From Bdellovibrionales bacterium Ga0074139 (GTDB lineage Bacteria > Bdellovibrionota > Bdellovibrionia > Bdellovibrionales > Bdellovibrionaceae): a stretch of 64,000 bases of DNA. The notes beneath the pieces are model-generated. The model was not told the origin of the DNA, ran no database searches, and saw only the letters and a program-made list of their open reading frames with translations. The position numbers and the translations under genes are program-made. The first letter of the stretch is position 1, and every line of letters starts with the position of its first letter. Location of the stretch: positions 124,001 to 188,000 of the forward strand of contig LNEB01000012.1 of the NCBI GenBank assembly GCA_001464795.1, read 5' to 3'. Positions 1 through 64,000 of this stretch are shown one piece after another.

Positions 1-1957
1 TTCCGTTTTGGTTAATGACATCAAACATACGACTCATAGTACATGAGTTCACCACATTGACTGGCTTATCGGCTAAGCCATGAGCGTATGTATAAAAGTT
101 TTGAGTCATACACTTTTTAAACTCTTGCGAATCAGAAACCACATCACTGAGCTCAATGGCATTAGCCACAGTCCTAGGAGTTGTAAAAGCTTGCGAAAGA
201 CTTGTTGAAGCGTTTGTGGTCAAATTTCTAATGAAGTTTCCATCGGCATCAAACACAGGCTCGATGGATTGAAACGCTCCAAAGGAATTGTACTGACTAA
301 GTGCATAGCCAATCGGATTGATTTGTGAATGGCAGCCCACACAATTCAAAGCAGCTGTTTTGTTGTGGTAACGCTCACGAGTTGTCTGATTGGCATTGGC
401 CACAGGCTCAGAAAAAGAATCAGCAGGAAGACTGGGTGGCGGAGGTGCAGTTGATAAACAAAGCAGATTTTTTCTGTTATGAACACCTCGCATAATTGTA
501 TTTTCTGTGTGTCCACCGGAAAATAAAAGTGCTGCGCGGGTCATGAGTCCTGCTCTCTCACCCGCTGGAAACCGAACGGCATTGAGATCCGTGGTGTTCA
601 CAGGGGCTGGCGTACTTTGTCCATAAATTCTCATTAGACTTGACTGACGTGCTAGAGAAACATCCGTCATCATAAGATCTTTAAATGATTTGTTAGTTCT
701 TGATACAAACTGCATCAGTTCTGTGACTTCGTTACGCATGGCCACTCTTAAATTTTCATCAGCCGTAAGCCCTTGAGTCACAAGAGAAAATTTGGGGTGG
801 TTCTGATTATTATAGTTAGGTAAATCATCTAAATGCAGCCACTCGCTGGTGAACTGTGCAAGCATAGGATCCATTCTTTGAGAGACGTGATCCAGTGCTG
901 TCAGAAATGCAGCTGGCTGATAGAGGTCCTGGTTGCCCGCCATGGTCAGCAGTGTTTCATCAGGTAAAGATCTTGTGAATGTGAAGGCCAAGCGTCTGGC
1001 GATCGCATAGGAGGTGAGCCTGTGATGACTTCCCATGGGAGAAACGTCAATCTGCAGATGCATTAAAAATTGAGGTGACATCAAAACTTTAAAAATAACA
1101 GCGTTGACAGCAGCCACCGAAGTAGTGGCCAAAGTAAACTCTCTTTGCATAGATGCCATTTCATTGTTGAGGTTTGCATCAGTGGCATCAATCGGTCGAC
1201 CCCAGGATCTTAAAGTCAAATTTCTTATAAAAGCATCTCGGCATTCAATTGAAAGATTGCTAGCATTCAAATTGGCACAAGCACCACGGTTATAGTTTAC
1301 AAAAGTCGTTACAAACTGAGAGTAATAAGCTGGTGATGTGACCTGCGTGGCGATAGCATCTGCCAGATTAAAGTAATCACGAGTATGAATCACAGAAAAA
1401 TTATTATCTCCCGTGCTAAAGGCATTTCCAGAGTCTTCGGGTACACGTGAAGATAAATTCACACTTGTTAGAACTGTGCGAGCAGAAGTGGACCCTATTC
1501 CTCTGGTCAGCAAATCAGTCACAGCATTGACGTACTCAACACGGGAAAGCCTACGAGCATCTAAAGTTTGGGGCGGTTCAGTGGTCACACAGCTGAAGGG
1601 ATTTGTAACAGGTAAAACGTTAGGTGATTGAACACCACCTAGGGCTCTTGCGATATAGGAAACTTGAAGTCCTGATAGTTGAGTTAAATAATTCATTTGC
1701 GGAATACCTGCGATGGCTGCTGAGATTTGAGCTGCTGTTCGTCCCGCTTTACTGGAAATTGTCGTAGCCATATGACAGCTGGCACAGTTTTGTGTGTAAA
1801 GTGATTTACCCATTTCCACTTCATCAAGTGGTTCAATCACCGCCTGAGAAGCCAGTTCGATGGCCACATCATCAGCAAGCTTGAAGCTTGTGCCAGAGCA
1901 ATTTTGAAAAGAGAATAGAGCTATCGATGCTAATGCTAGCAGTGCTATGCTTTTCAT
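1..1957 (-). CDS. DUF1592/DUF1588-type cytochrome-like lipoprotein, C-terminus cut by window edge
   Basis: The reading frame opens with ATG at 1957 and stays open to base 1, so about 652 residues are visible and the end is missing. The N-terminus is a lipoprotein signal, MKSIALLALASIALFSFQNC, with the lipidated Cys at residue 20. A cytochrome-c motif (CASCH) follows in the first 70 residues. A second, CVGCHSQINPIGY, late in the protein is the hallmark of the DUF1588 region of planctomycete-type PSD1 proteins. The protein at 56609-58600 has the same layout, so the two are paralogues. The role of this family is unknown; secretion to the periplasm or outer membrane and heme binding are inferred. 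The ribosome site is a G-run, GAGGGGA, 5 nt before the ATG. Confidence 0.85.
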   Translation of the reverse strand, partial: MKSIALLALASIALFSFQNCSGTSFKLADDVAIELASQAVIEPLDEVEMGKSLYTQNCASCHMATTISSKAGRTAAQISAAIAGIPQMNYLTQLSGLQVSYIARALGGVQSPNVLPVTNPFSCVTTEPPQTLDARRLSRVEYVNAVTDLLTRGIGSTSARTVLTSVNLSSRVPEDSGNAFSTGDNNFSVIHTRDYFNLADAIATQVTSPAYYSQFVTTFVNYNRGACANLNASNLSIECRDAFIRNLTLRSWGRPIDATDANLNNEMASMQREFTLATTSVAAVNAVIFKVLMSPQFLMHLQIDVSPMGSHHRLTSYAIARRLAFTFTRSLPDETLLTMAGNQDLYQPAAFLTALDHVSQRMDPMLAQFTSEWLHLDDLPNYNNQNHPKFSLVTQGLTADENLRVAMRNEVTELMQFVSRTNKSFKDLMMTDVSLARQSSLMRIYGQSTPAPVNTTDLNAVRFPAGERAGLMTRAALLFSGGHTENTIMRGVHNRKNLLCLSTAPPPPSLPADSFSEPVANANQTTRERYHNKTAALNCVGCHSQINPIGYALSQYNSFGAFQSIEPVFDADGNFIRNLTTNASTSLSQAFTTPRTVANAIELSDVVSDSQEFKKCMTQNFYTYAHGLADKPVNVVNSCTMSRMFDVINQNG

Positions 1958-2073
1958 TCATTCCCCTCGTAAAACACTATCTCAATATTATGATATTCTT
2001 CGGGTTTTAGAAAACGAATGTTAAATAAAAGATTGTTTTATTGTAATGATACGCTCTAATTTGAGACATAGAC

Positions 2074-2466
2074 TCAAATTGAGTCTTGAGTCTTCTTAGG
2101 ACAAAAGCCATGACGCCATCCCATTTCAATGGGAAAAGCTCGGCACACAAGCGGTCTTGTTTTGTAAACTCCGCAACGATTCCCAACCAAATAACGACAC
2201 TTGCCTTCATCCGTTTGCTTGAAAGCAAACAAGCCTTTTTCAGGTCGATAAGCTGTAATGACTTTTTCCTTTTTGAGTCTTGCCACCACTTTTCGAAGGG
2301 GAAGCACTAAATCATCTTCAGTAATAAAATTAAGTCTGACTAGATCTTCGAACCTGACTTCGATGGGCATGGAGCAACAGGTGGCCACACAGGTTTTGCA
2401 GCTGGTTTTCGTATACTTCACCCAAGACTTGGGATTGTCTTTATCAACTTCTAATACTTTTGCCAT
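2074..2466 (-). CDS. YkgJ-family cysteine-cluster protein
   Basis: A small cytosolic protein of about 130 aa with the CxxC-x3-CC cluster (CKTCVATCC) near the N-terminus and further Cys in KCRYLVGNRCGVYKTRPLVCR. This is the layout of the YkgJ/UPF0153 metal-chelating family, thought to bind zinc or iron through a Cys cluster; no reaction is established. The ATG at 2466 (MAKVLEV) was preferred to an upstream ATG at 2535. The extra 23 residues look unlike the family and run almost to the divergent gene at 2551. The stop codon lies inside a nested palindrome at 2060-2086. Family call is good, function unknown. Confidence 0.75.
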   Translation of the reverse strand: MAKVLEVDKDNPKSWVKYTKTSCKTCVATCCSMPIEVRFEDLVRLNFITEDDLVLPLRKVVARLKKEKVITAYRPEKGLFAFKQTDEGKCRYLVGNRCGVYKTRPLVCRAFPIEMGWRHGFCPKKTQDSI

Positions 2467-2550
2467 AGTTTGTGACACTACTCTTAAAATTAAAAATATT
2501 CTTCTGTCAAAATTATCGACAGTGAAAAAATACAACTGTAGGCTTATAAA

Positions 2551-2940
2551 ATGATTATAAATCTATTCTTAAGTTTACTATTTTCAGTTCACGCAGGCCA
2601 AACCCATGACTTAGCAGGAATTTGGACTTCATCTGAGCCCAAAATAGAACTGCAATTGAAGGGTCAGGATTTGCAAATCATCCAGTGCTCAGAAAGTAAT
2701 CAAACTGGCTGCTTTCATTTCCAGTACAAAATCATCAACGAGCAGATTTTTTTAAACTCTCGCAAAGTGGGAGACCTATTCCCCTTTCATCTTTTGATTT
2801 ATGACTCTAATACCCAAATGACCGAGATGCATAAAATAAAACTGATCAACCAAAATCAAGTTGAGTACACCTATTCCTACACAAATATGGACGGTGCTGC
2901 TTTATTTCTAAAATCAGAATTAAAGAAAAGTACGAATTAA
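2551..2940 (+). CDS. small secreted protein of unknown function
   Basis: 129 codons starting MIINLFLSLLFSVHAG, a short but clean Sec signal peptide with likely cleavage after VHA. The mature part has two Cys (in IIQCSESNQTGCF) that could form a disulfide. Predicted beta-rich stretches (GIWTSSEPKIELQLKG, KIINEQIFLNSRKVG) suggest a small lipocalin-like or META-like beta fold. I do not recognise the family. It converges on the next gene with a 4-bp overlap at the stop codons and diverges from the YkgJ-like gene by 84 bp. Confidence 0.55.
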   Translation: MIINLFLSLLFSVHAGQTHDLAGIWTSSEPKIELQLKGQDLQIIQCSESNQTGCFHFQYKIINEQIFLNSRKVGDLFPFHLLIYDSNTQMTEMHKIKLINQNQVEYTYSYTNMDGAALFLKSELKKSTN

Positions 2941-4319
2941 AGCGACTGAGTGGCCTTCCAACTTAAGCCACGAAGAGCTTCGCACGTCTGCTGCGGATTT
3001 AGCCGTAGGGCCTTTCGCAAAGGACTTGCAGGAGCTTCAAATTGAATAAGCTGTTGGGGATCAATACCTGACCTTTGATAGCCGGCCACCACATCTGTGC
3101 TCCATTGGGCGATTGGTAGGCCTCGCGATTCAAACAAAAATCGTTGTAGTAAATTCACTTGGCTTCCACGAAGTTCATTATCAAGAGCATACTTTCGTAA
3201 AAGGGGTGATCTAAGCCCAAGTAAGTTTTTTGGCAGAATCTGTAATTTAGGATCTAGAAAACCTTTACGAAATTCAAAACTCACTTTTTCATTTTGTGAA
3301 AATTGAATCTGCTGTAAAATTTCAGCTTTTCTGCTGTTAAAAGCTTTGAGGGCCACCAAATCCATTTCATTTGTATGATTTAATTTTTGAATGGGACCAA
3401 AAATATTTGTTAAATGATTCATTGAACTTAATCGTCTTGGATGAATCCACTGTGAACAGTTCTTAACAGCATTTGATAACTGGCAATCCAAATCTTTAAG
3501 CATTGAAGGACAAAAGCTGGCTGCAAAAATGGCATATTTAAATTGGTTGTAATCCTTTGACTTCACAATATCAGATGATGTTTTGATAACATTAAGTCTT
3601 TGAATCGCCTGATCAAAAACATTTAAAAATCCAGCCTCGGGAACTTTTTGAGACAAGCATTGAAACCTAGGATTTTCATTTAAAGCCTTTAAACTTTCTG
3701 TTTGTAATCGCTGTATGTAACTATCAAATTCAGGCAAAGTAGGATGCTTTTCAAGTTGCGGTAAAAATCGAAGACCTTGAACGAAGCGAGGCCAAACAAA
3801 TGGACCATCAAAGATCAGATGCGGGCCCGTGGAATTGAGGGGACTTCGGGATTCATGACAAGCCATACATAAGGGTGGATTGGCAGGCCCCATACGGGCA
3901 GAGCCAGAGCTAAAATCAATATCAAAAAATTGGCTTTTGCCTGTATTTCTATCCACTAAAACAAGCTCTACGGATTTTGTTTGTCTGAGTGATGAGTGCC
4001 CCCCATTGATGGAAAAAAAAGCACTGGGAAGCTGAATCTTTCCACCAGGTAAGGATTGAAGATTGGTCATAATTACTCGAGGACTTTGCGGAATGGAATC
4101 CTGACCAGCGAAACTTGAATGAGCCACTATATAATGATTTTGAAAAACAGATGGCAGACAGCAGGCAAATTCATCAATGGAAATTTGAGAGTTGGCCACC
4201 TGTTGTATATATTGACGAATTCCCTGCTCGTTTAATTGAGCTATACCAAGTGCAGGAATTCTACACTTGGCAAAAAGCTGAAGACTGAAAAATAGAAAAA
4301 GTAAAACTTTAAAAAGCAT
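2937..4319 (-). CDS. secreted single-CXXCH protein of unknown family
   Basis: 460 aa with signal peptide MLFKVLLFLFFSLQLFA. The central block reads PANPPLCMACHESRSPLN, one c-type heme site. The flanks resemble the protein at 50612-52072: both have a YIV/YVIM block, an SPRVIM/NPRIIM block and then xxANPPxCxxCH. They are therefore paralogues of an uncharacterised periplasmic family. Only one heme site is seen here; the second, C-terminal site of the paralogue is absent. Its ATG follows directly after the TAA of the upstream diheme gene (TAAATG), so the two are probably translated together. A role in periplasmic electron transfer is inference. Confidence 0.7.
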   Translation of the reverse strand: MLFKVLLFLFFSLQLFAKCRIPALGIAQLNEQGIRQYIQQVANSQISIDEFACCLPSVFQNHYIVAHSSFAGQDSIPQSPRVIMTNLQSLPGGKIQLPSAFFSINGGHSSLRQTKSVELVLVDRNTGKSQFFDIDFSSGSARMGPANPPLCMACHESRSPLNSTGPHLIFDGPFVWPRFVQGLRFLPQLEKHPTLPEFDSYIQRLQTESLKALNENPRFQCLSQKVPEAGFLNVFDQAIQRLNVIKTSSDIVKSKDYNQFKYAIFAASFCPSMLKDLDCQLSNAVKNCSQWIHPRRLSSMNHLTNIFGPIQKLNHTNEMDLVALKAFNSRKAEILQQIQFSQNEKVSFEFRKGFLDPKLQILPKNLLGLRSPLLRKYALDNELRGSQVNLLQRFLFESRGLPIAQWSTDVVAGYQRSGIDPQQLIQFEAPASPLRKALRLNPQQTCEALRGLSWKATQSL

Positions 4320-5123
4320 TTATTTGAGTTGGGAATTCCAGCTGACCCTTTGAACATTCGAGGCCACCTGATTGTGGCACTGCATGCAAGTTTGGCTTAG
4401 GTTTCTAGCTTTTTCAAAAGCCAGTGGATTTTTTTGCGCTGCTAACTGCATCACTTCTTTTGTGTCCATTTCAGCTTTCACACGGTTGGCATCCCCCATG
4501 TGATCAAATTTTTTGGCCCCAAGATCGTTCAGTAATCTTAAGATTTCCCTGGCATTGGTCATCAAAACTTTGTAATTCTCAATTTTTGCAATGGAAGCGG
4601 TCACAATGTGATTATAATTGGCGGCGATGGCATTCATTGTTTTACAAAGATAGGGATTTTTACCAACGGAATTGCATTCCAAAGTGATCCGTCCCCAGCC
4701 ATTCCCAAACAATTGATTCCAATTCATTTGTCCTTGCGGATGGCTTGAAGAATGACAACTTGTGCACGTTTGACTGATTCGATTTGCGGTCACAAACATT
4801 TCAGGATTGGACTGCAAACTTTCTTGCTCTAATTGAAGTGACAACTGATTGAGCCTAAAAAAAGATTCCTTATGGGTGGCTACACTTTGTGGAATAATTG
4901 GCGCCAGCATTCTTGTTGTTTGATTAATACTTTCAGCCATTCCACTTAAATATTTTGGATCCAGTCGCATCAACACCGACTGAGATTCAATGGCATTGAT
5001 GGAAGTTCCTAGGTGCTTCATTTTTTGACAGAATTCAAGATGTGGAGTGCTTGCTGTACAAACACGCACCGCTTGCGCTTGAAAAGTTAAAAATAACAAA
5101 ACTAAACATAATTTTATTTTCAT
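4320..5123 (-). CDS. secreted protein with two CXXCH heme motifs
   Basis: 267 aa with signal peptide MKIKLCLVLLFLTFQAQA. Two heme-attachment sites are visible, CTSCHSS near the middle and CMQCHNQ close to the C-terminus. The surrounding sequence is mainly helical (long Leu/Gln/Met-rich stretches), as in cytochrome c-prime or diheme helical-bundle cytochromes. It is the first gene of a two-gene unit with the 2937-4319 gene, with no spacer between them. The ribosome site is AAGGGGA, about 6 nt before the ATG. Exact cytochrome class is not certain; periplasmic redox carrier is the likely role. Confidence 0.7.
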   Translation of the reverse strand: MKIKLCLVLLFLTFQAQAVRVCTASTPHLEFCQKMKHLGTSINAIESQSVLMRLDPKYLSGMAESINQTTRMLAPIIPQSVATHKESFFRLNQLSLQLEQESLQSNPEMFVTANRISQTCTSCHSSSHPQGQMNWNQLFGNGWGRITLECNSVGKNPYLCKTMNAIAANYNHIVTASIAKIENYKVLMTNAREILRLLNDLGAKKFDHMGDANRVKAEMDTKEVMQLAAQKNPLAFEKARNLSQTCMQCHNQVASNVQRVSWNSQLK

Positions 5124-5269
5124 AAAAATCCCCTTGGCAAAAATATGTATTTCAAGAATCTTTTGATTCCAATAAAATAATTTATTTTCATTTAATCAGC
5201 GAATCATTTGAGGCAAAATGTCTCGAATTAAAGTTTACTCAACAATGAACTATCTTAAATTGTTGTCCT

Positions 5270-6541
5270 ATGAGAGAAATTTTAATTATGACATTTAGTA
5301 ATCTAATAAAATCTGGCGACAACATTTTCATCCACGGCGCTGCTGCCACCCCATCTGTTCTGATTGATCAGCTTGTACAAATGGCTCCGCACCTCAAAGA
5401 CGTAACCATTTATCATCTTCACACTTACGGAGATGTGAACTATGCAAAACCTGAAATGGCAGGATCATTTAATGTAGTTAATTTGTTTGTTGGCTCTAAT
5501 ATCAGAAACTACATGAATTATGACCGAGTGGATTACCTCCCCTGCTTTTTATCAGAAATCGGACAGCTATTTCGCAGCCGAAAAATTGCCCTTGATGTGG
5601 CTTTGGTGCACGTAAGCCCTTCTGATCAGCAAGGCTTTTGTAGCCTTGGAACAAGTGTGGATGTGGCAAGGGCTGCCGTGGATTCAGCAAAAATTGTAAT
5701 CGCTCAAGTCAATCCACAAATGCCTCGCACCCACGGTGATGGGTTTGTTCCTGTCTCAAAAATTAATTTTGAAATCGATATCGATCAGCCTCTTTTCACC
5801 TCTAAAGCTTCCATACCAACGGAAGCTGAACTTAATATTGGGAAATTTATTTCTGAACTGGTCGAAGATGGATCCACTTTGCAAACAGGAATTGGAGCTG
5901 TTCCGGATGCAGCCCTTGATGCTTTAAAGCATCATAGAAACTTAGGTCTCCATTCTGAAATGTGGTCCAATCATGCCCTGGAGTTAATTAAAAAAGGGAT
6001 CATTGATAATTCAAGAAAAAAAGTTCACCCTGGCAAATCCGTTGCTGCTTTTGTAACCGGTGACAAAGAGCTGTTTCAATTTGTTCACGATAACCCCTCC
6101 ACACTTTTTTTAGAAGCTAGCTATGTCAATCAACCCAATACGATTGCTCGTAATCCTAAAGTGGTGGCCATCAATTCCTGTGTGGAAATGGATTTAACGG
6201 GTCAAGTTTGTGCCGATTCCGTTGGGCCTAAAATTATCTCTGGAGTGGGTGGTCAAATGGATTTTTTAAGAGCCGCAGTATTATCTGAAGGGGGCAAACC
6301 CATTATGGCCATGACTTCAAGATCCGCAAAGGGTTTTCCTAAAATTCGCTGCCACTTAAGGCCTGGCTCTGGAGTGGTCACCACACGCTCTCACATTCAC
6401 TGGGTTGTGACCGAATACGGCCGCGTGGATTTAGCAGGACTTACTTTAAACCAAAGAGCCAAGGCACTGATTCAAATTTCTCACCCCGAGGACCGTGAAA
6501 AATTAACTTACGATTGGCAGCAGATGATTCAAACCATTTAA
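5270..6541 (+). CDS. acetyl-CoA hydrolase/4-hydroxybutyrate CoA-transferase family enzyme
   Basis: 423 aa, full length for the class of CoA-transferases that move CoA between acetyl-CoA and short acids such as 4-hydroxybutyrate. Visible family blocks are LIKSGDNIFIHGAAATP near the start, then GIGAVPDAALDAL, and GLHSEM whose Glu230 is the expected catalytic glutamate. The C-terminal block KIRCHLRPGSGVVTTRSHIHWVVTE.. is also typical. Two in-frame ATGs exist, 5270 and 5288; the second has AGAGA upstream and would give a product six residues shorter. It overlaps the convergent YchJ-like gene by 4 bp. The acid substrate cannot be read from sequence. Confidence 0.87.
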   Translation: MREILIMTFSNLIKSGDNIFIHGAAATPSVLIDQLVQMAPHLKDVTIYHLHTYGDVNYAKPEMAGSFNVVNLFVGSNIRNYMNYDRVDYLPCFLSEIGQLFRSRKIALDVALVHVSPSDQQGFCSLGTSVDVARAAVDSAKIVIAQVNPQMPRTHGDGFVPVSKINFEIDIDQPLFTSKASIPTEAELNIGKFISELVEDGSTLQTGIGAVPDAALDALKHHRNLGLHSEMWSNHALELIKKGIIDNSRKKVHPGKSVAAFVTGDKELFQFVHDNPSTLFLEASYVNQPNTIARNPKVVAINSCVEMDLTGQVCADSVGPKIISGVGGQMDFLRAAVLSEGGKPIMAMTSRSAKGFPKIRCHLRPGSGVVTTRSHIHWVVTEYGRVDLAGLTLNQRAKALIQISHPEDREKLTYDWQQMIQTI

Positions 6542-6924
6542 TTCTTCACTTTTCCATCACGGAAATACCAAATTCCTTCAAGCCTTCGGAAACGACTGAC
6601 TTCATGATGAACAACCAATTGATGATTATCTAAAAAGTGAGCTTTAAATTCCACTGTGGCTTTGTTTTTTATTTCTTCAGAACTTAAAATTTCAAGTTTT
6701 TGAAACTGCACGCGGTCTCCCCACTCTTGATTAGCATTATGATCAAATTCAAAAGTGGTTTGGGGATCCGTCGTCAACTTTAAGTAGTCATAGGCTTTCA
6801 CAACATAAGCACAGTATCTAGACTGCATCAGCTTCAAAGCAGTGGGGGCCACATCTGTCCCTTGATGCAGAGGCTGACAGCAAGTTTTATAATTTTCAGA
6901 AGAACCACAGGGGCAAGTGTCCAT
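6538..6924 (-). CDS. YchJ-like SEC-C motif protein
   Basis: 128 aa starting MDTCPCGSSENYKTCC, the SEC-C zinc-binding motif seen at the ends of SecA and of the YchJ/UPF0225 family. The remainder (ALKLMQSRYCAYVVKAYDYL, and the C-terminal SRFRRLEGIWYFRDG) matches the NTF2-like fold of YchJ. A cytosolic zinc protein with no firmly assigned reaction. Its start lies 3 bp from the stop of the upstream DUF4097 gene on the same strand, so the two may be cotranscribed. Confidence 0.85.
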   Translation of the reverse strand: MDTCPCGSSENYKTCCQPLHQGTDVAPTALKLMQSRYCAYVVKAYDYLKLTTDPQTTFEFDHNANQEWGDRVQFQKLEILSSEEIKNKATVEFKAHFLDNHQLVVHHEVSRFRRLEGIWYFRDGKVKN

Positions 6925-6927
6925 TAT

Positions 6928-7596
6928 TTATAGACTCTTGATGTTCAGGTTTCCGCTTCCCGATTTCATGGAAACTTTAAAATCTGATTTTTCATCTTCT
7001 TTAAATGAGTTTTTAAGTTTTCCAGAGCCTGCACGAAATTCAGTATAAAACTTTGTACCCTTTAACAAAGTGACATTGGCATCCCCACTACCAGATTTAA
7101 TTTCAAGATCCCCTTTGGGAGTTTGATTGCTATAAATAAGATCTAGATTTCCACTTCCTATTTTAAAATCAGCTGAACCCTGTAAGCCAGTGACCTTGAT
7201 GCTACCAGAACCTAAAGCTGCACTGAATTCTTTGAAAGTGCCTTCAGCTTTGACATCACCCGATCCATGTTTGATAACCACATTAATAGAGTCAGGCAAC
7301 TGAACCCCAATGTTGGCTTTGCAGGACTGATTCCAAGATTTTTTCTGATGGATGGCTTTAATAATCAGTTGGTCACCTTTCAATTCTGTTTTGATCTGAC
7401 ACATTTGTTCAAAGTTTAATTTTGTGACATTCACGAAAACCTTATCTGCTGATTTTGATTTTTCTATATCAATCAGTCCAGACTCTGTTTCGAACAATAA
7501 GGACTTTATTTTTGTGGCATCGAATTCCTGCACATCCATCCGCGCCAGGGCAAAAACCGTAAACATTTGAGAAATAATAACGACAAATTTAAACAT
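6928..7596 (-). CDS. secreted DUF4097-type repeat beta protein
   Basis: 222 aa with an N-terminal signal (MFKFVVIISQMFTVFALA). The second half has six regularly spaced GSG turns (HGSGDVK, LGSGSIK, IGSGNLD, SGSGDAN, AGSGKLK, SGSGNLN), one per predicted beta-rung. This is the pattern of DUF4097/DUF2807 putative adhesin domains, which fold as a right-handed beta helix. The true role in this family is unknown and the adhesin label is historical. It diverges from the 7689 lipoprotein gene across a 92-bp region holding a palindrome and a direct repeat. The ribosome site is GGTGGGG. Confidence 0.78.
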   Translation of the reverse strand: MFKFVVIISQMFTVFALARMDVQEFDATKIKSLLFETESGLIDIEKSKSADKVFVNVTKLNFEQMCQIKTELKGDQLIIKAIHQKKSWNQSCKANIGVQLPDSINVVIKHGSGDVKAEGTFKEFSAALGSGSIKVTGLQGSADFKIGSGNLDLIYSNQTPKGDLEIKSGSGDANVTLLKGTKFYTEFRAGSGKLKNSFKEDEKSDFKVSMKSGSGNLNIKSL

Positions 7597-7611
7597 AAAA
7601 ACCCCACCTTT

Positions 7612-7657
7612 GTATCATTTTGATACTATCGACTGATTTTTTGCCACTATCAACTGA
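7612..7657. promoter_or_regulatory. palindrome plus direct repeat between divergent genes
   Basis: GTATCA-TTT-TGATAC forms a 15-bp inverted repeat at 7612-7626. It abuts two copies of ACTATCRACTGA, at 7625-7636 and 7646-7657, which match at 11 of 12 bases and are exactly 21 bp (two helical turns) apart. This layout between two divergent secreted-protein genes suggests an operator or activator site. No protein can be assigned to it. Confidence 0.4.
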
Positions 7658-7688
7658 ATTTGATTACTCTATAAATCGGGGGACTTCG

Positions 7689-8909
7689 ATGAATCAAATG
7701 ATGCGCTATTTTTCACTTTTACCAGCTGCACTGGTTGTCACCGTGTTATTCCAAAACTGTGGTCAAACAGGCCAAATCGCAGAGATTTCACCTGTCATAG
7801 AAAATATCACTGAAACTCCTTTGGATGTTGTGACTGATACCCCACCTGAAGTTTTCATCATTAAAGCTTTACCATCCACCCAGTTTATCTGTGAACCCTT
7901 TGGTGACAACAACCAAGCCCTTGCTAATGGTGGCCTCATTGCCCGGCTGGCTTACGTGGATCCCTCTCTGAACTTATCAGCCGGTGTTAAAAATGCTTTT
8001 GGAGTTAAAGATTACTTCAGTGCTGATCCTCAATTTATTAAAACAGAGTCACCTTTGTTTTTATCACAAATCAACGCTCCCAATCAAAATTTTGATCAGG
8101 GCTTTAGACTTTCTGACAATTCCTATTTATCCAATGGCTCGGGAGCAAAACTAATTGAATGGTTTGCCATTCATCTACAAAGTTTATTGAAGCTCAGTTC
8201 ACAGGAACAAGAGGGTGAATACGAACTGGCTACTATTTCAGATGATGGCAGCCGAGTTTTCTTAGGAGCCGATCAAAAAGAATATATTAATAACGACGGT
8301 GCCCATTCAGCAAAAATGAAGTGCTCAACGGAAACAGTGAACCTCACCCGCGAATCTAAAATTCCTCTCAATTACTTTTACAACCAAGGACCACGCACCG
8401 AAATTGCCAACGTCCTACTTTGGAGAAGAAAAACAGATAACTCGGCGAGTGGAAATTATAAACATTGCGGTAAAGCGGACAGAATTAAATTTTGGAACCC
8501 AACAGACAGTTCTGAAGGTGAATACGTTCGAGATATCCTAGCTGATGGATGGAGAATCGTAGGCGCTCAAAACTTTGAGCTTCCCGGTTCACAGGTCAAT
8601 CCTTGTGCGACTCAAAATACAAACCTCATTTCAAAAGCCATCTTTACAGCTCTTAATAACGGATCCACAAGGCTGGATCTGGAACTGGCCAGTGCTGCCA
8701 ACATTAAAGCGAGGCTTTATAGAATCGTGGGAACAGAAAAAATTCTGATCCAAGCCTATGATCTATCGGCTCAAATTAAAGACCGAGCTTCCATGGATCT
8801 ACAGAGCCTTGTGACCATGCAAGTCTATTCACTGGAAGTTTTACTAGAAATGCCGCTCAGTAAAACCCAAGTTTTAAATGAAGTGCGCTTTGAAGTTGTT
8901 AAACAATAA
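7689..8909 (+). CDS. FQNC-type lipoprotein with PA14-like domain
   Basis: 406 aa from the ATG at 7689, which has GGGGG six bases after-spaced upstream; an upstream ATG at 7620 would put the signal peptide inside the protein. The signal ends LPAALVVTVLFQNCGQ, a lipobox of the FQNC type. Residues about 60-260 carry PA14-like signatures: YELATISDDGSRVFL, a later NNDG turn, and PLNYFYNQGPRTEIANVLLWR. PA14 domains bind carbohydrate and occur in adhesins, glycosidases and toxins. The C-terminal third looks like a small beta domain. Likely an outer-membrane surface lipoprotein that binds glycans (inference). Confidence 0.75.
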   Translation: MNQMMRYFSLLPAALVVTVLFQNCGQTGQIAEISPVIENITETPLDVVTDTPPEVFIIKALPSTQFICEPFGDNNQALANGGLIARLAYVDPSLNLSAGVKNAFGVKDYFSADPQFIKTESPLFLSQINAPNQNFDQGFRLSDNSYLSNGSGAKLIEWFAIHLQSLLKLSSQEQEGEYELATISDDGSRVFLGADQKEYINNDGAHSAKMKCSTETVNLTRESKIPLNYFYNQGPRTEIANVLLWRRKTDNSASGNYKHCGKADRIKFWNPTDSSEGEYVRDILADGWRIVGAQNFELPGSQVNPCATQNTNLISKAIFTALNNGSTRLDLELASAANIKARLYRIVGTEKILIQAYDLSAQIKDRASMDLQSLVTMQVYSLEVLLEMPLSKTQVLNEVRFEVVKQ

Positions 8910-8910
8910 T

Positions 8911-9810
8911 TTAATTACAATGCCTTGATAGGTCTTGTTGGCTAACCTGAATGGTCACATGTTGGATCCCGAACTGATGACTGAGCTTATGCTGAAGTGC
9001 TTTTAAAAACTGGTCATCAGTTACGTTTTCGGGTCTGATGAGGTGTGCAGTTAAAGCCACTTCTGTAGAGCTCATATTCCAAATATGCAGATCTCGGACT
9101 TGGCTGACTCCTGGTTGCGCTTGAAGTAGATTTTTAACTTCTTCAAATGAAATACTTTCTGGAACTCCATCAAAAAGCATATGCACGGATCTTTTAAAAA
9201 GTCTAAATGAGCCCACCACGATCACAATCACAATTATAAGGCTGGTGACTGGATCAATCCAGCTTAGCTTAGTGTAATAGGTGATCACACCGGCCACCAC
9301 AACCCCCAGTGAAATAAGGGCATCAGCCATCATATGCAAAAAAGCCCCTTGCAGATTGATATCTTTTTTTCGGCCTGACAAAAATAACAATGCGGTCAGC
9401 GTATTAATAAATATTCCCAAACAAGCCACCAGAATCACTGTTTTACTATCAGGTATTTCGGTCTCTTTGAATCGAGAGAGAGCCTCCCAGGCCAAACTTC
9501 CCATGGCGACCAGTAACAACACAGAATTAATGAAGGCTGCCATTATAGAGGCTTTTTTCCAACCATAACTATGAAGCTGGCTTGAAGCTTTTCGGGTGAC
9601 GATCAACCCCACCCAAGAGAGCAGCAGTCCTGCCACATCACTTAAGTTATGACCTGCATCCGCAATCAGCGCTAGTGATTGAGTGGCGAGTCCAAACCAA
9701 AATTCAACCACCACAAACACAAGATTTAAAATAAGACCTATAATGAAGGCTTTATTGTAGCTCTCTACGTGATGATGACCATGATCATGTGCGTGATGAT
9801 CATGGGCCAT
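8911..9810 (-). CDS. cation diffusion facilitator (CDF) metal exporter
   Basis: 299 aa, six predicted TM helices and a cytosolic C-terminal domain, the standard CDF length. The N-terminus is a His/Asp-rich tail (MAHDHHAHDHGHHHV). The metal site motifs are D51-A-G-H54-x3-D58 on TM2 and H159-x3-D163 on TM5, as in ZitB/CzcD-type zinc exporters. The C-terminal part with DLHIWNMSS is the usual cytosolic dimerisation domain. It exports zinc or similar divalent ions from cytoplasm to periplasm in exchange for protons. Its ATG overlaps the stop of the upstream GntP-type gene (TAATG). Confidence 0.92.
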   Translation of the reverse strand: MAHDHHAHDHGHHHVESYNKAFIIGLILNLVFVVVEFWFGLATQSLALIADAGHNLSDVAGLLLSWVGLIVTRKASSQLHSYGWKKASIMAAFINSVLLLVAMGSLAWEALSRFKETEIPDSKTVILVACLGIFINTLTALLFLSGRKKDINLQGAFLHMMADALISLGVVVAGVITYYTKLSWIDPVTSLIIVIVIVVGSFRLFKRSVHMLFDGVPESISFEEVKNLLQAQPGVSQVRDLHIWNMSSTEVALTAHLIRPENVTDDQFLKALQHKLSHQFGIQHVTIQVSQQDLSRHCN

Positions 9811-11210
9811 TAAACAACTCCGAACTGGCTAATAAAAATGATCACAGCAAGTGCCATCGTAGGAATCAAAACTGTTACGACTCCAATATCAACATAGGAT
9901 TGTTTATGAGTAAGCCTTGAAATGGCAAGTAAAGTGATTACAGCTCCGTTGTGCGGTAATGAATCAAGTCCCCCACTTGCAATAACAGCTGTTCGGTGCA
10001 AAACCTCAGGAGAAATTTGTGCCAATTCTGCAAGCCTGATGAATTCTTGCGATAAAGCTCCTAGGGCAATACTAAGTCCGCCTGAAGCTGAGCCTGTGAT
10101 TCCAGCAAGAGTGCCCACTGAGAGGCTTTGTGCAATGACGGGATTATCCGAAATACCAAGTAAGGCCTCTCGAATGATTGTGAATCCTGCCAGAGTTGCG
10201 ATCACACTTCCATAGCCCACTTCCGATGCCGTATTGAGCACTGGCAGCAGCGAGCCATTGGCCCCTTTATTCAAAGTTTTTGCAACTGAACCCAACCTTT
10301 TTATATTCAGCAAAATCGTAACAAGGATGGCCACGAGCAGTGTTAATATAAGACTCCAGAGTCCCATGGATTTTTTAATGACTGCTTCACCCAGTCCCGT
10401 CATTTGCTGAAGATCTGTCAATCCAGGAAAATAAATTTGTCCAAGGTAAAAATTAAGTCCCAGTACAACTAAAATAGGAATAATGGCCATTTTAAAACTG
10501 GGTAAATTTTGCTTTTCATTTTCTATAAAAGATTTTTCAAATGTGATTTCTTCGGAATTAAGATCTGATAAATAATTCTGTTTTTGTTTTTTCATTCGGC
10601 TGGCGCGAAAACTGAGCCACAAATAACCAAACACCAACATAATAAAAGCGGCAATGAATCCCAATGTGGGGGCCGCAAAAAGATCCGTTCCGTAATAAGG
10701 CATGGGAATGGAGTTTTGAATTTGTGGGGTTCCTGGAAGTGCTGTCATCGTAAAAGTAAAAGAGCCCAGTGCTAACGAGGCTGGTATTAACTTTTTAGGA
10801 ATGTCTGCCACCCGAAAGACAGAGCAGGCCACTGGTAAAACAGCAAAGGCCACAACGAATAAAGAAACACCACCGTAGGTCAATAGTGCGCAGGAAAGGA
10901 CCACCGATAAAATGGCAAACCTTGAGCCAATTTTTTTTTGAATTCCTAAAGCAATGGCCTGGGCGGATCCACTGTCTTGCATGATTTGTCCAAACAGGGC
11001 CCCTAATAAAAATAACGGAAAAAAAGATTTTAAAAAACCAGAGACCCCAGACATAAACACTTCCGTGTAAACACTGAGCGCCATCAATTCACCAGAGAGA
11101 ATCACAGCAAATCCTGCTAAGAGGGGTGCCAAATACAAAACACTTAAACCCCGGTAAGCCAAAAAAATAAGTAATAAAAGTGATATTAAGACTATGAGGA
11201 CATCAACCAT
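9810..11210 (-). CDS. GntP-family permease, probably for a hydroxy acid
   Basis: About 466 aa with roughly 12 hydrophobic segments. Blocks such as GALFGQIMQDSGSAQAIA and LPGTPQIQNSIPMPYYGT, and the C-terminal GLDSLPHNGAVITLL, fit the GntP/ion-transporter superfamily of gluconate and hydroxybutyrate carriers. The ATG at 11210 (MVDVLIVLIS) was chosen over 11258 because the family starts directly with the first TM helix and GGATATT lies upstream. It diverges from a 3-hydroxybutyrate dehydrogenase, which suggests that the substrate is 3-hydroxybutyrate. The coupled CDF gene downstream has no clear functional link. Confidence 0.8.
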   Translation of the reverse strand: MVDVLIVLISLLLLIFLAYRGLSVLYLAPLLAGFAVILSGELMALSVYTEVFMSGVSGFLKSFFPLFLLGALFGQIMQDSGSAQAIALGIQKKIGSRFAILSVVLSCALLTYGGVSLFVVAFAVLPVACSVFRVADIPKKLIPASLALGSFTFTMTALPGTPQIQNSIPMPYYGTDLFAAPTLGFIAAFIMLVFGYLWLSFRASRMKKQKQNYLSDLNSEEITFEKSFIENEKQNLPSFKMAIIPILVVLGLNFYLGQIYFPGLTDLQQMTGLGEAVIKKSMGLWSLILTLLVAILVTILLNIKRLGSVAKTLNKGANGSLLPVLNTASEVGYGSVIATLAGFTIIREALLGISDNPVIAQSLSVGTLAGITGSASGGLSIALGALSQEFIRLAELAQISPEVLHRTAVIASGGLDSLPHNGAVITLLAISRLTHKQSYVDIGVVTVLIPTMALAVIIFISQFGVV

Positions 11211-11273
11211 AGATTGAATATCCCAACTGATCAGGATAAAAGTAAAGATCTTTAACAAAGGAATTTTTTAAGT

Positions 11274-12050
11274 ATGTCTTTAAAATCTTTAAATTGGGCT
11301 CTGGTCACCGGTTCTTCAAGTGGTATTGGCCTTGAGATCGCCAGAAGTTTGTCCATCGCTGGCTACTCTATTGTTATTCACGGAATGGAATCCGAAGAGA
11401 AGTTAACAGCTTTGGTGAAAGATTTCACGAGCCCCACACTTGTGGTCTCTGCAGATCTTTCCACACCCGAGGGCGCATTAAAAATTGTCTCAAAAATTCA
11501 AAAGCAAAATCTGACTTTAGATGTGATCGTCAATAATGCAGGCTTTCAGCACATTTCTCCCATTGAAAGTTTTCCTGTGGATATCTGGCAAAAAATGCTG
11601 GCTGTTCATCTCACGGCCCCCATGATTCTAATTCAAAATTTTTTACCACAAATGCGGCAGATGAAGTCAGGACGCATTATTAATATTGCATCCGTCCACG
11701 GCCTGATTGCGTCGCAAAATAAATCAGCCTATGTGGCGGCTAAACATGCTTTGATTGGCTTAACTAAAGCTGTGGCCTTAGAAACAGCAGGACAAGGTGT
11801 GACTTGTAATGCGATTTGTCCTGGCTGGGTTCAGACTCCCCTTGTGGAAAACCAAATCCATTTGAAAGCAGAAAAAGAAAATCTCTCTTACACTCAGGCT
11901 AAACATCAATTACTCAGTGAAAAACAACCTTCAGGTGAATTTGTAACAACAGCACAAATTGCAAGTCTCATTGGATTTTTATGCTCTGAACAGTCAGCAG
12001 GCATGACAGGATCCGCACTTACTCTAGATGGGGGCTGGACCTCTCAGTGA
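11274..12050 (+). CDS. bdhA: 3-hydroxybutyrate dehydrogenase (SDR family)
   Basis: 258 aa short-chain dehydrogenase that oxidises (R)-3-hydroxybutyrate to acetoacetate with NAD. The Rossmann motif is TGSSSGIG near residue 13 and NNAG follows. The catalytic Ser lies in NIASVHGL and the pair YVAAKHAL gives Tyr and Lys. Blocks NNAGFQHISPIESFP and CNAICPGWVQTPLVE are characteristic of the 3-hydroxybutyrate subgroup rather than FabG. The start has AAAGGAA upstream. It is divergent from the GntP-like permease (63 bp to the chosen start). Together they suggest uptake and use of hydroxybutyrate, as released from a polyhydroxybutyrate store or from prey (inference). Confidence 0.88.
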   Translation: MSLKSLNWALVTGSSSGIGLEIARSLSIAGYSIVIHGMESEEKLTALVKDFTSPTLVVSADLSTPEGALKIVSKIQKQNLTLDVIVNNAGFQHISPIESFPVDIWQKMLAVHLTAPMILIQNFLPQMRQMKSGRIINIASVHGLIASQNKSAYVAAKHALIGLTKAVALETAGQGVTCNAICPGWVQTPLVENQIHLKAEKENLSYTQAKHQLLSEKQPSGEFVTTAQIASLIGFLCSEQSAGMTGSALTLDGGWTSQ

Positions 12051-12055
12051 TTCCC

Positions 12056-13456
12056 TTAATCCTGAAGACTGGCCAGCAAAAGATCGGAAATTAATTCAGC
12101 GGCCTGTGATGGCAAGAAAATTTCATAACCTTTAGGAACTTTAAGGTTTCTTCTGACCACTCGGTCCAGCTCTGGGTTAAAAGCTAAAAGTTCTTCCACT
12201 GTGATCTCAGCTTTCTGCAGTAAATCATTCACTTTTGCTGATCTTTTTAATTTAACTTTAGCAAAATCCAAAGGAGCTTCAATTAAAGGATCCGACCAAA
12301 TCATGTCTTTATAGGTGTAAGCATAAAGGGCCGCTAAAAAACAAGTGTAGAAATTCGACGAGGCAAAATCAAAATTCTTTGAGCGGTAGGATCTGACGAT
12401 CTTTGCAATATCTTTTGATTTTGTGACCTTCATGGCCTGGCGCACTCCACCGGGTCCATGATTGTAGGCCGTCAGTGCCAGTCCCCAATTTCGATGCAGT
12501 ATCATATGATTTTCTTTTAAAAGTTTTGCAGCTGCCACAGAGGCTTTCCATGGATTACGTCTTTCGTCAATTTCGTCAGAAACCATTAAAAACTTCTTTC
12601 CAATACCTGGCATAAATTGCCAAATTCCAGCGGCTCCTACTTTACTGGTGGCTCCAATCACAAAACTGGATTCCACAAAAGGCAGCCTGGTCAATTCGAT
12701 GGGAAGATTTTTATTTTTAAAAATTTCTTCCATTCCTTCCATATAACGACCACTCATTTTTAGTCCATTTTCAAAGAAGTTCTTTTGCCCTGTTTGAACT
12801 CTGATACTGAGAGACGCCGTGTGAATGATTTTGGCTCTTGAGCCTTTCACTTCTTTCAACTGTTCCCACCAATGCTTTTCTTCATCATCAAAATCATCGG
12901 GATTCTTCTTAGCCATTTTTTTTAATTTTTTTCGAATATCAGAAACTTTTTTGGCCACTTCTTTTTCTGCTTTTTGCACGTTTAACCATTGAGCTCTTGC
13001 TGGCAAAGCCAAAATGTCCGTGATGTCGACCACATCATAAATAATATGAGGATGAAGAGAATCATGGATGACTTTTTTATTAGAATCAAATTCTGTATAA
13101 ATTCGAAACCAGAATTTAGTTTGATTAAAAATAAGCTCTGGGATTTGAAATTCATTTGCTACACGGTTTTGAAAGTTAGATAAAATCAAGTCAGGACTGG
13201 CTTCAGTCAGTTGAGGACTGTTTTCTTGATCAATTTTTAAAAAATCATGGGCAATCAAAGTGTCATCTGTTTGGATCTCCTGCCAAAAGGGGGATTCTGC
13301 CGTGACGTATCCCACTTCTTCAGGTTGTGAATTAACAATTTGTTTTCCAGGACCAAAAGTCAGAGTTGTAACAACTCCCAGGGAAAAGGATAGCACCACA
13401 GTCAGGGTCAATTTTAAAAGTGACAATAAGTTAGACAGTTTCAATAACTTTCTCAT
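12056..13456 (-). CDS. membrane-anchored lytic murein transglycosylase (MltD/Slt-like)
   Basis: 466 aa from the ATG at 13456. A hydrophobic anchor (LLKLTLTVVLSFSLGVVTTL) starts the protein, followed by a charged N-terminal region. The SLT domain has PFVESSF with the catalytic Glu, GAAGIWQFMP, and LALTAYNHGPGGV, the three lysozyme-like blocks. The last 60 residues (VNDLLQKAEITVEELLAFNP.., then LKVPKGYEIFLP) look like a divergent LysM peptidoglycan-binding module. It cleaves peptidoglycan glycan strands to 1,6-anhydro products in the periplasm. A longer start at 13549 is open but adds residues overlapping a tRNA-like stretch. Confidence 0.85.
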   Translation of the reverse strand: MRKLLKLSNLLSLLKLTLTVVLSFSLGVVTTLTFGPGKQIVNSQPEEVGYVTAESPFWQEIQTDDTLIAHDFLKIDQENSPQLTEASPDLILSNFQNRVANEFQIPELIFNQTKFWFRIYTEFDSNKKVIHDSLHPHIIYDVVDITDILALPARAQWLNVQKAEKEVAKKVSDIRKKLKKMAKKNPDDFDDEEKHWWEQLKEVKGSRAKIIHTASLSIRVQTGQKNFFENGLKMSGRYMEGMEEIFKNKNLPIELTRLPFVESSFVIGATSKVGAAGIWQFMPGIGKKFLMVSDEIDERRNPWKASVAAAKLLKENHMILHRNWGLALTAYNHGPGGVRQAMKVTKSKDIAKIVRSYRSKNFDFASSNFYTCFLAALYAYTYKDMIWSDPLIEAPLDFAKVKLKRSAKVNDLLQKAEITVEELLAFNPELDRVVRRNLKVPKGYEIFLPSQAAELISDLLLASLQD

Positions 13457-13578
13457 ACAATACTGATATACAAATAACCGGCCGAGCTGGGCTTCGAACC
13501 ATTGATTCACAAGCTTTAAAAGCATGTAGGAAATTATATCAATGGACATTTTTAGGCTCAGCCCAAAAGGATCTATGG

Positions 13579-14454
13579 ATGAAATCTCATATTGTTACAC
13601 TTGGTATGACCTTACTCATCTCGCAAGGATGCGCTCATTTGGGCTTTAATTCCTCTTGTGAGGCTGAAATTAAAACTTTTGGTGATCAAGATTTCCAAGT
13701 GAAAACTTTAAGCTACCAACCCGCCAGGCCTGCAGAAAAAACCTTGATCATATTCCCACCCACTGGTGGCACGAATACAATTGATAAAAACTATGCAGCT
13801 ACTTTTTGTAAAAATGGTTTTCAGGTTTACATCTTAGATTCGTGGACCAAGGATCAAGAAACAGAAATTGATTTTGAGATTCATCAAAGTTTTTACTCTA
13901 AAGCACAAAAAGCTATTGGTCTTGTGATTCAAAACACCAAGACTTCTTTTATTGGAGTTTTAGGGACCAGCGTGGGTGGCTTGCATGCAAGCCTAGCCGC
14001 CTCCACTCATGAACAATTGGATGCTGCTTTTGTGATCACTGGCGGAACGCCCATTGCTGAGGTTGTGGTTTATTCATCTCAAGAGGCCATGCAAGATTTA
14101 AAAAAAAGAAGAGCTGTAAAGTTTCAAGTTGCAAGTGATGAAGAACAAGTCAGACGCATCGGACAGGTCTTTAATCTGGAACTTCAAACCTTAGAAAAAA
14201 AGTTTAATGGTAAAGATTTAGGACTTTCGATTGCCACAAAAGACACAGTGGTGCCAACAACTCAACAATTGAATTTAAAGAATTTGTGGCAGCCACAAAC
14301 TGTGATTGAAATTAAAAATGATCATTTTTGGGGAATCGTAAAAACTTGGCTTTTTCATAAGAAAGAGATTCTCAAGTTCTTTCAAAACAGCGCTGAAAAA
14401 AAACTTATGGGTGGGAAGACCAAGTCTGAAACAAATCCGTCGATAACAAATTAA
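13579..14454 (+). CDS. alpha/beta-hydrolase-fold lipoprotein
   Basis: 291 aa; start ATG 13579 has AAAGGA seven bases upstream. The signal peptide ends TLLISQGCAH, giving a lipidated Cys18 after a canonical Gly. The core shows LIIFPPTGGTN (oxyanion loop), LGTSVGGLHA with the nucleophile elbow G-x-S-x-G, and NDHFWGIV near the end supplying a likely catalytic His. The reaction and substrate are unknown. The last 50 bases overlap the convergent PilZ-domain gene. Confidence 0.7.
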   Translation: MKSHIVTLGMTLLISQGCAHLGFNSSCEAEIKTFGDQDFQVKTLSYQPARPAEKTLIIFPPTGGTNTIDKNYAATFCKNGFQVYILDSWTKDQETEIDFEIHQSFYSKAQKAIGLVIQNTKTSFIGVLGTSVGGLHASLAASTHEQLDAAFVITGGTPIAEVVVYSSQEAMQDLKKRRAVKFQVASDEEQVRRIGQVFNLELQTLEKKFNGKDLGLSIATKDTVVPTTQQLNLKNLWQPQTVIEIKNDHFWGIVKTWLFHKKEILKFFQNSAEKKLMGGKTKSETNPSITN

Positions 14455-15100
14455 TGACTTTTTGAAGTTGCTGATCAGACTTAGCGTTCTTCTTAAACTC
14501 GATACCCATTCTGACCACGCTACGGCCATTCCACTTTTCTGCTTTTTTGTAGCGGACCCGACCCATTTGTAAGAAAGAATCCATTTTCCCCAATCTTAAA
14601 TCGATTAAAGCAATGGCCTGATGAGGAATTTCTAAAGAATCATAAGACACGCGAAGACTGCATCCACCTTCACTAATATCAATGATTTCACATTGCTCGT
14701 TTCGGAGCTGATCATTGGTTCGCATGAGAAAAACTTCATTGTTCATTTTTTTGGGAATTTTAAAGCGCCTGTACTGTCTTCTTTGAAGGCGATACAAAGG
14801 GCTTACAAAAATAAAAAATAACTTCCAATCATCAAAAGCCAGCTCCACTTTCGAAAAGTATCTTTCATCTTTGAAATCGAATTGAATAATCAGACTTTCA
14901 AGTCCCAACTTAAGATCTTTAACAGTCGGCTTGACCTCTAAACGGAAAGGGGGATTCCAACTTTGAGCGTAAGCTTCAAATTCTATTTTTTTAAAAGTTC
15001 GGGCCTTGATCGTTACGGCCTCTCGAGCGAGGGAGGCAAGTAGGACTGATTTTTTTTCCACATCGGAAATTTCTTGGAAAATCTTAGAATTTTTTTTCAC
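14405..15100 (-). CDS. PilZ-domain c-di-GMP-binding protein
   Basis: 231 aa with an N-terminal YcgR-like region and a C-terminal PilZ domain. The c-di-GMP site is complete: the Arg-rich RRQYRRF around 107-113 and D141-I-S143-E-G-G. The downstream beta-barrel strands (SLRVSYDSLEIP, GRVRYKKAEKW) are as expected. It senses cyclic di-GMP in the cytosol and would pass the signal to motility or surface machinery, but no partner gene is adjacent. Convergent overlap of 50 bp with the hydrolase gene. Confidence 0.85.
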   Translation of the reverse strand: MKKNSKIFQEISDVEKKSVLLASLAREAVTIKARTFKKIEFEAYAQSWNPPFRLEVKPTVKDLKLGLESLIIQFDFKDERYFSKVELAFDDWKLFFIFVSPLYRLQRRQYRRFKIPKKMNNEVFLMRTNDQLRNEQCEIIDISEGGCSLRVSYDSLEIPHQAIALIDLRLGKMDSFLQMGRVRYKKAEKWNGRSVVRMGIEFKKNAKSDQQLQKVINLLSTDLFQTWSSHP

Positions 15101-15155
15101 GTAAAAGTTTTTTAATACGCGGCTGGGTTTTAAATCAAGGTTTATTTAAATTAAA

Positions 15156-15184
15156 AAGGCCCCACAGTTTAACTGTGAGGCCTT
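15156..15184 (-). terminator. intrinsic terminator of the subtilisin gene
   Basis: Near-perfect inverted repeat AAGGCCCCACAGTT/AACTGTGAGGCCTT (13 of 14 pairs). On the minus strand it is followed by TTTTTAATTTAAAT. It lies 25 bp after the stop of the protease at 15209 and probably also ends readthrough from the other side. Confidence 0.8.
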
Positions 15185-15208
15185 AAACAAGATCTATATC
15201 ACTATCAA

Positions 15209-16903
15209 TTACTGATTAACTGAAAACTGAGGCATTCGAGCCTGTTGTGCTTTTGCTCTAAGAGCCACTTCAACGGCTTTTTGTGCGTTCACGAGTCCAG
15301 CACCCAATTCATTATTTTGATTAGGTCCCAATGGCGTCGCTGTTTGCATCAAAATTTGCTTCACCTGTGCAGGTGTAAGAGCTTTATTTGTCGCTTTCAC
15401 AAGAGCAATCACGCCCGCCACATGCGGAGTCGCCATAGATGTGCCGTCAAAGCTAGAATAGTTAGTGCGAACAACATTCAGGCTTGCACGAACTTGGCGA
15501 CCAGCCTCAATGGCTTGCAGCATAGCCTGACCCACATTTTGTTCAACCATGAAGACAGGAATAGAAAGTGTACTGCCATCAGCTGTGATGGATCCACGGA
15601 TCAGACCGGGAGCATTGTTATAAACGATAAGACCTGCAGCACCCGCCTGAATGGCATTGGTAGCTTTTTCAGCAAACATAATTTCACCGCGAGATACGAG
15701 AGCAAATTTACCGCGCACATCCACTTTTGCAAAATCCTCTGGCTTACCAAGGCCCGCAGGTACCAATGAGTTAATCATGGGCTGAGCAGGAGCAAAGGAG
15801 CCTGCAAAAGTTGTGGAATTCACGATTTGAGCAGACTGCTGACCCACTTGTACGCGAACTTCAGATTCTAAGCCTGTCCCTTGGGGAACACTTGAAATGA
15901 CATCCACACCTGGAGCTACAATGGAGAGTTCTGGTCCATACTGAGAAAAGGAAGCTTTTTGATTGTTGATGTCAGTGGCACCCACTGCAATCACACCGTT
16001 CAAAGCAGCTGGGTAGCTGACGCGGCCTTCACCACTGTTACCAGAGGCAGCGACCACTGTGATTCCTGCACTCAATGCCGCTTGCACAGCTCTTCGCTCA
16101 GCAGGAGTTGAAAAAGCTCCGCCTAATGACATGCTGATCACATCAACGGCTTGGCTAACACCCCAGTTAATTCCTGAAGCAATGGCGATGTTTGAACAAC
16201 CACTGGCACATACACGTCCCATAAGAATTTTAGCTTGCGGAGCCACACCTGTAAAACCTGATCCATCAAGTGATGCCGCCACAGTTCCTGCGACGTGCGT
16301 TCCGTGTCCACCAAGGTCAAAAAATGGGTAAGGCACATTGTTGTTGTCACCCACGAAATCACGACCCGCTTCGAAATTGGCAGCCAGTGATGGGTGATCT
16401 TTATCAATACCTGTATCTAGCACGAGCACTCGTGCACCTAAACCGCTGCGTGATGCAGTCCAAGCTTCCACAGCGCGAACAGCACGAATGCCCCATGGAG
16501 TCGCTTGCCCGCTTCTAAAATTTCTGAGCGGAGAAAATTGCTGAGGAGTGGCAGTAAACCCAGCCACTGGCTTGGGCGCTGGGTGAAAGATTTCACGGTC
16601 GATGAATTCCACTGCTGGGTTGGACTTCAAGGCAGCTAAATCGGCAGCCGAGGAAGTCTTAATAATAAGACTGTTCACTCGATCGAGATGGCTTTCCATT
16701 TGACCATTAAATTTCGAACTTTGCACAAATTGCATTAAACGTTCCGTGTTTTTTTGCAATTCTAACCTTTGAATCGATGCCATCCCTGCAGAAGGTGACT
16801 TCATACCAACGAAGTACCTTGCCTCTTGAGCAGCTTGTAAAAAGCTACTGACTAAGAGGAGGGCAGAAACTAGCATTAAACGAAATCCTGATGTTTTTTT
16901 CAT
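15209..16903 (-). CDS. secreted subtilisin-like (S8) protease with inserted PA domain
   Basis: 564 aa. A signal peptide (MKKTSGFRLMLVSALLLVSSFLQA) is followed by an inhibitor-I9-like propeptide to about residue 120. The catalytic triad is Asp163 (VLDTGID), His200 (GGHGTHVAG) and Ser489 (FDGTSMATPHVAG), with oxyanion Asn289 in ASGNS. Residues about 366-478 between the Asn and Ser blocks form a protease-associated (PA) domain, with GKFALVSRGE and AGAAGLIVYNN. PA insertions usually help substrate choice. It is an exoprotease, possibly for prey or environmental protein. The promoter region lies in 16904-17000; AAAGGAA precedes the ATG. Confidence 0.93.
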   Translation of the reverse strand: MKKTSGFRLMLVSALLLVSSFLQAAQEARYFVGMKSPSAGMASIQRLELQKNTERLMQFVQSSKFNGQMESHLDRVNSLIIKTSSAADLAALKSNPAVEFIDREIFHPAPKPVAGFTATPQQFSPLRNFRSGQATPWGIRAVRAVEAWTASRSGLGARVLVLDTGIDKDHPSLAANFEAGRDFVGDNNNVPYPFFDLGGHGTHVAGTVAASLDGSGFTGVAPQAKILMGRVCASGCSNIAIASGINWGVSQAVDVISMSLGGAFSTPAERRAVQAALSAGITVVAASGNSGEGRVSYPAALNGVIAVGATDINNQKASFSQYGPELSIVAPGVDVISSVPQGTGLESEVRVQVGQQSAQIVNSTTFAGSFAPAQPMINSLVPAGLGKPEDFAKVDVRGKFALVSRGEIMFAEKATNAIQAGAAGLIVYNNAPGLIRGSITADGSTLSIPVFMVEQNVGQAMLQAIEAGRQVRASLNVVRTNYSSFDGTSMATPHVAGVIALVKATNKALTPAQVKQILMQTATPLGPNQNNELGAGLVNAQKAVEVALRAKAQQARMPQFSVNQ

Positions 16904-17204
16904 TTGAGTTATTTCCTTTCAACTCGCGCTCATGGACTTTTGTCCACGTGATAAGTCTCATATTGGAATCACCTGGTGCGCAAGCTCTAAAAAAGCAGAA
17001 TCTTAAGAAATCTCAAGCAGTTAAAAAAAGTGAAATTATCTGTCATCATGCCGCAAGTGCCAAATTGGAACCTGTAAACGAAAATAACGGCACCTCGCAG
17101 GCTTGCATTAAAATTAATCATATCCCAGATCAGAAAAAGTTTGAGATTTGCCTAAAATAAAATCAAAATTTTGTAATGCAATGTTGCATAAGAGGAGACA
17201 TGCG

Positions 17205-17534
17205 GTGCTTAAAAAAATTCTTATAATTGTCCCCCTCACGGCTGTGTTTGTTTTTTTTGGATGGCAGTACTCGCTCGAATCCACCCGAAAGCACGAAGAG
17301 TTCCTACTGACACAATCCTTATTTCCTGAAATTTCTGAATTTTCACAAAAAAATCAAATGCTGATGACGCCTAAGAAAATAGAACTGAAGAAAAAATCTT
17401 TTACACTATATATAGAGGCTGAAAATCCGGACCATCTTCCTTCTTACACCACATTTGTGGCGGAGTGGTTAAAGTCCAATCTTAAGTTTCATGATTATGA
17501 TTTCAAAATTGAAATTCAAGCGAGGAAAGAATGA
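17205..17534 (+). CDS. small membrane-anchored protein of unknown function
   Basis: 109 aa from a GTG at 17205, chosen because AGAGGAGA lies six bases upstream; an ATG at 17148 would add a basic tail without a ribosome site. One hydrophobic anchor (ILIIVPLTAVFVFFGW) is followed by a charged periplasmic part with no Cys and no family I recognise. Its stop overlaps the next ATG (ATGA), so the two small genes are translationally coupled. Confidence 0.55.
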   Translation: MLKKILIIVPLTAVFVFFGWQYSLESTRKHEEFLLTQSLFPEISEFSQKNQMLMTPKKIELKKKSFTLYIEAENPDHLPSYTTFVAEWLKSNLKFHDYDFKIEIQARKE

Positions 17535-17713
17535 AGCTATTAAAACTCTCTTCCATGTTGGGTGTCTTCATTTGTGCAGCTTTGGGAATTATGCTTGTGC
17601 TGGACATTGGCTCCAGCGCAGAAGCCGTTGAAACATTAAAAAAAGCCCTTATGGTCATTGGTATTTTAACTATCGCGAGCGGTGCTTTGTTTTTAATTTC
17701 AGGAAAAAAATAG
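17531..17713 (+). CDS. 60-aa two-helix membrane protein
   Basis: Starts MKLLKLSSMLGVFICAALGIM and ends in TIASGALFLISGKK, giving two TM hairpin helices joined by a short acidic loop (SSAEAVETLKKA). It overlaps the upstream gene by 4 bp. The unit converges on the DUF3137 gene two bases beyond its stop. Function unknown. Confidence 0.5.
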   Translation: MKLLKLSSMLGVFICAALGIMLVLDIGSSAEAVETLKKALMVIGILTIASGALFLISGKK

Positions 17714-17715
17714 TT

Positions 17716-18651
17716 TTAAACGACTTTGTAACTCTGATTATCAAGATCTAAAACTTCAGCCACTCGTTGAATCATACCCCAAATTTGTTCGACCCTTGAG
17801 ATCACATCATCCAAGTTTTCCGGATGCTTGAGATCAAAATGAAGAGCTGGAAAATCTAGAGCGATATAAAACCGATTTTGATAAAAGCAAAAATGAGCGT
17901 CCTTTCCAAATTCGTTCGTAAAAGCCATGATTAACTCCATGGTTTTTGGAGTGATTAAGAACCTGGCGTCCTGTTGATCTGTGGAAAGAACTTGAAACTG
18001 TTTTTCAAAATCAGGATGTTCCAGTTGCACTCGCTTAAGCGTCGACACTGATTGTGCAAAATCTTGAAAAAGTCCTGCCACGTATCCACCCACAACGGAT
18101 TCCACCCGATCTTTGTGAATAACGGTGTGGCTCGAGAATTTTTTAGGGTAAGTGAAATCAAAAATCACGCCCTGAAACACTTGCACTGTCCTTTTGTTTT
18201 TCCCCGAACCTTTTGTCTCTGTTAAACTGATATCCCGAAAGCCAAACTGAATGTGTTGAATCTTACCGGTGAACTCGTCATCGGCTTTCATATTATCAAA
18301 GCCAAGCGGTAAAAGCTGTGTGCCACTCAACAAAGATTTTGAAAATGTTGAAGTTAAACTGTACTTCAAATCAGGATTTACTGATCTTACTATTTGCGGA
18401 AGCATAATGGATTTAAAAACTTTTTGCGCATGCCAATAAGGAGAAAAATAAAGCCAGTAAAGATAACCTGCTGTTGCGGCCGCAAGCCCCCCCACTAGAT
18501 CGCCTGATAAGCGATATTTGAAGCCAAGAATGACCAATGCTGCTCCGATAAGGGTCACTATCAAATAGGGTTGCTTTTTTCTTTTAAGGTCCATGTCAGA
18601 AAAAATTTTCTGACAGTTTCGGTGAATACGGTCTTTTAATTGTGGATCCAA
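17716..18651 (-). CDS. DUF3137 membrane protein
   Basis: 311 aa. Two adjoining TM segments (YLIVTLIGAALVILGF and LVGGLAAATAGYLYWLYF) lie near the N-terminus, followed by a cytosolic domain with GVIFDFTYPKKF and FCFYQNRFYIALD. This matches DUF3137, a family almost always encoded just after lemA as here. The likely start is TTG at 18651 with AAAAGG upstream; the next Met is at residue 20. Function is unknown; the pair is probably an inner-membrane complex. Confidence 0.75.
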   Translation of the reverse strand: MDPQLKDRIHRNCQKIFSDMDLKRKKQPYLIVTLIGAALVILGFKYRLSGDLVGGLAAATAGYLYWLYFSPYWHAQKVFKSIMLPQIVRSVNPDLKYSLTSTFSKSLLSGTQLLPLGFDNMKADDEFTGKIQHIQFGFRDISLTETKGSGKNKRTVQVFQGVIFDFTYPKKFSSHTVIHKDRVESVVGGYVAGLFQDFAQSVSTLKRVQLEHPDFEKQFQVLSTDQQDARFLITPKTMELIMAFTNEFGKDAHFCFYQNRFYIALDFPALHFDLKHPENLDDVISRVEQIWGMIQRVAEVLDLDNQSYKVV

Positions 18652-18662
18652 AAATAAGCCTT

Positions 18663-19220
18663 TTAAGAATTAAAAAGTTTTTTCATATCAACATCTTCAC
18701 GCTTTTTTTCTTCTGCTACAAACAAAGGCTTAGTCTGGTATCCAATGGCAGAAGCCATTAATGAAGAAGGAAAAGCTTCCAGTGCCACATTATAGGCGGT
18801 AACAGCAGCATTAAATGTCCTTCTTGCAGCTGCGAGTTGTTCTTCAATTTCGTGTAAAGCCCGCTGAATTTCGATGAACTGTGTATTGGTTTTTAAATCA
18901 GGATAATTTTCAAAACTGATTTGTAGTTTTGATAATTCGTTAGATAACTGATTCTCTGTTTGCATTCTTTCATTAAGGCTTGGGGCCTGCATGGCTTGAG
19001 TTCTTAATTTCACAATTTGTGTCAATGTTTCGGACTCAAACTTCATGTACTGTTTGGCCACTTCCACAAGCTTGATGATCAGGTCTTGCCTTTTCGTCAG
19101 CTGCACATCAATACCTGATTCAGCATTGCTGACATTGGCTTTTTTATGCACCAATGAATTATAAGTTAAAATTCCAAACACGACTAAAACAGCTATGAGT
19201 CCAATTATAAACGTTTCCAT
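18663..19220 (-). CDS. lemA: LemA family protein
   Basis: 185 aa. One N-terminal TM helix (FIIGLIAVLVVFGILTY) precedes the LemA helical bundle with NAESGIDVQLTKRQDLIIKL and FNAAVTAYNVALEAFPS, the two most conserved LemA blocks. LemA proteins are membrane-anchored four-helix bundles of unsettled function in envelope processes. Operon with the DUF3137 gene 11 bp downstream. Confidence 0.9.
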   Translation of the reverse strand: METFIIGLIAVLVVFGILTYNSLVHKKANVSNAESGIDVQLTKRQDLIIKLVEVAKQYMKFESETLTQIVKLRTQAMQAPSLNERMQTENQLSNELSKLQISFENYPDLKTNTQFIEIQRALHEIEEQLAAARRTFNAAVTAYNVALEAFPSSLMASAIGYQTKPLFVAEEKKREDVDMKKLFNS

Positions 19221-19341
19221 ATTTAGTCATGATAATGAGAAAAGCTCGTCAGCTTCAAAGTGTCTTTTTCTTATTAGACGTTGGTCAAGACCTTCAGCCT
19301 CAGGCGCGACAGTGGGCCGTCCATGGGCATAGAATCATAGA

Positions 19342-20568
19342 ATGAAAACACTACTAGCCCTTACATTCCTATCGCAATTCGCCCTCTCTCATGGCCTTGA
19401 AAATCACAGCACACAACCAGTGCTGGCCTCCATTGAGGATTTAAAATCCATTAAAGCTCCGATTTGGGCCTCTGATGATGTGACCGGCGTAGGCTTTAGT
19501 TACCTCACTCCTGAGATGCAAATCAAAATGCAGGATCAATCCCATTTTAAAGGCAAATGCGGAGGCTTTGAAGTTTTACCAGTGGCAGAAGCACAAAGTT
19601 TTTCTTCCATACTAGAGGAACTCAACCAATTAAAAAAACAGGTCTTAAAAGATCAAAGCTATTTAAATGGGCCAGTGAAGTTTGCTCCCGTTCATTATAA
19701 AGCTTTTATTGAAGAAGCGGCCTCACTGGTACAAGCTTCCAACTTGCATGAACTTGTCACTTGGCTTTCCTCTTACCCCTCAAGAAATGAAAAAACAGCA
19801 CAAAGAAACACCCATGTGGAAGCGATGCGATTAAAGGCTGATGAATTTTTAAAAAATTATAAAGGGACATGGAAAACAGAGCTTGTCACCCATACCTCAT
19901 CACAACAAAAAAGTTTAAAAGTCACTTTAGCAGGTACGACTCATGCGGATGAAATCATTGTGCTCGGTGGACACCATGATTCCACTGTCGGCGGCTGGGG
20001 AGGATCATCAGGGCTAGCCCCCGGTGCCGATGACAATGCTTCAGGTTCAGCCAATTTATTTGAAATTTTAAGAATCCTTGCAGAGCTTCCACCACAAGCC
20101 AGATCCATCGAAATCATGTGGTACGCAGCCGAAGAGTCCGGACTACTGGGCTCAGCTGAGATAGCAAAAAGTTATAAGGCCGAGCAAAAAAATGTCATCG
20201 CTGTGTTGCAACTGGATATGACCTCCTTTCCAGGTTCAGGTGAAATGACCATTGCCAATATTACGGATTTCACTAGCCCGTGGCTTCATGATTTAATCAA
20301 GCAGCTCAATCAACATTATGTGGGCCTCAATATTATTGATGATAAGTGTGGTTATGCTTGTAGTGATCATGCCTCCTGGTACCGGCAGGGTTTTTCAACT
20401 GCTGTGCCCTTTGAAGCCGCGTCAAAAAAAATGAACCCTAACATTCATTCCAAAAAAGACATTGTCAGCCCCGAGCTCAGCTTTAAACATTCGGCTGCCA
20501 TTACTCAATTGTCTTTAGCCTTCGCGCTTGAGCTTTCCAGCAACACAGGCTTACGCCCCCCTCCATAA
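19342..20568 (+). CDS. secreted M28 zinc aminopeptidase
   Basis: 408 aa, signal peptide MKTLLALTFLSQFALSHG. The peptidase core has the complete binuclear zinc set of the Vibrio leucyl aminopeptidase type: His211 (GGHHDS), Asp230 (PGADDNASG), catalytic Glu264 and ligand Glu265 (YAAEESGLLGS), Asp292 (QLDMTSF) and His343 (CSDHASW). A Cys336/Cys340 pair near the active site matches the known disulfide of that subgroup. It releases N-terminal residues from peptides outside the cytoplasm, fitting the proteases nearby. A 36-codon open frame at 19235-19345 ends in an ATGA overlap with its start. Confidence 0.92.
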   Translation: MKTLLALTFLSQFALSHGLENHSTQPVLASIEDLKSIKAPIWASDDVTGVGFSYLTPEMQIKMQDQSHFKGKCGGFEVLPVAEAQSFSSILEELNQLKKQVLKDQSYLNGPVKFAPVHYKAFIEEAASLVQASNLHELVTWLSSYPSRNEKTAQRNTHVEAMRLKADEFLKNYKGTWKTELVTHTSSQQKSLKVTLAGTTHADEIIVLGGHHDSTVGGWGGSSGLAPGADDNASGSANLFEILRILAELPPQARSIEIMWYAAEESGLLGSAEIAKSYKAEQKNVIAVLQLDMTSFPGSGEMTIANITDFTSPWLHDLIKQLNQHYVGLNIIDDKCGYACSDHASWYRQGFSTAVPFEAASKKMNPNIHSKKDIVSPELSFKHSAAITQLSLAFALELSSNTGLRPPP

Positions 20569-20637
20569 ACAGCACTTGCCGAGCCAGGCGATCTCAAGCA
20601 AAATTAGATTTTGCTAAATCAAAGATGGAGCCTGGTT

Positions 20638-22311
20638 GTGAGCCAAAACAAAACTGTTTCCGATGCCCCGAATTTTTTAAAAACAATTATCGAAAAAGAT
20701 CTGGAATCAGGCCGAGTCAAGCCACCCATCGTGACTCGCTTCCCGCCCGAGCCCAATGGTTACCTTCACCTGGGGCACGCGAAATCCATTTGCCTGAATT
20801 TTGGACTGGCCAAAGATTACAACGGTCGTTGTCACTTACGCTTTGATGATACCAATCCTGAAACAGAAGACACAGAATACGTAAAGTCCATCCAAGCCGA
20901 TGTGAAATGGTTGGGTTTTGATTGGAATGAGCATTTGTATTATGCCTCTGATTATTTTCAGCAGCTTTATGATTGGGCTGTGTATTTAATTAAAAATAAT
21001 AAAGCTTACGTTTGTAGCCTTAATGAAGAGGACACTAAAAAATACCGTGGAGACTTCACTACACCAGGAAAAGACAGTCCTTTTAGGAACCGAAGTGTGG
21101 AAGAAAATTTAGATCTTTTCGAGCGCATGAAAAAAGGAAAGTTCGAAGAAGGGGCCCATGTTTTGCGGGCCAAAATAGATATGAAGTCTCCCAACATGAA
21201 TCTTCGTGATCCTTTACTTTACCGAATCAGAAAAACCCAGCATCACCGAACCGGGGCCCAGTGGTTTATTTTTCCCATGTATGATTATGCTCACCCACTT
21301 TCGGATGCCATTGAAAAAGTGACTCACTCGATTTGCACTTTAGAATTTCAAGATCACAGACCTTTTTATGATTGGTGCATTGAAAACTTACCCGTGCCAG
21401 CTCACCCCAAACAGTACGAATTTGCTAGAATGAATATGACTTACCTGGTGATGAGTAAGCGAAAACTTTTACAACTGGTGAAAGAAAATTATGTCTCTGG
21501 TTGGGATGATCCTCGAATGCCCACCATTTCGGCCATCCGAAGACGTGGCTACACTCCGGAAAGCATTCACATGTTCACTAAAAGAATTGGTGTGGCAAAG
21601 GCAGAAAATTGGATTGAGTATGATATTCTAGAATCCTGTGTGCGTGATCACTTGGATGAAGTGGCATTACGTGCCATGGCGGTTCTTGATCCAATCAAAG
21701 TGACATTGACCAATTGGACTGAAGGCGAACAATGGATTGAAACATCCGTGCATCCTAAAAAGCCAGAGCTTGGAAAGCGGCAGATGCATTTTTGTGAATC
21801 ACTTTTTATCGAGCGCTCGGATTTCATGGAAAATCCCACAGCTGATTTTTTTAGACTTTCTCCGGGTGGAAAAGTCAGACTTCGCAATGCCTACGTGATC
21901 CATTGTCAGGAAGTTATCAAAGACAGTTCGGGAAAAGTGATAGAGCTCAAATGTGAATATGAAAAAGCCACATTCGGTGGGAAACCCACGGCCGATGGAA
22001 AAAAAGTCAAAGGCATCATTCACTGGGTATCAGCTCAAAAAAATATCGAAGCTGAAGTCAGGCTTTATGATCGCTTGTTTACCGTTCCTCACCCAGAGGA
22101 CACCCCCGAAGGTGTGGATTTTAAAACCAATTTGAATCCCAAATCCTTACAAGTGATTAGCACTGCCAAACTTGAAATTAGTTTGGAAAAAGCGACTTTA
22201 GAAAATCGTTATCAATTCGAGCGAGTGGGCTATTTTTGTTTGGACAGTCAAGATTCGAAACCTGGCAAGTTAGTTTTTAATCAAACCGTTCAACTCGCCA
22301 GCGGTCATTAG
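20638..22311 (+). CDS. glnS: glutaminyl-tRNA synthetase
   Basis: 557 aa class Ib synthetase that charges tRNA-Gln. The HIGH-type motif sits in PPEPNGYLHLGHAKSICLNF, then HLRFDDTNPETED; the KMSKS-type loop is VMSKRKL. The C-terminal anticodon-binding barrels are complete (FKTNLNPKSL). The GTG at 20638 was chosen because GGAG lies eight bases upstream and the N-terminus then aligns with E. coli GlnS; an ATG at 20611 adds nine residues. Its last 42 bases overlap the convergent FAD enzyme. Confidence 0.96.
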   Translation: MSQNKTVSDAPNFLKTIIEKDLESGRVKPPIVTRFPPEPNGYLHLGHAKSICLNFGLAKDYNGRCHLRFDDTNPETEDTEYVKSIQADVKWLGFDWNEHLYYASDYFQQLYDWAVYLIKNNKAYVCSLNEEDTKKYRGDFTTPGKDSPFRNRSVEENLDLFERMKKGKFEEGAHVLRAKIDMKSPNMNLRDPLLYRIRKTQHHRTGAQWFIFPMYDYAHPLSDAIEKVTHSICTLEFQDHRPFYDWCIENLPVPAHPKQYEFARMNMTYLVMSKRKLLQLVKENYVSGWDDPRMPTISAIRRRGYTPESIHMFTKRIGVAKAENWIEYDILESCVRDHLDEVALRAMAVLDPIKVTLTNWTEGEQWIETSVHPKKPELGKRQMHFCESLFIERSDFMENPTADFFRLSPGGKVRLRNAYVIHCQEVIKDSSGKVIELKCEYEKATFGGKPTADGKKVKGIIHWVSAQKNIEAEVRLYDRLFTVPHPEDTPEGVDFKTNLNPKSLQVISTAKLEISLEKATLENRYQFERVGYFCLDSQDSKPGKLVFNQTVQLASGH

Positions 22312-23430
22312 CGCTTGAGCTTTATGAAAGGCTCCCTGCTGAGAGGGAGTCTTTAGCCCCGAAGTGTTAAGATAAAGCGGCAAGGCTTCTGGAATTTCAA
22401 AACTTTTTAAAAACTTCCAAGTCTTGGATTGTGAACCAAACAAAGATTCAAGTTCCTCCACCACAGTTTTAAAATCTGCTGAGGTGACTTGCGGCTTTAA
22501 AACATTGACTGAAATCAAAGCATCGCCTTTGACGGCATAGTCTTTGGAAACTTCGCTCATGACGGCCACATGATTCACAAGCTTTTTATTTTGATTTAAG
22601 TATAAATAGGGGCCGTCGATCGGGGATTCGCTGCTTGCGAAATAAAGAGTGGTCACACTTCCCCATTGTTTTACGTTTTTAGGCCTTGTGTCGATGACGG
22701 GGCCTTTTAACTTTTCACCGCTTTGTAAAACCACCGTATCATCTGTCACTGTAACCACATTTTGATTCAGTCTTATTTCTGTCTGCTTCAGTGTTCTTGC
22801 CATTTGCTTTGGCAATTCAGCAATTCCTAATGCAGGCACTGCCACTGGGGATAGAGAAAACATTTTAAACAAAAACTGCAAAAAATTGGCATCTGTTTGC
22901 AACTGATCTTCTAAAAAAATACCACTAAAAAAAGGCTTCCAAAAGTTATCAATCATCTTTGTACTAAAACCATAGCCTTTCAAAAACTCGAGGCTAGTGC
23001 CTTGAGAGCTTTTTAATAGTTGTTCCTCTGACTGGGACATCACGGACACTCTGAGCTTTAAAATAAGCAGCTTATCTTTGAAAGTTCCAATGGAGGAAAA
23101 TAAAGTTTCAAACAAAGTCCAAGGCTCTCGTAATGGATCTGTAATTTTAGTCAGTCCCGCCTTGGTACGCACCAGTGCACCTGGCTTAAAGTATTTTAAA
23201 TCCAGGAGCTTAAGCTCTACTTTTTCTTGAAGCATGGGGTAAGCCGGCAGCAAAACTTGAAAACCATGATCCAGCTTGTAGGAATCTTGGAAAAATTCTG
23301 TTTTTAGTTTACCACCGATTTCAGAGTCCTTTTCCAGTAGGATACAGCGGTGGCCACGCTTTTCTAATTCTGTGGCTGCCGATAAACCTGATAAACCCGA
23401 GCCGATAATAATGCATTTGTCAGAAGTCAT
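22270..23430 (-). CDS. FAD-dependent amine-oxidase/phytoene-desaturase-like oxidoreductase
   Basis: 386 aa with an N-terminal Rossmann FAD motif IIGSGLSGLSAA and an acidic strand end (CILLEKDSEIGGK), plus DHGFQVLLPAYP, as in the carotenoid desaturase/HpnE group. The C-terminus stops at MTAGELNGLIKN. The usual final FAD motif of the family (G-D-x-x-NGSLNGAxxSG) is only half there, so the protein is shorter than its relatives. It diverges by 86 bp from a squalene/phytoene-synthase-like gene, pointing to isoprenoid metabolism. The substrate cannot be read from sequence. Confidence 0.75.
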   Translation of the reverse strand: MTSDKCIIIGSGLSGLSAATELEKRGHRCILLEKDSEIGGKLKTEFFQDSYKLDHGFQVLLPAYPMLQEKVELKLLDLKYFKPGALVRTKAGLTKITDPLREPWTLFETLFSSIGTFKDKLLILKLRVSVMSQSEEQLLKSSQGTSLEFLKGYGFSTKMIDNFWKPFFSGIFLEDQLQTDANFLQFLFKMFSLSPVAVPALGIAELPKQMARTLKQTEIRLNQNVVTVTDDTVVLQSGEKLKGPVIDTRPKNVKQWGSVTTLYFASSESPIDGPYLYLNQNKKLVNHVAVMSEVSKDYAVKGDALISVNVLKPQVTSADFKTVVEELESLFGSQSKTWKFLKSFEIPEALPLYLNTSGLKTPSQQGAFHKAQALMTAGELNGLIKN

Positions 23431-23516
23431 GATTGAAATATCATGACTAAGAGCTTAATAATTATCAACTTTTTTTATTTCCTATTTGTCATCATCCACA
23501 GTAGCTTGAAAGCCCT

Positions 23517-24527
23517 ATGAGTCAAACTTCGTACTATCAATCTCACCTAGATCAAGTCAGTCGAAGTTTTGCGTTTTGCATCGCTCAGTTGCAAAGTCCG
23601 CTGAAAGAATGGGTGGGGCTTAGCTATTTATTGTTTCGAAATTTAGATAGTATCGAAGATGCAAAGTGGAACAACACGGATGATAAATTAAAAGCTTTTC
23701 AGCACTACCATTTACTTTTTGATCAACCAACATCAGCAAGCAACTGGCATCTCAAGCTGCCTGAAGGCTTACCTGACTCCGAAGTTCAATTAATGGCTGA
23801 AGCTCCTAAGCTTGCACAGGATTTTTTTCAGCTTCCAGAATTTGTACAAACATCACTTAGAAGATCATTGCTTACGATGTCTGCAGGAATGCAGCATTTT
23901 TCAAAAAATAAAATATTAAAATTAAAAAGCTTACAGGAAGTGAATCAGTACTGTTTTTTTGTAGCAGGATTGATCGGCGAGCTTTTGACAGATCTTCTGA
24001 ATCATCTGACCCAGGATAAAAAAGACGATCTTTACTTTTCTTCTGTGCAATTTGGAATTTTTTTGCAAAAAATCAATCTGCTAAAAGATCAAATATCAGA
24101 TGAAAAGGAAAATCGCTTTTTAGTTCCCAACCGACAAGAACTTCTTATCAGCCTTAAAAAAGATGCTGACGGTGCAATAAAATATTTAACTGCAATCCCC
24201 CTTCAACAAAAAGAATTTCGTCTTTTTTGTGCTTGGTCTTTATTTATTGGCCTGTCTTCATTGAAGTTTCTAGAAAACTCTTGGTTGAATCAAGTTCTTG
24301 AAAAAATCCCAAGATCTTTGACCACATTGCTCATCGGTAAAATCGAAACACTCATTGATGATAACCAGGCATTGATTCAATACTTCATAGAACTGACGAA
24401 ACCCCTTGAAAATCAAAAGGCCACTTTTTCAAGTGGCCCTTCAGAATCTTCTTCACAGGACTGGCTGCTTTCCCTTTACCAAGGACGCCTGTCCCGTGAA
24501 GATTTGGGTCGCTTAGGTCTTATTTAG
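23517..24527 (+). CDS. squalene/phytoene synthase-family protein
   Basis: 336 aa, all-helical. Asp motif 1 reads LLFRNLDSIEDAKW, matching the RALDTIEDD block of squalene synthases more closely than the phytoene synthase form. The second region, FGIFLQKINLLKDQISDEKENRFLVP, corresponds to the QKxNIIRDxxED block. Some Asp of the canonical pairs are replaced (final D of motif 1 is Ala). It probably joins two farnesyl-diphosphate units to presqualene diphosphate or squalene, or is a divergent member. The divergent FAD enzyme is a plausible partner. Confidence 0.78.
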   Translation: MSQTSYYQSHLDQVSRSFAFCIAQLQSPLKEWVGLSYLLFRNLDSIEDAKWNNTDDKLKAFQHYHLLFDQPTSASNWHLKLPEGLPDSEVQLMAEAPKLAQDFFQLPEFVQTSLRRSLLTMSAGMQHFSKNKILKLKSLQEVNQYCFFVAGLIGELLTDLLNHLTQDKKDDLYFSSVQFGIFLQKINLLKDQISDEKENRFLVPNRQELLISLKKDADGAIKYLTAIPLQQKEFRLFCAWSLFIGLSSLKFLENSWLNQVLEKIPRSLTTLLIGKIETLIDDNQALIQYFIELTKPLENQKATFSSGPSESSSQDWLLSLYQGRLSREDLGRLGLI

Positions 24528-24528
24528 A

Positions 24529-26178
24529 TTACGAGGCTTGGTCAAAACTTCCCACTGACTTAATGTTCACCTGAGGTTTCGCCTGCGCGGTGGAATCCCC
24601 AAAGAAATCATCGGAGTTTGAGCTTTTCGAAGTCTGCGCTATTTGCGTTTGACCTCGTTTAAGACCGTGCAGGATGATTTGCAATTCATCCACAAGTTGG
24701 TAAAGCTTTTCAGCTTGTCCTGATAACTTCTTAGATGAATGAGCCGTTGTTTGTGCTTCTCTGGCGTTTTCCTGAGTCACTTTATCCATCTCAATGACTG
24801 CCTTGTTGATATTACTTAAACCTGCATCTTGCTCTGTGGAGGCTTTTGAAATTTCACTATTCAAACTTGAAACCTTTTCTACACTTTTTACGATCTCAGA
24901 TAAATACTCTCCACTTTTATGCGCGAGCTCTGTACCGTTTCGAACCTTATTCACGCTATCTTTAATAAGATCAGAAATTTCTTTAGCGGAACTTGAACTT
25001 CTTTGTGCAAGCGTTCTAACGGCTTCAGCTACAACAGCAAATCCACGCCCTTGCTCACCGGCCCGTGCGGCTTCAACAGCTGCGTTCAGTGCCAGTAAGT
25101 TTGTTTGAAAGGCGATATCATCAATCACGCTAGTGATCTCTTCGATTCTTACTGAACTCTTAGAAATCTCTTCCATGGCAGAAATCAATTTCTCAACTTG
25201 CTCAGCTCCTTTTTTGGCTTGCTCTTCACTTTCCTGAGAAAGATCCCGGGCTGTTTTTGCATTTTCGGAATTCAGCTTAATCATGCTTGCCACTTCTTCA
25301 GTTGATGCTGTGGTTTCTTCTATGGAGGCAGCGGCTTCAGCAGAGGATCCACTGAGACTATCAGAGGAGCTTGCGATTTCTTGACTAGCGGACCTCACAC
25401 TTTGCCCCATTTTGGCTAAGTCTTCTGTCGCTGTACTTAAGCGAGCAATGGGTGTTTTGATAATCAGATATCCTATCACGATAGAAAACAAACCACCTAA
25501 AATTGAAAACCCTAGAATCATCAAACTGGATTTAACAGTGGCTTCGCGAACCGGTGCTGTTTGTGAAATAATGGAATAAACAGCATGCAGCTTTCCATCG
25601 GACCAATTTTCCATTTTATAACCTAAAATGTCTTTTCCATTTTTAAAAGGACTGGTGGCAGGATCACCGTGACAAGTCATACAGCCATTTTTTGCATACA
25701 CACGAATGGGGCGATACAAAGTCATTGTTTCATCAGACTCCACAACAAGCTCTTCAATACTAGCATCTTTAGCAAATTGATTGAAAATTTCCATTTCTTT
25801 GCTTGTGGCTTGATTGTCTTTGTTTCGTGGCTCATCAGAAAAAACTCTGAATTTGTAGTGCTCTTTTTCGGCATCTTGACCCGCCACTTTCATGGCCGCA
25901 AAAACAGGAACATGGTTGACGATTTCTTTCTTCACATGCTCAGGAATATTTCCATCGGGATAATCTAAAACCGCTTTATCAGCGGCCAATTTAAATCCAC
26001 CTTGGATGGCCACAAAGTTTTTCACAGCTTCAGCGCGGGATAAAATCGCACTGGATTTATCCCTAAGGCCATTCAAACCCACACGGGTGATCTGTTGAGT
26101 GGAAACAGTAACTCCCACTGCCACCCCGATCAGCATAGTCAGCACAATCCCTAGTACAACTTTTAATCTAAAACTCAT
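24529..26178 (-). CDS. methyl-accepting chemotaxis protein with c-heme periplasmic sensor
   Basis: 549 aa from the ATG at 26178, six bases after GAGGAG. TM1 is at 7-24, and a periplasmic domain of the DUF3365/Tll0287-like type spans about 30-215 with a CMTCH heme site at 166-170. TM2 is at about 218-240, with no clear HAMP. The cytosolic signalling hairpin has the MCP tip ([20 protein letters not shown], then [18 protein letters not shown]). The bound heme suggests sensing of oxygen, NO or redox state for chemotaxis. No che genes are nearby. Confidence 0.92.
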
Positions 26179-26375
26179 ATTGAGCTCCTCACTTCTTATT
26201 TGTTCACTGACTGTGTCGGAGGAAACTAAATAGAGGTAAAGACTGTACAAACATTAAAGTTTTTGAATGTCTGTCAAACCAGTAGACAAGCCTGTGAAGT
26301 TTACTTGGGAACGAATTTAAGGCATACAGGAAGTTCGTTAAATGGTAAACACAGTGAATAAAAGGTCGGTGTTTT

Positions 26376-26807
26376 ATGATGTTTAAACTATTTATTCTTA
26401 CTTTTATCTCTACTTTGGCAGTGGCCCGCCCTTTCACTTCTGCCGCACAAATCCAATCTTTCAATTGTACTTTAAGATCACTCGTCACCAAGTCAACGCT
26501 CACCTACGTTGCCAATCCCAAAGGTGAAGTTTCGGTCATTCGAAATGGTTTCAAAGCACCCAATTACAGAATCAATTCGGCTGGAAAAAATTATGAATCA
26601 GGAAATTCATTTATCGCTCTTTCTGGTGGTGGTTTTGGAAACTCTCAGTACATTGTCCTTAGCATGAGCTCACAAATTGAATCTGGTGAATCACAGGTCA
26701 ATGGATCCATTTTACTTGCGACTCTGGGTGGTAGCGTGTTCGCACCGCAACAAATTTCAGCTCTACCTGGTGCAAATTTTTATTGTGATTCTTTAATCAT
26801 TAAGTAA
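26376..26807 (+). CDS. small secreted protein of unknown function
   Basis: 143 aa with signal peptide MMFKLFILTFISTLAVA. The mature part has two Cys (FNCTLRS and FYCDSL) that could pair, and a Gly-rich turn ALSGGGFGNSQY. I do not recognise the fold. AAAGGT lies about 10 bp upstream of the first ATG. It precedes the trypsin-like gene by 11 bp on the same strand, so both may form an operon. Confidence 0.55.
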   Translation: MMFKLFILTFISTLAVARPFTSAAQIQSFNCTLRSLVTKSTLTYVANPKGEVSVIRNGFKAPNYRINSAGKNYESGNSFIALSGGGFGNSQYIVLSMSSQIESGESQVNGSILLATLGGSVFAPQQISALPGANFYCDSLIIK

Positions 26808-26818
26808 CCCTTGTAAGT

Positions 26819-27568
26819 ATGAGGATTATCGTTCTTGTACTTATTCAAATTTACTCATTTTTTTGTTTATCTGCTTTATTGCCACAAAAAGTCATTGGCC
26901 AAAATGACTTTATTTTCGTAAACCTTCCTGCCACCAATATTCCAATTGAATACCGAAATTATGTGGACGCCATTGGCAGAACCAATTACGGATGCACAGT
27001 GACTCACCTTGGACATGGAATTGCGGTTACAGCTGGCCATTGCTTTGAGGCCAAAAGCGAAGTCACTCGTAATAAAGGTTGTCGCTTTGCTAAAGTTTCT
27101 TGGGGCTACCGACAAGGGCAAAATTTTAATCATCAATCTCAATGTGAAAACATCATTTCCATGCAAAAAAGCCGTACTGCTGATTTTGCCATTCTTAAAA
27201 TTTCCAATCCTCCCAAGGCCTTTATACCTTTTGACCTTGTTCAACTTCCTCAAATAGGTGATGAGCTGACTTTATTTTCTCACCCCAACGGTCAACCTTT
27301 GCAATGGTCTCAGTACTGTTTACTGGAATGGCCCAGGTGGGGATCTGTTCCAGCAGAAAAGATGAATTATTTCTGTGACACGGAAGGCGGCAGCAGCGGT
27401 GCGGTTATTCTATCGACCCTTCATCACCGCATTGTAGGAATTCATAATGGCGGATTTGCAGAGGTCAACTACGGAACCTACCTACTAGAGCCCGTATTAA
27501 ATCAAGAACTTTTGCAAGTCGTTAGACGATTTCGTAAGTTAAAGTCTTCCCCTGCTGAAATTGATTGA
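26819..27568 (+). CDS. secreted trypsin-like (S1) serine protease
   Basis: 249 aa with signal peptide MRIIVLVLIQIYSFFCLSALL. The triad is visible: His74 in TAGHC, Asp122 in TADFAILKI, Ser193 in EGGSSGAVI. The GxSG context resembles V8-like glutamyl endopeptidases more than GDSGGP trypsins. Six Cys allow disulfides. Likely secreted endopeptidase. The last 47 bases overlap the convergent D-lactate dehydrogenase gene. Confidence 0.87.
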   Translation: MRIIVLVLIQIYSFFCLSALLPQKVIGQNDFIFVNLPATNIPIEYRNYVDAIGRTNYGCTVTHLGHGIAVTAGHCFEAKSEVTRNKGCRFAKVSWGYRQGQNFNHQSQCENIISMQKSRTADFAILKISNPPKAFIPFDLVQLPQIGDELTLFSHPNGQPLQWSQYCLLEWPRWGSVPAEKMNYFCDTEGGSSGAVILSTLHHRIVGIHNGGFAEVNYGTYLLEPVLNQELLQVVRRFRKLKSSPAEID

Positions 27569-28511
27569 TACTATCCATGGTTGTTGAAGCAATATTATGA
27601 AGCGCTTCATGGGTCAAAAAAGCTTGATGGGAAGTAATCAAAACATTGGGAAAAGTTAGAAGCCTAGCCAATTGATCGTCTTGTAAAATTTGATCCGTTT
27701 TATTTTCAAAAAACAGGCCTGCCTCTTCTTCATAAACATCCAAACCTGCAGACCCAAGATGGCCGGACTTCAAACTATTAATCAAAGACTTGGTTTCAAC
27801 TAATGCCCCTCGACTTGTATTAATAAGCATCAAACCTGACTTGGTCTGACTTAAAGTTTTATCGTTGATCAAATGGAAAGTTTCTTTTGTTAGTGGAACG
27901 TGCAAGGAAATAATATCTGAGTTTTGCAAAAGAGTTTCCATTGATACAAATTTCAAACCTTGTTTTTGTAGTTCCTCTTGCACCTTTAAATCATAACCTA
28001 AAATCTGACAGCCAAAACCTTTTAAAATACTAAAAAGTTTAGAACCAATTTTACCTGTCCCGATGAGTCCCACAGTTTTTCCATGTAAATCAAAACCCAC
28101 CAAGCCATTTAAAGAAAAATTATTGTCTCTGACACGGTTGTAAGCCTTATGAGTTTTTCGATTTAAAGTGAGAATCAAGGCCATGGCATGCTCGGCCACA
28201 GCAAAGGGAGAATACTCAGGAACACGAACAACTGGTATTTGTAAACTTTGGGCAATTTTTAAATCCACATGATTATAACCAGCAGATCTAAGGGCTATGA
28301 GCTTAATTTTTAGATCTTTTAGTATCTTAATCGTAGCCGCATCCAACTGATCATTAACAAATGCGCAGACACAATCAAAACCCGAAGCCAGATGTGCTGT
28401 TTTATGATTTAAGCGTGTTTCAAAAAAAACAATATCATGGCTATGATTATTTGCCATTTCTTGAAAAAGATCTTTTTCAAACTGATGAGTGTCAAAAAAA
28501 GCAATTTTCAT
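27522..28511 (-). CDS. ldhA: D-lactate dehydrogenase (2-hydroxyacid dehydrogenase family)
   Basis: 329 aa from MKIAFFDTHQFEK at 28511, chosen because this ATG overlaps the stop of the upstream gene (ATGA) and matches the LdhA N-terminus (MKIA-F-T). The NAD site is GLIGTGKIGSKL. The catalytic Arg lies in LIALRSAGYNHVDL, the His in ITSHQAFLT, and the Glu in LGSAGLDVYEEEAGLFFE; the last block is a signature of fermentative D-LDH. It reduces pyruvate to D-lactate with NADH. Cotranscribed with the AlkC-like gene. Confidence 0.9.
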   Translation of the reverse strand: MKIAFFDTHQFEKDLFQEMANNHSHDIVFFETRLNHKTAHLASGFDCVCAFVNDQLDAATIKILKDLKIKLIALRSAGYNHVDLKIAQSLQIPVVRVPEYSPFAVAEHAMALILTLNRKTHKAYNRVRDNNFSLNGLVGFDLHGKTVGLIGTGKIGSKLFSILKGFGCQILGYDLKVQEELQKQGLKFVSMETLLQNSDIISLHVPLTKETFHLINDKTLSQTKSGLMLINTSRGALVETKSLINSLKSGHLGSAGLDVYEEEAGLFFENKTDQILQDDQLARLLTFPNVLITSHQAFLTHEALHNIASTTMDSINQFQQGKTLTYEIV

Positions 28512-29590
28512 ATTGATAGATTCCATTTTTTCTTGGTTGTTTCAATTCCATTAACAAGTATTGAGAGTCTCTGCTCGCCTGCATAAAACTGCCGAGTGGT
28601 TATGGGTTTTACTTTATGAATTTTTTTAATCAGTGCTGGATTTGATGAACTGATGAGTAATGCTTTAAGTTTAAAAACTTTTCGAGAAAAACCGTTTTTT
28701 GCGTTTTTAAAATATATAACGTAATCGATATTGATCAAAGAAGGTTTTTTTTCTGAATTTAAAATTTTAAAATGAAATTCGAGACTCTGATTCATTTGAA
28801 TCGAATCTTTCACTAATCTAAGTCCAGAAACTTGAACCTTTGTTTTGATGTGAAATCCCATCAGCTTCATGGCCTCGGCATCACCCTTTTTAATCAAAGT
28901 TCGTAAAGCTTGCCGACGAATAAACTCAAAATTTGGAATTTTTTCTTTTTGCCATTTTTTTAAAATTTGAATCACAAGCTTGGGATGATCTTTAGAAATA
29001 TCATTGAGGTGGTTGGTGACACTTTTTCTGACATAAAGCTCTGGATCTTTTTTTAAATTTTCTAAAATTTGCATTCCCGCACGAGGATTCTGAATGGCTA
29101 AAGGAAGCTTTTCCCCCCAAGGAAGCCTGGGCCTGCTACCTTCACTGGCCCAACGCCTTTGGTGAACGTTGGCACTTTTCGACATTTTTAAAAGATAAGA
29201 ATAGGTTTTTTGTGGGTTTTTAATTAAAAAAGGTCTGATAGCAAATTCACAACTCATTTTTTCAGTTAGAACTGACATCAATTTCAATGACTGAGAATAA
29301 TACAAATGTCCATAGCGACCCAAATAATCAGCCACAGGCCACAGTTCAAAACCAGTGGCTGGAAGTTTTGTAATCATTTGCTCAATAATATGAAAGGACT
29401 TTTCTTCAGTGGAAGGAAAGTGTTTTTCAAGCTCTGTAGCTATCAAAAGAACTCGAGCTTTAAGTTCTAACTGTGATAGCTTGGATAAATTTTTTATAAA
29501 TTCTTGCTTTTTAAATCCAGAGTCAAGTTCGTCAAGAAAATCAGCGTATTTTAATACAGTTTCCGAACCTATCAAATTTTTTAAATCCAC
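28508..29590 (-). CDS. AlkC-like DNA glycosylase with C-terminal Ig-like domain
   Basis: 360 aa. HEAT-like helical repeats fill residues 1-250, with the signature HQRRWASEGSRPRLPW and LYVRKSVTNHLNDISKDHP typical of AlkC. These enzymes remove 3-methyladenine-type lesions without base flipping. A beta-rich tail from about 260 (KDSIQMNQSLEFHFKIL.., then IDYVIYFKNAKNG) is the Ig-like domain found in some AlkC proteins. It overlaps ldhA by 4 bp. Confidence 0.82.
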   Translation of the reverse strand: MDLKNLIGSETVLKYADFLDELDSGFKKQEFIKNLSKLSQLELKARVLLIATELEKHFPSTEEKSFHIIEQMITKLPATGFELWPVADYLGRYGHLYYSQSLKLMSVLTEKMSCEFAIRPFLIKNPQKTYSYLLKMSKSANVHQRRWASEGSRPRLPWGEKLPLAIQNPRAGMQILENLKKDPELYVRKSVTNHLNDISKDHPKLVIQILKKWQKEKIPNFEFIRRQALRTLIKKGDAEAMKLMGFHIKTKVQVSGLRLVKDSIQMNQSLEFHFKILNSEKKPSLINIDYVIYFKNAKNGFSRKVFKLKALLISSSNPALIKKIHKVKPITTRQFYAGEQRLSILVNGIETTKKKWNLSI

Positions 29591-29602
29591 AACACCCCTT
29601 TT

Positions 29603-30559
29603 TTAAAAATTAAGAGTGATATTAAAACTGGCGCCGGCCCGACCACGAAAATTATTAGCTCTTGAGAAATCATAATTGGGTACAAATTGATAGCTCAACA
29701 TATTTTTGTAGAGAATTTCAGACCAAGCGACAGAAAAGTTAATGGAATCAAAATGATAATTGGGGCGATTATTTGAATTCGTTAAAACAGTGTAAGATAA
29801 AACCTGTTTTTCAGAAAAAAAATGTCCTAAGGACAGACCATGGGTCACATTGTAGAATCTTATTTTTTCTTGGTACTCGGCTTCATTGATCCAAGTCAGC
29901 GTAAATATTTTTGAAAGTTCATAATTAAAGTTGATTCTTTGATAGGTTCCAAGGCCTCTGGAGGCACTGGCAAAAAACTCGAGCTTTGGATTAATTTTAT
30001 AATTCTTCATGTCAGCCACACTTTCAAACTGCAATGAATGAGATATTTTTAGCGGATCTGTCAGTTCAATTCGAGGCTCAAAAGCTGTGCGAACTTTTCC
30101 TAATTTCCTAAAGACACCCACTGTGGCGCCATAGTTTTGCTCGCGAGGTGTTTGTCTTAAATAATTTCGCCTGACGTCTCGATTTTCTTCCTGTTCGTCG
30201 TAGGAAGTGAATTTCAATTTCCAGTATTTTTCCACATTTGGGAGGTTCAATAAAACCCCAACCCCAGTAAAATTAACGGGATCTGATCCTTCAACTGAAT
30301 AAGTATTATTTTCCACTCGAAACCGTGTTTTGTTCTTGGCCTCGGTCACACGACGACCAATAAGAAACATATCTAAACCGTCAGCAGCACTGTCGAACCA
30401 GTCAGAAACCGCAATGTTAGTAAATATGAAAGCTTTTTCTAAACTTCGTCGCTCTTGTGGTTCTTCATTTTTTATGACTTCATCAGGCTTTAAAGTTTGA
30501 GCTTTAACATTGATGCTAGCTGAAATTAGGGCCAAAAAAATTAAGTTGAACTTATTCAC
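29603..30559 (-). CDS. outer-membrane beta-barrel protein
   Basis: 318 aa with signal MNKFNLIFLALISASINVKA. Many alternating aromatic/polar stretches are visible (YWKLKFTSYDEQ, FTLTWINEAEYQ), and the protein ends in GASFNITLNF, with the terminal Phe recognised by the Bam complex. A barrel of perhaps 14-16 strands is inferred. No family match is recognised. Divergent from another barrel-like gene, the starts being 22 bp apart. Confidence 0.65.
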   Translation of the reverse strand: MNKFNLIFLALISASINVKAQTLKPDEVIKNEEPQERRSLEKAFIFTNIAVSDWFDSAADGLDMFLIGRRVTEAKNKTRFRVENNTYSVEGSDPVNFTGVGVLLNLPNVEKYWKLKFTSYDEQEENRDVRRNYLRQTPREQNYGATVGVFRKLGKVRTAFEPRIELTDPLKISHSLQFESVADMKNYKINPKLEFFASASRGLGTYQRINFNYELSKIFTLTWINEAEYQEKIRFYNVTHGLSLGHFFSEKQVLSYTVLTNSNNRPNYHFDSINFSVAWSEILYKNMLSYQFVPNYDFSRANNFRGRAGASFNITLNF

Positions 30560-30581
30560 CTATCAATCCTAATCTGGATTT

Positions 30582-31184
30582 GTGATAAACATCAAACGTC
30601 TAATTCCATTGCTGTTCTTGACACATCTATGTCAAGGCTATGAACCCAAAGAAGGGTCAGTGAATGCAAGCTTTGGTCCCTATTTTTTCAAAACTCATTT
30701 TGATTCTTCAAAAACCACTTTGGATGATCGCTTTAATGGGGGCACAGCCATCATTATTACTGGTGACATTAGTAAAAAAGGAGCTCTAGAAATTGCTCTT
30801 TTCAATTATCAAAAAACCTACTTCCGAGAAAACGGCAATCAACTTGTGGCCACCCGAACGGGCACTGTGCAAGTGACCATGGGCTATCGCTGGTGGCTTC
30901 ATCCCAACTATTCAACATCCATGGGGTTTTATTCGGCTTACTCTTTTGGACGCGCTAATACTTTATTTAACGATCAACCCTCCATGGAGACTTTAAAAAC
31001 CTCTGCTGATGATACCACTGAATACGGTATCGATTTGGCTGCTCAAGCCGAGTTGGGTTCCGTGGGGCCTGCAACTTTAAATTTAGATTTGCGCTATTCC
31101 TATTCATTGACTAATAAAACTCATGAAAGTGGCAATCATTACGGAGCTTTTTTAGGTCTCAGGTTTCCTATCAAGGATAAGTAA
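30582..31184 (+). CDS. small outer-membrane beta-barrel-like protein
   Basis: 200 aa from GTG at 30582 (MINIKRLIPLLFLTHLCQG signal). Alternating beta-strands such as QVTMGYRWWLHP and SMGFYSAYSFG, and a C-terminal GAFLGLRFPIKDK, suggest an 8-10 strand barrel. The final Phe is not at the very end, so membrane insertion is uncertain. Function unknown. Confidence 0.55.
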   Translation: MINIKRLIPLLFLTHLCQGYEPKEGSVNASFGPYFFKTHFDSSKTTLDDRFNGGTAIIITGDISKKGALEIALFNYQKTYFRENGNQLVATRTGTVQVTMGYRWWLHPNYSTSMGFYSAYSFGRANTLFNDQPSMETLKTSADDTTEYGIDLAAQAELGSVGPATLNLDLRYSYSLTNKTHESGNHYGAFLGLRFPIKDK

Positions 31185-31188
31185 CATT

Positions 31189-31650
31189 ATGAAAACAAAA
31201 ATTTACCAACAAATACTTTCTGAACTTCCGCATTTTTGGACGGATTATTACCTCACCAATTTAAGTCAAACGGCCGCCATGATTTATCAAACTTTACCAG
31301 GTCTGAACTGGGTGGGTTTTTATCTAAAAAATGGGGATCAACTTCGCCTAGGTCCCTATCAAGGGAAACCAGCCTGCATGGATATTCAAATGGGTCGCGG
31401 AGTCTGCGGAACCTCAGCAAAGCTAAGGCAAACTTTAATAGTTCCTGATGTGCATCAATTTATTGATCATATCGCCTGTGATTCTGCATCTAATTCTGAG
31501 ATTGTTATACCGATGATTTACCAAGGACAGCTACTGGGTGTTCTTGACCTGGATTCTCCGCATTTGAATCACTTTGATTATGTGGATGCTCAAAATTTAC
31601 AGGTTTTAGTCAGCGATATGCTGAAAAAATCTATTTTACCTTCTGCATAA
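31189..31650 (+). CDS. msrC: free methionine-(R)-sulfoxide reductase (GAF type)
   Basis: 153 aa GAF-domain enzyme reducing free Met-R-sulfoxide. The three catalytic-cluster Cys are present at 63, 73 and 97. Their spacings of 10 and 24 match those of the known E. coli enzyme. The blocks NWVGFYL and SEIVIPMIYQGQLLGVLDLDS are the family signature. Cytosolic oxidative-damage repair, using thioredoxin. Four bp after the barrel gene; overlaps a convergent small gene by 15 bp. Confidence 0.93.
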   Translation: MKTKIYQQILSELPHFWTDYYLTNLSQTAAMIYQTLPGLNWVGFYLKNGDQLRLGPYQGKPACMDIQMGRGVCGTSAKLRQTLIVPDVHQFIDHIACDSASNSEIVIPMIYQGQLLGVLDLDSPHLNHFDYVDAQNLQVLVSDMLKKSILPSA

Positions 31651-31935
31651 CGAAAGTTGATCAGTAAAAACGACTAATTGATTCTGTGGATCTAGTGCCA
31701 CAATCAAGGCATTGTAATAAAAAACCCCAGAATTCAATTGAATGGAATAGGTCAACTGCTTGGGCTTATAGTCTTCACCCACTAAATTAAGATACTGAGA
31801 ATTAGGGCAGTTTCTTAAAATTTTATTTTCCATTTGGAAAATAACATCAGTGTTATCCTGATTTTTGACCCAGGGCTTATAATAGAAGCCTGCGATGGAG
31901 AACTGCGTAATAAGAAGAAAAAATAGTATGTTCAT
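31636..31935 (-). CDS. small secreted protein of unknown function
   Basis: 99 aa, signal peptide MNILFFLLITQFSIAG, then a short beta-rich mature part with two Cys (RNCPNS and SLCRR) likely to pair. No family recognised. Overlaps the msrC end by 15 bp and diverges from exoD by 29 bp. Confidence 0.5.
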   Translation of the reverse strand: MNILFFLLITQFSIAGFYYKPWVKNQDNTDVIFQMENKILRNCPNSQYLNLVGEDYKPKQLTYSIQLNSGVFYYNALIVALDPQNQLVVFTDQLSLCRR

Positions 31936-31964
31936 ATTATTAAAACTACACTACTCTGCAAGCC

Positions 31965-32576
31965 ATGACAACAACTAGGCGTGGCCCCTTTCTCGAGCAT
32001 CTTGATAGCATCGAAACTCTCTGTGAAAAAAAAGATCCTAATTTAAAAGAAATTTTCCAAATTTTTGGACCCGAGGGGCATTTTGTTTTGATTTTATTTA
32101 TGATTATCCCCTTCTTGCAACCAGTCCCCATGTTTGGCCTGTCAGCTGTTTTTGGTTTTCTTATTTGCATCATTTCCCTATTTTCCTATCTCAACAAACC
32201 CCCCTGGCTTCCTGAAAAATGGATGAATAAATCTTTGCCCGCTAAAACTGTTTTAAAAATTGCCACCGGATCAGAAAAGTTTTTTGAAAAAGTCACTTTC
32301 TTTTCTCATCCAAGATGGCCCTACCTTTTTCGCGGACCCTTTCGGGGTTTAAGCTGTTTTTTACTTGTTACCAATGCCTTATTTTTAGCTCTTCCCATTC
32401 CCCTTCCCTTTTCCAATGCCATTCCGGCTTGGATGATTTTCTTTCAAGCTTTGGCACATCTTGAAGAGGATGGGCTTTTTATCGTGCTTTCTTATCTGCA
32501 AACTTTAGTGGGTGCTGTTTATTTTGGACTTCTTGCGCTGGGAGTCAGCACAGGTCTTGATAAGTTGGGATTATAA
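31965..32576 (+). CDS. ExoD-family membrane protein
   Basis: 203 aa with the ExoD pattern: an N-terminal helix (EIFQIFGPEGHFVLILFMIIPFLQPVP), the PMFGLSAVFGFL segment and a C-terminal set of TM helices (LFLALPIPLPFSNAIPAW). ExoD proteins affect exopolysaccharide formation and stress tolerance in rhizobia. The mechanism is unknown. Its stop overlaps the RND pump start (TAATG), which links it to the metal-efflux operon. Confidence 0.85.
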   Translation: MTTTRRGPFLEHLDSIETLCEKKDPNLKEIFQIFGPEGHFVLILFMIIPFLQPVPMFGLSAVFGFLICIISLFSYLNKPPWLPEKWMNKSLPAKTVLKIATGSEKFFEKVTFFSHPRWPYLFRGPFRGLSCFLLVTNALFLALPIPLPFSNAIPAWMIFFQALAHLEEDGLFIVLSYLQTLVGAVYFGLLALGVSTGLDKLGL

Positions 32577-35500
32577 TGCTGAATGCTCTGATCAAGTTTT
32601 CCCTGAACCACCGTCTTGTTGTTGTCGCAGTATCAGCCTTTTTAATTGTTTACGGCACACTCACAATTCAAAGTCTTCCCATTGATGTTTTTCCAGATAT
32701 CACACGCCCCACTGTCACAATTTTAACAGAATCCCACGGCATGGCTCCGGAAGAGGTAGAAACTCAAGTCACTTTACAAATCGAAAATTATCTTAACGGA
32801 CTGCCAGGTTTGACTCGCATCCGGTCTCAGTCAGGAATCGGTCTTTCTGTTATTTACGTTGAGTTTGATTGGAACACAGATCTTTATTTAAACCGTCAAC
32901 TGATTCAAGAAAAACTCAATCTCGCTACCGAGCGGTTACCAAAAGATATAGCTCCTATTATGGGACCCGTTGGATCCTTGATGGGGCAAATTCAACAAAT
33001 CGCGATAACATCCGAAAATGCTCAAATTAGTGCCTTACAATTACGGGACTTTGCCGAGTGGGTTCTTCGCCCTAGGCTTATGACTATCCCCGGAGTTTCT
33101 CAAGTGATCGCCATCGGCGGTGGACTGAAGCAATATCAAATTTTAGTATCAGCTGAAAAATTAAATTCTTTTCAATTAACACTTGAAGATTTAGACCAAG
33201 AACTTTCACAGATCAGTCAAAATACAACCGGAGGTTTTTTAGTCAAAGACTCGCAAGAGTATTTAGTAAGAAACATTGGTGTGGTTACCAATCTGGATGA
33301 CATAAAATCCACTCGTGTTGGTCAGCACTTCGGACGTGCTGTTTTGATTCAAGATATTGCTAGCGTGATTGAAGCCCCAAGACTTAAAAGAGGAGATGGT
33401 AGTTTTAACGGGAAACCTTCAGTGGTAGTGACTATTCAAAAACAGCCCGGTGCGGACACCGTTAAAATAACTAAAGCCATCAATGAAGCCATAGAGGATT
33501 TGGGTCCCAGTCTTCCCAAGGGCCTGATCGTGAATCCCCATGTTTTTAAGCAAAGTGATTTTATTGAAGCCTCCATCCAAGGCATTCAAAATAAACTCGG
33601 TGTGGGAACAGTTCTTGTATTTGTTATTTTATTTTTGTTTCTTGCAAACCTCAGGATGTCCGTCATCACCTTAACGGCCATTCCTTTATCTTTTCTTGTC
33701 ACAGCCCTAGTGTTTTATTGGTTTGGACTCAGCGTGAACACCATGACTTTAGGTGGTTTGGCCATCGCCATCGGTGAACTTGTTGATGATGCCATAGTCG
33801 ATGCCGAAAATGTTTTTCGCAGGCTTAAAGAAAATTCTAAACTTGCAATGCCAAGGCCTTTTTTAAAAGTGATCTATGAGGCATCAAGTGAAGTCAGAAA
33901 TTCCATTGTGCTTGCCACTGTTATTATTGCTTTGGTGTTTTTACCCTTGTTTCAACTGGAAGGTCTTGAAGGAAGACTTCTTGCCCCTTTAGGAATTGCT
34001 TACATCACTTCCTTAATGGCTTCGTTAGTTGTTTCACTCACTGTCACACCTGTCATGTGCTCTTACCTTTTAAAAGGTCAGTTGAAAGAACATTCTGAAA
34101 CTCCATTTGTACAGCGATTGAAAATGTGGGACCGGCAAGTCCTCGAGTGGGCCTTACCCAGATCCAAACTTATTCTGACATCAAGCTTAAGTGCTTTTTT
34201 ATTATCTTTGTTATTGATCCCATTCATGGGCCGAGATTTTTTACCGAAATTCAACGAAGGTACGGCCATGATTTCTGTGGTGTCCACTCCTGGTATTAGC
34301 CTTGAGGAATCTAACCGATTGGGACAAGTGGCAGAAAAGATTTTACTGGCAACCCCTGAAATTAAATCGGTTTCAAGACGCACGGGTCGGGCCGAAATGG
34401 ACGAACATGCAGCAGGTCTTCATGTCAGTGAAATCGATATTGATTTTCATTCAAAAGGGCGGGACCGAGAAATCGTTTTATCAGAACTTCGTGAAAAACT
34501 AAAAAATTCTCTTCCCAATGCAGGTGTCAACATAGGCCAGCCATTATCACACCTGATTGATCATATGCTTTCAGGGGTTAGTGCAGCCATTGCTATAAAA
34601 ATATTTGGCCCTGATCTCACTACACTTCGAGAAAAATCCATTGATTTAAAAAATGCCATTCAAAATATTGAAGGACTTGTGGATTTACGAATCGAGCAAC
34701 AGGGTTTGATTCCCCAAGTGAAAGTTCATGTACTCCGTGAAGAGGCTGCTAAATTTCAATTGAGCCCTGGTGAAATTACCAACAAGCTGGAAGCCGCTTT
34801 CAACGGGGAAACCGTTGCACAAATCATTGAAGAGACAAAAATTTATGATGTGTTTTATCAGTTCGATGAAAACTCTAGGGGTTCCGTTGAAAAAATGCAG
34901 AATACTTTGATAAAAATAATGCCAGATGGAAGAAAAGTTCTACTGCAAGATGTGGCCGATGTTTATGAAACTGATGGCCCCAACGAGATCAACCGCGAAA
35001 ATGGCCAAAGAAGAATCGTCATCAGCGCCAATGCCAGTGGTCGAGATCTTGGTAGTTTGATATCATCCATTCAAGAAGCTGTGAAAAAAGATGTTCAACT
35101 TCCCGAAGGTTATTACGTTATTTATGATGGCCAATTTGAAAATCAAAAAAAGGCCACACAGCAAATTCTACTTTACAGTCTGATTTCATTTTTAGGAATC
35201 GTGCTGATTCTTTGGAACCACTTTGGGTCAAAAGCCATTATGATTCAAATTATTGCAACATTGCCGCTCGCATTTATGGGTGGAATTCTTTTACTGTTTC
35301 TAACGGACAGAACCATCACCGTGGCAAGCCTTGTCGGATTCATTACTCTCTGTGGAATGGCCTCAAGAAATGCCATTATGATGATCTCTCATTACTTGCA
35401 TCTCATGAAATATGAAAACGAAAGTTTTTCAAAAGAAATGATTATTCGAGGTTCACAAGAAAGATTGATTCCTGTTCTTATGACGGCTGCCGTGGCATCT

Positions 35501-35698
35501 CTTGCATTACTTCCTTTGGTATTTGCTAAAGGTCAGCCAGGAAGTGAAATTCTTTATCCCGTGGCCGTTGTGATCGTAGGTGGCTTAGTAAGCTCAACTC
35601 TGTTAGATATTATTGTTACCCCTGCTTTATTTTATCGATTCGGAAAAAAATCAGCTGAAAACTATATTAAAAAGGATGACCAAAATGAAAAAATTTAA
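32576..35698 (+). CDS. heavy-metal RND efflux pump (CusA/CzcA family)
   Basis: 1040 aa inner-membrane proton antiporter of the HME-RND class. Two repeats of large periplasmic loop plus TM bundle are visible. The TM4 block AIAIGELVDDAIVDAENVFRRL carries the acidic residues for proton coupling. N-terminal PIDVFPDITRPTVTIL is family-typical. Which metal is moved is not clear from sequence. No membrane-fusion protein gene is present in the operon. Confidence 0.92.
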   Translation: MLNALIKFSLNHRLVVVAVSAFLIVYGTLTIQSLPIDVFPDITRPTVTILTESHGMAPEEVETQVTLQIENYLNGLPGLTRIRSQSGIGLSVIYVEFDWNTDLYLNRQLIQEKLNLATERLPKDIAPIMGPVGSLMGQIQQIAITSENAQISALQLRDFAEWVLRPRLMTIPGVSQVIAIGGGLKQYQILVSAEKLNSFQLTLEDLDQELSQISQNTTGGFLVKDSQEYLVRNIGVVTNLDDIKSTRVGQHFGRAVLIQDIASVIEAPRLKRGDGSFNGKPSVVVTIQKQPGADTVKITKAINEAIEDLGPSLPKGLIVNPHVFKQSDFIEASIQGIQNKLGVGTVLVFVILFLFLANLRMSVITLTAIPLSFLVTALVFYWFGLSVNTMTLGGLAIAIGELVDDAIVDAENVFRRLKENSKLAMPRPFLKVIYEASSEVRNSIVLATVIIALVFLPLFQLEGLEGRLLAPLGIAYITSLMASLVVSLTVTPVMCSYLLKGQLKEHSETPFVQRLKMWDRQVLEWALPRSKLILTSSLSAFLLSLLLIPFMGRDFLPKFNEGTAMISVVSTPGISLEESNRLGQVAEKILLATPEIKSVSRRTGRAEMDEHAAGLHVSEIDIDFHSKGRDREIVLSELREKLKNSLPNAGVNIGQPLSHLIDHMLSGVSAAIAIKIFGPDLTTLREKSIDLKNAIQNIEGLVDLRIEQQGLIPQVKVHVLREEAAKFQLSPGEITNKLEAAFNGETVAQIIEETKIYDVFYQFDENSRGSVEKMQNTLIKIMPDGRKVLLQDVADVYETDGPNEINRENGQRRIVISANASGRDLGSLISSIQEAVKKDVQLPEGYYVIYDGQFENQKKATQQILLYSLISFLGIVLILWNHFGSKAIMIQIIATLPLAFMGGILLLFLTDRTITVASLVGFITLCGMASRNAIMMISHYLHLMKYENESFSKEMIIRGSQERLIPVLMTAAVASLALLPLVFAKGQPGSEILYPVAVVIVGGLVSSTLLDIIVTPALFYRFGKKSAENYIKKDDQNEKI

Positions 35699-36086
35699 AA
35701 TTTTACTACTACTTTTCCCTCTCTTCGCTTTTTCCCACGGTGGCCACGACCACGATGCTCCTTCTAAGGTGGCAGCACCCAAGGGTGGAGTAATCAAAGA
35801 ACTTGAAAACACCTATGTGGAAGTGGTCTCAAAGCAGAAGGATTTAAAAATCTATTTGTATGATAAAGAATTAAAACCAAAAAGTAGCACAGGCTTTAAA
35901 ATTGAACTCGAAGCCGAACTGCCACGAACAAAAAAGAAAGAAATCATCAATTCTTTGACAACAGTTTCGGGCTTTGAAGCTTCTTACGACGCTAAAAAAC
36001 TTCATCGCTACACTTTACTCATTAAAATTACAGATCCATCCACAGGACACACGGACAAACTCAAATACACAATTGAACCTCGCTAG
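35685..36086 (+). CDS. small periplasmic His-rich protein of an RND operon
   Basis: 133 aa; ATG 35685 starts a signal (MKKFKILLLLFPLFAFSHG), followed by a metal-binding tail GGHDHDAPS. The rest, APKGGVIKELENTYVEVV and KDLKIYLYDKELKP, resembles the N-terminal metal-sensing domain of CusB/CzcB-type fusion proteins but without their hairpin and barrel. The start overlaps the pump gene end. It could pass metal to the pump; this is inference. Confidence 0.65.
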   Translation: MKKFKILLLLFPLFAFSHGGHDHDAPSKVAAPKGGVIKELENTYVEVVSKQKDLKIYLYDKELKPKSSTGFKIELEAELPRTKKKEIINSLTTVSGFEASYDAKKLHRYTLLIKITDPSTGHTDKLKYTIEPR

Positions 36087-36096
36087 GCTAAGTGAC

Positions 36097-37335
36097 ATGA
36101 TTTTATTTATTACTTTACTCAGTTTTCATGCTCAAGCGGCCAGCCTAAGTGTTAACCATGATAACATAAAATCTTTACTTGAAAGTCGAAATCAAAATTT
36201 AGCTGCTTTAAGACTTGAATTGAAAGCAGTACAAAATCAGCAAGGTTCCTTTGCGAGATCATTCCTACCTTCTTTGGAAATGTATACAGCAGAGGAAACC
36301 TTTAAAGTGGGCCGCGAGGAACAATTAAGACAACCCGAGTACGGAGCAGAACTTAGAATTAATTTGTTTAATGGCGGCCGTGATTATTTAGAATCCCAAG
36401 CTCGAGACTTGGATACAGCACAAAAAAAGTCAGAATCAGAAAGGATTTTTTCTGAAACATTATTGCTGGCTCGCACCCACTACTGGAATTTATTGTATAC
36501 ACAAGAATTGCTTAAGCAAATTCAACTGACCTTAGACACCACTGAGCAAAACCTGAAACTCGCAACCAAAAGAATTCAAAGTGGAGTGGCCACACAAACC
36601 GACCGCTTTGAGTTTGAAATGAAAACAACAGATCTAAATCAAGAGCTCAAAGAACTTCAGCTTTCCTATCAAATGCAGTTGAAAGAACTTGGACTTCTAT
36701 TAAACCTTCAAAGGGGTGAAACTCTGCAGTTACCTGCAAAAATTGAACATCTACATGATTTTGAAAATTTACTTTCTCACAATGAAAAAGATCATGATTT
36801 TTTGTTTCAAGAAATCCAACATCAAGCAAAGGCCTCAGACCTCAGAGCCAAAAAAGAATCCCGTGCCTTTTGGCCAAAAGTAGAGGCCTATGCTGCTTAC
36901 AACCAGTTCAACCAAAGAGAAGAGATCGAATTTCTTAATTCAAAGGATAGGACAGAATCAGTCATTGGACTTAAAATGACAATTAGTCTTTCACAAGGTT
37001 TGGAGTCTGAAAGACAAGCCGCTAGTGAAAAGCTGAAAGCCCAGGCTTTAAAACTTTATGCTGAAAACAAAAAACAAGAAGTGGAAATTCATATTGAAAA
37101 CGAAATGGATGAGCTCAGATTAAAACACGAACAAATTCATGCTGCAGAAGAAAACAGCTTACGAGCTGAAAAGTATTATATTTTAACAAAGTCTGAGTAC
37201 AGTCGGGGTGTTAAAAATTCACCCGACGTTTTAGGGGCTACTGAGAAACTTTTTGAAACCAAAAAAAAGCATTTAGAAATCATTCGTGATTTCCAAATTG
37301 CAAAATCCCATGTGCTTTCAAAGATGGGTAAGTAA
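36097..37335 (+). CDS. TolC/CzcC-like outer-membrane efflux protein
   Basis: 412 aa from ATG 36097, giving signal MILFITLLSFHAQAA. A long coiled-coil rich OEP repeat structure is seen (LAALRLELKAVQNQQ.., RIQSGVATQTDRFEFE, then SEYSRGVKNSPDVLGATE near the end). These are the two helical-barrel repeats of TolC-family channels. It is the exit duct for the upstream RND pump. Starts 10 bp after the His-rich gene. Confidence 0.87.
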   Translation: MILFITLLSFHAQAASLSVNHDNIKSLLESRNQNLAALRLELKAVQNQQGSFARSFLPSLEMYTAEETFKVGREEQLRQPEYGAELRINLFNGGRDYLESQARDLDTAQKKSESERIFSETLLLARTHYWNLLYTQELLKQIQLTLDTTEQNLKLATKRIQSGVATQTDRFEFEMKTTDLNQELKELQLSYQMQLKELGLLLNLQRGETLQLPAKIEHLHDFENLLSHNEKDHDFLFQEIQHQAKASDLRAKKESRAFWPKVEAYAAYNQFNQREEIEFLNSKDRTESVIGLKMTISLSQGLESERQAASEKLKAQALKLYAENKKQEVEIHIENEMDELRLKHEQIHAAEENSLRAEKYYILTKSEYSRGVKNSPDVLGATEKLFETKKKHLEIIRDFQIAKSHVLSKMGK

Positions 37336-39474
37336 TTAATCCAGTATCATCATCTGATACAATTGGCTCATTCGATTCACACAATCTGCAGCCGAAGGGT
37401 GATGGTAATCGATGGCACCCACTGACGTCACAGAGCCCCGACGGTTACCACAAAAATCAAAAGCGGCTGTCGCATCAGGGGTCACGCTAAGAACTGAAGG
37501 CACCGGTGATGAGAGCAATTGAAATTGACCGGATCTTGGATTTTGCAATAGATCCATTCCGTCATTTCGTGTAAGGGTGTAATTTTGCTGGAGCAGCGGC
37601 ACTCGGCCTGCTATTTGTGAGGCCCAACCTTGTGAAAATAAATTATTCTTAAATAAATTTGTAGCCACTGGAGCTGTTTGATCAAACCAGTTTTGTTTGA
37701 CGTTAATAGTCGTATTGTTGAGATACTGGGTTGTGTCTTGATTGATCACACCAATACCAAAACTATTGCCTGCACCTTGGCAATTGATCACTACATTATT
37801 GCGAAATATTCCATTAAAACTAGTGCAATCGGTATCTTTACAGAACTGATTACCATCAGTTGAGTCCCCCACATTGATGCCTCGGCGATTGGATCCCGTA
37901 ACCACATTTTTTTCACACACGATAAAATTTTGCTCAACTAAAACATTATCAGAATGCATTTTAGGATAAATGGCAGTGGCACTTCTTGATGTGTTGGCCG
38001 ATGCAAAGTCGTAAAACAAATTGCCTCGAACCACAGTATTGGGAGATCCATCAATATTCAGAACATTAAATGGTGAGTTACCAGGCATGGCTTTATCATT
38101 GAACCATCTGTTATTAATAAATTTGATGCCAGAGGGGCAGTTAAAAACTGTGCCCACAATGTCACAATTCGTTTTCACATGGCTCATGAAGTTAACCACT
38201 TTGTTATTTCTTAAAACTGTATCTGATCCCCCGCCCACAATGTGAAAGGCATGTTCATTGTTGGTTCCGTCTCCGCACACACCACGAACCACTAAATTCT
38301 CGAACACCCAATTGGAAGCTGTCACATAAAAACCTTCAGGATTACAAAACTCGATCGTCGCCTGCCCCAGCTGCGAAGCTCTTAAGAAAATAGGAGAGCC
38401 ACTTGATCCCGCGCGGTTCACACGCACTTTAGAATCCGTTAAACGGTAATTTCCAGCCCCCAGCAAAATGTGATCTCCTGGTAAAGCTTGAGAAAGTGCC
38501 GATAACAGTTGGGCTGAAGTGCTAACATTGACAACTCTGGCACTGGCACTGACCACAGGGCCGTTGTCTGGTGCATATTTATCAGCTGGTGGATCTTGAA
38601 TTTGGCAGGTCGAAAATCGGGTGGCCACCACATTGGGTGAAAATAATCCTGTGGCCTGCTGGCAGCTGGAAACAACTCGGGCAGCCGCACATTCGGCTGT
38701 GGTACCTTGAGCACGAGTATAATAAATATATTGCACCATCGCATCCACTGGCTGAGCCGTATCTGGATGAATACATTTTTGTGTACAACTCGAAAAAAGT
38801 GGCACACTTCCCGTCCACTGACCGCTGGCCTGACAAGTTCGATTGACCGATGATCCACATAAATTAGGAAATGTGGCCGTTTGACTTACAAAGCCGCTAA
38901 CGGTGCTGCCGATGGCATTTCCCGAAGGCACAGCTGCACCAGCTGAAGTCGTATAAGCACAGGTCTGACCTTGCACTAAACAACTGGGAAAACGGTTGGC
39001 TGCCACCGCAGGCAAAAACATTCCTGAGGCTTGCTGACAGGTAGACACCACTCGTGCAGCATCACACTCGGCCTGAGTGGCTCCACTTGCACGAGTAAAA
39101 TAGACAAACTGGGATCCCGAATTCACCGCCTGATTATTATCAGGATTGATACATTGCTGCTGACAGTTTTGATAAACAGGCACACTGCCATCAAACAATC
39201 CTGTGTTTAAGCAGTTTCTTTGCACCTGTGCCCCGCAGGTCACAGGATACAGTGCAGACATGATCGGAAATCCCGTGACCGATTGCCCCGGTGATATCTG
39301 AGAACCATTAGGAAGTGAGCAAGTGACTGGGGCACTGGATATTGAATCGGCTGCAATGGATTCTAATTGCTCAGCTGTTTCAAATTCAGAGGCACAATTT
39401 TGAAAAGAGAAAAGAGTGGAGGTGGAGAGCGCAAACAATAGACTCATCTTCAATGAATAGCGCCATTGTCTCAT
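37336..39474 (-). CDS. FQNC lipoprotein: duplicated Cys-rich module plus beta-helix (PL6-like)
   Basis: 712 aa; signal ends ALSTSTLFSFQNCAS (Cys27 lipidated). Residues about 52-165 and 172-290 are two copies of one Cys-rich module; matching blocks are RNCLNTGLFDGSVPV/RTCQASGQWTGSVPL, QCINPD/KCIHPD and ARVVSTCQQASGMF/ARVVSSCQQATGLF. From about 312 a right-handed beta helix starts (LLSALSQALPGDHILLGAGNYR), like polysaccharide lyase family 6 or chondroitinase B, with many NN turns (GIFRNNVVIN). Glycan cleavage is plausible; catalytic residues were not verified. GGGGGA precedes the ATG. Confidence 0.8.
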   Translation of the reverse strand: MRQWRYSLKMSLLFALSTSTLFSFQNCASEFETAEQLESIAADSISSAPVTCSLPNGSQISPGQSVTGFPIMSALYPVTCGAQVQRNCLNTGLFDGSVPVYQNCQQQCINPDNNQAVNSGSQFVYFTRASGATQAECDAARVVSTCQQASGMFLPAVAANRFPSCLVQGQTCAYTTSAGAAVPSGNAIGSTVSGFVSQTATFPNLCGSSVNRTCQASGQWTGSVPLFSSCTQKCIHPDTAQPVDAMVQYIYYTRAQGTTAECAAARVVSSCQQATGLFSPNVVATRFSTCQIQDPPADKYAPDNGPVVSASARVVNVSTSAQLLSALSQALPGDHILLGAGNYRLTDSKVRVNRAGSSGSPIFLRASQLGQATIEFCNPEGFYVTASNWVFENLVVRGVCGDGTNNEHAFHIVGGGSDTVLRNNKVVNFMSHVKTNCDIVGTVFNCPSGIKFINNRWFNDKAMPGNSPFNVLNIDGSPNTVVRGNLFYDFASANTSRSATAIYPKMHSDNVLVEQNFIVCEKNVVTGSNRRGINVGDSTDGNQFCKDTDCTSFNGIFRNNVVINCQGAGNSFGIGVINQDTTQYLNNTTINVKQNWFDQTAPVATNLFKNNLFSQGWASQIAGRVPLLQQNYTLTRNDGMDLLQNPRSGQFQLLSSPVPSVLSVTPDATAAFDFCGNRRGSVTSVGAIDYHHPSAADCVNRMSQLYQMMILD

Positions 39475-39610
39475 GTGAAATCCCCCACTTTTATAATAGC
39501 AATAAATCGGATGAATGGGGGGAACGATTAAGTCTATTATGGGATTTGGTTAATAATGAAACGTCTAAGAAATTGACAGTTCTATTGAAAAATCGAATAG
39601 TGGTAACTAG

Positions 39611-40093
39611 ATGGTTCTAACACTTTTATTTTTATCATTACAAGCCTTCTCCTCTGATCTTCCTGCACCAAGAAAAATGGGATTGGTTTTGGTTTTTTTA
39701 TCGGCCAAGTGTCCGTGTTCGGATAGCCATATCACTGAAATTTCTGAGCTATCTTTACAATACACGGATTTTAAATTTGCTGCCATCCATTCTAATAGTG
39801 ATGAAACCCCAGAACAAGCCATGCTTTACTTTAAAAATGCAAAGCTTCCTTTCGAAGTGATCACTGATCAAAAGTTTAAACTAGCAGATCAATTCGATGC
39901 TTATAAAACCCCTCACTCAGTTATTATTTTACCAAATAAAAAAATAGCTTACAGCGGCGGAGTCACTGACAGCTCTGATGGAGAAGATGCTGAACAAAAA
40001 TACCTACGTGAAGCCCTTGACGACATTTCAAAAAACAAGCCCATTCGTAAAACAAAAACAGAAGTCATGGGTTGTTTGATCAGACCCAGATAA
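39611..40093 (+). CDS. secreted thioredoxin-fold (AhpC/TSA-like) protein
   Basis: 160 aa with a short signal (MVLTLLFLSLQAFSSD). A thioredoxin fold follows with the redox site SAKCPCSDSH, the middle block HSNSDETPEQAM and the cis-Pro loop YKTPHSVIIL. The C-terminal block GGVTDSSDGEDAEQKYLREALDD ends in a Cys (VMGCLIRPR), as in periplasmic redoxins of this subgroup. Probably a periplasmic thiol-disulfide protein; the partner is unknown. Confidence 0.78.
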   Translation: MVLTLLFLSLQAFSSDLPAPRKMGLVLVFLSAKCPCSDSHITEISELSLQYTDFKFAAIHSNSDETPEQAMLYFKNAKLPFEVITDQKFKLADQFDAYKTPHSVIILPNKKIAYSGGVTDSSDGEDAEQKYLREALDDISKNKPIRKTKTEVMGCLIRPR

Positions 40094-40095
40094 GT

Positions 40096-40461
40096 TTATT
40101 TTTCTACTCGGTCCCAAATAAAAATGACAGCTTCACTCCCCATCTGAACCGAGATGTGAAGCTGACCATTCTGAATCCAAGCTGGCGTTTTTGAAATAGA
40201 TCCCAGTTGCATATCTGGATCTTGATCACAAAAATAGGCATTATGCGGAGCTGACCAAGTGACTTGCTGGAAAAGCTTTTGACCATCAAATTCATACAAC
40301 GCCAATCGATCACAACTTCCGTTTTCATCTTTACGGTGGTAGTGCAATCGATTCACACCATCAGATTGAAAATCATATTGAATAACAAGATCAGGATTCG
40401 GTGGCGGTAAAATTTGCCCGTTATAGAATAGACTTACAAATAGCCATACTCCAACTATCAT
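40096..40461 (-). CDS. small secreted protein, third gene of the CBS operon
   Basis: 121 aa from ATG 40461 (MIVGVWLFVSLFYNG signal); an in-frame TTG at 40479 would add six residues. Two Cys (GSCDRL, YFCDQD) may pair, and beta-strands dominate (VIQYDFQSDGVNRLHYHRKD). No family recognised. It starts 7 bp after the preceding secreted-protein gene and probably shares its promoter. Confidence 0.5.
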   Translation of the reverse strand: MIVGVWLFVSLFYNGQILPPPNPDLVIQYDFQSDGVNRLHYHRKDENGSCDRLALYEFDGQKLFQQVTWSAPHNAYFCDQDPDMQLGSISKTPAWIQNGQLHISVQMGSEAVIFIWDRVEK

Positions 40462-40468
40462 ATTAAAA

Positions 40469-40861
40469 TCATTCCACAACCATGGATTTTTCTAAGTAAG
40501 TTCCATCTCCGTTAATGAATCGTAAAAGATGCTTTCCAGAATCAAGACTTCCAAGGCGAACTTCTTTTTGAAAGGGAACTAGAACCATTAAACACATGCC
40601 TTGGCTGACAGAAGCTATCGATCGAACCTCGTGAGTAAAAGAATCCAGCTTTTTAATTTCTGCCTTTTTCCATTTGTAGCAGCCATTTTGAAAAACACCA
40701 TTAACTATAACATAGGCATCTGATCGACTATTAAAGCCTGCAGGAATGTAGGCTCCGCTTATTCCAATTGTTACTTCGCGCTCTTGTGGTGGCTCAGATG
40801 CTTTGGACTGAGTTCCCCACAAGATTAATAAAGTGGCTGTTGCAAGTAATACTTTTTTCAT
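40469..40861 (-). CDS. small secreted protein, second gene of the CBS operon
   Basis: 130 aa; ATG 40861 with GGGAGG upstream (an earlier in-frame start at 40873 lies before this ribosome site). Signal MKKVLLATATLLILWGTQSKA, then a beta-sandwich-like domain with two Cys (NGCYKWK, GMCLMV) and HLLRFINGDGTYLEKSM. Family not recognised. It follows the CBS gene by 25 bp and is probably under the same sigma-54 promoter. Confidence 0.55.
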   Translation of the reverse strand: MKKVLLATATLLILWGTQSKASEPPQEREVTIGISGAYIPAGFNSRSDAYVIVNGVFQNGCYKWKKAEIKKLDSFTHEVRSIASVSQGMCLMVLVPFQKEVRLGSLDSGKHLLRFINGDGTYLEKSMVVE

Positions 40862-40886
40862 AAAACCTCCCATGGTTTTGTTTTAG

Positions 40887-41294
40887 TTAATTTTTGAGTC
40901 GTGTTGTGAGTAATTCATCAAAAGCACGAAGTGCATCCACCCAAGTAAATATGCCAACCAGTTTGTGATTATCTTCAATAAGAACGCAGCCATATTTGTG
41001 CAACACCATTTCAGCACACACTTCGTTCAATAAGGCTTTGGGTGAAGAGATATAAGGATCCGGCGTGAAAGCTTCATCCACTTTAACTTTTTTGATATCC
41101 ACATCTTTAAAAGACTCAACAAGTTTGATGTCTCTGTCTGTTAAAATTCCCACAAGCTGACCACCCGATAAAACAGGTAAATGCCTGATGCGGTATTCGT
41201 TCATAACATGAATCGCTTTTTCTAATGTTTGTTCAGCACCAATGGTATGGGGCACTGTTGTCATATATTTTTCAATTGTTGGGACAGATTTCAT
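40887..41294 (-). CDS. tandem CBS-domain protein
   Basis: 135 aa with two CBS repeats: HVMNEYRIRHLPVLSGGQLVG followed by ILTDRDI, and EMVLHKYGCVLIEDNHKLVG followed by IFTWVDAL. Stand-alone CBS pairs bind adenine nucleotides (AMP, ATP, c-di-AMP or NAD) and act as energy sensors. AAGGAGAC stands upstream of the start. Its leader holds a sigma-54 type promoter and palindromic sites, so control by the adjacent NtrC-type regulator is likely. Confidence 0.88.
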   Translation of the reverse strand: MKSVPTIEKYMTTVPHTIGAEQTLEKAIHVMNEYRIRHLPVLSGGQLVGILTDRDIKLVESFKDVDIKKVKVDEAFTPDPYISSPKALLNEVCAEMVLHKYGCVLIEDNHKLVGIFTWVDALRAFDELLTTRLKN

Positions 41295-41324
41295 CTTGAG
41301 GTCTCCTTTTTTAAAAAGAGATAC

Positions 41325-41340
41325 AGCAAGACTGTGGCCA
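41325..41340 (-). promoter_or_regulatory. sigma-54 (-24/-12) promoter of the CBS operon
   Basis: The minus strand reads TGGCCACAGTCTTGCT: GG and GC are separated by exactly ten bases, with TTGCT intact at -12. It lies about 30 bp before the CBS start codon and about 50-75 bp from the palindromes at 41387-41415. A sigma-54 activator gene is 1.3 kb away. Confidence 0.65.
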
Positions 41341-41386
41341 CGTAAGACCCAGCATTCAATCGATTTGAAAGGAATGATGAGTAAGC

Positions 41387-41415
41387 TTGTCTCAAACCCA
41401 GAGACAACTTGTCTC
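41387..41415. promoter_or_regulatory. palindromic enhancer-like sites upstream of the CBS operon
   Basis: Three half sites: TTGTCTC-N7-GAGACAA (41387-41407) overlaps GAGACA-ACT-TGTCTC (41401-41415). The second form recurs at 42552-42566 and 50548-50562. No T-run follows on either side, so it is not a terminator. It likely binds the NtrC-type regulator upstream of the sigma-54 promoter. Confidence 0.55.
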
Positions 41416-41420
41416 AGAAT

Positions 41421-42539
41421 TTAGTTGCTTTGCTTTTTGGGGATATGCATCAAAAATTTTGTATTTTTACTTTGATGATCATAAACAAGATCACCACCAT
41501 TTTGAATCAGTAAACTTTTAGAAATACTTAAACCAAGCCCGGTCCCATACTGAACTCTTTTTGTTGAAAAGAAGGGATCAAACATTTTAGCAACAACATC
41601 GTTTGGAATCCCTGCCCCTGAGTCTGTAATTTCAATGATGAGTTCTTCCTGGCTTTCACGAATATCCAGACGCATCCATTTTTCGTCTAAGTTTTGAATG
41701 GCATCATAGGCATTGTTCATGAGGTTCACTAAGACTTGAACGATTTGATAACTTCGGCACTCCACACGGGATTTATTAATCAGTTCAGGTTTTATAATCT
41801 GCACACCATGATCTAAAAACCGACTTTGACACCAATTCAATGCATCTTCAATGATCTCAGAAATCATCACTCTTTCAAAAGGTTCTCGGTCACTTTGTTG
41901 ATGGGACATAGAGCGCATGCTTTTTACAATTTTTTCTATTCTGTAACCTGTGGATTCAATGGCGTCAGCAATTCTAAGAAGTTCATTGGTATCCGGTTTG
42001 GGGTCCGCAAGCATGGATTTCAGCATTTCCACACGACCTAAAATGACTCCTAAGGGATTATTGATTTCATGGGTAATGGCTGCTGCCATTTCACCAATGG
42101 CCGATAATCTTGAGGAAGCCACCAGCTTTTCGTTTTGTTCAAGAATGGTTTTTTGCGCCAGTTTAAGTTCTGTAATTTCGTGGCGGATGGATAAATATTT
42201 CTCTGGTTTTCCATCATCTCCAATAAAAGGAACAATCGTAGTTGAGACCCAATAAAGATCACCATCTTTTTTTCGGTTACAAATTTCACCCACCCAAACT
42301 TGTCCTGACGAAATTTTTTTCCAAAGATCCTTAAAAAAACTGGGATCATGGTAGCAGGAGTTCACAACTTTGTGGGTTTTACCCATCAATTCTTGCTCTG
42401 TGAAGCCCGAGATTTCACAGAACTTTGGATTAACATATGTAATAAGGCCTTGAGCATTGGTTTCAGCCACAATGGCCGCTTGATCCAGGGCAAATTTTTG
42501 ATTGGTCAGTTGTTGGTACAGTCGAGTGTCCATGCCCAT
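41421..42539 (-). CDS. soluble PAS-domain sensor histidine kinase
   Basis: 372 aa without TM helices. A PAS domain spans about residues 20-125 (ITYVNPKFCEISGFTEQELMG, ending in IRHEITELK). HisKA has His157 in ITHEINNPLG, and the ATPase part shows NLMNNAYDAIQN (N box), DSGAGIP and FDPFFSTK with GTGLGLSIS. The PAS ligand is unknown. It is divergent from an NtrC-type regulator, its likely partner, across a region with a palindromic site. Confidence 0.92.
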   Translation of the reverse strand: MGMDTRLYQQLTNQKFALDQAAIVAETNAQGLITYVNPKFCEISGFTEQELMGKTHKVVNSCYHDPSFFKDLWKKISSGQVWVGEICNRKKDGDLYWVSTTIVPFIGDDGKPEKYLSIRHEITELKLAQKTILEQNEKLVASSRLSAIGEMAAAITHEINNPLGVILGRVEMLKSMLADPKPDTNELLRIADAIESTGYRIEKIVKSMRSMSHQQSDREPFERVMISEIIEDALNWCQSRFLDHGVQIIKPELINKSRVECRSYQIVQVLVNLMNNAYDAIQNLDEKWMRLDIRESQEELIIEITDSGAGIPNDVVAKMFDPFFSTKRVQYGTGLGLSISKSLLIQNGGDLVYDHQSKNTKFLMHIPKKQSN

Positions 42540-42548
42540 CTTTTAAGC

Positions 42549-42569
42549 CTTGAGACAATATGACTCAAG
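42549..42569. promoter_or_regulatory. palindrome between kinase and regulator genes
   Basis: CTTGAG-N9-CTCAAG with the inner core GAGACA-ATA-TGACTC. It stands 10 bp ahead of the kinase start and 62 bp before the regulator start. Same core as the sites near 41401 and 50548, which suggests autoregulation by the NtrC-type protein. Confidence 0.5.
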
Positions 42570-42630
42570 TTTTTTATGAATTGAACGGATCATTTTGTTA
42601 AACTTAAAAGCCATGATATTTTGATATTCT

Positions 42631-44034
42631 ATGAATAATGATTCCACTGGCTCTATTATAGTCGTCGACGATGATCCTGAAATGCGCTCTATGGTCAAAG
42701 ACCATCTGATTCGCTGTGGCCACCAAGTGAAAGACTTCGCAAGCGGCTTGGATGCAGTTCAATACATCAGTTCGGGTGGACTGGATGCCTTAGGAACTGA
42801 GCTGATGCTGACAGATCTTAGAATGCCTGACATCGACGGGCTAGACCTTCTTCAACAAGTCAAACGCTTCCCTCACCCTTTTCCTGTGATTATTATGACG
42901 GCCTACGCCTCAGTGGACACAGCCATCGATGGACTTCGCAAAGGAGCTTTTGATTATATCACAAAGCCCTTCAAGCTCACTGAGCTCACTTTAACTGCGG
43001 AAAGAGCACTGCATTTTCATAGACTTAAAATGCAAAATCTCACACTCACCGCTGAGGTCAAAAAAACCTGGGGCTTTCATGAAATGGTGGGAAAAAGCTC
43101 TGCAATGCAATCAATTTTTGATTTAATCGAAAGAGTGGCCTCTGCCAATTCTAATATTTTAGTGACTGGTGAAAGTGGGACTGGAAAAGAAGTGGTGGCT
43201 CGAGCCATTCATAACCGAGGCTCAAGATCAAAAGCTCCTTTTATTGCCATTAATTGTACAGCCATTCCAGATGAACTTATGGAATCTGAATTATTTGGCC
43301 ATGTGAAGGGATCCTTCACCGGAGCCATAGCAGACAAAAAAGGCTTATTTGAAGAAGCCAATGGTGGAACTTTATTCTTAGATGAAATTGGTGACATGAA
43401 TGTGAACCTTCAAGCCAAGCTTCTTCGAGTACTTCAAGAGAGAGTCATAAAACCTGTGGGCTCCAACACGACCAGGCCCATTGACGTCCGAGTCATTGCT
43501 GCCACCCATAAAGATCTCAAAAAAGCGATCATCAGTGGTGGTTTCCGAGAAGATCTTTACTACAGACTCTCAGTGATTCCGATGAACGTTCCACCGCTCC
43601 GTCACAGACCCGAAGATATTCCTTTGCTTGCTCATCATTTTTTAAGAAAGTATTCAGCTCTTAACGGCGGAAAAGTTTTTAGCTTCACGCAAGCAGCATT
43701 GCAGAAGTTAATGACTCACAGTTGGCCCGGAAACGTGCGAGAGCTGGAAAACACAATTGAAAGAATGGTCGTTTTGACTCGAGGTCCAACTTTGGACTTA
43801 GTGGATGTTCCAGAGTTTCACCAAGCCTCACATGATCAACTTTTAGGACAAGCTTTAGACGAAACCCCCACATTGGAAGACCTAGAGAAAAAATATATCC
43901 AAATGGTGTATCAAAAAACCGGTGGAAAAAAAGAAAAGACAGCTCAGATATTAGGAATTAATCGTCGCACTCTTTACCGTAAACAAAAAGAATATGGTTT
44001 AGCCACAGGTCCTGCAGAACCCGAAGATTTATAA
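42631..44034 (+). CDS. NtrC-family sigma-54 response regulator
   Basis: 467 aa. A receiver domain has phosphorylatable Asp62 (LTDLRMPDIDG) and acidic DDD at 13-15. The AAA+ domain shows Walker A GESGTGKE, the sigma-54 contact loop GSFTGA (a variant of GAFTGA), and Walker B FLDEIGDM. The C-terminal Fis-type HTH is KTAQILGINRRTLYRKQKEYG. It activates sigma-54 promoters when phosphorylated by the divergent PAS kinase. A 6-bp overlap with the convergent ccoG end. Confidence 0.94.
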   Translation: MNNDSTGSIIVVDDDPEMRSMVKDHLIRCGHQVKDFASGLDAVQYISSGGLDALGTELMLTDLRMPDIDGLDLLQQVKRFPHPFPVIIMTAYASVDTAIDGLRKGAFDYITKPFKLTELTLTAERALHFHRLKMQNLTLTAEVKKTWGFHEMVGKSSAMQSIFDLIERVASANSNILVTGESGTGKEVVARAIHNRGSRSKAPFIAINCTAIPDELMESELFGHVKGSFTGAIADKKGLFEEANGGTLFLDEIGDMNVNLQAKLLRVLQERVIKPVGSNTTRPIDVRVIAATHKDLKKAIISGGFREDLYYRLSVIPMNVPPLRHRPEDIPLLAHHFLRKYSALNGGKVFSFTQAALQKLMTHSWPGNVRELENTIERMVVLTRGPTLDLVDVPEFHQASHDQLLGQALDETPTLEDLEKKYIQMVYQKTGGKKEKTAQILGINRRTLYRKQKEYGLATGPAEPEDL

Positions 44035-45360
44035 TTCGATTTGCGGGCCAATCAGTTGTACTTTTTGAAGGGTTTTTCGGCCCTCGATTTCAATTTCGAT
44101 ATCAATTTCTTGAGATGAAAAATCACTCAAAGGAAGATGGACAAAAAAAGGCCAGCTGATCTGAGCCTTTTTAGGAATCGAAATGGGATTTTGAGGAATT
44201 TTTAAGCTCACCTCTTTGGGGCCCATCACTTTTAAGGTTTGTGTGATTTCAGAATTATTTTGAATTCTTATAAAATATTGATTCTGCAAAATTTTTTGTT
44301 CATTGATTTGAATGATTTCAAAGGGCAATCCTTTTGAGCGCATAATCAATACACTGACGTCATGGTGGGTTCCCAGTGCCCATAGAAGTCCACTCATAGA
44401 TAAAATGAATAAAGCACTGTAAACTAAAACCCGAGGCCTAAACCAATTCACTTTTTCATTCAGCAATGTTTTATAGCGAATCAAACCCTTGGGCTGTTTG
44501 ACTTTATCCATAATTTCATCACAAGCATCAATACACGCGGTGCAATTAATACACTCCATTTGTATTCCATTTCGAATGTCAATTCCCGTGGGACAAACTT
44601 GGACACACCTACGACATTGTACACAGTCTGTTCTTGAATCATCATACATAACAGCCATTGACTGCTGATCCATCAACAAGGATTGAATTTTTCCATAGGG
44701 ACAGGCAATGATACAAAATTGTTCTCTGAACCAACCGAAATTAAATAAAAAAAGAGCTGTCACACCAGAGACTAGAACAAAGTAGTTCCAATTGATTTCA
44801 GGATGATGCCAAATCATATTCAACAATTTTTCAGAGCCTACAAAATAACTAATAAAACTATGAGCCATGATAGAGGAAACAAGAAAGAATAAAAACCATT
44901 TAAGACTTACTTTCTTAAATTTTGAATAGTTCATTTCTTGCCCAGCTAATTTTCTTCTTTGTAAATAGGGACCTTCCACCCAAATTTCAATAGCTCGAAA
45001 AACTTTTTCTATAAAAACAGTTTGCGGACAGGCCCAACCACACCAGACACGGCCCCAAAGAGCTGTGGTGATCGCGAGTAAAACAGCCAATCCAAAAATG
45101 ATAAAAAACAAAAGGGGGGCATCATGGGATAAAAGCTGGATCCCAAAAAAGTGAAACTTGCGATTAATAACATCCAGTAAAATGACGGGCTGACCATTGA
45201 TGGAAATCCAAGGCAAAATTAAAAAAAGAATCAATAAAACTGTATGGACATAACTCTTATAATTTTTCCACTTCCCTTTGACTTCGGCTGGAATAATAAA
45301 CAAACGATGACCTCTGTCATCAAGCATATTTAACTTTGCCGCTTTCTCGTCGTCTGTCAT
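44029..45360 (-). CDS. ccoG: cytochrome oxidase accessory protein CcoG (FixG/RdxA)
   Basis: 443 aa. Five or so TM helices, a Cys pair in WGRVWCGWACPQTVF, and two 4Fe-4S motifs (CVQCRRCVQVCPTG and CINCTACIDACDE). It ends with an Ig-like periplasmic domain (QNNSEITQTLKVMGP). CcoG reduces Cu(II) for assembly of cbb3 oxidase. Last gene of the cco operon; its start overlaps ccoP by 4 bp. Confidence 0.95.
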   Translation of the reverse strand: MTDDEKAAKLNMLDDRGHRLFIIPAEVKGKWKNYKSYVHTVLLILFLILPWISINGQPVILLDVINRKFHFFGIQLLSHDAPLLFFIIFGLAVLLAITTALWGRVWCGWACPQTVFIEKVFRAIEIWVEGPYLQRRKLAGQEMNYSKFKKVSLKWFLFFLVSSIMAHSFISYFVGSEKLLNMIWHHPEINWNYFVLVSGVTALFLFNFGWFREQFCIIACPYGKIQSLLMDQQSMAVMYDDSRTDCVQCRRCVQVCPTGIDIRNGIQMECINCTACIDACDEIMDKVKQPKGLIRYKTLLNEKVNWFRPRVLVYSALFILSMSGLLWALGTHHDVSVLIMRSKGLPFEIIQINEQKILQNQYFIRIQNNSEITQTLKVMGPKEVSLKIPQNPISIPKKAQISWPFFVHLPLSDFSSQEIDIEIEIEGRKTLQKVQLIGPQIEL

Positions 45361-45869
45361 TGACTGAGGCCTCGCATAAAATACACGTACCCTGAAACCT
45401 GAATCAGCTCCTCTTCACTAAGCAAAACCTCCCAGGCTGGCATTCCTTTTTCCAAAACTCCTTTTGAAACCAAATTCACAACTTCTAACCGACTTCCACT
45501 TCCATGAATCCAGATGTTATCAGTTAAATTAGGACCGATAAGTCCTTTGCCATCAGCTTTGTGACAAGAGGCACATTTTTGGGAATAAACAGCAGCTCCT
45601 GCTACATTAATATTCTTTTCTTCAAAAAGAACTTTGAGCTGTGATTCACTCCAGACTTTACCCAAAGATTTTGGCAATTTTAGCATTTCATCTGCCAGTT
45701 CTTGTGGTTGTGTGTGGCCACCGCCAACTGTGTAGTGAACAAAATAAACAAAGCTAAAAATAATGGTTCCAAAAAATGTCATCAACCACCAATTTGGTAG
45801 TGGGTTGTCATACTCTTTAATTCCATCATAATGATGATCCATCAGTTTGGGTTCTTGATCATTGCTCAT
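45357..45869 (-). CDS. ccoP: cbb3 oxidase subunit CcoP, mono-heme form
   Basis: 170 aa: an N-terminal part (HHYDGIKEYDNPLPNWWLMTFF) with one TM helix as in all CcoP, then a single c-heme domain (CASCHKADGKGLIGPNL). Normal CcoP is near 300 aa with two hemes; here one whole cytochrome domain is missing. Electron entry to the oxidase probably relies on this heme and on the CcoO part. ATGA overlap with ccoQ. Confidence 0.92.
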   Translation of the reverse strand: MSNDQEPKLMDHHYDGIKEYDNPLPNWWLMTFFGTIIFSFVYFVHYTVGGGHTQPQELADEMLKLPKSLGKVWSESQLKVLFEEKNINVAGAAVYSQKCASCHKADGKGLIGPNLTDNIWIHGSGSRLEVVNLVSKGVLEKGMPAWEVLLSEEELIQVSGYVYFMRGLSQ

Positions 45870-46033
45870 TGAAGATCTCCATCAAAAGGAATTTTAGATT
45901 CAAAATCAATTTGTTGATCAGTTTTAACAAAACACTGAATATAAACATGAACCAGAAAAACACTTAAAAATAATAGAAGTCCTAAACTTGTCATATTCAC
46001 ATCACTAAAAAATGCGAGACCTACGGATTTCAT
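45866..46033 (-). CDS. ccoQ: cbb3 oxidase small subunit CcoQ
   Basis: 55 codons: MKSVGLAFFSDVNMTSLGLL, then one TM helix (LLFLSVFLVHVYIQCF) and a polar tail ending DGDLQ. The start has a very strong AAGGAGGT and overlaps the ccoNO stop as ATGA; its own stop overlaps ccoP the same way. Length, TM position and place between ccoO and ccoP identify it, since the sequence of CcoQ is poorly conserved. Confidence 0.82.
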   Translation of the reverse strand: MKSVGLAFFSDVNMTSLGLLLFLSVFLVHVYIQCFVKTDQQIDFESKIPFDGDLQ

Positions 46034-48168
46034 TTTGTGACCTCCTTTTTTTTCATTTGTCCAAGAGCCTGAAGATAAGCAATCACAGCGACAATTTCTT
46101 TTCGCTCGAGTCCTGCAGGGCCACCCTGACTTACAAGATTATCAGCAATTTTTTTTGCTTCTTTTTCAGCATTGATATCAGCATTTGCAATTTCATCTTC
46201 TGTGTAAGGCACACCTAAATTTTTCATAACTGAAAGTTTTTTTCTTAAAATTAAAAAATCAATGTTCTTTGAGGCCATCCAGGAATATTTAGGCATAATG
46301 GATCCTGGTGATGTGGATCTGGGATCCATCATGTGTTGAAAATGCCAAAGATCAGGATATTTTTTTCCGACCCTGGCTAAATCGGGACCTGTTCTTTTTG
46401 ATCCCCATTGAAAGGGTCGATCATACATGGTTTCTTCCAATGTTGATGGTGGGCCATACCTTAGAACTTCACTGGCCAGGGGTCTTATCTGCTGAGAATG
46501 ACAAACATAACAACCTTCTTTGACATAAATATCTCGTCCTGCTTGTTCTAAAGCCGAGTAAGTTCTGATTTTTGTATCTTCAGGTAAATATTTATGAATG
46601 CTTAAAGTGGGATAAATTTCAATCACACTTCCTACTAAGATCGCAAGCAATGTCAGAACACTAAAGACCGTGACCATACCCTCTAATTTTCGGTGGCCTT
46701 TATCATGAGTTTCTTGATCTAAATTAATTCTGGGAACTTGGACAGATTCTTCTGGTTGATCCTTCGGTGCCGACTGGATTGTTTTATAAATATTATAAAG
46801 CATCATCACGAAGCCGATAATAAATAAAGTTCCACCTAAAGCTCGTCCCCAATAAAGCGGCAGTATTCGAATAACTGTTTCAATAAAGTCAGGATAAGTC
46901 AGTCTTCCATCAGGATTAATGGATTTCCACATTAAGCCTTGGGTAATTCCTGCCACAACTAAAGACACATAATAAAATAAAACTCCAAGTAAAGCGGTCC
47001 AGAAATGGATATCCATGAGTTTGACGCTGTAAATTTTTGTTTTCCATAATAATGGAACTGCATAGTAAATCATCGCAAAAGTTAGAAGCCCATTCCATCC
47101 TAATGCTCCACTATGGACATGGCCAATAATCCAATCCGTGTAATGACCTAAGGCGGAAACAGCTTTGATGGATAGCAGAGGTCCTTCAAAAGTGGCCATT
47201 CCATAAAAAGTAACAGCTGCTACCAAAAATTTAATAATGGGATCTGTTCTTAATAAATGCCAAGCTCCTTTAAGCGTTAACAATCCATTGATCATACCAC
47301 CCCAACTAGGAGCCCATAACATAAGACTAAAAACCACTCCTAATGTCTGCGCCCATTCAGGAAGTGAGGTGTACAAAAGATGATGGGGTCCCGCCCAAAT
47401 GTAAATGAAAACCAATGCCCAAAAATGAATGATGGAAAGACGGTAAGAATAAATGGGACGATTGGCAGCCTTGGGAAGATAATAATACATCAAACCTAAA
47501 AACGGTGTTGTTAAGAAAAAAGCCACAGCATTATGTCCGTACCACCACTGAACAAGAGCATCTTGAACACCTGCATAAATGGGATAACTTTGTAAAAAAC
47601 TAACAGGATATTCTAAACTGTTGATGATGTGCAATACGGCCACTGTGATGATGGTGGCAATGTAGAACCAGATCGCCACATAAATATGCCTTTCACGTCT
47701 TCTAGCCAAAGTCATAAAAAAGTTAACGGCAAAAATCACCCAAATAAAAGTAATGGCAATATCAAGGGGCCATTCAAGCTCTGCGTATTCTTTGGATTGA
47801 CTGTAGCCCAAAGGCAAAGTGATGGCGGCAGCCAAAATTATCAGTTGCCATCCCCAAAAATGAATCTGGCTTAAGGCATCTGAAAACAATCTTGTTTTCA
47901 GCAGTCTTTGTGTCGAGTGATAAATTCCAGCAAAGATAGCATTACCAGCAAAAGCAAAAATAGCCGCATTCGTATGCAGAGGCCTTATTCGACCAAATGT
48001 GAGCCAGGGAAGTTCCATATTGAGTGGCCAGTAAACCAATTGTAAAGCAGCTAATAAGCCCACTAAAAATGCCACTGCACCAAAAAATAAAGTCGCTAAT
48101 ATAAATTGTTTGACGACGTAATCATTATAAACAACTTTATCCCAATGTTTTAAACCACTTGTGTTCAT
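46030..48168 (-). CDS. ccoNO: fused CcoN-CcoO subunit of cbb3 cytochrome oxidase
   Basis: 712 aa from ATG 48168 (AGAGGA upstream; the earlier in-frame start at 48207 lacks it). The first about 480 residues are CcoN: 12 TM helices, heme/copper His in FGRIRPLHTNAAIFAF, WWYGHNAVAFFLT, IWAGPHHLLYTSLPEW and GHVHSGALGWNG. A linker (QSAPKDQPEESVQVPR) leads to CcoO: TM anchor, heme CYVCHSQQIRP, RTGPDLARVG and ligand Met in GSIMPKYSW. This is the terminal oxidase for low oxygen. Known as a fusion in some lineages. Confidence 0.95.
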   Translation of the reverse strand: MNTSGLKHWDKVVYNDYVVKQFILATLFFGAVAFLVGLLAALQLVYWPLNMELPWLTFGRIRPLHTNAAIFAFAGNAIFAGIYHSTQRLLKTRLFSDALSQIHFWGWQLIILAAAITLPLGYSQSKEYAELEWPLDIAITFIWVIFAVNFFMTLARRRERHIYVAIWFYIATIITVAVLHIINSLEYPVSFLQSYPIYAGVQDALVQWWYGHNAVAFFLTTPFLGLMYYYLPKAANRPIYSYRLSIIHFWALVFIYIWAGPHHLLYTSLPEWAQTLGVVFSLMLWAPSWGGMINGLLTLKGAWHLLRTDPIIKFLVAAVTFYGMATFEGPLLSIKAVSALGHYTDWIIGHVHSGALGWNGLLTFAMIYYAVPLLWKTKIYSVKLMDIHFWTALLGVLFYYVSLVVAGITQGLMWKSINPDGRLTYPDFIETVIRILPLYWGRALGGTLFIIGFVMMLYNIYKTIQSAPKDQPEESVQVPRINLDQETHDKGHRKLEGMVTVFSVLTLLAILVGSVIEIYPTLSIHKYLPEDTKIRTYSALEQAGRDIYVKEGCYVCHSQQIRPLASEVLRYGPPSTLEETMYDRPFQWGSKRTGPDLARVGKKYPDLWHFQHMMDPRSTSPGSIMPKYSWMASKNIDFLILRKKLSVMKNLGVPYTEDEIANADINAEKEAKKIADNLVSQGGPAGLERKEIVAVIAYLQALGQMKKKEVTK

Positions 48169-48319
48169 TCTCGTCCTCTTGTTGATTATCAAATAATATT
48201 CTGGCACCTGGTGTGATCACGTCTATGTACTGGCCGGATTTCACTGACCAAATAAAACCCACTAAAAACCCAAGACCTAGTAGTAAGCTCATAATAACCA
48301 TCATAATAATAATACTCAT
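48137..48319 (-). CDS. ccoS: cbb3 oxidase maturation protein CcoS
   Basis: 60 aa from ATG 48319: one TM helix (SIIIMMVIMSLLLGLGFLVGFIW) and the CcoS tail with SGQYIDVITPGARILFD. Its ATG overlaps the ccoI stop (ATGA) and its end overlaps the start of ccoNO by 32 bp. Needed for inserting copper and heme into CcoN. Confidence 0.9.
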   Translation of the reverse strand: MSIIIMMVIMSLLLGLGFLVGFIWSVKSGQYIDVITPGARILFDNQQEDENEHKWFKTLG

Positions 48320-50499
48320 TGCTGTGTTCCCCACCATGTGAAGGCTAAAATAAACAATGAACTCAGTGGCATCAAAAGAGCTGCTAAAAATGGAGAGGCA
48401 AAACCAAAGATCGCAAGTCCAGCACCAACTAAATTATAGAATAAAGCGATCAGCAAATTTCTTTTGACCTGCCGGCTTGCCAAATCAGACATTGAAAATA
48501 TTTTTTGAATTAACCCAAGATCATTTTTAAGCATTAGAATGTCTGCAGACTTTAAAGCAAGATCAACACCACCGGATACTGCAACTCCTAACGTCGCATG
48601 ACGAAGAGCCAGTGAATCATTAGCGCCATCACCCACCATCATGCTATTGGGTGTTTGTATTATAAGATCCGCTTTTTGCTGAGCTGACATTTCGAAATAA
48701 CAATTTTGACTGGATATTCCTAATTGTTGTCCTACTCTTAAAACTTCATTTTTCTTATCTCCTGAAACAAGAAAAATTTGATAACCTTGATTTTTTAAAT
48801 TTTGAATCATTGAGAAGGCCTCGGGCCGAATGTAAGTGTCCAATTGGAAGCGACAAATCTCGACTCCATTACGGCGCAAGTGAAAATATTTTTTACCAAA
48901 AAGTAGAGTGCTACCAAAAAAATACTCTTGATCTAAAAAATGTCCACGGACACCACACATAGGAATTTCTTCCATTTCAGAAAAACTTTTGTAATCATTT
49001 ATTTTTATGTTTGACCAAATGGTGCGAAGGGCATTGGCCACGGGATGATCTGAAACACTTTCTAGTGCTAGAATTATTTTTTTTGCCTCATCGTCTTGAA
49101 TCAAACTAGCCCAGGAATTGATTTGCCACTGCTGACTGGTCATGGTGCCTGTTTTATCAAGAAAAATGGATTTTATCTTTTTTGCTGATTCTAAAGCACC
49201 GAAGGATTTCAATAGCAAACCTTCTTGCTGGGATCTTCTCATGACAAGTGACATGGCAAGGGGAGTTCCAAAAGCCATGGCACAGGGACAAGCCAAAATA
49301 ATAAGGGCCAAACCTCTTTCGAAATAATTCACTTCAGGATAAATAAATCCAAGGGCCACTAAACCAACAGCTATCGAAAGCACTGTTAACAATAAAATTT
49401 GAGAAGCTTGATCCGAAAGTTTTAAGGTTTCAGTAGAGGAATTTGAGTTTTGTGTATTAATTTGTGAAAGAATTTTTCCAAAACTTGTGTGAATCCCAAT
49501 ATTTCTAACAGAAAAATGAGCCTGTTGGGAAATAAGTCGACTTCCCGCTTCCACTTTTTGACCCTCAAGTATTCGCTTATAGTGAGATTCACCATTCAAT
49601 ATGGAAGTATCCACATAAGCTTCAGCACTTAATAAAATTCCATCTGTGGGAATCCATTCACCCACTCTGACTTGGATTTCATCCGAAATTTTTAAACCAT
49701 CTGTTCTGACCCACTCAGTTTGGACATACTTTTGACCTTTGATGAGCCTGGCCTTTAAAGTTTCCACTAATGCAGAAGGTTTCAAAAATTTTAAAAAGGC
49801 AACTCTGGCTTGTTTTTGAAAAAACCGAGTCACAAGAATTAAAAATAAAAATCCACTTAAGGAATCAAAATACAAAGATCCTTGACCCTTAAAAAGATGG
49901 TAACCAGACGCTAGAAAACCCAACAATGAAGCCACAGCCATGGGGCCATCGATGGATAAAGTTCTTGTTTTTAAACCTAATAGAAAGCCTTTATAAAAGG
50001 GCCAAGCCACATAACTTACGAAAGGTAAATACAAAGCCAACTGTAACCATTCAAAAAATAATTTTAAATTTCCTGCTAAGCCAAAATAAATAGCAAATGA
50101 TAGTAGCATTATGTTTCCAGCTAAAAACCCCGCCACACCGATTCTCACCAAGTCATCTTGCTTCTCATTTTCTATCAATACATCAGAACCATCAGAGGCT
50201 GGCAGTGGAATCACTCGAAACCCCAGATCGGTCAAAGCATCAGCCACATCCGCGTACTTGATACCTGAGTGACTCAGTTGAATATCCAAAATTTGGGTGG
50301 ACATATTAAAATTAAAATTGGCTAAGCCAGTGACAGAGTTTTTAAGAGACTCGATTTTTTTGACGCACTTGATGCATTTAATTCCCTCAATATACATTCG
50401 CATGGCCAGAGGCTGCGCTTTTGTAGAATAAACTTCACGAAAGGAATTTTGATCGAGATATTGAAATTCACTATCCATAGTAAGGGTCTTCACATGCAT
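48316..50499 (-). CDS. ccoI: Cu-exporting P-type ATPase CcoI (FixI)
   Basis: 727 aa. The N-terminal metal-binding domain has a CxxC (GIKCIKCVKKIE). Eight TM helices follow, with the copper motif LACPCAMAFGTPLA, phosphorylation site DKTGTMTS, VSDHPVA and GDGANDSLAL. Copper supply to the oxidase is the known role in the cco cluster. First gene of the operon; starts at 50499 or 50478 are both possible, as neither has a strong ribosome site. Confidence 0.92.
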   Translation of the reverse strand: MHVKTLTMDSEFQYLDQNSFREVYSTKAQPLAMRMYIEGIKCIKCVKKIESLKNSVTGLANFNFNMSTQILDIQLSHSGIKYADVADALTDLGFRVIPLPASDGSDVLIENEKQDDLVRIGVAGFLAGNIMLLSFAIYFGLAGNLKLFFEWLQLALYLPFVSYVAWPFYKGFLLGLKTRTLSIDGPMAVASLLGFLASGYHLFKGQGSLYFDSLSGFLFLILVTRFFQKQARVAFLKFLKPSALVETLKARLIKGQKYVQTEWVRTDGLKISDEIQVRVGEWIPTDGILLSAEAYVDTSILNGESHYKRILEGQKVEAGSRLISQQAHFSVRNIGIHTSFGKILSQINTQNSNSSTETLKLSDQASQILLLTVLSIAVGLVALGFIYPEVNYFERGLALIILACPCAMAFGTPLAMSLVMRRSQQEGLLLKSFGALESAKKIKSIFLDKTGTMTSQQWQINSWASLIQDDEAKKIILALESVSDHPVANALRTIWSNIKINDYKSFSEMEEIPMCGVRGHFLDQEYFFGSTLLFGKKYFHLRRNGVEICRFQLDTYIRPEAFSMIQNLKNQGYQIFLVSGDKKNEVLRVGQQLGISSQNCYFEMSAQQKADLIIQTPNSMMVGDGANDSLALRHATLGVAVSGGVDLALKSADILMLKNDLGLIQKIFSMSDLASRQVKRNLLIALFYNLVGAGLAIFGFASPFLAALLMPLSSLFILAFTWWGTQQ

Positions 50500-50532
50500 A
50501 TCGCATGCATAGCCTGGCTTGATTTGATACGA

Positions 50533-50596
50533 TTTGACTCAAAGCTTGTGACAGAAAGTCTCAGGATATAAAAAATCTGATGGGACTAATAGTCTC
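50533..50596. promoter_or_regulatory. two palindromic sites in the ccoI divergent promoter region
   Basis: GTGACA-GAA-AGTCTC at 50548-50562 and GGGACT-AAT-AGTCTC at 50582-50596 fit the core seen near 41401 and 42552. They are 34 bp apart, close to three helical turns. A small palindrome TTTGACTCAAA lies at 50533. Probably binding sites for one dimeric regulator. Confidence 0.5.
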
Positions 50597-50611
50597 GGCG
50601 AAGTTCTTGCT
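50596..50611 (+). promoter_or_regulatory. possible sigma-54 promoter before the 50612 gene
   Basis: CGGCGAAGTTCTTGCT keeps GG and GC ten bases apart with TTGCT intact. The first T is C and the CAC is weak. If real, the start of transcription falls near 50622, so translation would begin at ATG 50624 rather than 50612. Confidence 0.35.
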
Positions 50612-52072
50612 ATGAACGTGAGTATGTCTTACCAAATACTCACTTATTGGCTTATACTTCTTCTGTTGGTGCAATCTACGGCACTGGCCAGGTATTCTAA
50701 CAGTCCCCACGACCTGGGCTTTTACTCAGGCTCCTCTTACTCATCCGTGGATCTTGACTGGGGCTATGATCTTACAGACCTCAAAAACAGTCTGAAAAGT
50801 GCATCTCAAAATGAAACAATTAACTCTGTTGAAGATTTGCTACCCGTCTTACCTCAACAACTCAGGGCCAATTACGTTATTATGTATCAAAGTCGAAGTC
50901 TGCAACAAGCTTCAGATGAAAACCCAAGAATTATTATGTTCACTCCACGGGCTGATTTCATTTTAACATTTAACGGTCATCGTTCACAAAGGGGCTTTGA
51001 TAAACTCGAGCTTATTAACTTTGATTACAAAACAAATAACTTTAACTTTCATGAAATTAGTTTTGATAAAACTCAAGGCTATCAAATTTCTGCTGCCAAT
51101 CCACCAGCTTGTTTAAAATGTCATCAATCACCAAGTCGTACCAATATAAATCCAAGACCCAATTGGGAACCCTACAGCACTTGGCCCGGAGCTATTGGCA
51201 GCCTTGATGGCAACTTTGCAAAAGATAAGAATGAAGAAATTATTTTAAATAATTTTATTAATAATAAATCTTCGCACCCTCGGTACAAGCATCTTCTGGA
51301 TCCTGAAATTAGTAGTTACTCGATCAGAACACCCGGTGATTTAACAAACTTTTTATCTGAATTAAACGCTAAGCGTGTGGTAACTGAAATAAAACAGCTT
51401 CCCATTTACAACGATATTAAAGAAACTTTTTTATCTAGTATAAAGTGTGGAAATTTAAATGTCTCGGATTCAGCTTTTAAATGGTTAGAAAAAAATAAAA
51501 AATTTACAGAGATCCTTGGAGACTTAGAGAGCGATAGCCCCATTTCTCAATTGATTCATTTAACCTTCGAACCCTTTGACATAGACACCACCGATTGGTC
51601 TATGGATTTCAAAACCCGTGGTCGATTGGCCTTTAGAGAACGCTTTGGATCTCCTAGTCAAACATCCAATCATTTCTTAAGAGCGATTAATGAATTTATT
51701 CCTGAACATATCAATTTCAGCTGCAGTCAGTTAGGCTCTTTTTCTGCAGCTAAAATGGATCGACTGATCAGCCAGTATCAACTAAAGAAATCAAATGAAA
51801 TTGAAATCACTGAATCTGTTCGCTTAAAAAAAATGTTAACGAATTGCATGAGCTGTCATGATGGAAGCAATGGTGACCCCATTATTTCCTTTGATAGACC
51901 TAATTTATTAAAAAATGAACTCCATAGGCCTGGTTTCGAGAATGGAACTTTACTGCAAGAAATAAAATATCGACTGGGTGACATGGCTCCCTTTCATAAG
52001 GCTATGCCTGCCAATCAAGTTTTAAAAAAAGAGGACACAGATCTCATATTAAGATACTTCGAAAATCTATAA
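50612..52072 (+). CDS. secreted protein with two CXXCH motifs, paralogue of 2937-4319
   Basis: 486 aa; two start choices (50612, 50624), the second giving MSYQILTYWLILLLLVQSTALA as a clean signal. The central block ISAANPPACLKCHQSPSRTN parallels PANPPLCMACHES of the paralogue. A second heme site CMSCHDGSNGD lies near the C-terminus. The flank before it is rich in aromatic beta-strands. Divergent from the cco operon and preceded by shared palindromes, which hints at a respiratory link (inference). No described family recognised. Confidence 0.72.
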   Translation: MNVSMSYQILTYWLILLLLVQSTALARYSNSPHDLGFYSGSSYSSVDLDWGYDLTDLKNSLKSASQNETINSVEDLLPVLPQQLRANYVIMYQSRSLQQASDENPRIIMFTPRADFILTFNGHRSQRGFDKLELINFDYKTNNFNFHEISFDKTQGYQISAANPPACLKCHQSPSRTNINPRPNWEPYSTWPGAIGSLDGNFAKDKNEEIILNNFINNKSSHPRYKHLLDPEISSYSIRTPGDLTNFLSELNAKRVVTEIKQLPIYNDIKETFLSSIKCGNLNVSDSAFKWLEKNKKFTEILGDLESDSPISQLIHLTFEPFDIDTTDWSMDFKTRGRLAFRERFGSPSQTSNHFLRAINEFIPEHINFSCSQLGSFSAAKMDRLISQYQLKKSNEIEITESVRLKKMLTNCMSCHDGSNGDPIISFDRPNLLKNELHRPGFENGTLLQEIKYRLGDMAPFHKAMPANQVLKKEDTDLILRYFENL

Positions 52073-52182
52073 TTCTTTTGCCATTTTACAGCTTGTTAAT
52101 CAAAAGTTAATGAAACCTTCATTGTCTACTCAGGATTTATTTACCCAGTATCTTCTATGATTATTTAAAAGGAGATACTCAC

Positions 52183-52743
52183 ATGTTAAAACTCATCACA
52201 GCCCTAGCATTTTCAACAACACTTTTCGCAACTTCAGCTTTTGCTCAGAAGGCAGCTGTTAAAAATAACAGCATCACTCAGGAAGAGGTCCTGGCAGCTC
52301 AGCAGGCCTGGGGAAAAGCCTTGGTTCAAATCAGTCAAGATTTTGAAAAAGGAGGAATTGCAAAAGCCACAGAAACTGCAAAATCTGTTTTAGATGCAGC
52401 CTACGGTTACGACGATGGACCAGTCTTGTTTAAACCAACATTAACGTCTGGTGCACAGACTTTTAGAACAACCTACGAAGGTGCATTGGCTTACTTCGTT
52501 GGAAACAATTCCAAATTTCCTCAAGACTCTGGCTTTGCCCTTAAAGGCTGGCGCAAAACAGAAATCAAAAATTCAGCTTTGTATCTTAATGGAGACCTTG
52601 CTATCTCTATGGGTAATGTCATGATCACAAATAAGGATGGTCAAGTTACAACAGTTGATAAAACTTGGGGCTATAAAAAAGATACAGACGGAAAAATCAA
52701 AATTGTTCTTCACCACTCATCCCTTCCCTACTCTGCAAAATAA
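52183..52743 (+). CDS. secreted NTF2/SnoaL-like protein
   Basis: 186 aa with signal MLKLITALAFSTTLFATSAFA and strong AAAAGGAG upstream. The fold blocks QQAWGKALVQISQDFEKGG, YGYDDGPVLFKPTL, QTFRTTYEGALAYFVG and KIVLHHSSLPY are typical of a periplasmic NTF2-like family often mislabelled phosphoribosyl-AMP cyclohydrolase; that reaction has no support here. Function unknown. Ends with a strong terminator. Confidence 0.78.
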   Translation: MLKLITALAFSTTLFATSAFAQKAAVKNNSITQEEVLAAQQAWGKALVQISQDFEKGGIAKATETAKSVLDAAYGYDDGPVLFKPTLTSGAQTFRTTYEGALAYFVGNNSKFPQDSGFALKGWRKTEIKNSALYLNGDLAISMGNVMITNKDGQVTTVDKTWGYKKDTDGKIKIVLHHSSLPYSAK

Positions 52744-52760
52744 TCAAACTTAAAATCATA

Positions 52761-52790
52761 TGTAAGAGCCCTAATTATGGGGCTCTTACA
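52761..52790 (+). terminator. intrinsic terminator after the NTF2-like gene
   Basis: Perfect 11-bp stem TGTAAGAGCCC/GGGCTCTTACA with an 8-nt loop, then CTTTTAG. It lies 18 bp past the stop at 52743. Confidence 0.85.
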
Positions 52791-52836
52791 CTTTTAGACA
52801 TCCAAAGTCTTGCTCTCAACGGCACACTTCAATAGT

Positions 52837-54459
52837 ATGAAAAGCATGCAACAATTATTCTTAAAAAGAATTAAAAGTTTTTCTAAGCAACTTCGTTGGG
52901 CATTCTCAATTTTGACGTTTTTAGCTATTATTCAAGCTGCTTTAACGTTGTGGGTAGCAAAAGAATCAGATTACCACATAGAAAAAGGGCGAGTTTCAAA
53001 TAGAATTTTGACGGAACTTATCGATTTAGGTGGGAATAAACAAAGACTCAAAGTTTGGTTAGCACAGTATTTGCTCACTAATGACTCTTCAATAGATACC
53101 AAAAATAACCTGATCTTTAAAATGAACAATAGTCTTACAAATTTGGACGGCTTATTGATTCAAGATAACAAACTCAATGCTAAGCAAAAAAATGAGCTCG
53201 CTATTATTTCACAGCAAAGTAAAAGAGTAGAAACTTTAAAAATTAATATTCGCAAGCTCGAGTACGAAGTTAATAAAATTGATAAGAACCGCTTCGTTGA
53301 TCCAGGACAAGCTTGGAAATTTATGATTCAAGTCTTCGATAGTCTTGATGGTAATGACTTAAAAACATTAATTAATGATGCGATTGAAATTCAAAAACTT
53401 CGTGCTGCTGAAGCCGAAACAACAGCAAAAAATTATATCAAATACTTCAATACTTCCGTTTATTTTCTAACAGCTTTACTTGTGATTATGATGATATTTT
53501 TATCATCCACAATGCAAAACTCAATCCGAGAACCCATCCAAAATTTAGTGCAAGCTGCCATCGAGTTCTCGAAGGGAAATATCAGTCACAGAATTGACAA
53601 TTACCCAGATAATGAGTTTGGCATTTTAAGCGAAAAATTTAATGAAATGGCCATTGAACTTGAAAAGTTCAGGCAGGATGAAATTAAAAAAAGAACAACC
53701 ATTGAAGCAGCCGTTGAACAAAGAACACAACAGTTGAAAGATGCAGTTGATAAACTAAAAAATGCTGAGTTTGAAAGAAAGATTTTTTTATCTAACATTT
53801 CCCATGAATTGAAGACTCCAGCTACAGCCATACTAGGTGAAGCGTCTGTAACTCTTAGAGGTTCTGATAAATCAGCCATTGACTATAAGCAATCATTACA
53901 AAGTATTCAAATCATCGGCCGTCAATTATCTAACCGTATTGAAGACCTGCTTTTATTAGCTCGTACAGATAGTGACTTTTTTCGTATTCAATTAGCAGAA
54001 ATTTCAAGCCTTGAAATTAAAAATTTAATACAAGATGCTTTAGAAGTTGTAGATCCCTCTTCTCAGGTTTCATTTAATATTCAAAACTTGATCCAAGAGC
54101 ACTTGCTTCTAATTGATAAAGATAGGTTCGTTCAATTAATGGTTATTTTACTAGACAACTCTGTTCGCTACAACCGTGTTCTGCAACCGATCAGTATTCA
54201 AGTTGCCACTGACAATGAGAAACTCAATATTCAGATCACTAATGAATGTGATCACATTGAAAAAATTGATTTTTCAAATATTTTTGATCGTTACTACAGA
54301 GGCCATCATGCAAGACTTATAAGACCTGATGGACTTGGAATTGGTCTTCACTTAGCACAAACTATTGTAAAATCTCACTATGGAATTTTAACTGCTACTG
54401 CACTTGATTCAAATCATTTTCAAGTTCAAGTTAGTATTCCATTGAAAGTCAAATCATGA
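52837..54459 (+). CDS. membrane sensor histidine kinase (HAMP type)
   Basis: 540 aa from ATG 52837; a TTG at 52810 is also open. TM1 (FSILTFLAIIQAALTLWV) and TM2 (VYFLTALLVIMMIFLSS) bracket a helical periplasmic sensor of about 150 aa rich in Lys/Asn. A HAMP domain (IREPIQNLVQAAIEFSKGN), coiled coil, HisKA with NISHELKTPATAILGE and a GHKL ATPase with DGLGIGLHLAQ follow. The N and G1 boxes are present but divergent (LLDNSVRYN). Coupled to the OmpR regulator by an ATGA overlap. Confidence 0.9.
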   Translation: MKSMQQLFLKRIKSFSKQLRWAFSILTFLAIIQAALTLWVAKESDYHIEKGRVSNRILTELIDLGGNKQRLKVWLAQYLLTNDSSIDTKNNLIFKMNNSLTNLDGLLIQDNKLNAKQKNELAIISQQSKRVETLKINIRKLEYEVNKIDKNRFVDPGQAWKFMIQVFDSLDGNDLKTLINDAIEIQKLRAAEAETTAKNYIKYFNTSVYFLTALLVIMMIFLSSTMQNSIREPIQNLVQAAIEFSKGNISHRIDNYPDNEFGILSEKFNEMAIELEKFRQDEIKKRTTIEAAVEQRTQQLKDAVDKLKNAEFERKIFLSNISHELKTPATAILGEASVTLRGSDKSAIDYKQSLQSIQIIGRQLSNRIEDLLLLARTDSDFFRIQLAEISSLEIKNLIQDALEVVDPSSQVSFNIQNLIQEHLLLIDKDRFVQLMVILLDNSVRYNRVLQPISIQVATDNEKLNIQITNECDHIEKIDFSNIFDRYYRGHHARLIRPDGLGIGLHLAQTIVKSHYGILTATALDSNHFQVQVSIPLKVKS

Positions 54460-55136
54460 AAATTCTAATTGTTGAAGATAACCCACGAGTTTCTAGTTTT
54501 TTGGTTAGAGGTCTCAAAGCAGAAGGCTATCAAACAATTCTTGCAGAGGACGGCCAAATAGCAGTGCAAATAGCAGATTTTGAAAAGCCAGATATTATCA
54601 TCTTAGATCGCATGCTGCCACTGATGGATGGAATGGAAGTCTTGCAAGAAATTAGAAGCCGAAAATTGAACTGCCGAGTATTGATTCTTTCTGCTCTTTC
54701 CCAGGTGTCAGATAAAATAACAGGGCTTAAAATGGGGGCAGATGATTATATGTCAAAGCCCTTTGAATTTGAAGAACTTCTGGCCCGAATAATTTCCCTT
54801 TCACGAAGAACTGAAAAATCAGTAGAGCAAAAAATTTTTCAGTACAAAGAACTGATTGTAAATATGGACACCCTAGAGGTTCGTAGAAATGAAAAATTGA
54901 TAAGCCTTACTCCAAAGGAAATGGCGATTTTAGAGCTACTTATCACGAACCCCAAAAAAGTATTCAGTCGTGAAAGAATTCTCTCTAATGTATGGGACTC
55001 CACCGAGGATCCCATGACTAATATCGTGGATGTTTATATTAAAAAATTAAGAACTAAAATTGACGAGGGTTTTGGTGAACCCTACATCAAAACACAACGA
55101 GGTATTGGTTACAGCCTGAATGCTGAAACCGATTAA
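54456..55136 (+). CDS. OmpR/PhoB-type response regulator
   Basis: 226 aa: receiver domain with Asp51 (IILDRMLPLMDGME) and the Lys of MSKPFEF, then a winged-helix DNA-binding domain (LTPKEMAILELLITNPKKVFSRE, and TNIVDVYIKKLRTKID). Partner of the upstream kinase. It lies next to the DUF1552/DUF1592 genes, which may be targets (inference). Confidence 0.94.
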   Translation: MKILIVEDNPRVSSFLVRGLKAEGYQTILAEDGQIAVQIADFEKPDIIILDRMLPLMDGMEVLQEIRSRKLNCRVLILSALSQVSDKITGLKMGADDYMSKPFEFEELLARIISLSRRTEKSVEQKIFQYKELIVNMDTLEVRRNEKLISLTPKEMAILELLITNPKKVFSRERILSNVWDSTEDPMTNIVDVYIKKLRTKIDEGFGEPYIKTQRGIGYSLNAETD

Positions 55137-55142
55137 TGCTAA

Positions 55143-56585
55143 TTATAACTCGATCGGTGTTCCGTTATAGACGTCGATTCCGAAAGAATTGATATTTAAC
55201 CCAGCAAGCCTAGCCACAGACACCCAAAGATCTGCTACGTGATGGCGACTAACTGGACCACCATAATTAATCCCACTCTCGACGCGAGTTCCGTCTGGGG
55301 CCCTTGAGCCCCAAAAATAGCCTTGGCGATTGCGAGGTTCAAAAGTAGGCACGTTGACCCATCTTCCACGGCGAGTCCTGCTTCCACCACCAATAATTGT
55401 GTGCACGATGTTTCCACGGTCATGGCGACCGTTTCCAACCTCACCGGTTAGTACAATAAGCGTATTATCAATTAAAGGGCGACCGTCCACATCGTTAATA
55501 GCTGTTAATGTATTCACAAGTCCCACAATTTTACCTGCGTACCAACGGACCCATCCTTCATAGGCGGCGCGCGATGTGGGCTCAGGTAAGTAGCCAGGTA
55601 GTTTATCGTAATGGGCAATTTCGTGGTGAAAGTTATTGCCAAAAATATTTCCATTGCGATTCATGTTTGTCACGGGGTCAAACCAAGGCCACGTTTCTAA
55701 ATGATTTCCTAAACCTAAAACAGCCACCCGGTGGGTGTCCAAAGTGAAAGCGATGCGAATCATTTCTAAATATTGATCCATTTGATCATTATAACTCAAA
55801 GTCATGCCTGGCAAATTTGGCAGTTGAATATTTCCAGTGGCAGTGCCTGTGGCATTGATTCTATTTCCCAAAGCATTTAACGAAGCTAAGTAGGATTCCA
55901 TTTTAGCTCGCTCTTGGCCCGACAATCTGGCAAGCAATCGATTCGTATCACGACCTAACATCGATAGCAGAGCATTATTACGACTCAATAAAGTGGGATC
56001 TGTTTGATTTTGCTGCCGTAGAGGATCGATCACTTCTAGGTAAGCTTCACGCGCATTAGTAAAAAATGGCAAACTTCTAAGGCTACTATCAAAACTAAGC
56101 GGGTGATAGGCCGCTCCAAAAGACTGGTATCCATGACTGAGTCTTAAAACATTTTTGTTATGATGATTGGCAATCATCCAATCCAGTGAAGGTGAAGTGG
56201 GATTAGGAAATGGCCCCCCAAGGGCTGGATTAGTAGGAGCTTCGTAACGTACACTACTAGTTAATATATCCGAGTAAGATACGTCATGGGCATTACCCCA
56301 AAATCCAGTTCGCAATCCATCAATAAACTGACATTGATTTTTAATAGCATCAAAAGCACTGAATGGATTAGGTGAAACAAAGTTGGTTGTTGAACCTGTG
56401 AACCTGGCAACATCTCGGTCCGAACCCCAACCGTGCTGTAAAGCTACAAACAAAACTCTTAACGGGGCTGTTGTTGTTTGCCCCATGGCGACAGAAGAGC
56501 GTAAAAAAGGCAAAGCCACGCCAGCCGCAAGTCCCAGCTGTTTGATAAAGTCTCTTCGACTTAGATTCGGATTAATTTTTGCCAT
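55143..56585 (-). CDS. DUF1552 secreted protein with Tat signal
   Basis: 480 aa starting MAKINPNLSRRDFIKQLGLA, a twin-arginine signal with SRRDFIK. DUF1552 blocks follow: ALQHGWGSDRDV, the HHEIAHYDK motif, LTGEVGNGRHDRGN, and HHVADLWVSVARLAGL near the end. The family is related to the DUF1501/sulfatase-like alkaline-phosphatase superfamily, but its role is unknown. It follows the DUF1592 gene by 23 bp, as in planctomycetes and myxobacteria, so the two probably act together. Export in folded form suggests a bound cofactor. Confidence 0.88.
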   Translation of the reverse strand: MAKINPNLSRRDFIKQLGLAAGVALPFLRSSVAMGQTTTAPLRVLFVALQHGWGSDRDVARFTGSTTNFVSPNPFSAFDAIKNQCQFIDGLRTGFWGNAHDVSYSDILTSSVRYEAPTNPALGGPFPNPTSPSLDWMIANHHNKNVLRLSHGYQSFGAAYHPLSFDSSLRSLPFFTNAREAYLEVIDPLRQQNQTDPTLLSRNNALLSMLGRDTNRLLARLSGQERAKMESYLASLNALGNRINATGTATGNIQLPNLPGMTLSYNDQMDQYLEMIRIAFTLDTHRVAVLGLGNHLETWPWFDPVTNMNRNGNIFGNNFHHEIAHYDKLPGYLPEPTSRAAYEGWVRWYAGKIVGLVNTLTAINDVDGRPLIDNTLIVLTGEVGNGRHDRGNIVHTIIGGGSRTRRGRWVNVPTFEPRNRQGYFWGSRAPDGTRVESGINYGGPVSRHHVADLWVSVARLAGLNINSFGIDVYNGTPIEL

Positions 56586-56608
56586 ATTGAGTCTCCAATT
56601 ATCTACAA

Positions 56609-58600
56609 TTACTGATTTGCAGGCCGACGCATAATAAAACTTCGTAATTCCACTAAACTTTGTACAAATGAAGCCGTATTGTCTGGTTTTTGCGATAGAC
56701 CCACTTCAAAGTTTCTTAGCTCACACTGACCATTTGTTGTTTCTGGGGACTGCCCAGAGGCATATTTGAAATACTTTTTTGTCATACAACTTCTAAAATT
56801 TGAAGATTGTGCAATGGCCTGCAAATAGGTCACGCTGTTAGTAAAAACTAAAGGCTGATCCGTTGCACCCGTTAAAGTTCCAGATGCATCAATGGCTACA
56901 TTTTGTTTTTCTGTGGTTCTAAATAATCCGATGGCATCAAAGTTTTCAAAACCAAATCCAGCAGGGTCAATTTTGCTATGACAACCCACGCAGGACATTT
57001 GTCCACTATGACTAATGCGTAATAGTTCACGGGTACTCGTTATAGCAGGGTTCACAGTGGCAGGTACTTCAACAGAACCCGTATTATCTGGTGGAGCTCC
57101 CAAGTGGTTGCATAGCAATTGTTCCAGCGCAAACACACCGCGCTTAACAATTCCCGAACCTAACTCTCCTGACATAGTCGTTAAAAAAGCAGGATGAGAT
57201 AGCATTCCATAGCGCTGATTGGGATTCATATTTTGCAAAGTCATGTTGGTGCCAAAATTATTAGGACTTAAATTAAAAAACCGGGCCGATTGGCTGTTCA
57301 CATGAAAACTTTGAGTTATAAAGGGCGACAATAGAGAAGCATTGGGAGTGGCAAATAAACCATCTAAAGTATTAGTGGCACTTGTCAATAACGCCTGTCT
57401 ATCAGCGGTTGTTAAATTAAAAGAAGAATCCTTAAAAACAGTTCGGACACTTTCTAATTTTAAAAGATCCACAATAAAATTGGTCATTTTTCTTTGAAAC
57501 CGAGAGTCTTGTACCATTCTATCCACTTGTGCTCGAAGCACAGTGGGATTTTGTAGCTGGTTATTCGCAGCTAAATCCAGAAGTACATTATCTGGTGGCC
57601 CGTCCCAAACTGTGAATGAAAGCAAAGATGCAATTTCATAATGAGTTAAATTAAAAGTTGCTAAATTTCCGATGGGAACAGCACCAATTTCCGTGCGGAA
57701 CATATGATTAGGCGACATGATCAAACTTGTTAGTATATGATCAACCACCTGCGCCCGAGTTCCACCACTGGCAGTGATCGAAGGTTGACCCGATAAAATG
57801 TCTGTCACCTCTGTTGTTGTTAAAGGTCTTCGCCAAAGTCTAAGACCAAAATCCTGTGCCAAAGTTTGGTAGCAAGCATTACTAGCAGATGAGACACAAT
57901 TTCTGACATTCGCATTTTGATTTAAAATGGCAGTCGTTAGTAATTTTGTAGAAGTGTAAAGGGCTTGAATATTCACTTCATTAATTCTTAAAATATCTGG
58001 GTCATTGGCTAAACCAATTTGTGGATTGGCATCACCGAAAACAGGAAAAGAACTCTCTGGAAAAATAGAACCAAAAACACTGGTGATTGAATTTCTAAAT
58101 TGGATTTGCGTTAAGCGCTTAATTTGTGGTGCCAGCAATTGAGTCTCTGAATTACAAGCCATCACCTGAGTGGGGATGTTAGCCACCCAATCAGCCAAAG
58201 CTGCGTACTCACTGGGCTGCAGTGGTCCTGATGGTGGCATATTCTGAGCCCCATCTTTAACTGGATAATTGTGCAATCTATAAATAAGTTTTGATGTGGC
58301 AATAACTCCGGCATTGATCAGACCTGCACCAATATATTCAGTCTCGGTGTTGAAATTCAGATTGACCGCTCCCGATTGGCCGGTGTGGCAACTGTTACAG
58401 CGATTGGCAAGAACAGCTTTGGCTGCACTAAAACGCGTATTATCAGTTACAACTGGAGTCGTCCCCGCTACCTCGCTTAAGGAGGCCAGATCTAAAGTCG
58501 TATCATCAACTTTGAAGCCACCAGGACTGCAGTTCTGAAATGTGAAGAGAGTCACAAAACCAAGCGATAATATAAGTAATGAGCGAAAATTAAACCCCAT
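56609..58600 (-). CDS. DUF1592/DUF1588/DUF1585 cytochrome-like lipoprotein
   Basis: 663 aa; signal ends SLGFVTLFTFQNCSPGG (Cys24). A PSD1-type heme domain with CNSCHTGQSG lies at about 70; DUF1587/1595-like stretches (RLTQIQFRNSITSVFG, LRLWRRPLTTTEV), the DUF1592 core, DUF1588 with CVGCHSKIDPAGFGFENFD, and a C-terminal DUF1585 (FRSCMTKKYFKYASG) follow. Full-length member of the family that is truncated at the left edge of the window. Paired with DUF1552. GGGGA precedes the ATG, and the start can be closed in a hairpin. Confidence 0.9.
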   Translation of the reverse strand: MGFNFRSLLILSLGFVTLFTFQNCSPGGFKVDDTTLDLASLSEVAGTTPVVTDNTRFSAAKAVLANRCNSCHTGQSGAVNLNFNTETEYIGAGLINAGVIATSKLIYRLHNYPVKDGAQNMPPSGPLQPSEYAALADWVANIPTQVMACNSETQLLAPQIKRLTQIQFRNSITSVFGSIFPESSFPVFGDANPQIGLANDPDILRINEVNIQALYTSTKLLTTAILNQNANVRNCVSSASNACYQTLAQDFGLRLWRRPLTTTEVTDILSGQPSITASGGTRAQVVDHILTSLIMSPNHMFRTEIGAVPIGNLATFNLTHYEIASLLSFTVWDGPPDNVLLDLAANNQLQNPTVLRAQVDRMVQDSRFQRKMTNFIVDLLKLESVRTVFKDSSFNLTTADRQALLTSATNTLDGLFATPNASLLSPFITQSFHVNSQSARFFNLSPNNFGTNMTLQNMNPNQRYGMLSHPAFLTTMSGELGSGIVKRGVFALEQLLCNHLGAPPDNTGSVEVPATVNPAITSTRELLRISHSGQMSCVGCHSKIDPAGFGFENFDAIGLFRTTEKQNVAIDASGTLTGATDQPLVFTNSVTYLQAIAQSSNFRSCMTKKYFKYASGQSPETTNGQCELRNFEVGLSQKPDNTASFVQSLVELRSFIMRRPANQ

Positions 58601-58645
58601 CCAAGTCCCCTACTACAGGTTAGCATAAACAAGTTTGACTTGGAT
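58599..58645 (-). promoter_or_regulatory. leader hairpin that can hide the start of the DUF1592 gene
   Basis: ATCCAAGTC in the leader (58637-58645) is a perfect 9-base complement of GACTTGGAT (58599-58607), which spans the base after the GGGG ribosome site and the first two bases of the ATG. The 29-nt loop makes a weak but plausible structure controlling translation. Confidence 0.4.
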
Positions 58646-58756
58646 CTTATCGGCTATCTGAATATCATAATTAGATCCATTTTTTGGGTATGTCGCAAAA
58701 TGAAACACTCATTTTAAAAAATTCGTTTAACTTTAATTCGATTTTGATGGGTTCAA

Positions 58757-59557
58757 CTAAAGTTGACTTAATTGATCAAACAAAATGAAAGAACCCAGGA
58801 TTAAAACAAAATACCCAAAGCCTTTTTTAAGTTTTTGTTCGGAAATAAATCTGGATAAATATATACCCACAAACAAACCAATCACTGCAATTCCCGTTAT
58901 TGTCAAAATTAAAGACCAATCAATCTCTATTTTTTGATCAAGATCTCCGGAAAAACCAATTAAAGATTTAGCTGCTATAATAAATAGTGAGGTGCCTACA
59001 GCTATCCTCATTGACATGCCAACGAGTAAAACTAAAGCTGGAATAATTAAAAATCCGCCCCCTGCGCCAACAAAACCAGTGACACCACCTATAACAAGTC
59101 CTTCAACTCCAATCAGTATCAATTTTAAATGTGGATTTAATTTAAGGTTTTCAACCTGTGCTTTTTTGTTTTTAATCATGGAAATAGACGCAGCTAGCAT
59201 TAAAATCGCAAACACCAACATAATAAGAAGTGGTTTTGAAACAACTAAATTTCCTACGTTCAACGCAGGGTCAGGCAAACTTGGAACTAAGTAAGCCCTA
59301 GTTAAATAGACTCCGATAAAACTAGGAATTCCGAAAATAATACCTGTCTTAAGATCCACTTCCCCTTTTTTTAAATAAAAAAAACCTCCTACTAAGGCCG
59401 TAGATCCAACAATAAATAATGAATAAGAAGTCGCTAAAATGGGATTTGTACTAAATAGATAGACTAAAATAGGAACTGTTAAAATAGATCCACCACCACC
59501 AATTAAACCCAAACTGAGTCCCATTAAAATAGCAGCGAAATAACCTAGCATTTCCAT
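58757..59557 (-). CDS. TauE/SafE-family sulfite or sulfur-compound exporter
   Basis: 266 aa with eight or so TM helices and the two inverted-repeat motifs of the family, GLSLGLIGGGGSILTVPILVYL and GGVTGFVGAGGGFLIIPALVLL. In this operon it most likely exports sulfite made by the persulfide dioxygenase. Last gene of the sulfur operon, 7 bp after the YeeE/YedE half. Confidence 0.88.
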   Translation of the reverse strand: MEMLGYFAAILMGLSLGLIGGGGSILTVPILVYLFSTNPILATSYSLFIVGSTALVGGFFYLKKGEVDLKTGIIFGIPSFIGVYLTRAYLVPSLPDPALNVGNLVVSKPLLIMLVFAILMLAASISMIKNKKAQVENLKLNPHLKLILIGVEGLVIGGVTGFVGAGGGFLIIPALVLLVGMSMRIAVGTSLFIIAAKSLIGFSGDLDQKIEIDWSLILTITGIAVIGLFVGIYLSRFISEQKLKKGFGYFVLILGSFILFDQLSQL

Positions 59558-59564
59558 ACTTCAC

Positions 59565-59993
59565 CTACTTTTGAATTTTCATTTTTTTATCAATAAGATT
59601 AAAAATTCCCATTCCCATCAACATACTAATAACAAAGATGAAAGGTGTTGAATCAAAGCTTGCCAGTGAAGTCACCGCGGGTCCTGGACAAAATCCCCCC
59701 AGGGCCCATCCCACTCCAAAAATAAATGATCCTATAACCAATGCAGGTGTGATGTCTTTTTTTGAAGGGACATGCCATTGACGATCAAATAATGGAGAGC
59801 TTTTTTTTCTTATTAATTTGTAGGTTACAAAATGCACAAGAATGGCACCTATCATAACAAACATCAAAGAAGGGTCCCACTGACCAAAAAGGTCTAAAAA
59901 ACCAATGACCTTTTGTGGTTGAGTCATCCCCGAAATTGCAAGACCGATGGCAAAAAGAAATCCTACTGCTAATGCTGAAAGTGAATTTTTCAT
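59565..59993 (-). CDS. YeeE/YedE half-transporter (DUF6691/PmpB type)
   Basis: 142 aa, four TM helices, with GLAISGMTQPQKVIGFLD and the Cys motif GGFCPGPAVTSL. It forms with the next gene a split YeeE/YedE carrier for thiosulfate-like sulfur compounds. ATG directly after the stop of the partner gene. Confidence 0.87.
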   Translation of the reverse strand: MKNSLSALAVGFLFAIGLAISGMTQPQKVIGFLDLFGQWDPSLMFVMIGAILVHFVTYKLIRKKSSPLFDRQWHVPSKKDITPALVIGSFIFGVGWALGGFCPGPAVTSLASFDSTPFIFVISMLMGMGIFNLIDKKMKIQK

Positions 59994-60416
59994 TTAGTAG
60001 ACTCCTAATTTTTTGAAAACAAAAACAGCTGCAATGCCTGCCGCCATAAATACAAGAGTGGCCACCAAAGACCTCGGTGACAATCGACTGATACCACAGA
60101 CTCCGTGACCACTGGTGCAGCCACTTCCTAGAATTGTACCAAAACCAACTAACAATCCTGCAATGACAGTTTTTCCAACAGAACTTGTCGTTGTATTTTC
60201 AAACACCTGAGGATTGAGCTGACCCACGACAAGCCCACCTAAAAGAAGGCCTATAATAAATAAGACTCGCCATAAGGTGTCCCCTTTTACAGAACTTATT
60301 GCACCATTGATAATACCGCTGATGCCTGTCACGCGACCATTTAAAAAGAGCATCAAAGAAACAGAAATTCCTATTAGAACTCCACCTAACAATGCGTTGA
60401 TCCAGTCCTGATTCAT
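59994..60416 (-). CDS. YeeE/YedE half-transporter (PmpA type)
   Basis: 140 aa, four TM helices, with FLNGRVTGISGII and the Cys motif GSGCTSGHGVCGISR, the site that handles sulfur. The partner of the gene immediately downstream. Four bp after the persulfide dioxygenase gene. Confidence 0.88.
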   Translation of the reverse strand: MNQDWINALLGGVLIGISVSLMLFLNGRVTGISGIINGAISSVKGDTLWRVLFIIGLLLGGLVVGQLNPQVFENTTTSSVGKTVIAGLLVGFGTILGSGCTSGHGVCGISRLSPRSLVATLVFMAAGIAAVFVFKKLGVY

Positions 60417-60420
60417 AATT

Positions 60421-61485
60421 TTAACCTCTTACCACGGGTTGATTTTTTTCATTCCAGCGAATCATTCCACCAGACATATTAATAGTAAATTTATAACCTA
60501 ATTGAATGCTTTCAGCGGTGGCGGATCCCGATCTTCCCCCGCTTCTGCAAACAAAGACGATTTCTTCTGCTCGGTCTCCCTTTTCTAAAAATGATGTAAG
60601 CTCTGGGCCTAACGTTATAAGTTCTGCACCTTGAATGTGCCCCAGCTCGCCAACGTACTCCTCGGGTCTGCGCACATCGATCAAGCGAATCTTTTTATTT
60701 CTTGCCTCATCTAAGTGATTCAGCAAATCTTCCACAGAGATTTCTGGCACTCCGTCGACAGTTTGGGGGTGTAAAGTTCTTGCATCTTTTGGTTTTCCAC
60801 ATGCCAAATTGGCAGGTACAGCTTCGTGAATTTTTTTAGGATTGGCCAGTTTTAATTCTGACATGATTTTTTTAAATTCATCTAAAGTTACTTTCTGATT
60901 GAGTCTGGCATTGAATTTTTTCTCAGTACCGATCGTAGATGAAGTCTGCCCTCGGTAGTCATGTCCTGGGTAAACAAGAGTTTCGTCTGGAAGTTTGAAA
61001 AGTTTGTCATGAACGCTGCTGTAAAGCTTGGCCGAATCACCCTGTTGAAAATCGGTTCGACCACAACCCCGAATCAGTAAAGCATCACCCGTAAAAATCA
61101 TTCCCTCAAATGCATAGGTCAAACAAGTGTTTGTATGCCCAGGTGTTGCCATCACTTGAATTTTTTTGTCACCAAGTCGTAAAACTTGCCCATCTTCTAA
61201 AGGGATGTCCACACAAGGAACTTCAGCTTCGGCACTGACAGCCGTTTTAATTCCAAGCCGCTTACGAAGTTCACCGGCACCTGTGATATGGTCAGCATGA
61301 ATGTGTGTATCAAGAGCGTAGATAAGCTTGAGTCCTAATTCTTCAATTAATTTTATATCCCGATCCACTGTTTCTAAAACAGGATCGATAATGGCCGCTT
61401 CCTTGGATTTAATATCAGCGATCAGATAAGTATAAGTAGATGACTCAGCCTCAAAAAGTTGATGAAAAATAATGTCTTTGTTCAT
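60421..61485 (-). CDS. persulfide dioxygenase-rhodanese fusion
   Basis: 354 aa from ATG 61485, after GAGGAG. The metallo-beta-lactamase part has LDTHIHADHITGAGELRKR and TPGHTNTCLTY, with GDALLIRGCGRTDFQQGD and YPGHDYRG: the ETHE1-type iron site. It oxidises glutathione persulfide to sulfite. A C-terminal rhodanese domain (RLIDVRRPEEYVGELGHI, catalytic Cys in VCRSGGRSGSA) moves sulfane sulfur. First gene of the sulfur operon; a palindrome stands 56 bp upstream. Confidence 0.95.
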   Translation of the reverse strand: MNKDIIFHQLFEAESSTYTYLIADIKSKEAAIIDPVLETVDRDIKLIEELGLKLIYALDTHIHADHITGAGELRKRLGIKTAVSAEAEVPCVDIPLEDGQVLRLGDKKIQVMATPGHTNTCLTYAFEGMIFTGDALLIRGCGRTDFQQGDSAKLYSSVHDKLFKLPDETLVYPGHDYRGQTSSTIGTEKKFNARLNQKVTLDEFKKIMSELKLANPKKIHEAVPANLACGKPKDARTLHPQTVDGVPEISVEDLLNHLDEARNKKIRLIDVRRPEEYVGELGHIQGAELITLGPELTSFLEKGDRAEEIVFVCRSGGRSGSATAESIQLGYKFTINMSGGMIRWNEKNQPVVRG

Positions 61486-61540
61486 AATGGACTCCTCTTG
61501 ATTCAGTCTCAATTTTTACACCCAATTGGCTTGAATCATG

Positions 61541-61554
61541 ATGTGCTAGCACAT
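61541..61554. promoter_or_regulatory. perfect palindrome upstream of the sulfur operon
   Basis: ATGTGCTAGCACAT, 14 bp, between the Crp/Fnr-family gene and the persulfide dioxygenase start. The TGTG...CACA form fits a Crp/Fnr-type operator; the adjacent regulator is the likely binder. Confidence 0.5.
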
Positions 61555-61568
61555 AATTAACACCTTTT

Positions 61569-62183
61569 TTAAGCTTGGTCCTGCAGCGCAATAAGGCCTT
61601 TTTTATCTAAAATTGAGATGGAACGACCTTCTTGACGAATCAGCTTCATCGTCTCAAGAACTGCAAGAGCTTTAATCACAGTCGAAGTGGTGCTGGCACA
61701 AAAATTGGCTATTTCCTGACGCGTCCAATTGTGTTCGGGGTGTAAATCTTTAAGGTATACCAATGACTGGGCCACACGAACAAGGATTTCATTTTCTAGT
61801 ATCATAACATGTTGAGTTTCACTGCGCCTGAGCTCTTGTGCTAAAACTAAAACAACTTCTTGCAGAAGAGTTTTGTTTTTTTCAATTTCTTCAATCACAG
61901 CTTTATAGGGCACAAATAGAAGAGTGGTGGGCTCTAGAGCCACTGCATTGCCATGATAGGTTTCTTTTGAAAACAGGGATCTATGACCAAAAAATTGATC
62001 CTGGCTGAAAAACCTCAAAAGATGTTCCTTACCTGATTGGGCACTGATTATAGTGAAGCCAATTAGTCCTGAGTTTACAAAATAAAGTCCCTGAGGGGTT
62101 TCACCCTGGCTATAGACTTTTTCACTACGATTGAGTTTTATTTTTTTAGATTGAGACTGAAAAAATAATTTTATTTCATTCAT
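61569..62183 (-). CDS. Crp/Fnr-family transcription regulator
   Basis: 204 aa: cyclic-nucleotide-like beta roll (SEKVYSQGETPQGLYFVNSG, LLRFFSQDQFFGH), a dimerisation helix and a winged HTH (TRQEIANFCASTTSTVIKALAVLE). The N-terminal Cys set of FNR is absent, so no Fe-S cluster is expected; the sole Cys lies in the HTH. It probably controls the downstream sulfur operon. The signal is unknown. Confidence 0.9.
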   Translation of the reverse strand: MNEIKLFFQSQSKKIKLNRSEKVYSQGETPQGLYFVNSGLIGFTIISAQSGKEHLLRFFSQDQFFGHRSLFSKETYHGNAVALEPTTLLFVPYKAVIEEIEKNKTLLQEVVLVLAQELRRSETQHVMILENEILVRVAQSLVYLKDLHPEHNWTRQEIANFCASTTSTVIKALAVLETMKLIRQEGRSISILDKKGLIALQDQA

Positions 62184-62214
62184 TGACTGACGATATCAAG
62201 GTGAAACAAAGAAA

Positions 62215-62253
62215 ACAATCGAGACAACTAAAATAACTCTTTGCCTCGATTGT
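62215..62253 (-). terminator. probable terminator of the small lysine-rich gene
   Basis: ACAATCGAG/CTCGATTGT, 9-bp perfect stem with a 21-nt loop, followed on the minus strand by TTTCTTTGTTT. It lies just past the stop at 62259. Confidence 0.6.
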
Positions 62254-62258
62254 ATCGT

Positions 62259-62390
62259 CTACTTTCGGTCGGCTTTTGCAGACTTACCGTTTTTATTTGC
62301 CTGACTTGAAGATTTCTTTCCTGATTTTTTCTCTGTGTCTTTTTCTTTGTCTTCTTGTTTGTTTTTTGAGCTTTGGTTGGAATCAGCCAC
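62259..62390 (-). CDS. 43-aa lysine-rich small protein
   Basis: A GTG start at 62390, with AAAGGGG about 7 bases upstream, opens a 43-codon frame: VADSNQSSKNKQEDKEKD at the start, ending SAKADRK. It has no hydrophobic core and is likely disordered and nucleic-acid or surface bound. A ribosome site and a terminator on both sides support a real gene. It fills the otherwise empty 62184-62516 stretch. Function unknown. Confidence 0.5.
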   Translation of the reverse strand: MADSNQSSKNKQEDKEKDTEKKSGKKSSSQANKNGKSAKADRK

Positions 62391-62516
62391 TTTTTTTCCC
62401 CTTTAAAGGGTCGAATAATTTCAACTGATCAACACAAGCTGCAATTGTTAATCCAGGACTAAATGATATAAGTCAGAGTTCAGTTTCTTTGTTGTCCCAC
62501 TCTTACCTATTGGGGT

Positions 62517-64000
62517 TCAAAAAAGGAACTGAATTTCGCTCTCTTGAATACGAAAAGTTTCTATGACAAAAAGAGCTTCCCGTAAATCCTCAGACCTTGA
62601 AGAGTGTCCCGTATAAGGATCTTCATAAAGAAGAATCTTATGTTTAGAGTCTGCAAACTTTTTCTGCATGGCTTCAGTCAAGAACCGAGCTTGGGCTTCC
62701 CCCACCCGGTCATCATTGCTGCCTGAAGAAATCAAAATTGGCTTCAAATCTATTTCTGCCAATTGATCCAGCTGAGCCAGTGGGCTTAGTCTTCGCATTT
62801 TTTCTCTAAATTCTGGTGAGTCTTGGATCGAGCCCTTTTGATTTCTTGGAATATCAAAATCATCTCCAGCCATTCGACCAAACAGTTCTCGGGATAAAAA
62901 TTCATTCAGATCAGTCACTGGAACGGTAGAACTATAAGCATCAAACAAATTAAGCTTTGAAGCTCGAATCATCAATTGAGCCGTCAAAAGTCCACCAAAA
63001 GATCTTCCGGAAGCCATAATGGGCGCTTCAGGAAATAGCTCTTTTACGCTCCTTCCGCCAGCAATAACGTCGTCAATTCTTGCCGTTTCACTTTCTTTTC
63101 CTGCCAGCTGCCAGTCACGCCCTTTGAGTCCTCCACCTCTGGGACTTACAATGACAACGGCTCCTCCTAGGTCCAGCATATGCTGAAACTTTTTATTCCA
63201 CTGGGGCTGTTGAACAGTGCCGATAAAGCCATAATAAAAATAATATACAAAACGAGGTTTTGCCTGATCAAGCCTTTGATACACTTTCATAGGTACTAGG
63301 GTTCCATCTAAGCTTTTCGCATTGATAAGTTTGTAGCTCACTTTGTGACTTGCAAAATCCACGGGCTTAGAAGCTGTCATTGATAAATCTAAAGATTTTT
63401 TGTTAAGCTTAAATGTCACGTGGGGAAGTAAGGTGTCATGATAAACGAAATAAAGATTTTCACTTTGATGAGTTCCTACCATGGGTGAAAAAGTTCCTGT
63501 TTTTGGAATCTTAAACTCATTAAAGTCAAAACGAGCCAGCAAAGCACCTTTAATATCCACCACAGTCAAAAAGTTCTCATGGGTTTCTGAATTCAAATAC
63601 TGATTATAAAGTCTGTCATTAATAAGCTGTGAATTCAGTAGCACTGAACCCTTAATTTCTTTTACAACTTTTCGTTTTTGACCCGTTAAAGGATTTAAGG
63701 CCTCAATTTCAAAAAAGTTGGCAAACTCTGAGGTTCTGATTAACACCTCACCATTTCTTATGCCTAAAACTTTTCCTAATCTATCTCGCTTTGATATCAC
63801 AAGTGTTTTCCATTTGTAATGGCCCACTTGAAATTCACCCAACGATGGATCAGCAGTGCCTATGGATCCCAAATGAAAGGACAATGGAATTTCCGCAGCC
63901 CCTTGAGTCCGCGAAGCCAAAAACATAGGCTTACCATCAGAAGCTACAAATGTTTCCATGGAATAAATTTCTCTGGCATCTTTGGCTGGTGGAACAAAAA
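62517..64000 (-). CDS. prolyl-oligopeptidase-family (S9) enzyme, N-terminus beyond window
   Basis: At least 494 residues, open to the right edge: the frame upstream of the ATG at 63959 continues (VPPAKDAREIYSMETF) without a stop, so the gene starts outside the window. A beta-propeller-like N part (SPMVGTHQSENLYFVYHDTL) is followed by the hydrolase domain: nucleophile Ser in ASGRSFGGLLTA, Asp in SSGSNDDRV and His in DPYTGHSSR. It cleaves peptides at Pro or a related residue; specificity is unknown. Cellular location is not visible because the N-terminus is missing. Confidence 0.88.
   Translation of the reverse strand, partial: FVPPAKDAREIYSMETFVASDGKPMFLASRTQGAAEIPLSFHLGSIGTADPSLGEFQVGHYKWKTLVISKRDRLGKVLGIRNGEVLIRTSEFANFFEIEALNPLTGQKRKVVKEIKGSVLLNSQLINDRLYNQYLNSETHENFLTVVDIKGALLARFDFNEFKIPKTGTFSPMVGTHQSENLYFVYHDTLLPHVTFKLNKKSLDLSMTASKPVDFASHKVSYKLINAKSLDGTLVPMKVYQRLDQAKPRFVYYFYYGFIGTVQQPQWNKKFQHMLDLGGAVVIVSPRGGGLKGRDWQLAGKESETARIDDVIAGGRSVKELFPEAPIMASGRSFGGLLTAQLMIRASKLNLFDAYSSTVPVTDLNEFLSRELFGRMAGDDFDIPRNQKGSIQDSPEFREKMRRLSPLAQLDQLAEIDLKPILISSGSNDDRVGEAQARFLTEAMQKKFADSKHKILLYEDPYTGHSSRSEDLREALFVIETFRIQESEIQFLF

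Follow-up and report, generated by a model that had tools for sequence, protein, structure and literature searches.

What are the haem proteins P0001 and P0003, both encoded in the window (by which we mean the whole 64,000-nucleotide stretch that was analysed), and what might they be doing? The initial annotation saw in them a protein family that it could not name, perhaps a "new class of periplasmic heme enzyme or electron shuttle", and this is still the natural reading, except that the shuttle half now looks the less likely, because the N-terminal haem has no conserved sixth ligand. What can be said plainly is that P0001 and P0003 belong to a large, real family that is nameless in Pfam and NCBIfam. 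As to function, the best-supported mechanism, which we put forward tentatively on the strength of the sequences, is that the N-terminal haem would be reactive or ligand-binding and would be served by a separate electron-transfer haem.

P0001 consists of a hydrophobic N-terminus, an N-terminal haem domain and a helical region, without a C-terminal cytochrome. Its length and that of P0002, the dihaem open reading frame (ORF) upstream, their coordinates and their CXXCH counts (one and two, respectively) are all as first annotated. The pair had also been described as fused at TAAATG; the junction is there, TAA then ATG, and since the stop codon of P0002 touches the start codon of P0001, these are separate, abutting genes and there is no gene fusion. 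A search for an FNR-like pattern (TTGATNNNNATCAA, one mismatch allowed) found a site at 5163-5176, upstream of P0002, and this says little because the window holds 18 such matches against 6.9 expected, a count that none of 100 shuffles reached.

Table 1. Positions of the genes, motifs and conserved codons discussed in the text (window coordinates unless a locus is named).
Feature	Position	Strand	Basis or remark
P0001, 460-aa monohaem family member	2937..4319	-	ORF and family profile
CXXCH of P0001 (CMACH, residues 151-155)	3855..3869	-	kept in 65/65 aligned members
Glu118 codon of P0001	3966..3968	-	Glu in 65/65; position computed from residue number
Pro80 (65/65) and Arg81 (64/65) codons of P0001	4077..4082	-	family alignment
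P0002, 267-aa dihaem protein, directly upstream of P0001	4320..5123	-	ORF, two CXXCH
P0002 first CXXCH (CTSCH, from residue 120)	4752..4766	-	sequence
P0002 second CXXCH (CMQCH, from residue 246)	4374..4388	-	sequence
P0003, 486-aa dihaem member, same family as P0001	50612..52072	+	BLASTP and profile
P0003 N-terminal haem domain CXXCH (CLKCH, from residue 167)	51110..51124	+	sequence
P0003 C-terminal class I-like cytochrome c CXXCH (CMSCH, from residue 412)	51845..51859	+	Met-Pro 53 residues on
Ankyrin members, N-terminal repeat region of about 300 residues	L068:550-2715, L077:5083-7212, L084:5116-7209		

A haem protein family nameless in Pfam and NCBIfam

The paralogue with one extra haem site that the annotation had proposed is indeed a relative: P0003 has two CXXCH motifs to the one of P0001, their N-terminal domains are homologous (27% identity over 139 aa, 53.9 bits, E 5e-12, in a single BLASTP comparison), and the blocks said to be shared were found as SPRVIM/NPRIIM and ANPPLCMACH/ANPPACLKCH. 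These are the only two copies in this genome, both with P0001 as query and with the N-domain profile, and they are distant paralogues, P0001 grouping with L081 and L003 in the domain tree and P0003 falling in a separate dihaem group.

That the family could not be named has also stood up, since searches of Pfam, NCBIfam, PHROG and the PDB yielded no known family with a defined function for the haem domain. For P0001 there was no match in Pfam or NCBIfam at E<=1, in PHROG at E<=0.01 or among PDB sequences at E<=10. The C-terminal domain of P0003 was matched weakly by Cytochrome_CBB3/Cytochrom_C, at 22.2 and 20.6 bits, both under cut-off (27 bits for the first). The same two models match 28 and 25 of the 65 aligned members, again weakly, and the remaining matches in the Pfam and NCBIfam scans are sporadic and weak too (best E 0.0024), most of them to models that themselves bear CXXCH. 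Neither P0001 nor P0003 is matched at E<=1 by the CCP/MauG model PF03150, nor is any of the 65 members at E<=0.05; the Tll0287-like PF11845 scored 14.7 bits in P0003 against a cut-off of 24.1 and reached three of the 65 (best E 0.0077). Run against the PDB, the N-terminal domain profile turned up no relative (best E 0.78); the C-terminal region of the dihaem members, by the same kind of search, matches cytochrome c6 structures (3dr0, E 8.7e-6). The open-access literature that we searched held no paper on the P0001/P0003 family.

How widespread is it? At E<=1e-3 the N-domain profile (A2, built from 14 N-terminal domains) found the family in 120 of the 368 phylum genomes and in 78 of the 234 of good quality, and a single genome may have as many as six copies; 84 distinct family ORFs were collected. 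The family is missing from both congeners searched (one is only 67% complete), and the distribution is therefore patchy. No relative was found on plasmids or viral contigs, and an insensitive short-peptide-pattern scan of 84,980 genomes returned eight relatives, all titled Bdellovibrionales, Bdellovibrionia, Bdellovibrionaceae, Bacteriovoracaceae or Bacteriovoracia. Of the 84 ORFs, 83 entered the domain alignment and tree, the upstream ORF of the tandem at L137 being excluded. In this tree P0001, L081 and L003, all monohaem, form a clade (SH-aLRT 99), P0001 being 34% identical to L081 over 462 residues, and the mono- or dihaem trait requires 13 changes, only two of which are forced by well-supported branches. 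The alignment on which most of what follows depends (A4) has 65 rows including P0001 and P0003, after 12 ORFs outside 340-640 aa had been excluded and a further seven, long-branched or near-duplicate, removed by hand; a second one (A5) has 40 rows, one of which (L006) is monohaem.

Some members have unusual architectures. In three of them, L068, L077 and L084, ankyrin repeats precede the haem domain (Ank_2, E 1.1e-21, 1.1e-19 and 2e-12), and at L137:4600-10310 two tandem dihaem ORFs of about 901 and 864 aa are both matched by the family profile. A 679-aa dihaem protein encoded directly after the L003 gene (L101:10560-12596) was considered as a relative of P0002 and ruled out, as it belongs, remotely, to the family of P0001 and P0003 (E 2.7e-7), which suggests, from sequence, that the superfamily extends beyond what the A2 profile picks up.

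Conserved residues and the predicted fold

Judged by their N-termini, the members would be secreted or extracytoplasmic, a strongly hydrophobic N-terminal stretch being present in 58 of 65, whereas among the other ORFs of at least 300 aa it is present in 197 of 412. The genome has a c-type cytochrome assembly gene (PF01578, 98.2 bits), and haem is probably bound covalently at CXXCH in the family. Six residues are invariant in the 65 rows of A4, namely Pro80, Glu118, Cys151, Cys154, His155 and Trp176 (P0001 numbering), and Arg81 is kept in 64. Cys270 (57 of 64) and Cys446 (52 of 53) are also well conserved, and a disulphide between them probably clamps the helical domain of P0001.

CXXCH aside, none of the His, Met, Lys and Tyr columns in these rows is conserved enough to provide a shared distal (sixth) haem ligand. 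The best candidates are Tyr219 (56 of 64), Tyr173 (53 of 65) and His216 (32 of 64), and at these positions P0001 itself has Phe, Pro and Asn, respectively. Cytochrome P460 has a lysine cross-linked to its haem; counted in the loose alignment of our family by itself, the only Lys column at least 40% conserved is residue 261, which lies after CXXCH, with none before it. It is for want of a conserved distal ligand column that we think the distal site may be open, an argument weakened by the looseness of A4 (mean column identity 14%), since different members could use different ligands. In the dihaem rows the C-terminal domain resembles class I cytochrome c (Cytochrome_CBB3/Cytochrom_C, c6-like), with CXXCH and then, in 36 of 36, a Met-Pro 35-62 residues past the last CXXCH; P0001 differs in having no such domain, and the N-terminal domain of the family is of another kind altogether.

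AlphaFold2 gave models of fair confidence for both proteins (pLDDT 86.6 and pTM 0.76 for P0003; 83.8 and 0.83 for P0001), and in both, five or six strands lead to a short helix with CXXCH and then to a mostly helical part. Foldseek against the PDB returned nothing at E<=0.001 for either full-length model. In structural re-alignment with VIA the best Z was 4.4 for P0001 and 2.4 for P0003, values below 5 lying in the range that the tool describes as common. For P0001 an unrelated p32 entry ranks first (p32 proteins at Z 4.4 and 4.3), and four of the first nine rows are P460/c'-beta entries, 2je2 at Z 4.2 (117 residues aligned, rmsd 4.8), 6hiu at 3.7, 7ead at 3.4 and 7s5o at 3.3; no P460 entry is among the VIA rows of the P0003 model. 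A review (PMC11928373) describes the P460/c'-beta fold as a five-stranded antiparallel sheet.

Should the family then be placed with P460? The likeness is that of a single c-haem site at a CXXCH after a beta-sheet domain, with a similar number of predicted strands and a proposed open site, and the differences are a conserved RPNW..Y..W block, a helical domain of 200-300 residues and, in many members, an added cytochrome c domain. PF16694, the P460/c'-beta model, matches neither P0001 nor P0003 at E<=1 and nothing in the genome at E<=1e-3, and it gave three weak matches among the 65 members (best E 0.0058). When 83 family domains were compared with 25 P460 domains in hhalign, the score of 25.3 fell inside a null of 200 column shuffles with CXXCH kept (median 26.0, best 38.6), and with CXXCH masked it was 11.3, where the shuffles averaged 12.6 and 64 of 100 scored equal or higher. 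The invariant Glu did align, in our reading, with the position at which P460 has its distal carboxylate when the motif was left unmasked, a coincidence that we do not use as evidence because the masked test was null. The resemblance is thus null in sequence and, going by the predicted models, weak in structure; despite the structural hint we do not place the family under P460, since the sequence profiles are no closer than shuffles.

Gene neighbourhoods and candidate partners

P0002 consists of two halves that resemble each other and that both have a CXXCH near the end; His84 in one and His208 in the other are invariant across P0002 and six relatives, and one His per half might fit an electron carrier with two axial ligands. 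With cytochrome c'/c-556 (Cytochrom_C_2, PF01322) it shares a CXXCH that ends each half, and it departs from them in being tandem, with two haem sites and an invariant His per half. PF01322 itself matches P0002 at E 0.14, and one of the six relatives scanned (L117) scores above cut-off (27.8 against 26.5). P0002-like genes occur in six of 140 genomes of the order, this one included, and in the five others none adjoins a family member, these genomes being absent from the 120 that have the family. The annotation's description of a family paired with a dihaem cytochrome is accordingly true of this genome and peculiar to it.

P0003 lies near the genes for CcoG, CcoP, a fused CcoN-CcoO and a heavy-metal P-type ATPase, and is transcribed away from them. 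A place beside the cbb3 oxidase operon had been noted, correctly for this genome; as a conserved trait it was not borne out by a survey of neighbours, in which neither cbb3 genes nor P0002-like genes were shared between loci. Among 366 ORFs within three genes of members no cluster occurs in more than four loci; the idea of a conserved partner or operon was therefore dropped, and no conserved neighbour points to a substrate. CXXCH is found in five of 129 immediate neighbours as compared with 12 of 546 more distant ORFs of the same loci, and of these five one or more would seem to be the second half of a family gene that has been split. Across the phylum, ccoN (called at E<=1e-30) is present in 83 of the 120 family genomes and in 137 of the 248 without the family, a weak association (p 0.0125, kinship uncorrected), and CCP/MauG shows no co-occurrence (67 of 120 against 123 of 248, p 0.27).

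Several other genes around P0003 deserve a mention in their own right. The CcoN-CcoO fusion is a 725-aa protein (46030-48207, minus strand; NF011053, 1161 bits), and such fusions look common in the phylum, where most of the ccoN open frames listed are about 700-780 aa. Just downstream of P0003, a 186-aa protein (52183-52743, plus strand) matches the metal-independent carbonic anhydrase model NF047901 (E 4.7e-74, 248 bits, under the cut-off of 350). Further along, a 663-aa protein with CNSCH and CVGCH (56609-58600, minus strand) adjoins a 480-aa protein with a twin-arginine-like start (55143-56585, minus strand); neither has an NCBIfam match at E<=1e-5, and the two may resemble Planctomycete-type PSCyt/DUF1552 gene pairs.

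What the N-terminal haem may do

In the mechanism that we favour, His155 would be the proximal ligand of the core haem and the open distal side would bind or convert a small molecule, peroxide or a nitrogen oxide being our likeliest guesses, with Glu118 and Arg81 as candidate pocket residues. In dihaem members the electrons would come from the C-terminal, Met-ligated class I-like cytochrome c; P0001, having no cytochrome c domain of its own, could plausibly draw them from P0002, a path that we offer as a guess because the pair is specific to this genome and may be accidental. The CcpA/MauG dihaem peroxidases of the periplasm combine one reactive and one electron-transfer haem. Dihaem family members would share this idea, and they differ from those enzymes in the beta strands of the N-terminal domain as well as in the PF03150 result. 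By analogy, the ankyrin fusions mildly favour a reaction with peroxide, periplasmic ankyrin proteins of other bacteria being reported to promote haem catalases (PMC10294975). TfcP of Myxococcus xanthus is likewise an unusual secreted cytochrome of a predatory bacterium, and is described as set apart by having just one cytochrome c domain and a gene that lies with those for PilY1 and minor pilins (PMC8833165).

It might instead be that every haem is six-coordinate, with distal ligands that vary between members, and that these proteins are shuttles, carrying electrons from one periplasmic partner to another (the cbb3 oxidase or P0002, for instance). The CXXCH sites, the class I-like domain of the dihaem members and the position of P0003 near cbb3 genes and of P0001 next to a dihaem cytochrome gene all suit such a role, which we nonetheless find somewhat unlikely, given that no distal ligand is conserved, that 37 of the 120 family genomes have no ccoN at E<=1e-30, that the cbb3 neighbourhood is not repeated elsewhere and that a protein of 400-550 aa, conserved helical domain included, is bigger than one would expect of a shuttle. 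A gas binder that is no enzyme, with a cytochrome c'-beta-like sheet and a five-coordinate haem that takes up NO (or CO) for buffering or sensing, is unlikely too: the P460/c'-beta rows found with the P0001 model and the five or six strands ahead of the CXXCH helix argue for it, and the common range of those Z scores, the p32 entry ranked above them, the lack of P460 rows for P0003, the shuffle-level profile scores with and without the motif and the sparse PF16694 matches argue against it. Standalone genes with unconserved neighbours, divergent paralogues, up to six in a genome, and the ankyrin fusions could also point to a haem-based sensor or regulator that passes a redox or gas signal through its helical or ankyrin parts. 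This we regard as very unlikely, since neither the scan of ten long members nor that of the 65 aligned ones showed a kinase, a cyclase or any other signalling domain, and the extra cytochrome c domain of the dihaem forms indicates electron transfer.

Taken further, a reactive N-terminal haem with a separate electron supply could make this an open-site c-haem enzyme superfamily, seen so far only in Bdellovibrio's phylum, with a fold outside the PDB or very remotely akin to P460, a modular electron-transfer domain (C-terminal in dihaem members, P0002 in this genome) and, in some members, periplasmic ankyrin repeats as a docking part, a picture that as a whole we consider doubtful. The haem domain is covered by no family model, though in this phylum, rich in predators, roughly one searched genome in three has such a gene, and often several. 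If these proteins are enzymes, their haem scaffold would be new and so, possibly, would their reaction in the periplasm, and if they bind gas, they would be a new route of NO handling; the conserved residues make their function directly testable.
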